The notes below the pieces were generated by a model. That model worked only from the letters and a program-made list of their open reading frames with translations, did not search any database and had not been told where the DNA came from. Below, in pieces: positions 1-28,323 of a stretch of 28,323 nt of DNA. Both the position numbers and the translations under genes were made by a program. The DNA is from a virus, in IMG/VR virus record IMGVR_UViG_3300031841_000008, positions 1 to 28,323 of that record; one strand, written 5' to 3'. Numbering within the stretch: position 1 is the first letter of the stretch; each line of letters starts with the position of its first letter.

Positions 1-1442
1 CCGTTGATGGTCGTGACTTATCAGTAGATGGGGCTAAACTTGATGGTATCGAAAGTGGTGCCACTGCCGATCAAACAGCAAGTGAAATACTAACAAAAAT
101 TAAAACAGTAGACGGTTCTGGTTCTGGACTAGATGCTGATACTTTGGATGGGCAGCAGGGTAGCTACTATGCACCTTTGGCGGCACCTGCACTTACAGGT
201 GATGTTAAGGCGGTCAATATGTTGGCTGTTGGTACATCAGGCACTCCAAGGCTGACAGGTCAATCTGATGTAATTGAGATTCATGGTAATACAGCCTCGT
301 TCCATATGGGCGTACAAGACGGTTCAGGCCGAGTACAGATGCGTTGGAACGCAAGTAAAGGTACAAACCCTACATACCAAGTAAGCAACGAACCTTCTGC
401 CCGTTATGAAATATTGGATGTTACATCTGTAGCAGACAGCCTGTGGAAGATTGATCACGCAGGTAACGGCACTGCGGGTTCTACAATCGCCTATACCAAC
501 ATTCTATCTCTTGGGACAACCACGTTTACCTACAATGGTAACAACGTTTGGCATGCAGGTAACGATGGTTCTGGCTCTGGTCTAGATGCTGATACCGTTG
601 ATGGCATTCAGGCAAGCAGCTTCTTGCGCAGTGATGCAGCAGATAGCACTTCAAGCACTATCTCATTTACTGGTAATATTGAACTAGGTAATGCAATGTA
701 TCACTCAGGTGATCCTGATACTTACCTACAGTTTGTCGGCGCAAATGACTTTAGGATTGTTACAGGTAACACAGAGCAGTTCTCCGCAAACAGTACGAAT
801 GGTGTCGAAATACCAGATAAGATCGTACACACAGGTGATGATGACACCTACATGCAGTTCAGTACCGCAAACACTTGGCGTGTTGTTGCTGGCGGCACAG
901 AGATGCTGAAAGTAGACACTGGCGGTGTTGAAGTCGGTAGCACTCTAGATATGAATGGTAACATCATATCTGAATGTGAAGACATCTATCTTAGAGATAA
1001 GATATACCATGATGGTGATCTTGATACCTTTATTGGTATGAACACCGATATGATAATGCTTGCTGTAGGTAACGAACAGACGCAGATCAACACTAGTGGT
1101 ATAGTTCTAACAAGTGGCATTGTCCGTGAAAAGCATGTTTCATTATCAGGTACGACACCAAGCGTAACTTATGCAGACGGTGGCTCTTTCGATATTACCT
1201 TAACAGGTAACACTACATTTACATTTGGTACTGCATCATCAGGTTACAGTACAGGTTTCATCATAGAAGTAACAGGTGACGCATCAACTGCATACACAAT
1301 AACTTGGCCAGCAGTAGTAGATTGGGCAGGTGGCACCGCACCAGACGCACCTGCTGTAGGTGAAAAAGACATCTACGTTTTCTGGACAAGAGATGGCGGT
1401 ACAATTTGGCACGGGGCCTTGGCACTGGATGCATCAGCGTAA
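1..1442 (+). CDS. Tail fibre protein, C-terminal part (5' truncated)
   Basis: The reading frame is open from position 3 at the window edge to TAA at 1440-1442, so the start lies outside. The first in-frame TTG (144) is internal: upstream codons encode VDGRDLSVDGAKLDGIESGA and then TADQTASEILTK, a sequence style common in long fibres of marine phages. A GSGSGLDADT(L/V)DG motif occurs at about 115-152 and again at 566-603. Three copies of a (Y/V)HxGDxDT(Y/F) module begin near 699, 825 and 1005. The C-terminal 100 residues look like a beta-rich trimerising or tip domain (TGNTTFTFG, TITWPAVVDW). I infer a role in host attachment at the virion surface. It is followed after 9 nt by the next fibre-like gene. 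The receptor cannot be told from sequence. Confidence 0.8.
   Translation, partial: VDGRDLSVDGAKLDGIESGATADQTASEILTKIKTVDGSGSGLDADTLDGQQGSYYAPLAAPALTGDVKAVNMLAVGTSGTPRLTGQSDVIEIHGNTASFHMGVQDGSGRVQMRWNASKGTNPTYQVSNEPSARYEILDVTSVADSLWKIDHAGNGTAGSTIAYTNILSLGTTTFTYNGNNVWHAGNDGSGSGLDADTVDGIQASSFLRSDAADSTSSTISFTGNIELGNAMYHSGDPDTYLQFVGANDFRIVTGNTEQFSANSTNGVEIPDKIVHTGDDDTYMQFSTANTWRVVAGGTEMLKVDTGGVEVGSTLDMNGNIISECEDIYLRDKIYHDGDLDTFIGMNTDMIMLAVGNEQTQINTSGIVLTSGIVREKHVSLSGTTPSVTYADGGSFDITLTGNTTFTFGTASSGYSTGFIIEVTGDASTAYTITWPAVVDWAGGTAPDAPAVGEKDIYVFWTRDGGTIWHGALALDASA
699..1074 (+). repeat. Protein-level repeats in tail fibre
   Basis: Three diverged copies of a module starting (Y/V)HxGDxDT(Y/F), with a following T(A/D).. 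hydrophobic stretch and (G/T)(N/G)(T/E) element, begin near 699, 825 and 1005. The spacings are 126 and 180 nt. This is the usual build of a fibre shaft made of repeated beta modules. The copies are clear in protein and weak in DNA, so they are old duplications. Confidence 0.55.
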
Positions 1443-1451
1443 GGATTAAAC

Positions 1452-3449
1452 ATGGTAACAAGAGTTCAACAAGCGTTGCAGTCTGCTGCTGGTGCAGGTG
1501 GGGAGGAACCTTATGAGGTTGTCCCACTAGAACAAACTTTTACTCAGTTTGTCAGGAATGGTACAGGTGCAACTAGAACTTTCAACACTGGTATAGACAT
1601 ATCAAACAATACTGGTGCTTTATTTACTAAGCAGTTTGCTAAAGGTCCGTCTTGGGTTTCTACTGAATATAACGACCTGAGATCAACAACAACTTGGGTT
1701 TACAGTAGTAGTATATACCCAACCATACCTGTGTTTCAGTTTACTGGTGCTTATGGTACTAAATTTTATAGTGCCACCTACATGAACGGTTTTACGTCAA
1801 CAGGGCATGGTTATACATCTGCTTGGCAGATGAACAGTACTTCATACAGAATGTTAGATGTCGTATGGAGAACATCTGGTAGGTTCTTCTCAGAGCAAAC
1901 TTATGTAGGTGATGCTACAAGTGGTAGAAAGTTTTTCCACGGCCTTGGTTGTCAAGTCGGATCAGTAATGGTCAAGAACGACAAAGAAGGTTATAATGCC
2001 ATGTGGTGGCATAAAGACATCGGGGGTACTAACAAGTGGTATAGATTCCAAACAAACCCAGATGTTCAAGCCCCTATTACACTGAGTAATGGTGACATAA
2101 GTGTTGATGAAAACTATGTAACACTAGGTTCGCATGGCTATTTAAACGGAAACGGTTTAGATTATATAATGTGGGTATTTGCCCATGACCCTGATGGTCC
2201 AGACGGTGATGGAACTGGTAAAATTGCCTGTGGTTCATACACTGGGAGTACTTCCGAAGTAGACGTTGACCTTGGTTGGCACCCTCAGTTTATGTTCATT
2301 AAGAACAGGGCCAGAACATCTGATTGGAAGATGATAGCTGACTCCATGCGTTTCCATGATGATACCAACTGTCAAACCACTAGCTTTGGTTTTAACAACT
2401 CAGTTACTGGTGAAAGACATCAGTATGTTATGCCTACAGGTAGGGGATTTAAAGTTGCAGGTTCTGGAAGTAATATTGATGACTTCAACTACGGTACTGA
2501 TAGTTTTGACTATATTGCTGTAAGGGCAGGTAACACAGGTACTCCAACTTCATCGTCAGACTTCTTTAACGTAGATACTGAGGCTTATGTAGACCATCAT
2601 TCTCAAACTGCAACAGCAGGGTTTGCCCCTGATATGTTTATAACTAAAAGTACTGGTGGTTCTAATACTAGGAATTACTGTAGACTATTCGGTAGAAAGC
2701 GTCTTCATCTGGATTCCACTGGTGGTCATCTTGATGGGTCCCCAACAATCGGATGGGATGCTCATGACGGTTTGTGGAACACTCTAGTTACCAACTACAT
2801 TACATATATGTGGAAGCGTCAAAGAGGGGCTTTCGATATTGTTACTTGGGACGGTACTGGTAGTGCAAAAACAGTGCCTCACAACTTAGGTGTTGTACCT
2901 GAGATGATTTGGTATAAAAGAGTAGACGATAGTTCTACTTGGAGAGTTTATAATAGCACTCTTGGTAATACACAATATTTATCCCTCAATCAGACATGGG
3001 CGGCAAACACAGACACTAATGGTTCTGCGTTTAATGCTACCAGTCCAACTTCATCTGTTTTTTCTGTGGGTACTAACAATGACACAAACGGAAGTGGTAT
3101 GGAATACATAGCCTACCTATTCGCAAGCGTAGATGGCGTATGTAAAATTGGTAGTTTCAATGGGTCTAGTAGTGATGTTACGGTTGATTGCGGCTTTACT
3201 AACGGTATAAAGTTTCTACTGCTAAAATGCACAAACGGGTCAGGTGGTGGTTGGTTCGTCTGGGATACTGAACGTGGGATAACGTCTGGTTCAAATGACC
3301 CGTGGTGGGCTTGGAATAGTAGTAGCGCACAGACGACCACACAAAACATTTTAGAACCCACTTCTTCTGGCTTCACAGTAAAATCAGGCTGGGGTACAGC
3401 TTACAATGGTACTGGTGGTCAATACATCTACTACGCAATCGCCGCATAA
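1452..3449 (+). CDS. Fibre-like virion protein with DUF7483-type repeats
   Basis: A 665-aa protein starting at ATG 1452 after an AAGGA-type ribosome binding site. It is built of at least five, perhaps six, diverged modules of the form G-x-G..., a hydrophobic 'GL/GF..P..hhhK' core, then an aromatic 'W.hhD..R' strand. Examples begin near residues 35 (NGTGATRTFNTGID), 155 (ATSGRKFFHGLG), 262 (GSYTGSTSEVDVDLG), 473 (VTWDGTGSAKTVPHNLG) and 567 (GSFNGSSSDVTVDCG). I recognise this as resembling the DUF7483 domain of phage tail and fibre proteins, but could not run a search. It lies between the tail fibre and a tail-fibre chaperone-like gene, which supports a receptor-binding or fibre role. It is rich in Gly, Ser, Thr, Asn and Trp and has no signal peptide. 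Confidence 0.65.
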   Translation: MVTRVQQALQSAAGAGGEEPYEVVPLEQTFTQFVRNGTGATRTFNTGIDISNNTGALFTKQFAKGPSWVSTEYNDLRSTTTWVYSSSIYPTIPVFQFTGAYGTKFYSATYMNGFTSTGHGYTSAWQMNSTSYRMLDVVWRTSGRFFSEQTYVGDATSGRKFFHGLGCQVGSVMVKNDKEGYNAMWWHKDIGGTNKWYRFQTNPDVQAPITLSNGDISVDENYVTLGSHGYLNGNGLDYIMWVFAHDPDGPDGDGTGKIACGSYTGSTSEVDVDLGWHPQFMFIKNRARTSDWKMIADSMRFHDDTNCQTTSFGFNNSVTGERHQYVMPTGRGFKVAGSGSNIDDFNYGTDSFDYIAVRAGNTGTPTSSSDFFNVDTEAYVDHHSQTATAGFAPDMFITKSTGGSNTRNYCRLFGRKRLHLDSTGGHLDGSPTIGWDAHDGLWNTLVTNYITYMWKRQRGAFDIVTWDGTGSAKTVPHNLGVVPEMIWYKRVDDSSTWRVYNSTLGNTQYLSLNQTWAANTDTNGSAFNATSPTSSVFSVGTNNDTNGSGMEYIAYLFASVDGVCKIGSFNGSSSDVTVDCGFTNGIKFLLLKCTNGSGGGWFVWDTERGITSGSNDPWWAWNSSSAQTTTQNILEPTSSGFTVKSGWGTAYNGTGGQYIYYAIAA

Positions 3450-3475
3450 TCAAAAGTCAAAAGGATAATCAACTA

Positions 3476-3961
3476 ATGGCTAAATATAGAGATCGCACAA
3501 CAGGCGAACTAAAGACTCAAGGGGAGTTACGGCGTGACAACCCGAATATGTCATTACCTAAAGTGTGGAATGAGAATGTACTTGATGCACTTGGTGTAGA
3601 CCCCGTTTTAAGTTCAGCAAAACCTTCTGTTGGTCCTTACCAAAGGATTGAGAGTAATGGTGTAGAACAGGACGCAAACGGAAACTGGGTTTACGCTTGG
3701 CAAGCGGTAGATATGTTCTCTGACGACGAAGATGGAACTAAAGCTGAGAAAGAGGCTGCATATCAAGCAGAAACAGATTCTGCATGGGCCGACAAAATGC
3801 GTAGAGACAGAAGTGATCTACTGAGAGATACTGACTGGTGGGCAACATCAGACCGTACTATGACTGCTGAACAAACGGCTTACCGTCAGGCTCTACGTGA
3901 CATCACTACACACGCTAATTGGCCTTACCTAGAAGAAGCAGACTGGCCTACTAAACCGTAA
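3476..3961 (+). CDS. Tail fibre assembly chaperone-like protein (Phage_tail_APC-like)
   Basis: 161 aa, ATG 3476 with an AAAAGGAT site about 10 nt upstream. The C-terminal 55 residues (RRDRSDLLRDTDWW..., TAYRQALRDIT) match the pattern of the phage tail assembly chaperone domain of PF16778 type: R(D/N)xLLxxTDW, then YRQxLRD, ending WPTKP. The domain recurs in the 20420-20812 gene. Such proteins usually follow the fibre gene they help to fold, and here the gene comes directly after two fibre-like genes. The N-terminal half (about 1-100) is charged and I do not recognise it. Chaperone function is inferred from family and position. Confidence 0.65.
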   Translation: MAKYRDRTTGELKTQGELRRDNPNMSLPKVWNENVLDALGVDPVLSSAKPSVGPYQRIESNGVEQDANGNWVYAWQAVDMFSDDEDGTKAEKEAAYQAETDSAWADKMRRDRSDLLRDTDWWATSDRTMTAEQTAYRQALRDITTHANWPYLEEADWPTKP

Positions 3962-3971
3962 GGGGTAAACA

Positions 3972-5192
3972 ATGTTAGGATTTGCACCATTAGCGTCTAC
4001 CACGTTTGCTGCTGCTGGCGAAGGTTTATCTTACCAACTTGCCGCTGACGAAGGTACATACAGCTTAACATTCCAAGACGTTATTGATTCAATATCCATA
4101 ACAGCAGGTGAAGCAACATTCACCCTAACGGGTCAGACATCACCTCTTGTCGTAACTAAACCAGCCGACGAAGGTACTTACGCTGTAACAGGTCAAGACA
4201 TTGACTTTACTGTCGCAGAAAGACTTGTAGCCGCACACTTCAACTACATTATGACACCGCAAGATGCGGATGCAGCATGGAAGCGTGTAGCAGGTCAGGG
4301 TAGCTTTAGTCTTACAGGACAAGACTCTGGTATCAACTATCCACTAGAAGCTGGTCAAGGTGCCTTTAGCTTATCTGGTCAGACGACAGTATTTACTGTT
4401 ACTCTGGTTGCTGGCGAAGAAACTTACGCACTCACTGGTCAGGCAGCTAACGTAAATACAAGCATATCACATGCTTCTGGATCGTTCTCTGCCACTGGTC
4501 AAGAGGCATCTATTAGTCCTACAACAGTTATTACTGTAGACGATGCTGCATCATTTACTCTTACGGGTCAGGACCTCAACTTTGACTATGCGGATATATT
4601 CCCAGTCGAACAAGAGAGTTATGTACTAACTGGTCAAGACGTAATTGTAGCTACAAGTATAGCACATGCCGAAGGTAGCTTTACGTTTACAGCACAAGAT
4701 GCAGGTCTTATCGTTGCTGAACAACTGCCAGTCGATAGTGTATCTTACACTCTTACTGGTCAGGACATTAACTTTGATGTCAACGACAACTTCGTTGCAG
4801 AAGCTGGTAGCTTTGTCCTAGGTGGTGAAGATGTAAGGCTGAAAGTAAACTACCCATTCGTACTTACTGAACCTTACCTATTTAATCTTGCTGAACAAGA
4901 CGCAGAACTAATTGATGGTAAGTCTCTTGTAGCAGATGGTACTACCTACTCTATTACTGCCGAAGATGTTGTCTTCACGCCAGAGATTACAGTACCTGCC
5001 GTAAATGCACAGTATGTACTAACTGGTCAAGACGTAGGGTTTATATTCCCATTCGGGGTAGACAACGGTTCGTTCACTCTAACTGGACAAGACATTACCA
5101 TCAGTAATCCATCTTCTCGTAGAGGTGTACTAGTGACTGGTAAGTCCTTCAACAAGGTAACACTAACTCAACAATACAATAAGGTTGCATAA
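3972..5192 (+). CDS. Repeat-rich virion protein with about 17 'LTGQD' repeats
   Basis: 406 aa, ATG 3972 with an AAGGGG site overlapping the upstream stop codon. After a short N-terminus the protein is almost entirely repeats of 20-27 residues centred on (S/T)(F/Y)xLTGQD, such as SFSLTGQD, SYVLTGQD, SYTLTGQD and SFTLTGQD. I count about 17 copies, with the central residue varying between Phe and Tyr. The pattern suggests a stack of short beta-hairpins forming a fibrous or adhesive rod. The C-terminus leaves the repeats (RRGVLVTGKSFNKVTLTQQYNKVA, here cited only as the final 24 residues in two parts: RRGVLVTGKSF and NKVTLTQQYNKVA). Location among fibre genes supports a surface structural protein. 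No enzymatic motif is seen and the precise role is unknown. Confidence 0.6.
   Translation: MLGFAPLASTTFAAAGEGLSYQLAADEGTYSLTFQDVIDSISITAGEATFTLTGQTSPLVVTKPADEGTYAVTGQDIDFTVAERLVAAHFNYIMTPQDADAAWKRVAGQGSFSLTGQDSGINYPLEAGQGAFSLSGQTTVFTVTLVAGEETYALTGQAANVNTSISHASGSFSATGQEASISPTTVITVDDAASFTLTGQDLNFDYADIFPVEQESYVLTGQDVIVATSIAHAEGSFTFTAQDAGLIVAEQLPVDSVSYTLTGQDINFDVNDNFVAEAGSFVLGGEDVRLKVNYPFVLTEPYLFNLAEQDAELIDGKSLVADGTTYSITAEDVVFTPEITVPAVNAQYVLTGQDVGFIFPFGVDNGSFTLTGQDITISNPSSRRGVLVTGKSFNKVTLTQQYNKVA
4045..5093 (+). repeat. Tandem LTGQD-coding repeats
   Basis: About 17 repeats of roughly 60-80 nt encode the (S/T)(F/Y)xLTGQD modules. Most copies have diverged in DNA, but a 24-nt stretch coding for part of YVLTGQDV is identical at 4620-4643 and 5013-5036, so some exchange or recent duplication between copies is likely. 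Spacing between copies is not constant, which rules out a simple satellite. Confidence 0.7.
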
Positions 5193-5194
5193 CA

Positions 5195-5515
5195 ATGGCT
5201 TTCTACATTAAGCAGAATGACACAAGCCCATCTATGTTGGCTAACTTACAAGATGCTGACGGTAACGCCATTAACCTTACTGGTGCCAGTGTTCAGGTTC
5301 ACATCAAAAGTGTAGACGGTACACTAAAGGTTGATCGTGCTGCTATCATTCCTGATCCACTTATTGGTCGTGTACGAGTAAACTGGCAATCAGGTGACAC
5401 AGATACTGTCGGTACTTATTATGTAGAGTTTGAGGCTACCTATAACGATGGGTCAATAGAGACATTCCCTAACAATGGTAACCTAGTTATGGTCGTCGTA
5501 GGTGAGTTGAACTAA
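5195..5515 (+). CDS. BppU N-terminal-like baseplate or fibre adaptor protein
   Basis: 106 aa, ATG 5195 preceded by AAGG. It begins FYIKQNDTSPSMLANLQDADG and continues NLTGASVQVHIKS, then IGRVRVNWQSGDTDTVGTYYVEFEATY. This order (polymorphic 'N.....i..tL.d.dG..vdLtgasv.f.ik', then 'G.v.y.w...Dt...G.Y..EfevtY.DG...tfP..g') is the signature of the BppU_N domain (PF10651), a small beta-sandwich at the start of baseplate upper proteins of Gram-positive phages and also found alone in marine phages. The stop overlaps the next start in TAATG. I infer a docking module for fibres. Confidence 0.65.
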   Translation: MAFYIKQNDTSPSMLANLQDADGNAINLTGASVQVHIKSVDGTLKVDRAAIIPDPLIGRVRVNWQSGDTDTVGTYYVEFEATYNDGSIETFPNNGNLVMVVVGELN

Positions 5516-6234
5516 TGACAACTTGGACACGACACCTCTATGAGCATAACCCACTAGCTATATCTAAAGGTGAATCTAACGATTACTCTGCTAGAAACAT
5601 CTTTGGTTATAATGCTCTTGTGGGTACGTCTTATATACCTTGTTGGGAAAACAATACAGCCTACACATTTCCCACTACACCCTTAACAATGACCGTTACA
5701 AATAACGTAGCTGACAACGGTGTGCAAATTCTTATTGTGGGTCTTGATGGTGACTACAATCAAATCTCTGAGGTTGTCACTTTAGCTGGTACTGCCACAA
5801 CGACACAGCAATTTTTCCGTATCAATGACGTTATTACAGTATCAGGTAATGCAGTAAATGATATTACAGTATCTAACGGTGGTGTAACATACGCTAAAGT
5901 ACGTGGTGGAGAAGGTAAGAACCAAGCTAGTATTTATACAGTACCAGCAGGTTACAGCTTCTACTTAATGCGCATTGATGCTTTCTGTGCTACTGCTGCT
6001 CAGAATAACAGACAAATCTATTTTAGGAATTTTGTGTGCCTACCTAGTGGTGTAAAACTAAGAGTAGCTGAAACATCCTTTCTAGAGATTATGCACATTC
6101 AACGACAGATACCATTTAAGTACACAGAAAAGTCTGATATTGAGTTTCAACTACGTGGTAGTTCAGGTGAACAATACATCAGCGTATTTGGCGAAGGTGT
6201 ACTAGTTAAGAACACAATAGAGGGTGAACCCTAA
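5515..6234 (+). CDS. Virion structural protein of unknown role
   Basis: 239 aa, ATG 5515 within TAATG, coupled to the gene before. I do not recognise a named family with certainty. The sequence is beta-rich, with no membrane segment or catalytic motif. Visible landmarks are AISKGESNDYSARNIFGYNA near the N-terminus, NGVQILIVGLDGDYNQISE in the first half, a Gly-rich turn RGGEGKNQ, and a C-terminal IEFQLRGSSGEQYISVFGEG. It resembles uncharacterised structural proteins seen in other marine phages. Its place between fibre genes and the prohead protease means it could be a head decoration protein or a fibre component. Its stop overlaps the next start (TAATG). Confidence 0.5.
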   Translation: MTTWTRHLYEHNPLAISKGESNDYSARNIFGYNALVGTSYIPCWENNTAYTFPTTPLTMTVTNNVADNGVQILIVGLDGDYNQISEVVTLAGTATTTQQFFRINDVITVSGNAVNDITVSNGGVTYAKVRGGEGKNQASIYTVPAGYSFYLMRIDAFCATAAQNNRQIYFRNFVCLPSGVKLRVAETSFLEIMHIQRQIPFKYTEKSDIEFQLRGSSGEQYISVFGEGVLVKNTIEGEP

Positions 6235-7421
6235 TGCCTAAAGTAGCCTTACAGAACAAAGTGAAAGAACACAACAAGAAGTCCAAGTACAAAGTTACTA
6301 TGAGGATGTTGGAGCAAGTATATGACCGTGGTGTTGGAGCCTATCGCACGAATCCTAGTTCTGTTCGCCCTAATGTCAAGTCCCCTGAACAATGGGCTAT
6401 GGCACGTGTTAATAGCTTTCTACGCATTGTCAGCGGCTCTAAGTCTGCAAACCACGATAAAGACTTACTTCCCTCTTCACACCCTTCATCAAGTAAGGGT
6501 AAGAAAAAGAAGATGCTGAAAGCACAGTATGCGAATGACGTATTCACGACAGAGATGGAAGCACGTAGCCGTTCTATGGATATGGGGTGCGGTGGTGCCA
6601 TCCATGTTCATGAAATTGACGGACAGGCCGTATACATGCCCTGTGGTAGCCATGAAGAGTATTTAGACTACTACCGTACTGATGAAGAGAAAGCCCCCTC
6701 AGAGGACCGCTTAGAGGCTCTCAGGGTCATTGTACAGGAAGTGATGAAAGAAGAGTTTGCCAAGGCAGAGTACCAAGGCGAGAAAGTGACTTTAAACAAA
6801 CCACGTAGATTGTCTGGTGGTAACAAGAAGTTTGAAGTCTTTGTTATGGATGGCAGTAAAGTAAAGCGTGTTACCTTCGGTGACCCTAATATGGAAATAC
6901 GTCGAGACAATCCAAAGGCCCGTGCCAACTTCCGATCACGCCATTCATGTGATACAGCAACAGATAAGACATCGGCCCGTTACTGGTCATGTCGTATGTG
7001 GGAAGGAGGCACATCAGTGTCAGACCTAACAAAGAATATAGAAGGGAAAATCCTTAAAGCTGACGATGAACAACGTATGGTATACGGTTGGGCATCAGTC
7101 GTAACAGAGAAGGGTGAACCTGTAGTAGACCGTCAGGGTGATGTTATTGAGCCAGATACTTTGGTTCGTGCCGTAAACAAGTTTATGGAACATGTTCGTG
7201 TCGGTAAAGAGATGCACAAAGGGGAACAAATTGGGGCGGTTATCCACTCCATGCCAGTCACTAAAGAGATAGGTGAATCCCTTGGCATACAGAGTGACCG
7301 TGAAGGCTGGGTCGTCGCATTCAAAGTGTATAACGACGATGTTTGGGCCAAGGTCAAGTCTGGTGAATTAGCCGCCTTTAGCATTGGCGGTAGAGCAATA
7401 AAGGAAGACTATAATGGCTAA
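6234..7421 (+). CDS. Prohead protease (XkdF-like) fused to two N-terminal domains
   Basis: 395 aa, ATG 6234 in TAATG. Three parts are visible. Residues about 25-65 hold YDRGVGAYRTNPSSVRPNVK and then PEQWAMARVNSFL, resembling DUF5824. Residues 105-150 hold a Cys/His-rich piece (MGCGGAIHVHE..., VYMPCGSHEEY) and 188-258 hold NKPRRLSGG..., FGDPNMEIRRDNP and RSRHSCD...YWSCRMW. Residues 270-395 match XkdF-type prohead serine protease: GWASVV, VVDRQGDVI, MHKGEQIGAVIHS, W..VKSGELAAFSIGGRA. H328 and S383 are the likely catalytic His and Ser. The enzyme should cleave scaffold and perhaps capsid during head maturation, and the next genes are scaffold, decoration and capsid. It overlaps the scaffold gene by 8 bp. 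Confidence 0.8.
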   Translation: MPKVALQNKVKEHNKKSKYKVTMRMLEQVYDRGVGAYRTNPSSVRPNVKSPEQWAMARVNSFLRIVSGSKSANHDKDLLPSSHPSSSKGKKKKMLKAQYANDVFTTEMEARSRSMDMGCGGAIHVHEIDGQAVYMPCGSHEEYLDYYRTDEEKAPSEDRLEALRVIVQEVMKEEFAKAEYQGEKVTLNKPRRLSGGNKKFEVFVMDGSKVKRVTFGDPNMEIRRDNPKARANFRSRHSCDTATDKTSARYWSCRMWEGGTSVSDLTKNIEGKILKADDEQRMVYGWASVVTEKGEPVVDRQGDVIEPDTLVRAVNKFMEHVRVGKEMHKGEQIGAVIHSMPVTKEIGESLGIQSDREGWVVAFKVYNDDVWAKVKSGELAAFSIGGRAIKEDYNG

Positions 7422-8217
7422 CCTTTTAAAACAGCTTGAACTAGAGGAATTATCCTTAGTGGATCGTCCTGCCAATGCAAAAGCTATGGTTTCCCTATTC
7501 AAGCGTGATAACTCCGAAGAGGAACAAATGACAGATAATGTAGAAAAGATGTCAGACGACCTAAAGGCAAAACTAAAGCCTTACATGGACAAAGGAATGA
7601 CCGAAGAAGAGGCTATGAAAGCCTACGACGAGGACATGAAGAAGTCTGATGAAGTTGCAGCAGAGATCGACGAAATGGACCTGTTGAAAGCTGAGAACGA
7701 TGCACTGAAAATCCAGAACGAAGACCTACGTAAGGCTCTAATCGAAAACGGTTTCGTCATCAAATCTGACTCAATCGAAAAGAAAGTTGAACCAGAGTAC
7801 ATTGAGTACGAAGGTGAACAAATCAATAAAGCAGATGTACCTGCTGTTATTCTTAAAGCACTAGAAGAAGCTGAACTAGCTAAAGCTGATGCAGAACTAA
7901 CAAAACGTGCAACAGAAGCCCTACCACATTTCGCAGAGGATGTTGCTAAATCTCTAGTAGCTGAGTTTGGTGAAGTAGAGGGTGTAATGGAAGCCCTCAA
8001 AGCTGCTGACGCAACCTTCGCAGAAAGCATGGAAGAGGTAGGAAAATCAGACGCAGACGGTGAGTTCGCTACTGCTGCTGACAAAATGGAATCCCTTGTA
8101 AAATCTTACATGGATGAAAACAAAATGAAAAAGGGCGAGTACGCTAAAGCATACGCTGCTGTAGCTAAGACCGACGAAGGTAAAGCCCTAATCAATAAAA
8201 GCTATAAAGGGGAATAA
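7414..8217 (+). CDS. Capsid scaffolding protein
   Basis: 267 aa, ATG 7414 with an AAGGAAG site, overlapping the protease gene end by 8 bp. The N-terminus LLKQLELEELSLVDRPANAK, followed by (A)MVSLFKRD, is a known feature of phage scaffold-type proteins just after XkdF-like proteases. The rest is highly acidic and Ala/Lys/Glu-rich, predicted helical and coiled coil (for example ENDALKIQNEDLRKALIENG around residues 92-111). That composition and the position between protease and capsid genes are typical of scaffolds, which direct procapsid assembly and are then removed by the protease. No other function is suggested by the sequence. Confidence 0.75.
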   Translation: MANLLKQLELEELSLVDRPANAKAMVSLFKRDNSEEEQMTDNVEKMSDDLKAKLKPYMDKGMTEEEAMKAYDEDMKKSDEVAAEIDEMDLLKAENDALKIQNEDLRKALIENGFVIKSDSIEKKVEPEYIEYEGEQINKADVPAVILKALEEAELAKADAELTKRATEALPHFAEDVAKSLVAEFGEVEGVMEALKAADATFAESMEEVGKSDADGEFATAADKMESLVKSYMDENKMKKGEYAKAYAAVAKTDEGKALINKSYKGE

Positions 8218-8219
8218 TT

Positions 8220-8591
8220 ATGGCTGTAATGCAATCCCGTGACACACGGACATTTGTTGCAGGTGAGAGCCTAGCAGCAGCACAATTTAAATTCGTAACA
8301 TTGGAGTCGGACGGTCAGGTTGACCTAGCTGATTCTGCTGGTGAAAACTGCGTTGGAGTTTGCATCAATGACCCAGCGGCTGGTGAAGCTGCTACTGTCG
8401 TAATGTCAGGTAAAGTAATGGTAACTGCTGGTGGCACAATCGCTGCTGGTGCTGCTGTCGCAACTGACGCATCAGGTGACGCTGTAACAGCCTCTACAGG
8501 TAACATTGTAATGGGCTATGCTACAGAAGCTGGTGTAGACGGTCAAGTCATCGCTATCGAACTAATCCAAGGCGGCAACGCTGCGGCGTAA
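8220..8591 (+). CDS. Head decoration protein (DUF2190-like)
   Basis: 123 aa, ATG 8220, two bases after the scaffold stop, with AAAGGGGA upstream. The sequence runs FVAGESLAAAQFKFVTL, VGVCINDPAAGEAATVVMSG, IAAGAAVATDASGDAVTA and ends with an Ala/Gly tail. This is the pattern of DUF2190, a small beta-barrel family found between scaffold and major capsid genes and thought to cap or decorate the capsid lattice. Length fits the family (about 110-130 aa). It carries no catalytic motif. A cement role is inferred from family and order. Confidence 0.75.
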   Translation: MAVMQSRDTRTFVAGESLAAAQFKFVTLESDGQVDLADSAGENCVGVCINDPAAGEAATVVMSGKVMVTAGGTIAAGAAVATDASGDAVTASTGNIVMGYATEAGVDGQVIAIELIQGGNAAA

Positions 8592-8615
8592 CCAGCAATA
8601 GGAAGGATATAGAAA

Positions 8616-9596
8616 ATGCCATTGCTAACACCAAATTCGGTACATATCGACCAGCCGTTGACTAACCTCACAATCGCTTATGTACAAGATCAAGCTAACT
8701 TTATCGCTGATAAGGTTTTCCCAGTAGTCGGAGTAGACAAGCAGTCTGACAAGTACTACATCTATGACCGTGACAACATGAACCGTACAGGTGACGTACA
8801 GGCACTAGCCCCACGTACAGAAGTCAACCGTATCGGTATGTCACTATCTAACGCATCATTCTACGCTGACGTATACGGCCTAGGTATGGACTTCGACCAG
8901 CAAACTCTTGCTAACGAAGACGCAGCCCTAGACATTCGTGCAGCAGGTGCGCAGACACTAACTAACCGCCTATTGATCCATCGTGAAGAACAGTTTGCTT
9001 CAAACTTCTTCGCAGCTTCAATCTGGGGTTCAGAATCAACACCATCAAACTTGTGGTCAGATTATACAAACGGTACACCAATCGCAGACGTAACAACTGC
9101 TCGTCGTACTATGCAGCTAAAATCTGGTGGCTTCAAGCCAAATACAATGGTTGTCGGTAAAGAGGTGCGTGACATCTTGATCAACCACCCAGACATCCTA
9201 GCACGTTTGAACGGTGGTGCGACTGTCTCTAACACTGCATTGATCACTAACGCTAAGTTGGCTGAAATCTTTGAAGTAGAAAACTTCTACGTCATGGAAG
9301 CAGTGAAAAACACATCAGTTGAAGGTGTCGCAGAAAGCAACGCATTCATCGGTGGTAAACACGCCCTATTGGTACACACAGCAGGTAATGCTGGTCTAAT
9401 GACACCAATGGCTGGTGCGACATTCGCATGGAACAACCTACAAGGTGTGAACAACTTGGGTATCACAGTTGAGTCATTCTCTGACGATGCTCTTAAGCGT
9501 ATGCAAGTTGCAGAACACATCCAAGTTAAAATGTCCTACGACATGAAAGTCACAGGCGCAGACTTGGGTTACTTCTTCGACACAGTTGTAGCGTAA
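8616..9596 (+). CDS. Major capsid protein
   Basis: 326 aa, ATG 8616 with a strong GGAAGGA site 8 nt upstream, the best in the head module, as expected for the most abundant virion protein. It begins with PNSVHIDQPLTNLTIAYVQD and has FIADKVFPVVGVDKQSDKYY, a common start of major capsid proteins of the HK97-fold group related to the gpE type. Later come NRLLIHREEQFASNFFA and PNTMVVGKEVRDILINHPDI, also typical. It ends LGYFFDTVVA. It follows protease, scaffold and decoration genes and is followed by a hairpin that may be a terminator. No N-terminal delta domain is obvious, in keeping with a separate scaffold. Confidence 0.85.
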   Translation: MPLLTPNSVHIDQPLTNLTIAYVQDQANFIADKVFPVVGVDKQSDKYYIYDRDNMNRTGDVQALAPRTEVNRIGMSLSNASFYADVYGLGMDFDQQTLANEDAALDIRAAGAQTLTNRLLIHREEQFASNFFAASIWGSESTPSNLWSDYTNGTPIADVTTARRTMQLKSGGFKPNTMVVGKEVRDILINHPDILARLNGGATVSNTALITNAKLAEIFEVENFYVMEAVKNTSVEGVAESNAFIGGKHALLVHTAGNAGLMTPMAGATFAWNNLQGVNNLGITVESFSDDALKRMQVAEHIQVKMSYDMKVTGADLGYFFDTVVA

Positions 9597-9612
9597 TCTA
9601 TAAATTATCTCA

Positions 9613-9637
9613 GGGGGCTGTAGTGGCCCCCTTATTC
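9613..9637 (+). terminator. Hairpin after capsid gene, possible terminator
   Basis: A perfect 6-bp GC stem, GGGGGC at 9613-9618 and GCCCCC at 9626-9631, encloses a 7-nt loop and is followed by TTATT. It starts 16 nt after the capsid stop. The U-tract is short, so it may act as a partial terminator that raises capsid mRNA relative to the genes downstream, or as an mRNA 3'-end stabiliser. Confidence 0.6.
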
Positions 9638-9656
9638 CAATACTGATAGGTGTAAC

Positions 9657-10052
9657 ATGATCCGACAAGAACAAATGCCTTTCCAGTTTGACCGACCATT
9701 ATTTGTACGGGTACCTTTTGGTGCAGCGGGACGACAATGGGAAGCAGGTCAAGAGTTTAAATGGAAAGAAATGTCCATGCCAGAAACCAATGTGATGACC
9801 CTTTACAATCAGAGGATGCTACATCACAATGCTGAACTAGAAAAAGAAGTTAAAGCTGGTGACGGACTAGAAGAATTAAACATAGATGGTTTACACGAAG
9901 TAGTTAAGAGTATCAACGCCAAAGTAAAGGCTAAGACACCTAACGCTAACATGTACGAGAAACACAAGTGTAAGACATCTAAGATACTAGATAAACAGCG
10001 TGGGCTTATTCGTAGCTGGCGTAGAAACCACGGGCATTATGAGGTAGATTGA
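9657..10052 (+). CDS. Hypothetical protein between capsid and adaptor genes
   Basis: 131 aa, ATG 9657 with a weak AGG site. I do not recognise the family. The first 45 residues look like a small beta domain (PFQFDRPLFVRVPFGAAGRQW, 21 residues here shortened to PFQFDRPLFVRVPFGAAG) and the rest is charged and helical, with a basic C-terminus (KTSKILDKQRGLIRSWRRN). Its position between the major capsid and the head-tail adaptor is where many siphoviruses keep a small head-completion or capsid-associated protein. Its stop shares one base with the next start (TGATG). Function is unknown. Confidence 0.6.
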   Translation: MIRQEQMPFQFDRPLFVRVPFGAAGRQWEAGQEFKWKEMSMPETNVMTLYNQRMLHHNAELEKEVKAGDGLEELNIDGLHEVVKSINAKVKAKTPNANMYEKHKCKTSKILDKQRGLIRSWRRNHGHYEVD

Positions 10053-10519
10053 TGGCTTGGAGTTATGAGGAAACCGATCTAAGGACAACAACGGCCTCTG
10101 GTCGTCTGAATACTGTCCGACTGTTACTTGGGGATACAGATAGTAACGACCAGCAGGTGCAGAACGAAGAGATTGCGTTTGCTCTGGCTCAAAACAATAA
10201 TAACGTATATTACGCTGGGGCTTGGTGTGCTAGAATAGTAGCAGCCAAGTACTCACGTAAAGTAACGACATCAATCGACAATGCCATAAGTGCTGATTAC
10301 AGTGACTTAGCAAAGCAGTATAACAAACTAGCAGAAAGCCTAGAGTATCAGGGTAAGAAGTCTGGTGCTGTTGTTGGTATTAAGGCTGGCGGTATTACCA
10401 AGTCAGGCATAGACGCTGTACGTGCCAACACCAATCGCATTACTCCCTCGTTCCGTAGGGATCGCTTTCGTAATCCACCAAGCTATAGTGGAGAAGATTA
10501 CGGCTCAGACTACGACTAG
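10052..10519 (+). CDS. Head-tail adaptor (connector) protein
   Basis: 155 aa from ATG 10052, which overlaps the upstream TGA by one base. A TTG one codon earlier (10049) is not needed. The start SYEETDLRTTTASGRLNTVR, then LLLGDTDSNDQQVQNEEIAFAL, is typical of gp6/gp15-type adaptor proteins, which form the ring under the portal: 'vR.llgDtd..dp.l.Deei...l'. Helices follow (AKYSRKVTTSIDNA, DLAKQYNKLAESLEYQG). The C-terminus is basic and Ser/Arg/Pro-rich and probably disordered. Position after capsid and before stopper fits exactly. Confidence 0.7.
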   Translation: MAWSYEETDLRTTTASGRLNTVRLLLGDTDSNDQQVQNEEIAFALAQNNNNVYYAGAWCARIVAAKYSRKVTTSIDNAISADYSDLAKQYNKLAESLEYQGKKSGAVVGIKAGGITKSGIDAVRANTNRITPSFRRDRFRNPPSYSGEDYGSDYD

Positions 10520-10528
10520 GAGGTCTAG

Positions 10529-10885
10529 ATGTCTTTTCGATCCTTTGATCCTTATGACATGATTAAGGACTTCGGCAAAGAAGTTACACTGCACAAACAA
10601 ACCACGACTGGAACATACGATCCAGCCACGGGTACTTTGTCGGGTGGAGCGACTACAGATTATACAGCCTTTGCTTACTTCTATAACTTTGAGGTAGGCA
10701 TTCAGGGCGAAACTGATCTTAGGCGTGGTACCAGACGTTGTGTAATTTCTGCGTTGGGTCTTGCGGTTGCTCCTGATGATGGTGATACTATCTCAGGGTT
10801 TGGTGACACAGTACACATTGTCAGGGTTACCACTCATTACAGCAATGGGTTAGCAGTCATGTATACCTGTGAGGTTGCAGAGTAA
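10529..10885 (+). CDS. Head closure (stopper) protein
   Basis: 118 aa, ATG 10529 after a strong AGGAGG site. The layout, with 'MIKDFGKEVTLHK' followed by 'TYDPATGTLSGGATTDY' and 'LRRGTRRCVISA', then 'DDGDTISGFGDTVHIVRV', fits the SPP1 gp16 / HK97 gp9-type stopper: a small beta-barrel that seals the head until a tail joins ('G..vtl.r...g.yd..tG....tt..y...gv....d....G.......D..i'). The next gene overlaps the stop (TAATG). Assigned from pattern and order. Confidence 0.65.
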   Translation: MSFRSFDPYDMIKDFGKEVTLHKQTTTGTYDPATGTLSGGATTDYTAFAYFYNFEVGIQGETDLRRGTRRCVISALGLAVAPDDGDTISGFGDTVHIVRVTTHYSNGLAVMYTCEVAE

Positions 10886-11298
10886 TGAAGGTAGTAGTAA
10901 ACAGGTCTTTCTACGATAAGAAGCAAAGACTAAAAGAGTTTCCCGCTGAGACTTTAGAAGCTGTTGCTAGAAACATGTCTGTAGATGCGCCTAAGTTAAG
11001 TCAGTACTTTGTAGACACTGGTGCCTTTATAACCTCTTGGCAGATTACAGATGGTCGTAGGGGTCGCCCACGGGGTCGATCTTCTCATGGTTTACCAAGA
11101 CGTAAAGGTGATCAAACTTTTGCTAAATCTATGGCCCAAGAATCCATGAGAAAGATGCAGTCAGATATAGCAAAGATAGACTTCTATAACACAACTAGAA
11201 TAGTACTAAGGAATGGCGCACCTCATGCTCGATATGTTGATGCTAAACATTCTAAGGTTATGGACCAGTTGAGGAACAAATATGGCAGATATTCATAA
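10885..11298 (+). CDS. Tail completion / neck protein (HK97 gp10-like)
   Basis: 137 aa, ATG 10885 in TAATG. The motif VDTGAFITSWQI (residues about 43-54) and the C-terminal LRNGAPHARYVD correspond to the 'DTG.lr.SW' and 'N...YA.y.e' marks of HK97 gp10-like neck proteins, which prepare the tail for joining to the head. A basic, glycine-rich loop (GRRGRPRGRSSHGLPRRKG, residues about 57-75) lies between them and may contact DNA or other neck parts. The gene overlaps the next by 17 bp. Confidence 0.7.
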   Translation: MKVVVNRSFYDKKQRLKEFPAETLEAVARNMSVDAPKLSQYFVDTGAFITSWQITDGRRGRPRGRSSHGLPRRKGDQTFAKSMAQESMRKMQSDIAKIDFYNTTRIVLRNGAPHARYVDAKHSKVMDQLRNKYGRYS

Positions 11299-11689
11299 AG
11301 ACATCAGGGCTGCTTTGGAAAGTCAACTGTCCTCTATAACAGACGTACCTTCTATTGCGTATGAGAACGTACCTTTTAATCCGACAACAGGGCAAAACTA
11401 CTTAGAGGTTTCGTATATCCCTATTACTCGTCGCCCAACTGTACGGGGCTTAAATCCACAGCAGAGATACGATGGTATCTTTACTATTAACTGCTATGTC
11501 CCAGAGGGTGCTGGCCCTGCGGCGGCAGACACTTTAGCTAAGAATGTCATGGAAGCATTTGAGGCCACAACTAAACTTACTCATAACAGTAAAACTGTAA
11601 ACATTGATTATGCAGAAAGAACACAGGGAATAGTCGATAGTCCTTTCTACTTCGTTCCTGTTTCCATTGGATGGTATGCATACAACTAA
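11282..11689 (+). CDS. Tail terminator protein (DUF4128-like)
   Basis: 135 aa, ATG 11282, overlapping the gp10-like gene by 17 bp. The order 'DIRAALESQLSSI', 'IAYENVPFNPTTGQNYLEVS', 'RYDGIFTINCYVPEGAGPAAA', 'TLAKNVMEAFEA' and 'PFYFVPVSIGWYAYN' matches DUF4128 and related lambda gpU-type tail terminators, which cap the tail tube when it reaches its final length. Length is normal for the family. It sits directly before the tube protein gene, as expected. Confidence 0.75.
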   Translation: MADIHKDIRAALESQLSSITDVPSIAYENVPFNPTTGQNYLEVSYIPITRRPTVRGLNPQQRYDGIFTINCYVPEGAGPAAADTLAKNVMEAFEATTKLTHNSKTVNIDYAERTQGIVDSPFYFVPVSIGWYAYN

Positions 11690-11703
11690 CTAGGAGATAA
11701 CTC

Positions 11704-12612
11704 ATGGCCTTTGCACAGGGTTCACGTTCCAGTCTGTCGTACATTGTAGAAAGCACTTTCGGTACGACACCTGCTGGTAACTTCACTAATTTACCTTTTT
11801 CTACTCATTCACTAAACCTATCTAAAGACCGTGTTGCAGGTAACGACATTCAGTCAGACCGTATGCCACGTGTTGACCGTCACGGTAACCGTCAGGTATC
11901 TGGTGACATTGCTGTCGATCTGCGTGATGCAGACTACGACGATTGGTTAGAAGCTGCCATGCTAAACACATGGTCAACTAACGTACTTAAAGTTGGCACA
12001 ACACCTAAGTTCTTTTCTATCGAAGACTATGCTGCTGACATCGACCAAGCACGTTTGTTCACAGGCTGTACAGTAAACACAATGGGTGTTTCACTAGCAC
12101 CTAACCAGATGGTAACAACAACCTTTGGTGTCGTTGGTAAAGATATGACAATCGGAGCAACAGAGAAGACACAGGATGCAGCATCTGGTGCAGCACCTTT
12201 TGATGCTTACTCTGGTGATTTAAAGATTGCCGATAGTGGTTCAACTCTAGCATCTGCTGCTATTGTCACTGGGCTAGACTTCACAGTCACTAACGGTTAT
12301 GCACCTACATTTGTTATCGGTGATGACTCAGCACCAAGCCTAGAGTTTGGTCGTGCAGAAGTAGAAGGTACGCTATCAGCATACTTTGAAGATGCAGCAC
12401 TAGTAAACCGCTTTATCAACGAAACCGAAACTGCACTTGAGGTTCAAGTCGGTGACGGTACAAACACAATGACATACCTATTCCCACGTGTGAAAGTAAA
12501 CTCTGCTGATGTGGGTGTAGATGGTCCTACAAGTCGTGTAGTATCTATGTCCTTCGTTGCTCTATATGACACAACAGAAGCGACAAACCTAAAGATCACA
12601 CGATCTGCGTAA
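11704..12612 (+). CDS. Major tail (tube) protein
   Basis: 302 aa, ATG 11704 with a TAGGAGA site. The start 'SSLSYIVESTFGTTPAGNFT' and then 'LPFSTHSLNLSKDRVAGNDI', 'SDRMPRVDRHGNRQVSGDIA' and 'YDDWLEAAML' are the marks of tail tube proteins of the Phage_tube_2 type. The protein is beta-rich, with acidic Gly/Asp turns, and ends with LKITRSA. It follows the tail terminator and precedes the tail assembly chaperone pair and tape measure gene. No sheath gene is nearby, so the tail is non-contractile. The gene is followed by an inverted repeat that may end or stabilise the transcript. Confidence 0.8.
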   Translation: MAFAQGSRSSLSYIVESTFGTTPAGNFTNLPFSTHSLNLSKDRVAGNDIQSDRMPRVDRHGNRQVSGDIAVDLRDADYDDWLEAAMLNTWSTNVLKVGTTPKFFSIEDYAADIDQARLFTGCTVNTMGVSLAPNQMVTTTFGVVGKDMTIGATEKTQDAASGAAPFDAYSGDLKIADSGSTLASAAIVTGLDFTVTNGYAPTFVIGDDSAPSLEFGRAEVEGTLSAYFEDAALVNRFINETETALEVQVGDGTNTMTYLFPRVKVNSADVGVDGPTSRVVSMSFVALYDTTEATNLKITRSA

Positions 12613-12613
12613 T

Positions 12614-12664
12614 CCCTAGCTAGGGTCGGGGGGTGTTGGTGTCGGGTCTGGCATCCCCCACTAT
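12614..12664 (+). terminator. Palindrome and hairpin after tail tube gene
   Basis: CCCTAGCTAGGG (12614-12625) is a perfect 12-nt palindrome 1 nt after the tube gene stop. It is followed by an 8-bp stem, GGGGGGTG (12628-12635) with CATCCCCC (12652-12659, one G-U pair), enclosing 16 nt. Only a poor U-run follows, so it could be a weak terminator, a transcript stabiliser or a protein-binding site. It occupies the largest spacer in the tail module. Confidence 0.45.
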
Positions 12665-12696
12665 AATTACCCGACAAATCCCGAAGGAGACTCGAC

Positions 12697-13095
12697 ATGG
12701 ATTTAAAAGACTTAAAACCTAAAAGTGATACTGTGGATGTAGAGATTGTACATCCTAGTACAATGGAACCTCTAAAGAACGAAGATGGTTCTATAATGAC
12801 AATTACTATGTATGCTCCACACTCAAAGGAGTATAAAGAGGTAATTCACGAACAAACTAACAAAAGACTAAAGCAATCTGCTAAAAATAAAAAGGTAGAG
12901 ATTACAGCCGAAGAGTTAGAGCAAACAGGTTTAACATTGTTGGCTAAAACTACTAAAAAGTGGAACATAACCTTTGGTGGGGAACAACCTAAGTTTTCAG
13001 TAGATAAAGCAGTAGAAATCTACGATGAAGTCTTCTGGATACGTGATCAGATAGAAGAAGCAGTTAGCGACTCTCTGGATTTCACGAAGCCGTAG
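12697..13095 (+). CDS. Tail assembly chaperone, short form (gpG-like)
   Basis: 132 aa, ATG 12697 with an AAGGAGA site. The protein is acidic and Lys-rich, with DVEIVHPSTMEPLKNEDGS and ITMYAPHSKEYKEVIHEQTN near the N-terminus, as in tail assembly chaperones encoded between the tube and tape measure genes. It ends DSLDFTKP at TAG 13093-13095. The next open frame (-1) begins inside this gene and has no good start codon, so a fraction of ribosomes probably slips to make a longer G-T-like product. It should coat the tape measure protein during tail assembly and be absent from the virion. Confidence 0.7.
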   Translation: MDLKDLKPKSDTVDVEIVHPSTMEPLKNEDGSIMTITMYAPHSKEYKEVIHEQTNKRLKQSAKNKKVEITAEELEQTGLTLLAKTTKKWNITFGGEQPKFSVDKAVEIYDEVFWIRDQIEEAVSDSLDFTKP

Positions 13096-13436
13096 TACAA
13101 AGACTTTGCGATTGGGCAGAGCATACCTTCAAACTAGACAAACCTAGTAGTGGTGGTACTACGGAAAGAGAACACCTTGAACAAGTTGAAAGGCAAACTG
13201 GACGTAAGGTACAAGGATTGGAACCTAAAGAAAGATTTCCATCTGAGATACAACACATCTGGTTTGCCTTTATAAGTTTAAGTAATTCACGATCTGCTGG
13301 TTTTAGTGGACCTAATCCTTTGACCTACACTGAGATAAAATCTTGGATGGAATTAACTAATACGCCTCTTAGGTCTTGGGAAGTTGAAGCAATAAAACGG
13401 TTAGATTCCGTTTATATAGGAGTTGCACATGGATGA
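13083..13436 (+). CDS. Tail assembly chaperone extension (gpT-like, made by frameshift)
   Basis: This frame is open from 13068 (after TAG 13065-13067) to TGA 13434-13436, in the -1 frame relative to the upstream gene. No ATG or GTG occurs in frame before FHEAVVQRLCDWAEHTFKLD. A TTG at 13218 would cut off this plausible part. I therefore place the entry at about 13083, after a slip near GATTTC (13078-13083), giving a fusion of about 246 aa. The rest (LEQVERQTGRKVQG, PSEIQHIWFAFISLSNSRSA, TYTEIKSWMELT, WEVEAIKRLDSVYIG) has the 'W..F..L...R' and 'PLTYTEI..W..L' layout of C-terminal chaperone segments. It overlaps the tape measure start by 8 bp. The slip site is not a canonical heptamer, so the exact mechanism is uncertain. 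Confidence 0.6.
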   Translation, partial: HEAVVQRLCDWAEHTFKLDKPSSGGTTEREHLEQVERQTGRKVQGLEPKERFPSEIQHIWFAFISLSNSRSAGFSGPNPLTYTEIKSWMELTNTPLRSWEVEAIKRLDSVYIGVAHG

Positions 13437-15681
13437 CATCCAGTTAGTGATGAAAGTAGATACAGCACCCGTTGATCGTGCTGTCAGAGTCATGGACAAC
13501 TTAGAAGCTGAGTTACGTGATGTAGAAAGGGCTATGGATCGTGGCTTAATTACAGAACGTCAATTTAATGCTGAAACAAGAAGGTTAAACTCTTCTTTAA
13601 ACCAGTTAAAAACAGCAGCCAGAGGATCGGCAAAAGACTTTAGAGTATTTGAGAAGTCAGTCTACGGTTCTGGTAAAGCAATGCGACAAAAAGAAATCGC
13701 AATGCAACAGGCTGGCTATCAGCTACAAGACTTTATCGTGCAGGTCCAAGCAGGTACTAACCCACTAATTGCGTTCTCACAACAGGGTTCACAGTTGGCA
13801 GGTTTTTTTGCTGGGCCTTGGGGTGCTGCTATTGGTCTTGGTATTGCTGCGCTTGGTGGCCTTGGTACTGCTTTGTTAGGTACTAGAAACCAAGCACAAT
13901 CTTTACAAGAGACTATTGATAGTGCTGCCGATTCTATAAAAGGTTGGAAAGATTCTGTAGACCTAGCTAATGAACCTACAGCAAAGATAGGGCAACAGTT
14001 TGGCGGGTTAGCTAAATTTGTACTAGAAGCTAGACAACAGGTAGCAGAGTTTCGTAGAGAAATTGCGCAGATGCGTTTTGATCAAGCCTTAGACAAACTT
14101 ATGTCTGAGTACGTATCTCAACAAGGCGCAGGTGCTAGAGGCGCACGAATAGCTGGGCAGTTTGACCTTAGTAGAGAATACTTCTTGTCGATTAAACGAG
14201 AAAAACGTACTGGTGTACGTAGGGAAGCAACCAACATTGTAGACCAACTTGCCTTTTTGCAAGGTGGTGAGGGTAGAGAAGACCCAGCGAATCAACTAAG
14301 TTCGCTAAACAGCATCATAAACTCTATGCAGAAACTCTCTGAGATGAAAGAGGGTAATAAGGAAGCTGAATTAGAGATAATCCAACATTTCATGGATCAA
14401 CGTGATTTGATCTTTCAAATGAACGGTCTTACACAAGATCAGATTAACACAAAGCAAGCAGGTTTAAATAAGCTACAGCAGATACAAACTGATGCTATGG
14501 CTATGGAAGCTGAGTTAGCAGAAGAGGCTAAACAAGCTGCAAAAGATGCTAACACTATAAGAACCGCCCTGTCATCAGCTTATACTTTACAACGTATAGC
14601 CGACGAAGAGAAGATCAGAGAAATTGAAAATGACAGGTTAAAAGCTAAGTCTGCTATGGACGCTGCCGCCCTTGAAGCAACAGCTCAAAGGGCAGAGGAA
14701 GAGTATGCCGCATATCAAAGAGGTATAGATCAAAGGTATGAAGGTGAAGCTGCACTATTTAACCAAGCTGTAAAAATATCTGACGAACTCTTAAAGAAGA
14801 TTGAAGATGACGCAGAAAAAGCTGCACGTGCTTATGAAAACGCATTTAACGCTAGTTCTTTCTTGTTTGCTAACCGTTTTGCTGATGAAACAGCACTAAT
14901 GGCAATGGACGTTAGCCCTGCTAAAACTAAGACTAAGAAAAAATCAGGTCGAACACCAGCACAAGAACTTAATGATTACATGAAGAACCTTGAGAGAACC
15001 GTCAAGCTAGAGCAAAAGCAGGTTGGCGTATCTCAAGAGGTAGCTAGAACACTTGAACTACGTGAAGAGTACGAGAAACGTGGACTAAAGGTTAATAACT
15101 CTAGAATAGATGCTTTGGTAAAAGAAGAAGAGGCTCTTCGTAAAGCGACAGAACTACAAGAGAAACATACAGCCAGAGTTGACATGATAGGTGATGCCTT
15201 TGGTGATATGCTGATGGGTATTGTAGATGGTACAATGAAAGCTGATGAAGCATTCAAGAACTTTATGTACAACATTATCAAGCAACTTTACCAAGAGTTA
15301 GCTATTGACCCAGCAGTATCATTCCTCAAATCATTCCTACTCGCAGACGGTGGTGTTATGTCACGTGGACGTATTACGCCATTCGCTTATGGGGGTGTCG
15401 TAAATGGTCCTACCGTATTCCCAATGGCTAACGGTATGGGACTTATGGGCGAAGCTGGACCAGAGGCTATTATGCCACTCAAGCGTGGACCCAACGGTAA
15501 ACTAGGTGTCGAAGGTGGTGGTGGGGTTACTGTCGTCCAGAACATCAACGTATCTACTGGTGTACAACAAACTGTACGTACTGAGATCAAATCGCTAATG
15601 CCACAGATTGCAGAGGCATCTAAAGCAGCCGTTGCTGATGCTAAACGTAGAGGCGGTTCGTATGGAAGGAACTTTGCATAA
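13429..15681 (+). CDS. Tape measure protein
   Basis: 750 aa from ATG 13429, chosen over TTG 13423 because AGGAG (13418-13422) lies at good spacing from the ATG. The start overlaps the upstream stop by 8 bp. The N-terminal 100 residues are helical (VMDNLEAELRDVERAMDRG, QFNAETRRLNSSLNQLKTAA). A hydrophobic segment follows at about 120-150 (LAGFFAGPWGAAIGLGIAAL). The centre is long Ala/Glu/Lys-rich coiled coil, and the C-terminus has GEAGPEAIMPLKRGPNGKLG, the conserved tail of tape measure proteins. It sets tail length and helps DNA entry. At about 0.15 nm per residue, a tail of roughly 110 nm is expected (inference). Confidence 0.85.
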   Translation: MDDIQLVMKVDTAPVDRAVRVMDNLEAELRDVERAMDRGLITERQFNAETRRLNSSLNQLKTAARGSAKDFRVFEKSVYGSGKAMRQKEIAMQQAGYQLQDFIVQVQAGTNPLIAFSQQGSQLAGFFAGPWGAAIGLGIAALGGLGTALLGTRNQAQSLQETIDSAADSIKGWKDSVDLANEPTAKIGQQFGGLAKFVLEARQQVAEFRREIAQMRFDQALDKLMSEYVSQQGAGARGARIAGQFDLSREYFLSIKREKRTGVRREATNIVDQLAFLQGGEGREDPANQLSSLNSIINSMQKLSEMKEGNKEAELEIIQHFMDQRDLIFQMNGLTQDQINTKQAGLNKLQQIQTDAMAMEAELAEEAKQAAKDANTIRTALSSAYTLQRIADEEKIREIENDRLKAKSAMDAAALEATAQRAEEEYAAYQRGIDQRYEGEAALFNQAVKISDELLKKIEDDAEKAARAYENAFNASSFLFANRFADETALMAMDVSPAKTKTKKKSGRTPAQELNDYMKNLERTVKLEQKQVGVSQEVARTLELREEYEKRGLKVNNSRIDALVKEEEALRKATELQEKHTARVDMIGDAFGDMLMGIVDGTMKADEAFKNFMYNIIKQLYQELAIDPAVSFLKSFLLADGGVMSRGRITPFAYGGVVNGPTVFPMANGMGLMGEAGPEAIMPLKRGPNGKLGVEGGGGVTVVQNINVSTGVQQTVRTEIKSLMPQIAEASKAAVADAKRRGGSYGRNFA

Positions 15682-16265
15682 TGGCTATTACTTACCCACT
15701 AGCATTACCGACACATACAGGTATAGCCTCTATTGAGTTACATGCAGTCAATGCAGTAGCCTACAGTCAGTCCCCATTTACATTCCAAGGTCAAGCACAT
15801 GCTTACTCTGGGGAAATGTGGACTGCTGATGTGTCGTTGCCACCTATGAAACGTGATGACGCAGAGCAATGGATAGCTTTCCTGATGAGCCTAAGAGGTC
15901 AGTACGGTACTTTCCTACTGGGTGACCCTAATGGTGTCTCAGCGCAAGGTACAGCCACCTCTGCGACTATTACAGGTAGCACAGGAGATCGTAGTGTTAC
16001 TGTCTCTATGACTGGCACACTAAAGGCTGGTGACTACTTCTCGTTAGGTACTGGCAGTGACCAGAGGCTCTACAAGGTTCTAGTAGACCAGACTAACAGT
16101 GGTACACTAGAAATATGGCCAGCCTTACGTGCTAGTGCATCATCGGCTACAGCAGATTTAACAACACCACAAGGTCGTTTCAGACTAGCATCTAGCGACA
16201 CTAACTGGTCAATCAATGATACCAGTTTCTATGGTTTAACATTTGGAGCAATAGAAGCACTATGA
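15681..16265 (+). CDS. Distal tail-like protein (tail tip)
   Basis: 194 aa, ATG 15681, sharing a base with the tape measure stop. It begins TYPLALPTHTGIASIELHAV and has FTFQGQAHAYSGEMWTADVS, followed by LPPMKRDDAEQWIAFLMSLRGQ (cited as MKRDDAEQWIAFLMSLRGQ) and YGTFLLGDP. These fit distal tail and tail tip proteins found right after the tape measure gene in alphaproteobacterial siphophages. The middle is a beta-rich insertion (TSATITGSTGDRSVTVS). It should form the ring at the tail end that joins tube and hub. No enzyme motif is seen. Confidence 0.6.
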   Translation: MAITYPLALPTHTGIASIELHAVNAVAYSQSPFTFQGQAHAYSGEMWTADVSLPPMKRDDAEQWIAFLMSLRGQYGTFLLGDPNGVSAQGTATSATITGSTGDRSVTVSMTGTLKAGDYFSLGTGSDQRLYKVLVDQTNSGTLEIWPALRASASSATADLTTPQGRFRLASSDTNWSINDTSFYGLTFGAIEAL

Positions 16266-16819
16266 GCCGTACTTTACCGACAGGTATGGTTGCTAAACTC
16301 ACTGAGGGTGAGGTTGAGTTATTCCATGCCTTAGAACTACAATTTTCTACTCCCATATATCTATGGACGGGTATTGGAGACAAATCCCTCACACCTGAGA
16401 ATGGATCGACAAATACCTATATTGGTGTCGGTAACCTACTACAGATAGGTGAACCCTCAGAGGCTCTTGATCTATCAGCACAGGGTCTTAGCTTGTCGTT
16501 AAACGGACTTAACAGTAGCATCCTATCTGCTGCCCTGTCTGAGAACTACCAAGGTCGTGCAGCTAAGTTATACCTAGGTATTGTAGGTGTAACTAACATG
16601 GCAGAGGTATTCTCAGGTTACATGGATGTTATGACCATCAATGAATCAGCAGATACTGTTGATGTTTCACTTAGCGTAGAAAGCAGACTGATTGACCTAG
16701 AACGTCCAAGGGTTGCCAGATACACTAAAGCAAGTCATCAGAGTATCAGTGGTAATTCAGGTGATAAGTTCTTTGACTTCTTAACAGACATTCAAGATAA
16801 ACGAGTAGAATGGAAATAG
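16262..16819 (+). CDS. Tail hub protein (DUF2163-like)
   Basis: 185 aa, ATG 16262 with ATGA overlap to the gene before. Landmarks are ELFHALELQFSTPIYLWTGI at the N-terminus, then GLSLSLNGLNSSILSAALSE, YQGRAAKLYLGIV and the end RLIDLERPRVARYTKASHQ...GDKFFDFLTDIQDKRVEW. The last part matches the 'R..dLer.r..ryt...q....gD.gf.fv..lqd..i.W' ending of DUF2163 tail proteins, known from gene transfer agents and related phages. It probably forms part of the baseplate hub. No cleavage or enzymatic site is evident. Confidence 0.65.
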   Translation: MSRTLPTGMVAKLTEGEVELFHALELQFSTPIYLWTGIGDKSLTPENGSTNTYIGVGNLLQIGEPSEALDLSAQGLSLSLNGLNSSILSAALSENYQGRAAKLYLGIVGVTNMAEVFSGYMDVMTINESADTVDVSLSVESRLIDLERPRVARYTKASHQSISGNSGDKFFDFLTDIQDKRVEWK

Positions 16820-17248
16820 ATGTTACCCGACTGGAAACACAACCTGACAACTTGGATAGACCAGAATAGATACAACAGGTTTTCTTGGGGTGTACACGAC
16901 TGCTTTGTATTCACCAATGTAGCTTGGCGTAAGATGACTGGTAAGGGTTATGCTGACGAATGGTACGACAGGTACTACAACGAGAGATATAGACCCCTGT
17001 CCAGGGAAGAGATGCAACAAGAGTTTGGCTACAACGAATTACATGAAGCACTGGACGATAAACTAAATAGAGTACCTACATCACAAGTAGCTTACGGTAA
17101 TTTAGTTGGTACGTCTAAATGGTCAAGAAACAACACTACAAGAGTTGCCCTTGGTATATGCCTAGGTGATAGTTCCGTTTTCGTCGGGACTAGAGAGTTA
17201 CAATTTATACCAACAGACGAAATACAGTTTGCATGGGGTGAAAAATGA
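16820..17248 (+). CDS. DUF6950-like (NlpC/P60-type) tail-tip protein
   Basis: 142 aa, ATG 16820 directly after the upstream TAG. The motif FSWGVHDCFVFTNVAWRKMTG (residues about 21-41, cited here as FSWGVHDC and FVFTNVAWRKMTG) is the start of the DUF6950 / NlpC/P60-like fold, with C28 in the position of the catalytic Cys. A matching catalytic His is not obvious, so peptidase activity is uncertain. The gene lies between the DUF2163-like hub gene and the J-like gene, where gene transfer agents and related phages keep a cell-wall hydrolase that opens the peptidoglycan during DNA entry. Its stop overlaps the next start (ATGA). Confidence 0.65.
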   Translation: MLPDWKHNLTTWIDQNRYNRFSWGVHDCFVFTNVAWRKMTGKGYADEWYDRYYNERYRPLSREEMQQEFGYNELHEALDDKLNRVPTSQVAYGNLVGTSKWSRNNTTRVALGICLGDSSVFVGTRELQFIPTDEIQFAWGEK

Positions 17249-20200
17249 GAGATGAATTTGGCGCATGGGCAAGAGGTACTACGTTCCTAAGTCCTAACTA
17301 CCAATTACGTAGGATGCCTACAGTTATTGCTTCGGCTCTTACTACTGCGTTCCCTGCTTTAAACGTAGCTATAGCTGGTACAGCAATCACTTACGCCACA
17401 GTTGCGGCTTATGCTATCTACACTGCTGGCACAATGTGGGCTTTAAAGCAGTTAGCACCGAAAGCACCTACACCTACTAGTCCAGACTTAAGCAACCGAC
17501 TACAACCAGATTCCCCAAAGCAGGTGATTTATGGTCGTACCCGTGTTGGTGGTGCTATTACATACATCGAAAGTGTCGATAACAACAGCAACCTACTACA
17601 GGTTATCTGTATCGCTGGTCACCCTGTCGAAGAGATTGAAGACATCTACGTCAACGACACACGTGTTGCTAAAGCTAATGTTGGCAGTGGTTCTGTCCTT
17701 GGTGGTGATGTCGATCATGTAGACTGGAAAGACGGTTCTACTAAGGTTGTTAAAGTATTTAAAGGTAATGGTTCTAACAATACATCAGCTTTAGCTAGTC
17801 TGTATGTACTTACAGATAATTCTACAGACGTAAACTCTACAGACTTCACTGGTAACGGTACATCCTTCCTGTTTACTAACTTTGAGTACAGCAAGAAAGT
17901 ATTTACCAACGGTATTCCTACAATCAACGCTGTCGTGAAAGGGCGTAAGATATATGACCCTCGTAAAGATAGCACATCTGACGCTTATGATTCAAGTCTT
18001 GGAGTATCCACACACAGAAAGACTACTGAGTCCACTTGGGAATATAGCAATAACCCTGCGTTATGTATTCTAGATTACCTAACCCAAGAGCATGGCCTTA
18101 ATGTTGACTATGATGAAATTGACGATGTTGAATGGGCTACAGAAGCTGACATATGTGAAGAGCAAGTCACAGAATACTCAGAAGGTCAAGACGTTTGGAT
18201 AAATGATCGCTATAATCTGAATGGCGTATTCACACGAGACATGGCACCACAGGAAATTATCCCTGCTATGCTGTCGTCTTGTGCAGGTTCTTTGTTCTAT
18301 GCTCAAGGTAAGTGGGTACTACGTGTAGGTGAATACCGTACCCCTATCAGCCCTGTCTTTGATGAGAGCGACCTACGTGGTCCTATTTCTGTTGATACTA
18401 AGACATCTCGTCGTGACCTATACAACTCTGTTACAGGTAAAGTATCTGCTGAGTATGACTTTACTGACCCTAACACTACAGGTCTTATAGACTTCATACC
18501 TACAGACTACCCAATGGTAACGTCCTCTGTCCTAGAAACAGAAGATGGTGGAGTAAGAAATACACTAGAACTTCCATTGCCATTTACTGCTGATTTACTT
18601 CAAGCCCAACGTATAGCTAAACAAACCCTATTTAGAAGCAGGGAGCAAATTGTAGTCAATGCTAGATTTGGTCTTAAAGCATTTCAAGCTAGGGTTGGCG
18701 ACAACATCAAGCTAACTAACTCACGTATGGGTTGGAACCAAAAAGTATTTGAGGTTGTATCTTGGAAGTTCGCTTATGGTGAAGGTGCTGCCTTAGAAGT
18801 TGATCTAACACTAAAAGAGAACTCCTCTGATGCATACGATTGGAATGCAGAGGCAAGTGTATTCTCAGCTAATAACACAACACTGCCTAGGTACAACTAT
18901 GCACCTCAACCTAGCTTCGATGGTACGCCTACTACAGAGATCATCATACAATCTGATGGTACCACAACTGCTAATGCAGAGGTAGCTTGGACAGTAACAG
19001 ATGCTAAGTATGTAAACGACTATGTACTAGAGTGGAAACGCACTAGTGAAACAAATTATCAGTCGTTGATAACCACTAACCTATACGCTAGGATTACTGG
19101 TGTTGAGGTAGGTGAGACATATGATCTACGTATTAGTTCTCGTAACAGATTAGGTATACAGTCTGATCTTTCTACAACTACTGTAACTATTGCAGCAGAC
19201 ACTACAGCACCTTCTGCACCTACTGGTGTGAGTGGCTCTGGTGGATTTAGGTCTAACTTTATATCTTGGGTAAACCCAACTGACAATGACTTCAAAGAAG
19301 TTCAGGTCTATGTAAACACTAGTAATACAACGTCTGGTGCTACCTTGTTGGGATCAACTGCTGCAACAGAATTTGTACATGGTGGTTTACCAGAAAGTAC
19401 TACTAGATACTACTTCCTAAAGGCACTAGACTTTACAGGTAATGCCTCTGGATTTTCTGCTGGTACAGGCGCAGTAACAACACAAGCTGATCCACAGGAT
19501 GGTACTAATGGTACTAATGGTACTAATGGTGCTGCTGGTGATAACGGAGATACTGTGGCTACTGGTCGTGTATACTACCAGACACTACAGTCTAGTTCAC
19601 CTTCATCTCCAAGTGCATCTAGTTTTAACTTTTCTACTGGAATACTTACGGGCCTCTCTTCTGGTTGGTCACAAACTCAACCAGCAGTAGATATTACAGA
19701 CACATCTGTCTATGAGTGGTCTGCACCATTTACTGCAACAAAAGATGGTACCACTAGTGCTATTACAGTTAGCTTTGGGTCTGTGACAAGTGCTATTCAG
19801 GTAACGACAGATATTGAAAGTGACAACTATGTATCTGGTGTATCTGGCTGGCAAATCCAGCGTGACACTGGCAATGCAGAGTTTGGTGCTGCGTCTATCC
19901 GTGGTACACTATCCGCTAACCAAGTTCAGATCGACAATGTTACACTAGATACTGATGGCTCTGGCAACCTTATAATTAAAACGGGCGGTGTAGATACTTC
20001 ACAAATTGCAGCCGCTGCTGTTTCTTCGTCAGATAGATACTATAATCCCCCATCAAGTTCTTATGCAAGCAGTAGCGGAACTTGGGGGGCAACAATATGG
20101 TCACAAACAATATCTGCAAACAGTGGCGACAAGTTTTACATCTCTACTGAAACGCCTAACTTTAACTTATCAAGCTGGATAGCAAATACATATTACTTGC

Positions 20201-20418
20201 AGATGTATACGTTCTTAAACAATGCGTCTTTCTCTGCTATGACCTTGCATTATCCTAACACGACAAACTATTATGGGGGTATACACTACGGTGGTGTATT
20301 TACCGCTACTGCTACAGGAAATTTGACGTTAGACGTTAGGTTTAAAACAAGCAACACCACGGCAAACTCTGCGCAAGCTAATGGTGTTCGCATTAACGTA
20401 CTTAAACTAGAGCGATAA
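17245..20418 (+). CDS. Central tail tip / host specificity protein (gpJ-like)
   Basis: 1057 aa, ATG 17245 with ATGA overlap. Residues about 25-70 are hydrophobic (ASALTTAFPALNVAIAGTA, then ITYATVAAYAIYTAGTMWAL), usual in this family. Residues 92-145 hold KQVIYGRTRVGGAITYIES and IAGHPVEEIEDIYVNDTRV, typical of the N-terminal hub domain. Residues about 300-520 look like the Phage-tail_3 region (SSCAGSLFYAQGKWVLRVGE). Two fibronectin III-like domains follow (about 560-655 and 660-755: YVLEWKRTSETNYQSL, PSAPTGVSGSG). A short collagen-like GTNGTNGTNG run sits near residues 753-762, then a beta-rich tip. It is the tail hub and probable receptor-binding protein. Confidence 0.8.
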   Translation: MRDEFGAWARGTTFLSPNYQLRRMPTVIASALTTAFPALNVAIAGTAITYATVAAYAIYTAGTMWALKQLAPKAPTPTSPDLSNRLQPDSPKQVIYGRTRVGGAITYIESVDNNSNLLQVICIAGHPVEEIEDIYVNDTRVAKANVGSGSVLGGDVDHVDWKDGSTKVVKVFKGNGSNNTSALASLYVLTDNSTDVNSTDFTGNGTSFLFTNFEYSKKVFTNGIPTINAVVKGRKIYDPRKDSTSDAYDSSLGVSTHRKTTESTWEYSNNPALCILDYLTQEHGLNVDYDEIDDVEWATEADICEEQVTEYSEGQDVWINDRYNLNGVFTRDMAPQEIIPAMLSSCAGSLFYAQGKWVLRVGEYRTPISPVFDESDLRGPISVDTKTSRRDLYNSVTGKVSAEYDFTDPNTTGLIDFIPTDYPMVTSSVLETEDGGVRNTLELPLPFTADLLQAQRIAKQTLFRSREQIVVNARFGLKAFQARVGDNIKLTNSRMGWNQKVFEVVSWKFAYGEGAALEVDLTLKENSSDAYDWNAEASVFSANNTTLPRYNYAPQPSFDGTPTTEIIIQSDGTTTANAEVAWTVTDAKYVNDYVLEWKRTSETNYQSLITTNLYARITGVEVGETYDLRISSRNRLGIQSDLSTTTVTIAADTTAPSAPTGVSGSGGFRSNFISWVNPTDNDFKEVQVYVNTSNTTSGATLLGSTAATEFVHGGLPESTTRYYFLKALDFTGNASGFSAGTGAVTTQADPQDGTNGTNGTNGAAGDNGDTVATGRVYYQTLQSSSPSSPSASSFNFSTGILTGLSSGWSQTQPAVDITDTSVYEWSAPFTATKDGTTSAITVSFGSVTSAIQVTTDIESDNYVSGVSGWQIQRDTGNAEFGAASIRGTLSANQVQIDNVTLDTDGSGNLIIKTGGVDTSQIAAAAVSSSDRYYNPPSSSYASSSGTWGATIWSQTISANSGDKFYISTETPNFNLSSWIANTYYLQMYTFLNNASFSAMTLHYPNTTNYYGGIHYGGVFTATATGNLTLDVRFKTSNTTANSAQANGVRINVLKLER
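19501..19527 (+). repeat. Short tandem repeat coding GTN triplets
   Basis: Three exact copies of the 9-mer GGTACTAAT lie within the J-like gene and encode a collagen-like Gly-Thr-Asn run. Such tracts mark flexible, trimeric stalk segments and can vary in copy number between strains. Confidence 0.7.
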
Positions 20419-20419
20419 A

Positions 20420-20812
20420 ATGAAAAATTACGTTATTTATAATTCTAGTGGTGAAGTTTTGAGGTGTGGATCGGTTCATGACTCGTCGTTCACTGATATA
20501 AGAGATGCTGACACTGAGTTTGAACTAGTAACAGATTGGCCTTACGATGTCGAGAACTACCACGTTGTAGATGGCGCATTAGTTCAAAAGCCACAAGAAG
20601 TTCTTGATCAAAAACAAGATGCGCAAGATTATGCATTTTTTATAGATCAGCGAAACGGTCTACTAGCAGCCTCTGATTGGACACAAGTGCCAGATGGACC
20701 TTTAACTGACGCTAAGAAACAAGAGTGGGCCACGTATCGCCAAGCCTTACGTGACCTACCTGCAAACACAACAGACCCAAGTAGTCCAACTTGGCCTACA
20801 CAACCATCATAA
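20420..20812 (+). CDS. Tail fibre assembly chaperone-like protein (Phage_tail_APC-like)
   Basis: 130 aa, ATG 20420, one base after the J-like stop. There is little Shine-Dalgarno signal, so translation is probably coupled. The C-terminal half reads RNGLLAASDWTQVPDGPLTD and WATYRQALRDLPAN, then ...SSPTWPTQP, the pattern of the phage tail assembly chaperone domain (PF16778 type). The N-terminal half (MKNYVIYNSSGEVLRCGSVH) resembles the small beta domain seen in such genes. It shares its C-terminal domain with the 3476-3961 gene. As it follows the J-like gene, it may help fold or trimerise that protein's tip. Confidence 0.7.
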   Translation: MKNYVIYNSSGEVLRCGSVHDSSFTDIRDADTEFELVTDWPYDVENYHVVDGALVQKPQEVLDQKQDAQDYAFFIDQRNGLLAASDWTQVPDGPLTDAKKQEWATYRQALRDLPANTTDPSSPTWPTQPS

Positions 20813-20821
20813 GAGGATATT

Positions 20822-21199
20822 ATGGGATACCAATTAGGAACACGTAGTAAACAAAAACTGTCGGGTGTTCATCCCGATATGGTAGCAGTAGTATCACGGG
20901 CGATTGAGTTGTCTGAGCAAGACTTCTCTGTGCTTGAGGGTATACGACACATCAATCGTCAACGAGAGTTAGTCAAGACGGGCAAGTCTACAACTATGAA
21001 CTCACGACATCTGACAGGTCATGCAGTAGACTTAGTACCTTATCCTGTGTCGTGGGACTGGGAATACTTTTACCCTATCGTAGACGCAATGAAAGCGGCA
21101 GCAGAAGAGTTAGGTATAGACATCACGTGTGGTGCTGATTGGAAGAATTTCCCTGATGGTCCACACTTTGAACTTAGCTGGGATAGCTATCCGACATGA
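20822..21199 (+). CDS. Endolysin, M15-family L,D- or D,D-peptidase
   Basis: 125 aa, ATG 20822 after AAGAGGAT. The motif SRHLTGHAVDL (H63, D70) and DGPHFELSW (H115) give the three zinc ligands of M15 (VanY / L-alanyl-D-glutamate peptidase) enzymes, and D106 in CGADW may be the catalytic acidic-region residue. VLEGIRHINRQRELVKTGKS is the usual preceding helix and loop. Length is close to T5-type endolysins. No signal peptide is present, so it needs a holin to reach the peptidoglycan. It heads the lysis cassette. Confidence 0.85.
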   Translation: MGYQLGTRSKQKLSGVHPDMVAVVSRAIELSEQDFSVLEGIRHINRQRELVKTGKSTTMNSRHLTGHAVDLVPYPVSWDWEYFYPIVDAMKAAAEELGIDITCGADWKNFPDGPHFELSWDSYPT

Positions 21200-21435
21200 T
21201 AGATGACACGGTGTTGTGGAACGCAATCCTTACGGGTGGCATAGGTATAATAGCTTGGGTCATCCGAAGTTGCATGGTAGAATTAAACAGACTTAACATA
21301 TTACTTAACAGAACCCGTGAAGAAGTAGCAAAAGAATACGTAACTAAATCTGAACAAAAAGATCAGATGACTTATGTCATAGACAAGATTGAAGCACTCG
21401 ACGCAAAATTGGATAGGTTGCTAGAGAGGCATTAG
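21196..21435 (+). CDS. Small membrane protein with coiled coil (lysis cassette)
   Basis: 79 aa, ATG 21196 with ATGA overlap to the endolysin gene. One membrane segment lies near the N-terminus (WNAILTGGIGIIAWVIRSCM, residues about 8-27), followed by a charged helix with heptad character (KIEALDAKLDRLLERH). This shape is common in lysis cassettes of phages of Gram-negative bacteria, where it may be a holin-associated or i-spanin-like protein. The coiled coil would face the periplasm or cytoplasm depending on topology, which cannot be settled here. No named family recognised. Confidence 0.6.
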   Translation: MIDDTVLWNAILTGGIGIIAWVIRSCMVELNRLNILLNRTREEVAKEYVTKSEQKDQMTYVIDKIEALDAKLDRLLERH

Positions 21436-21438
21436 GGC

Positions 21439-21894
21439 ATGGACCCAATTACTATAATTTCAGGGGCCACAGTTGCGTTTAACGCCCTTAAGAAAGGGTT
21501 TGCTGTAGGCAAGGACTTACAGGATATGGGTAGCCAACTTACAAAATGGGCTGGTCATATGGCTGATCTAGGTCAAGCTGAAAAACAAGTAAAGAACCCC
21601 CCTTGGTGGAAATCTATCGGAGGTTCTGTAGAGGCCGAAAGTTTGGAAGTTTTTGCTGCGAAGCGTAAGGCAGATGCCATGCGTAAAGAACTCAAGGACT
21701 ATATAAGTTTCACGATGGGGCCATCGGCATGGGACGAACTTGTAGCTATTGAGGCAAAGATACGTAAACAGAAAAGAGAGCATGAGTACCGTAAGGCTGA
21801 GTTACAAGAGGCCATAATCACTTGGGTAGTAACAGGTTTACTATTGGCACTAGGATTTGGTATTATGGCTTTTGTATTATACATGGTGACATGA
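21439..21894 (+). CDS. Membrane protein of unknown function (lysis cassette)
   Basis: 151 aa, ATG 21439. Residues 1-25 are mildly hydrophobic (ITIISGATVAFNALKKGFAV). The middle is charged and helical (RKADAMRKELKDYISF, AKIRKQKREHEYRKAELQEA), and a C-terminal membrane segment covers about 126-150 (IITWVVTGLLLALGFGIMAF). A similar layout is known from uncharacterised marine podovirus and siphovirus proteins. The start codon of the 34-aa gene overlaps its stop (ATGA). A tail-anchored inner-membrane protein near the endolysin is the best description; a spanin-like role is possible but not shown. Confidence 0.55.
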   Translation: MDPITIISGATVAFNALKKGFAVGKDLQDMGSQLTKWAGHMADLGQAEKQVKNPPWWKSIGGSVEAESLEVFAAKRKADAMRKELKDYISFTMGPSAWDELVAIEAKIRKQKREHEYRKAELQEAIITWVVTGLLLALGFGIMAFVLYMVT

Positions 21895-21995
21895 TAAAGA
21901 AAGTCGGAAATAAGTATATAGTTTACGACAAAGATGGTAAGATAGTCGTCATGACTTCAAGCAGAAGAATAGCGGAGAAATTAGATGGTAGTTGA
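21891..21995 (+). CDS. 34-aa hypothetical protein
   Basis: ATG 21891 overlaps the upstream stop by 4 bp (ATGA) and the stop at 21993-21995 overlaps the next gene by 11 bp. The frame encodes MIKKVGNKYIVYDKDG, then KIVVMTSSRRIAEKLDGS. The pattern looks like a beta-hairpin (KYIVYDKDGKIVVMTS) and then a short helix. The double overlap in an otherwise gapless cassette makes a real gene more likely than chance. It is too short for many gene callers. No function is recognised; there is no membrane segment. Confidence 0.5.
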   Translation: MIKKVGNKYIVYDKDGKIVVMTSSRRIAEKLDGS

Positions 21996-22305
21996 CTTTG
22001 ATGTTGATGGTGACGGTAAAGTCACACTAGAAGAAATAGCTATGAAAGAACGTATGCTCGAAGTAGAGTTACGTGAAGAAAAAGCTGAGTCACAAAAGTT
22101 TATGGCTTGGGTAGCTATGGGTATGATGATCATCTTTACCATATTTCTATTTACACCTATGATGTCAGATTCACGTGTTAATGCTTTAGCTGATCTACTG
22201 GGTCTATTCTACATTGCACAGACTGGTGTAGTTGCAGCTTACATGGGTGCTACAGCTTACATGGCTGGTAAACCTATGGGTAACAAAGTGGCTATGAGCA
22301 AATGA
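21985..22305 (+). CDS. Small membrane protein with EF-hand loop (holin candidate)
   Basis: 106 aa, ATG 21985, overlapping the 34-aa gene by 11 bp. Residues 6-17 (DVDGDGKVTLEE) are a canonical 12-residue EF-hand loop: D6, D8, D10, G11, V13 and E17 sit at the expected positions. A charged helix follows (MKERMLEVELREEKAESQKF), then two membrane segments at about 39-60 (MAWVAMGMMIIFTIFLF) and 68-96 (ALADLLGLFYIAQTGVVAAY). Two membrane segments next to endolysin and lipoprotein genes fit a class II-type holin, and the calcium-binding loop would be an unusual addition. Holin function is inference. Stop overlaps the next start (ATGA). Confidence 0.6.
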   Translation: MVVDFDVDGDGKVTLEEIAMKERMLEVELREEKAESQKFMAWVAMGMMIIFTIFLFTPMMSDSRVNALADLLGLFYIAQTGVVAAYMGATAYMAGKPMGNKVAMSK

Positions 22306-22628
22306 GATGGATACTTCTGACCCTATTATTATCTAGTTGTGGACTTACATCCCTAATTCCCACTGGTGGGACTAATGTAGCTGCAAATACACAGGTAGGA
22401 CAAGAGAACTACCAAGGTGTCACGACAAATGTAGATAAGTCTGTTAGACCTGTCCTAAGACCAGAAGGTCCCGTAGAGACTGTACAACAGGACAACAGTG
22501 TGACAAACATATCTGAACTAGACCCCCTACTGCTAATCCTTTTGGTGCTTGGGTGGCTTGCTCCTAGCCCCTCAGAGATAGGTAGGGGAATCCTTAAACT
22601 ATTCCGTCGAAGAAGAATAGAATACTAA
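22302..22628 (+). CDS. Lipoprotein with C-terminal membrane segment (u-spanin candidate)
   Basis: 108 aa, ATG 22302 with ATGA overlap. The N-terminus MRWILLTLLLSSCGL has a lipobox (LSSC) with the lipidated Cys at residue 13. Mature residues 14-72 are polar, with no long helix, and a second hydrophobic stretch (LDPLLLILLVLGWLAPSP, about 73-90) ends in a basic tail (FRRRRIEY). An outer-membrane lipid anchor plus an inner-membrane segment in one protein is the layout of a unimolecular spanin, which joins and fuses the two membranes at the last step of lysis. It is the final gene before the terminator. Confirmed spanin activity is not available from sequence. Confidence 0.6.
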   Translation: MRWILLTLLLSSCGLTSLIPTGGTNVAANTQVGQENYQGVTTNVDKSVRPVLRPEGPVETVQQDNSVTNISELDPLLLILLVLGWLAPSPSEIGRGILKLFRRRRIEY

Positions 22629-22645
22629 CCCCCCAGATACTAAAG

Positions 22646-22680
22646 AACCCCCTAGGTTAATTCCTAGGGGGTTTTTTTTG
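22646..22680 (+). terminator. Rho-independent terminator of the late unit
   Basis: An 11-bp perfect stem, AACCCCCTAGG (22646-22656) with CCTAGGGGGTT (22663-22673), encloses the 6-nt loop TTAATT and runs into eight Ts (22672-22679). It lies between the convergent transcription units. On the minus strand the stem is followed by TTCTTT, so weak two-way action is possible. Confidence 0.9.
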
Positions 22681-22683
22681 TGT

Positions 22684-22830
22684 CTACTCTTCTGATAGAC
22701 CTAATTTGTTCATGCACATAGCCGTACCTTCATACAGCATTTCTATGTCGGCCTCTGCTTTTGTTATCTTACGTAGGCAATATGCATTGGCTAGTAGGCT
22801 GATCAGAAGGATACCTTCGATTACAGTCAT
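22684..22830 (-). CDS. 48-aa membrane protein
   Basis: ATG at 22828-22830, stop TAG at 22684-22686. The start overlaps the DUF3310 gene stop by 4 bp (ATGA), so translation is coupled. The protein reads MTVIEGILLISLLANAYCLR, then KITKAEADIEMLYEGTAMCMNKLGLSEE in two parts (KITKAEADIEML, YEGTAMCMNKLGLSEE). An N-terminal membrane segment (residues about 3-19) precedes a charged helix. It is the last gene of the minus-strand unit, 4 nt before the terminator. No family is recognised. Confidence 0.6.
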   Translation of the reverse strand: MTVIEGILLISLLANAYCLRKITKAEADIEMLYEGTAMCMNKLGLSEE

Positions 22831-23111
22831 TTACGCTCCTGTTGTTGTATTAGTGCTTCAAGATACCATCGGGCTTTCTTCAAGTCCTCGACACCATTCT
22901 TGTATCGCCATCGGTGTAGATACTTAGCTACATTCCCACGGTAGTATCCTATCAGTTCTTCGTCAGTCAGGAAGTCTTTGATGTACTCAATACACTCAAT
23001 AGTACCTTGTCCGTAGTGTGCAGGTTTGTTTACGTTGTCACGTTCTTTGGATCGCTGTCGTTCCTCTATTGTCATAGGTGTTATCATCGGGCCTTCACTC
23101 CAATCATCCAT
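22827..23111 (-). CDS. DUF3310 protein
   Basis: 94 aa, ATG at 23109-23111, overlapping the upstream gene by 8 bp. NKPAHYGQGTIECIEYIKDF, then LTDEELIGYYRGNVAKYLHRW and KNGVEDLKKARWYLEALI (each cited separately), match DUF3310 (PF11753), a small phage and prophage family sometimes annotated as nucleotide kinase because of a link with SaV-type proteins. The 'H(Y/P)..g.IE.I.......f..Gn..kYl.R...K' signature is complete. Biochemical function is not known for the family. Its place downstream of nrdJ suggests nucleotide or DNA metabolism. Confidence 0.8.
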   Translation of the reverse strand: MDDWSEGPMITPMTIEERQRSKERDNVNKPAHYGQGTIECIEYIKDFLTDEELIGYYRGNVAKYLHRWRYKNGVEDLKKARWYLEALIQQQERK

Positions 23112-23556
23112 TAAGTTCTACCAGTTCTGCTGATGTGTAAGGTATATGAAAGAATTGTTCACCCTTACGTATATACCTGCCCTTGGCTGTACCTAGGCTT
23201 TCCTTGGTCAGTAGTGTATCCTTTATACGCCATGCCTGTCGTAGGTCCTTACGGAATACGTAAAAGTTAAGAACACCATTCTCTGCCCCATGTTTGTCTA
23301 GGAGCCTCTGTTTGCGTTCAGGAATGCGTATCTCTGACCAATGGGTAGGCCAGTCACCATCCCAAGCTACCTTAACCTCTGCCTCGTTAAAATAAGTGTA
23401 GTCACCCTTCTGAGACACGACATCAACGTAGTAGTTCTCCTCTGTGTTTACAATAGTATGACCTTTCTTCTTCAACAGAGAGACAAGTGCGTCTTTTGCT
23501 TTATTGTCGTATGCCTCATACAAAGCACGACTAAACTTCTTTCTTACGGGTTTCAT
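23104..23556 (-). CDS. Hypothetical protein, PD-(D/E)XK nuclease-like
   Basis: 150 aa, ATG at 23554-23556. It opens with a basic helix (KPVRKKFSRALYEAYDNKAK, KDALVSLLKKKGH) and then NTEENYYVDVVSQKGDYTYF followed by NEAEVK. D45 and E60-x-K62 have the spacing and hydrophobic context of a PD-(D/E)XK nuclease core (helix, strand with D, strand with E.K). The rest contains WSEIRIPERKQRLLDKHG and VLNFYVFRKDLRQAW, which also suit this fold. I infer a nuclease or DNA-processing role. It overlaps the DUF1289 gene by about 26 bp and the DUF3310 gene by 8 bp. No named family is recognised with certainty. Confidence 0.5.
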   Translation of the reverse strand: MKPVRKKFSRALYEAYDNKAKDALVSLLKKKGHTIVNTEENYYVDVVSQKGDYTYFNEAEVKVAWDGDWPTHWSEIRIPERKQRLLDKHGAENGVLNFYVFRKDLRQAWRIKDTLLTKESLGTAKGRYIRKGEQFFHIPYTSAELVELNG

Positions 23557-23731
23557 CTTTTCTCCACATCAACTCATGTAAGAGTTTTTTCTGCTCATAC
23601 TCTGACATTATACACCAATCACGTATTTCGTCAATGGTCCTCATGCACCCTGCACAATAACTGTGTTCAATACGACACACCTTTATGCAGGGCGACTTAA
23701 CAGAGCCTATGTTAGGTCTACGATTTCGCAT
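23531..23731 (-). CDS. DUF1289 family protein
   Basis: 66 aa from ATG at 23729-23731 (GGGGA lies just upstream), or 71 aa if the ATG at 23746 is used; both overlap the nrdJ end. The core SPCIKVCRIEHSYCAGCMRT, followed by IDEIRDWCIMSEYEQKKLL, is the DUF1289 signature: SPCI.vC.....yC.GC.Rt.dEI..W..ms..e. The four conserved Cys probably bind a metal (zinc or Fe-S). The family is common in proteobacteria and its function is unknown. It lies directly after nrdJ; a redox or metal link to the reductase would be speculation. Confidence 0.75.
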   Translation of the reverse strand: MRNRRPNIGSVKSPCIKVCRIEHSYCAGCMRTIDEIRDWCIMSEYEQKKLLHELMWRKDETRKKEV

Positions 23732-25605
23732 ACGTCCCCAGAACATGCCATTGTCTGCATACCTGCTGTATTGTCTTCTTGTTCGTAATCAGACAGTTTA
23801 GACCAGTCAATGTCTTTAGGCATCAACGACGACAAAGTATCATAGTCTGATTTGTCGCAGTCCTGATAGGGTGCTTGTTGATAAGTATGATCTGAGTGTG
23901 GCAAGAATGACACACCTGACATCTCGTCAAAATGCTCATACACAAACGCACCTACAGATACCCATTCAGAATCACGTACTGACACAGTAATGCTAGGCTT
24001 ATGCTCACACCAGTGTCGTTGATACGTCAGCCACATTTCTAGCTGTTCGATAGCTGTCATATCGTTACGTGTTATAGCACCTGCTGGGGCTTTCTGTGGG
24101 AAGCTGAATACTGTCGTGTTATCAGGCTTCATCACATCAGGCTCATTAGGTACACCCTGATCAATCAGGAACTTGGTTAGGGGGTCTTTGTTGTCACCTC
24201 TAACAGTACGGATGTAATAAGGGCTGTGACGAGCGTGTATCCCACTAGCAGAATCAACGAGTTGGGAGACAGTGCCACTAGGTTTGACACAAGTGATAGC
24301 AGCAGAGTGAGGGATACCAAGACGTTCGCTCCATTCAGCATTTGTAGTAATCGCAACATTTTTAAGATGCTCCAAAGTTTTGGCTAACCCAGCATTAGCA
24401 CTGGTCATTAGCGGATTGTCCATGATGCCTGTTAGACTTACACCCAACAGACGCTCTTCTTCCGTATTATCACGCCAATCCTTAGAGAGGTACGGAAACT
24501 TTGTATAGGTAGATTGAATCGTACCTAAGATAGTCGCATATTTTACCTTACGTTCTATGTCTTCTATATTGTCAGTAGCACGTATTACGCACTCAGTAAG
24601 GTTGCAGAACTGCGCATTTTTGAGGATGATCTCACTACACGGATTCGTCCCGAAGTCACTGTCTGGATCACGACGACCATTCTTTGCAGCTTGCTTCTGT
24701 GACGCTTGACGGTTAAAGATGCCACGTTCACCTGACTTACTTTCGATCAGGGCTGTCCACTCACGCATGAATGTCTCTGCATCTGGCTTATCTGTATAAG
24801 CGACAGAGTTGTTAGCCAATGCACGATGACCGTAGTCAACATACCACTGACCAGACTTAGCATAACGCATCTTGTCGTCTGATAGGTTAGACAAACTAAT
24901 CATAGCACTACGGCGTACACCACCTACTACGACAATCTCCCCGATCTTACACATAATGTCGTGACATTCAATGGACGACAACTTACGGCCTGTAGCATTC
25001 AAGAACTTGTCGATAGTAAAGTTAAACAAGTCTACTAGTGGTGCTGGTCCTGATGCACGACCACCAAAGGTCTTTAATCTTGAACCTGCTGGACGTACTA
25101 ATCCAATGTCCCACTGTGGAATTTCACCTGACCACAACAGTGCTAACAACTGACGGTATGCTTTAGCCCAACCTTCTTTGCTGTCCTTAACTACAATCGT
25201 TGTCTCAGACTTGAATAGACGTTCTGGTACTTCTGGTAGCTTCTGAACATACTGACGTTCAACACTGAACCCTACCCCCGTGCCACACAACAGGATAAAC
25301 ATAGCCTCGTCAAATCGCTTGGGCTTGTCTACAGCTACGTAAGAGCAATTATACATACAGGTATTGTCACGGGCTGCTGCTGGTCCAGCGGTCATCATAG
25401 ATCGCATAGATGGCATAACCTCTAGTGACAGAATTGCATCACGAATATCTTTGATGTAGCTATCGTCACCTGCTATTGGCTTAACAATATTGTCGATGTA
25501 ACGGTCAACTGTCTCTGACCAAGTTTCACGCTTCTCGCCAGTCCAACGAGCATAACGTGATAGTGCAATAAAGTTTTGATAGGGGGTAGGGAGCATATTG
25601 TTCAT
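23707..25605 (-). CDS. nrdJ: Adenosylcobalamin-dependent (class II) ribonucleotide reductase
   Basis: 632 aa, ATG at 25603-25605 with an AGGAAG site. It reduces ribonucleotides to deoxyribonucleotides with a B12-derived radical. NPCSEIILKNAQFC contains the thiyl-radical Cys (C323) in the NPCSE motif and its partner C334, 11 residues on, the same spacing as C408/C419 of the Lactobacillus enzyme; N321 and E325 are also present. C87 (NTCMYNCSYVAV) is the likely third active-site Cys. The C-terminal C621 and C626 (CSGDVC) are the shuttle pair. MPSMRSMMTAGP and KPSGTVSQLVDSASGIHARH are also family marks. No split, intein or intron is visible. It is shorter than the Lactobacillus protein (about 739 aa), as phage forms often are. 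Confidence 0.92.
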   Translation of the reverse strand: MNNMLPTPYQNFIALSRYARWTGEKRETWSETVDRYIDNIVKPIAGDDSYIKDIRDAILSLEVMPSMRSMMTAGPAAARDNTCMYNCSYVAVDKPKRFDEAMFILLCGTGVGFSVERQYVQKLPEVPERLFKSETTIVVKDSKEGWAKAYRQLLALLWSGEIPQWDIGLVRPAGSRLKTFGGRASGPAPLVDLFNFTIDKFLNATGRKLSSIECHDIMCKIGEIVVVGGVRRSAMISLSNLSDDKMRYAKSGQWYVDYGHRALANNSVAYTDKPDAETFMREWTALIESKSGERGIFNRQASQKQAAKNGRRDPDSDFGTNPCSEIILKNAQFCNLTECVIRATDNIEDIERKVKYATILGTIQSTYTKFPYLSKDWRDNTEEERLLGVSLTGIMDNPLMTSANAGLAKTLEHLKNVAITTNAEWSERLGIPHSAAITCVKPSGTVSQLVDSASGIHARHSPYYIRTVRGDNKDPLTKFLIDQGVPNEPDVMKPDNTTVFSFPQKAPAGAITRNDMTAIEQLEMWLTYQRHWCEHKPSITVSVRDSEWVSVGAFVYEHFDEMSGVSFLPHSDHTYQQAPYQDCDKSDYDTLSSLMPKDIDWSKLSDYEQEDNTAGMQTMACSGDVCEIVDLT

Positions 25606-25621
25606 TCTTGTTCTTCCTGAT

Positions 25622-25708
25622 TTATTTTCTTGTTTCGCTTATAGCTATCCATGTAAAGCCTATAATTATAAGGGCTAATATTGAGACTGCTGTCAGTATG
25701 TCAGTCAC
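25622..25708 (-). CDS. 28-aa membrane peptide
   Basis: GTG at 25706-25708 overlaps the MazG-like gene stop by 4 bp (GTGA), stop TAA at 25622-25624. It encodes MTDILTAVSILALIIIGFTW and then IAISETRK: a single hydrophobic segment (about residues 4-23) between short polar ends. An AAAAGG sequence lies at the start. It fills most of the 99-nt gap between the MazG-like gene and nrdJ, which is otherwise unexplained in a unit without spacers. No family is recognised, and chance cannot be excluded. Confidence 0.45.
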   Translation of the reverse strand: MTDILTAVSILALIIIGFTWIAISETRK

Positions 25709-26067
25709 CTTTTGTCTCCATTTCCACTGAGGACCCCACGTTGCTTGCGATCCTGTAGCTTCTTTAGGTTGCTTGCAGCAAGGTCTGACATACTTACGTT
25801 CAGGTCACGACACAATGCAGCAATATACCATAGGCAGTCGCCTACCTCGTCTGCAATAGCCTCACGGTCAAACTTACCGTCACGTAGGATTTTCTTGACC
25901 TTGTTGGCTACCTCACCAGCCTCTGCTGCTAGACCTAATGCAGGGTAGATAACCTGATGCTCATGCTTATAGATAGCTGTCTTGGATGCCGCTGCTTGAT
26001 ATACGTTCATCTCCATCTCTGTTTGGCTAAAGTACTCAAACGCTTCTATGTCTTCTCTACTGATCAC
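25705..26067 (-). CDS. MazG-like nucleotide pyrophosphohydrolase
   Basis: 120 aa from GTG at 26065-26067, which overlaps the methyltransferase stop by 4 bp (GTGA) with GGAAGG about 8 nt upstream. A longer form (142 aa from 26133) would overlap the upstream gene by 70 bp and adds residues unlike the family, so I reject it. The core NVYQAAASKTAIYKHEHQVI, YPALGLAAEAGEVANKVKKI and IADEVGDCLWYIAALC has the MazG EExxE...ExxD metal-binding pattern (E-A-GE and E-x-GD). Such enzymes hydrolyse NTPs or dNTPs to monophosphates. In phages they may adjust nucleotide pools or lower the host stringent signal. The substrate here is unknown. Confidence 0.8.
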   Translation of the reverse strand: MISREDIEAFEYFSQTEMEMNVYQAAASKTAIYKHEHQVIYPALGLAAEAGEVANKVKKILRDGKFDREAIADEVGDCLWYIAALCRDLNVSMSDLAASNLKKLQDRKQRGVLSGNGDKR

Positions 26068-26609
26068 TCTATCAACCTTCCATAAAACTCTGTTGCACCT
26101 CTGTGGTTTCTGTCGAACAGGTACCACGCACAATTATCTTTACCTGTATGTTTAGACCCCTCGACCCACTTAACTCTTCCCACACTCACAATCTTAGAAC
26201 AGTAAGTCATAAGTGTTGCCGATTGCTTAGTATGCATCCAGTCTGCATCAAACAGTAACCAAGTAGGCATAATATCAAGCCACTTGTCTATAAAGTTATG
26301 TAAGAAGTTACGTTCCCACGGTGGGTTGGTAATACACAAATCTATATCCTGAACATTAAATATAGTAATATCTAAAGCGTCCCATTTATGTATATCACTT
26401 CTTTGTGGTTCTATGTCGCAAGCAAAGTGACAGTTACCTGAATACTCAGTCAATCGTTCGATATGATCTACAAGTCTACCGTCACCTGCACAAGGCTCTA
26501 CAAAGCTAAAACCATTTTGTGGTAGGTGATCTACTAGAGGTTTAACAGCTTCTTCTGGTGTAGGGTAGAAGTCCCTAGGTACCCTTTCAAATTGTGATCT
26601 CTTTCCCAT
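26064..26609 (-). CDS. DNA methyltransferase (N6-adenine type, probable)
   Basis: 181 aa, ATG at 26607-26609, sharing a base with the upstream stop (TGATG). FYPTP (14-18) and FVEPCAGDGRLVDHI (36-50) give the N-terminal and SAM-binding motif I, and CITNPPW (92-98) gives motif IV of the NPP(Y/W/F) class that acts on exocyclic amino groups, most often of adenine in DNA. CDIEPQRSDIHKWDALD fits motifs II-III. The length matches compact phage methyltransferases that have no target recognition domain of note. It may protect phage DNA from host restriction. No restriction endonuclease is next to it. A role on RNA or protein cannot be excluded. Confidence 0.75.
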   Translation of the reverse strand: MGKRSQFERVPRDFYPTPEEAVKPLVDHLPQNGFSFVEPCAGDGRLVDHIERLTEYSGNCHFACDIEPQRSDIHKWDALDITIFNVQDIDLCITNPPWERNFLHNFIDKWLDIMPTWLLFDADWMHTKQSATLMTYCSKIVSVGRVKWVEGSKHTGKDNCAWYLFDRNHRGATEFYGRLIE

Positions 26610-26806
26610 CAGTGTATTATAACCTCTTCTGCCATACCTAAATCTATCGAACTGTATTCTGCCAAAGCTATAGCCTCTTCCTCAGATAGGTTTTTGTCGT
26701 TCATGGCACGACCAACCAATATGAATTTAGACATATGTTTTAGTTTATCTATGTCGTCTTCTTGTTCGATAGCATCGTATGCTTGTATATAGTCTACTAA
26801 ACTCAT
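26609..26806 (-). CDS. 65-aa hypothetical protein
   Basis: I choose ATG at 26804-26806, which overlaps the endonuclease stop in ATGA and has AGAGGA 6 nt upstream; ATG 26812 would leave no space after that site. The protein is acidic and helical (LVDYIQAYDAIEQEDDIDKL, LSEEEAIALAEYSSIDLGMA) with no membrane segment or known motif. It sits between the endonuclease I-like and methyltransferase genes with a one-base overlap to the latter. Function is unknown. Confidence 0.6.
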   Translation of the reverse strand: MSLVDYIQAYDAIEQEDDIDKLKHMSKFILVGRAMNDKNLSEEEAIALAEYSSIDLGMAEEVIIH

Positions 26807-27183
26807 AACCATTCCTCTGGTATAGACTTGTCTGCGTACATAAACCCATTCTTGTCACACCATTGTGCATAAGTAGTCTTTGCACCTTTGTATAACTTTG
26901 CCCTAGAGTTCTGGAACACAAACCTGATGTCGTACATCGGGTGTTGCTTCTGTATCAGCAGATGTTTTTTTCTATCTGCTGTTGTGAAACGGCCCTTTGT
27001 CTCAACTATGATACCGTTGGGTAAGATGAAGTCTGGTGTATAGGTACGATCCTCTTCGACACGGTACTTAATCTTTTGTGTCTCATACTCATACTTAACA
27101 CCAGCTTCCTCTAATTCCTGTGATACCCTCTTTTCTAGACCAGAGCGATAGCCATACTTTATCGCTTGTCTGGTGGTTGCCAT
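26803..27183 (-). CDS. Endonuclease I-like Holliday junction resolvase (T7 gp3-type)
   Basis: 126 aa, ATG at 27181-27183. The sequence runs YGYRSGLEKRVSQELEEAGV, KYEYETQKIKYRV, YTPDFILPNGIIVETKG and then RKKHLLIQKQHPMYDIRFVF, matching T7 endonuclease I along most of its length. E17, D51, E61 and K63 are at the positions of the T7 active-site residues (E20, D55, E65, K67). It cuts branched DNA, resolves recombination intermediates and in T7 also helps break down host DNA. It overlaps the exonuclease gene by 25 bp. In T7, too, such genes are in the DNA-metabolism region, but here the virion genes are of siphovirus type. Confidence 0.9.
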   Translation of the reverse strand: MATTRQAIKYGYRSGLEKRVSQELEEAGVKYEYETQKIKYRVEEDRTYTPDFILPNGIIVETKGRFTTADRKKHLLIQKQHPMYDIRFVFQNSRAKLYKGAKTTYAQWCDKNGFMYADKSIPEEWL

Positions 27184-27866
27184 ATTTCACCTTCGTATCG
27201 CCGTAGCCAGAGTAATCTGGCATTTTCCACTGCACGGTCTACATCACCCTTGTAGGCTGTAAGAACCTCATTCCATAAGTCACGTTCTGAATTAGCACCC
27301 TTAAGTATCTTCTCAGCACGTTTAGGACCTACTTGAGGTATGCCGTGTATGTTGTCAGCACTATCACCAGTTAATATTTGAGTGTAGAAGAACTTAATTC
27401 CCTCGCTAGGGGTAACCTTCTTCATTGTATTCTTAACTGGGTTGTAGTGCCAGCATGGAACCTGTAGCATATCTTTATCTACCGACACAATAGTACAGTC
27501 ATGGTCGAGTTCTGTAGCATGTATCGCCAGACAGTCGTCTGCTTCTTGTTCCACACTGACAACTGTTTGCCAATCAGAGATCATATAGTCACGTATATAT
27601 TGAAGGTGTTCAGGCTTTTCACGTTTGGACCTGTTACCTTTGTATACATGTGTTTTAGCTATATCGTGCCTGAACTGATAGCCACTACCTGTTATGTAGA
27701 TTTGGTAGTCTTCTTCATTCCAAGGCCAACCACAAACGTACTCAATAGACATCTGTAGTATCTCGTCAACTTTGACACGGGCATTCCTTTTAGATTCACC
27801 CTCTGTAGAAAACGCTGCACGATAGGCGAATACATCACCGTCGATTAAAGCCTTTCCGTACTGCAT
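27159..27866 (-). CDS. 5'-3' exonuclease (FEN / T7 gp6-like)
   Basis: 235 aa from ATG at 27864-27866, sharing a base with the upstream stop (TGATG). The TTG at 27881 lies inside the upstream gene and is not needed. LIDGDVFAYRAAF (D9, D11) and VSVEQEADDCLA (E106, E108, D110, D111) give metal ligands, VSVDKDMLQV gives D130 and D132, and TGDSADNIHGIPQVGPKRAE (D168, D171 and the H3TH motif) completes the FEN family signature. The enzyme removes primers and trims 5' ends, and may degrade host DNA with the endonuclease I-like protein next to it. Lack of a polymerase domain and the small size fit a phage exonuclease. Confidence 0.85.
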   Translation of the reverse strand: MQYGKALIDGDVFAYRAAFSTEGESKRNARVKVDEILQMSIEYVCGWPWNEEDYQIYITGSGYQFRHDIAKTHVYKGNRSKREKPEHLQYIRDYMISDWQTVVSVEQEADDCLAIHATELDHDCTIVSVDKDMLQVPCWHYNPVKNTMKKVTPSEGIKFFYTQILTGDSADNIHGIPQVGPKRAEKILKGANSERDLWNEVLTAYKGDVDRAVENARLLWLRRYEGEIWQPPDKR

Positions 27867-28066
27867 CAGAAAGCCGACCAATCATATTCGCCACCTTCCT
27901 TGTGCGCCCCGATGGATTCCACGTATGTGTATCCCGCTGATAGGGCAGCATCATGATATAAATGTAAGAGATCATTTAGACTATCTACCTCTGCTCTTTC
28001 GATGGTGACGGAGCCTGAAACCCCGTCCTCATCTTTATCCATTACAAAACTAATCTGGACCTGCAT
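27866..28066 (-). CDS. 66-aa hypothetical protein
   Basis: ATG at 28064-28066 in TAATG, stop shared with the exonuclease start (TGATG). It encodes VQISFVMDKDEDGVSGSVTI and then AEVDSLNDLLHLYHDAALSA, ending GGEYDWSAF. A beta-strand, loop and helix arrangement is likely. Nothing matches a family I know. The position between an ssDNA-binding-like protein and the exonuclease suggests a small DNA-metabolism partner. DKDEDG resembles part of an EF-hand loop but lacks the rest. Confidence 0.6.
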   Translation of the reverse strand: MQVQISFVMDKDEDGVSGSVTIERAEVDSLNDLLHLYHDAALSAGYTYVESIGAHKEGGEYDWSAF

Positions 28067-28323
28067 TACACTGCCGCAGAAAAGATCATGTCATCTTCTG
28101 ATGGTTCGCTTGTACGTTCCACCAACTCAGTAACAGCAATGCCATTTAGTCGTACACCATTACCATCGGCATAGGTTTCAAACTGTACCTTGGCACGTGT
28201 ACCATTGCCTAGTTCACCATCATCAGAGAATGACCACTTACGAACTTCCTCTTTTCCTTGACGTAGGTCAACAACCTTAACAGGTCCACCAAGGTTTACG
28301 TTCTCCTTAGTCATAGGGTCAAT
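28066..28323 (-). CDS. ssDNA-binding-like protein, C-terminal part (5' truncated)
   Basis: The frame is open to the window edge. An in-frame ATG at 28312-28314 exists, but codons before it (IDP) and family lengths suggest a longer protein. KENVNLGGPVKVVDLRQ, ELGNGTRAKVQFETYADGNG and VRLNGIAVTELVE match the end of phage OB-fold ssDNA-binding proteins of the DUF2815 / T7 gp2.5-like kind ('iGNGs.a.v.f..Y.......G..l.gvqv.dLve'). The acidic tail (SEPSEDDMIF) is typical and binds partner replication proteins. The stop overlaps the next start in TAATG. Assigned from pattern and neighbours; the first half is not available. Confidence 0.6.
   Translation of the reverse strand: MDPMTKENVNLGGPVKVVDLRQGKEEVRKWSFSDDGELGNGTRAKVQFETYADGNGVRLNGIAVTELVERTSEPSEDDMIFSAAV

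Follow-up and report, generated by a model that had tools for sequence, protein, structure and literature searches.

Here we describe, in a 28,323-nt stretch of DNA from an uncultured marine phage (hereafter the window), two overlapping open reading frames, A and B, that very probably constitute a tail assembly chaperone gene expressed through a programmed −1 ribosomal frameshift of the lambda G/GT type. This reading is based on the −1 relation of the two frames, the localization of the slip to a short tract, a recurring downstream stem, and the chaperone families and folds of the products. The two frames lie between the tail tube and tape measure genes, in the order tube–A–B–tape measure (Table 1). 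This gene order, together with the PF18906 and PHROG matches of the neighbours, agrees with the original prediction that a lambda G/GT-like frameshift was to be expected here. The boundaries that it gave for both frames and for their 28-nt overlap all hold, as does the length of 246 aa for the A–B fusion. The tape measure gene has an ATG with its own AGGAG upstream; frame B has no comparable start. Elsewhere in the window, ribonucleotide reductase domains are matched on the − strand at 23707–25605; the insertion domain of the B12-dependent class is among them.

Table 1 Features of the A–B locus and its neighbours (window coordinates)
Feature	Position	Strand	Remarks
Tail tube gene (context)	11704–12612	+	PF18906 Phage_tube_2, E 3.7e-48
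Gene A, short tail assembly chaperone (G-like), 132 aa, zero frame	12697–13095	+	ORF
−1 open frame B (T-like)	13068–13436	+	Post-slip part from 13083 to the stop at 13434–13436
Slip heptamer G_GAT_TTC	13077–13083	+	Conserved tract, GAT, frame switch of selection, −1 stops of relatives
Stem 1, 5′ arm CCGTAGTAC	13090–13098	+	6 nt past the heptamer
Stem 1, 3′ arm GTACTACGG	13156–13164	+	
Stem 2 (distal hairpin), 5′ arm	13189–13205	+	
Stem 2 (distal hairpin), 3′ arm	13255–13271	+	
Tape measure gene (context)	13429–15681	+	ATG at 13429; PHROG tail length tape measure families

Relatives of A and B were taken from IMG/VR and from phage records. In a first set, B lay in the −1 frame in all 156 sequences having both ORFs. 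The full set comprises 301 loci, which overlap and include many near-copies (190 are distinct); for distant loci, A was taken to be the upstream ORF of 70 codons or more that overlaps B. B occupies the −1 frame relative to an upstream ORF that it overlaps in 299 of the 301 loci and another frame in none, the remaining two having no qualifying upstream ORF within the stretch examined. The −1 split is thus not a product of chance, and a second ORF in the −1 frame, devoid of a start of its own, is a conserved trait of the relatives.

The products of A and B belong to tail assembly chaperone families, B strongly and A through its relatives and its fold. B matches PF23812 (Phage_TAC_18) with an E value of 6.5e-16, above the curated cut-off, and so do 22/22 B homologues. 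PHROG 313 ('Tail assembly chaperone') is matched by 11 of 23 A homologues (best E 4.5e-20) and weakly by the window's own A (E 0.0034). The predicted fold of A (pLDDT 83) resembles phage tape-measure and tail-assembly chaperones, and in that of B (pLDDT 91) helix 1 starts directly after the slip residue. Both models match the same longer phage proteins, for example the tape measure chaperone (268 residues) of Escherichia phage Seurat, which supports a fusion. Neither A nor B showed detectable sequence similarity to solved chaperone structures (PDB sequence profiles), and a Foldseek search of the PDB with the A model gave no significant match. A Pfam match of A to Cas6 fell below the family cut-off and was ignored.

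The heptamer GGATTTC occurs only once on the + strand of the 28.3-kb record, at the junction. Relatives predominantly carry G_GAT_TTT, and G_GGT_TTT, G_GCT_TTT, G_GTT_TTT, A_AAT_TTT/C, A_GAT_TTT, A_GCT_TTT and T_AAT_TTT are also found; as close relatives mostly have G_GAT_TTT, the TTTC end in the window is a local variant. The same junction in distant phages is occupied by T_TTT_TTC or by sites of the GGGAAA type. The Asp codon ahead of the tract is GAT in 129/129 cases, the Phe codon is TTT in 143 of 146, and T_TTY is present in 294 of 299 loci; of the five others, two have GGGAAA-type sites and three are A-tract contigs in which gene A is unsure. Loss of the TTTC tract in relatives, which would have counted against the predicted site, is therefore not what the comparison reveals. 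Of the 190 distinct loci, 176 have the zero-frame stop four codons past the slip codon. Codon +1 is variable when read in the zero frame (Thr or Met) and conserved as Tyr when read in the −1 frame (56/61), and upstream of the tract the −1 frame often contains stops, a pattern indicating that selection switches frame at the tract. In one locus (L019) a −1 stop directly precedes TTT and in another (L261) it lies one codon further upstream, so that in neither can the shift occur earlier. Conservation of T_TTY and GAT, the frame switch and the abutting −1 stops thus give good support to slippage at GGATTTC, as originally proposed.

The heptamer is, as also proposed, outside the standard X_XXY_YYZ pattern: its first triplet is GGA in place of GGG, and the canonical pattern requires three identical bases. 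Some relatives do have such a triplet (G_GGT_TTT, A_AAT_TTT/C, T_TTT_TTC). X1 equals X2 in 183 of the 190 distinct sites, in line with re-pairing by the P-site tRNA too, and on the tree changes in X2 accompany changes in X1, with only three or four independent events, too few for significance. The same −1 shift might instead be made by the Phe tRNA alone, slipping on T_TTY with little weight on the preceding codon, a variant that we consider unlikely. It would accommodate the variety of preceding codons (GAT, GGT, GCT, GTT, AAT and TTT), and Z_ZZN tetranucleotides are described as the minimal −1 site (PMC5009743). Some relatives have sites without P-site re-pairing, namely T_AAT (L019), A_GAT and A_GCT (L274), and T_TTY stays in place where re-pairing is this poor; these sites, which break the X1 = X2 rule, suggest that T_TTY is the essential part of the slip site. 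Against slippage by the Phe tRNA alone stand the prevalence of X1 = X2 and the joint changes on the tree, few as the latter are.

Independent translation of B, from TTG 13218 or from a non-standard start codon, is very unlikely. The first ATG, GTG or TTG of frame B is the TTG at 13218, and the first ATG is at 13347. The original prediction of no usable second start was right in that no ATG or GTG precedes 13218, but it overstated the case: TTG 13218 lies in frame and is conceivable as a start, and the annotation of the isolate CRP-6 lists B as a separate hypothetical protein that starts with a TTG 21 codons from the beginning of the frame. However, the first start codon is found at the place of TTG 13218 in only 33 of 190 homologues, and the position of the first possible start varies across about 90 codons, which makes independent initiation unlikely; a consistent, well-placed start, which would have spoken for a separate gene, is not seen in the homologues. 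A start at TTG 13218 would also lose helices 1 and 2 of B and the beginning of the Pfam domain, whereas the residues upstream of it are conserved, and it would explain neither the abrupt switch of frame at T_TTY nor the stem. In Roseobacter phage CRP-6 gp44 (L159, 4426–4731), the annotated internal TTG sits in a conserved FKL stretch; the start given for gp44 is probably an annotation error within the −1 frame.

Slippage by +2, or transcriptional slippage at the T run, is also highly improbable. Frame alone does not distinguish −1 from +2, but a +2 shift would skip the codon right after TTT, the very codon at which the −1 frame conserves Tyr. Polymerase slippage usually needs runs longer than three or four T, and the run here is of that length and so too short. 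In the distant contigs L302–L304 (TAAAAAAAAATAG) and L300 (TAATTTTTTTTAA), where gene A was assigned by inference, the overlap is only 13 nt and, from one stop to the other, consists almost entirely of nine A or eight T in a row; a homopolymer frameshift or transcriptional slippage is possible in these contigs, judging by their sequences. An artefact of sequencing or assembly that divided a single gene is a negligible prospect, already refuted, for although the window is a single metagenomic contig, the same split occurs in hundreds of independent contigs and in CRP-6.

A structured RNA lies a few nucleotides downstream of the slip site, as in programmed −1 signals. The original prediction identified the slip site and overlooked this structure. 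In the window it is a 9-bp stem (stem 1) with a spacer of 6 nt, and the 137-nt stretch containing it folds better than all shuffles (z −3.1). Most relatives have a stem that begins about 6–8 nt downstream of the slip site, with differing sequences. The pairs of stem 1 covary in two clades, one of them that of the window, scoring higher than every one of the 500 shuffles and higher than slid controls; RNAalifold recovers the stem unprompted, and its pairing register differs between clades. Synonymous-codon shuffles, which keep the protein, weaken the fold (mean z −2.15, 61 sequences), and the anchored pairs exceed the shuffle mean in 59/61 sequences, with no excess in the other two. Along the fused gene, a strong effect of synonymous shuffling is seen only at the slip site and at one further place, stem 2. 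Rfam gave no match for 12900–13450. Two other stretches, at about 22561–22770 and at 12721–12850, fold unusually well for their G+C content, as assessed on the window sequence alone.

Stem 2 is a long hairpin that is stronger than stem 1, with a z of −4.24 in the window and a mean z of −3.64 against synonymous shuffles, and it is 95.6% paired across 36 sequences. Where an Arg codon changes from AGG to AAG (Lys), the partner Ala codon changes from GCC to GCT in five of the six sequences with an Ala/Thr codon at that place; the sixth has ACT. Stem 2 accounts for the codon conservation seen about 84–145 nt downstream. A pseudoknot between the loop of stem 1 and these conserved codons, considered by eye, was therefore dropped. 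In the CRP-6 clade (L159, L255), inspection finds no stem 2 and a stem near the slip site that is still present, and on this comparison stem 2 is probably dispensable for frameshifting. Its role is a matter for guesses, among them frameshift tuning, mRNA processing and control of tape measure expression. A broader proposal, which we put forward tentatively and hold to be rather less than probable, is that a large marine phage lineage combines an imperfect G_GAT_TTY site with a compound RNA signal, in which the register-shifting stem 1 is joined by a distal hairpin (14–20 bp, about 106 nt downstream), the latter tuning either frameshifting or what becomes of the tape measure message.

A Shine-Dalgarno-like upstream stimulator is an optional part of bacterial −1 frameshift signals. 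About 16 nt upstream of the heptamer, many relatives have GAGGAGG (for example, L120 and L191) and the window has only GAAGAAGC. GAG is found at codons −9/−8 in 183 of 273 cases, compared with 706 of 1,418 elsewhere in A. The GAGGAGG of the relatives could be a stimulator of this type.

Under the favoured lambda G/GT-type frameshift, we infer slippage itself, its efficiency, the re-pairing of both tRNAs and the roles of the chaperones as follows. Most ribosomes would translate A and stop at its zero-frame stop codon, yielding the short chaperone. A minority would pause at stem 1, whereupon tRNA-Asp and tRNA-Phe on GAT TTC (13078–13083) would slip back by one base and re-pair on GGA TTT. The shifted ribosomes would then read the −1 frame to its end and produce the A–B fusion, joined at ...SDSLDF-HEAVV.... 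If the analogy to lambda holds, binding of the tape measure protein may fall to the A part and recruitment of tube subunits to the B part.

Three things follow from this locus. One gene pair provides a natural series of slip sites, with G_GAT, G_GGT, G_GCT, G_GTT, A_AAT and T_TTT before T_TTY, in which the pairing rules of bacterial −1 frameshifting are directly testable. A widespread marine phage gene, which the CRP-6 annotation divides between two hypothetical proteins, receives a corrected annotation. Two conserved RNA structures, stems 1 and 2, are brought to light.

Programmed −1 frameshifting of a tail chaperone is a well-known process, and the slippery sequence described here is unusual, not wholly new in kind. 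In systems of the lambda G/GT type the short protein and a low level of the fusion are both made, and their ratio is needed for tail assembly. The window resembles phage lambda in the order of tube, short chaperone, −1 overlapping frame and tape measure, in the small overlap towards the 3′ end of the first gene and in a second gene that has no start; it differs from lambda and the counterparts in other long-tailed phages in its G_GAT_TTC site, theirs being a canonical heptamer. Distant homologues in Vibrio, Klebsiella, Salmonella, Xanthomonas, Rhizobium and Pasteurella phages share a homologous B, the −1 overlap and the same junction, but they use canonical T_TTT_TTC or GGGAAA-type sites, and the overlap is often longer. 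A literature search, with most subscription journals outside its scope, found no report of a GGATTTT slip site in phage tail genes. PRFect names a 'twoonefour' motif that, judging by this name, fits GGATTTT and not the GGATTTC of the window (PMC10885494). The suggestion that the window's site may be a new slippery type is borne out in its departure from X_XXY_YYZ but goes too far, as G_GA and G_GU sites are already listed: the former for insect-specific flaviviruses, umbraviruses, dianthoviruses and mesoniviruses, the latter for T7 gene 10 in bacteria (PMC5009743). T7 gene 10 is similar to the window in being read by bacterial ribosomes through an imperfect first triplet of the heptamer (PMC5009743), but it is a capsid gene and has GGU, not GGA. 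The G_GAU_UUU of umbraviruses and related RNA viruses is the same heptamer as that of the window's relatives (PMC5009743), although it operates there on eukaryotic ribosomes and in an RNA polymerase gene.
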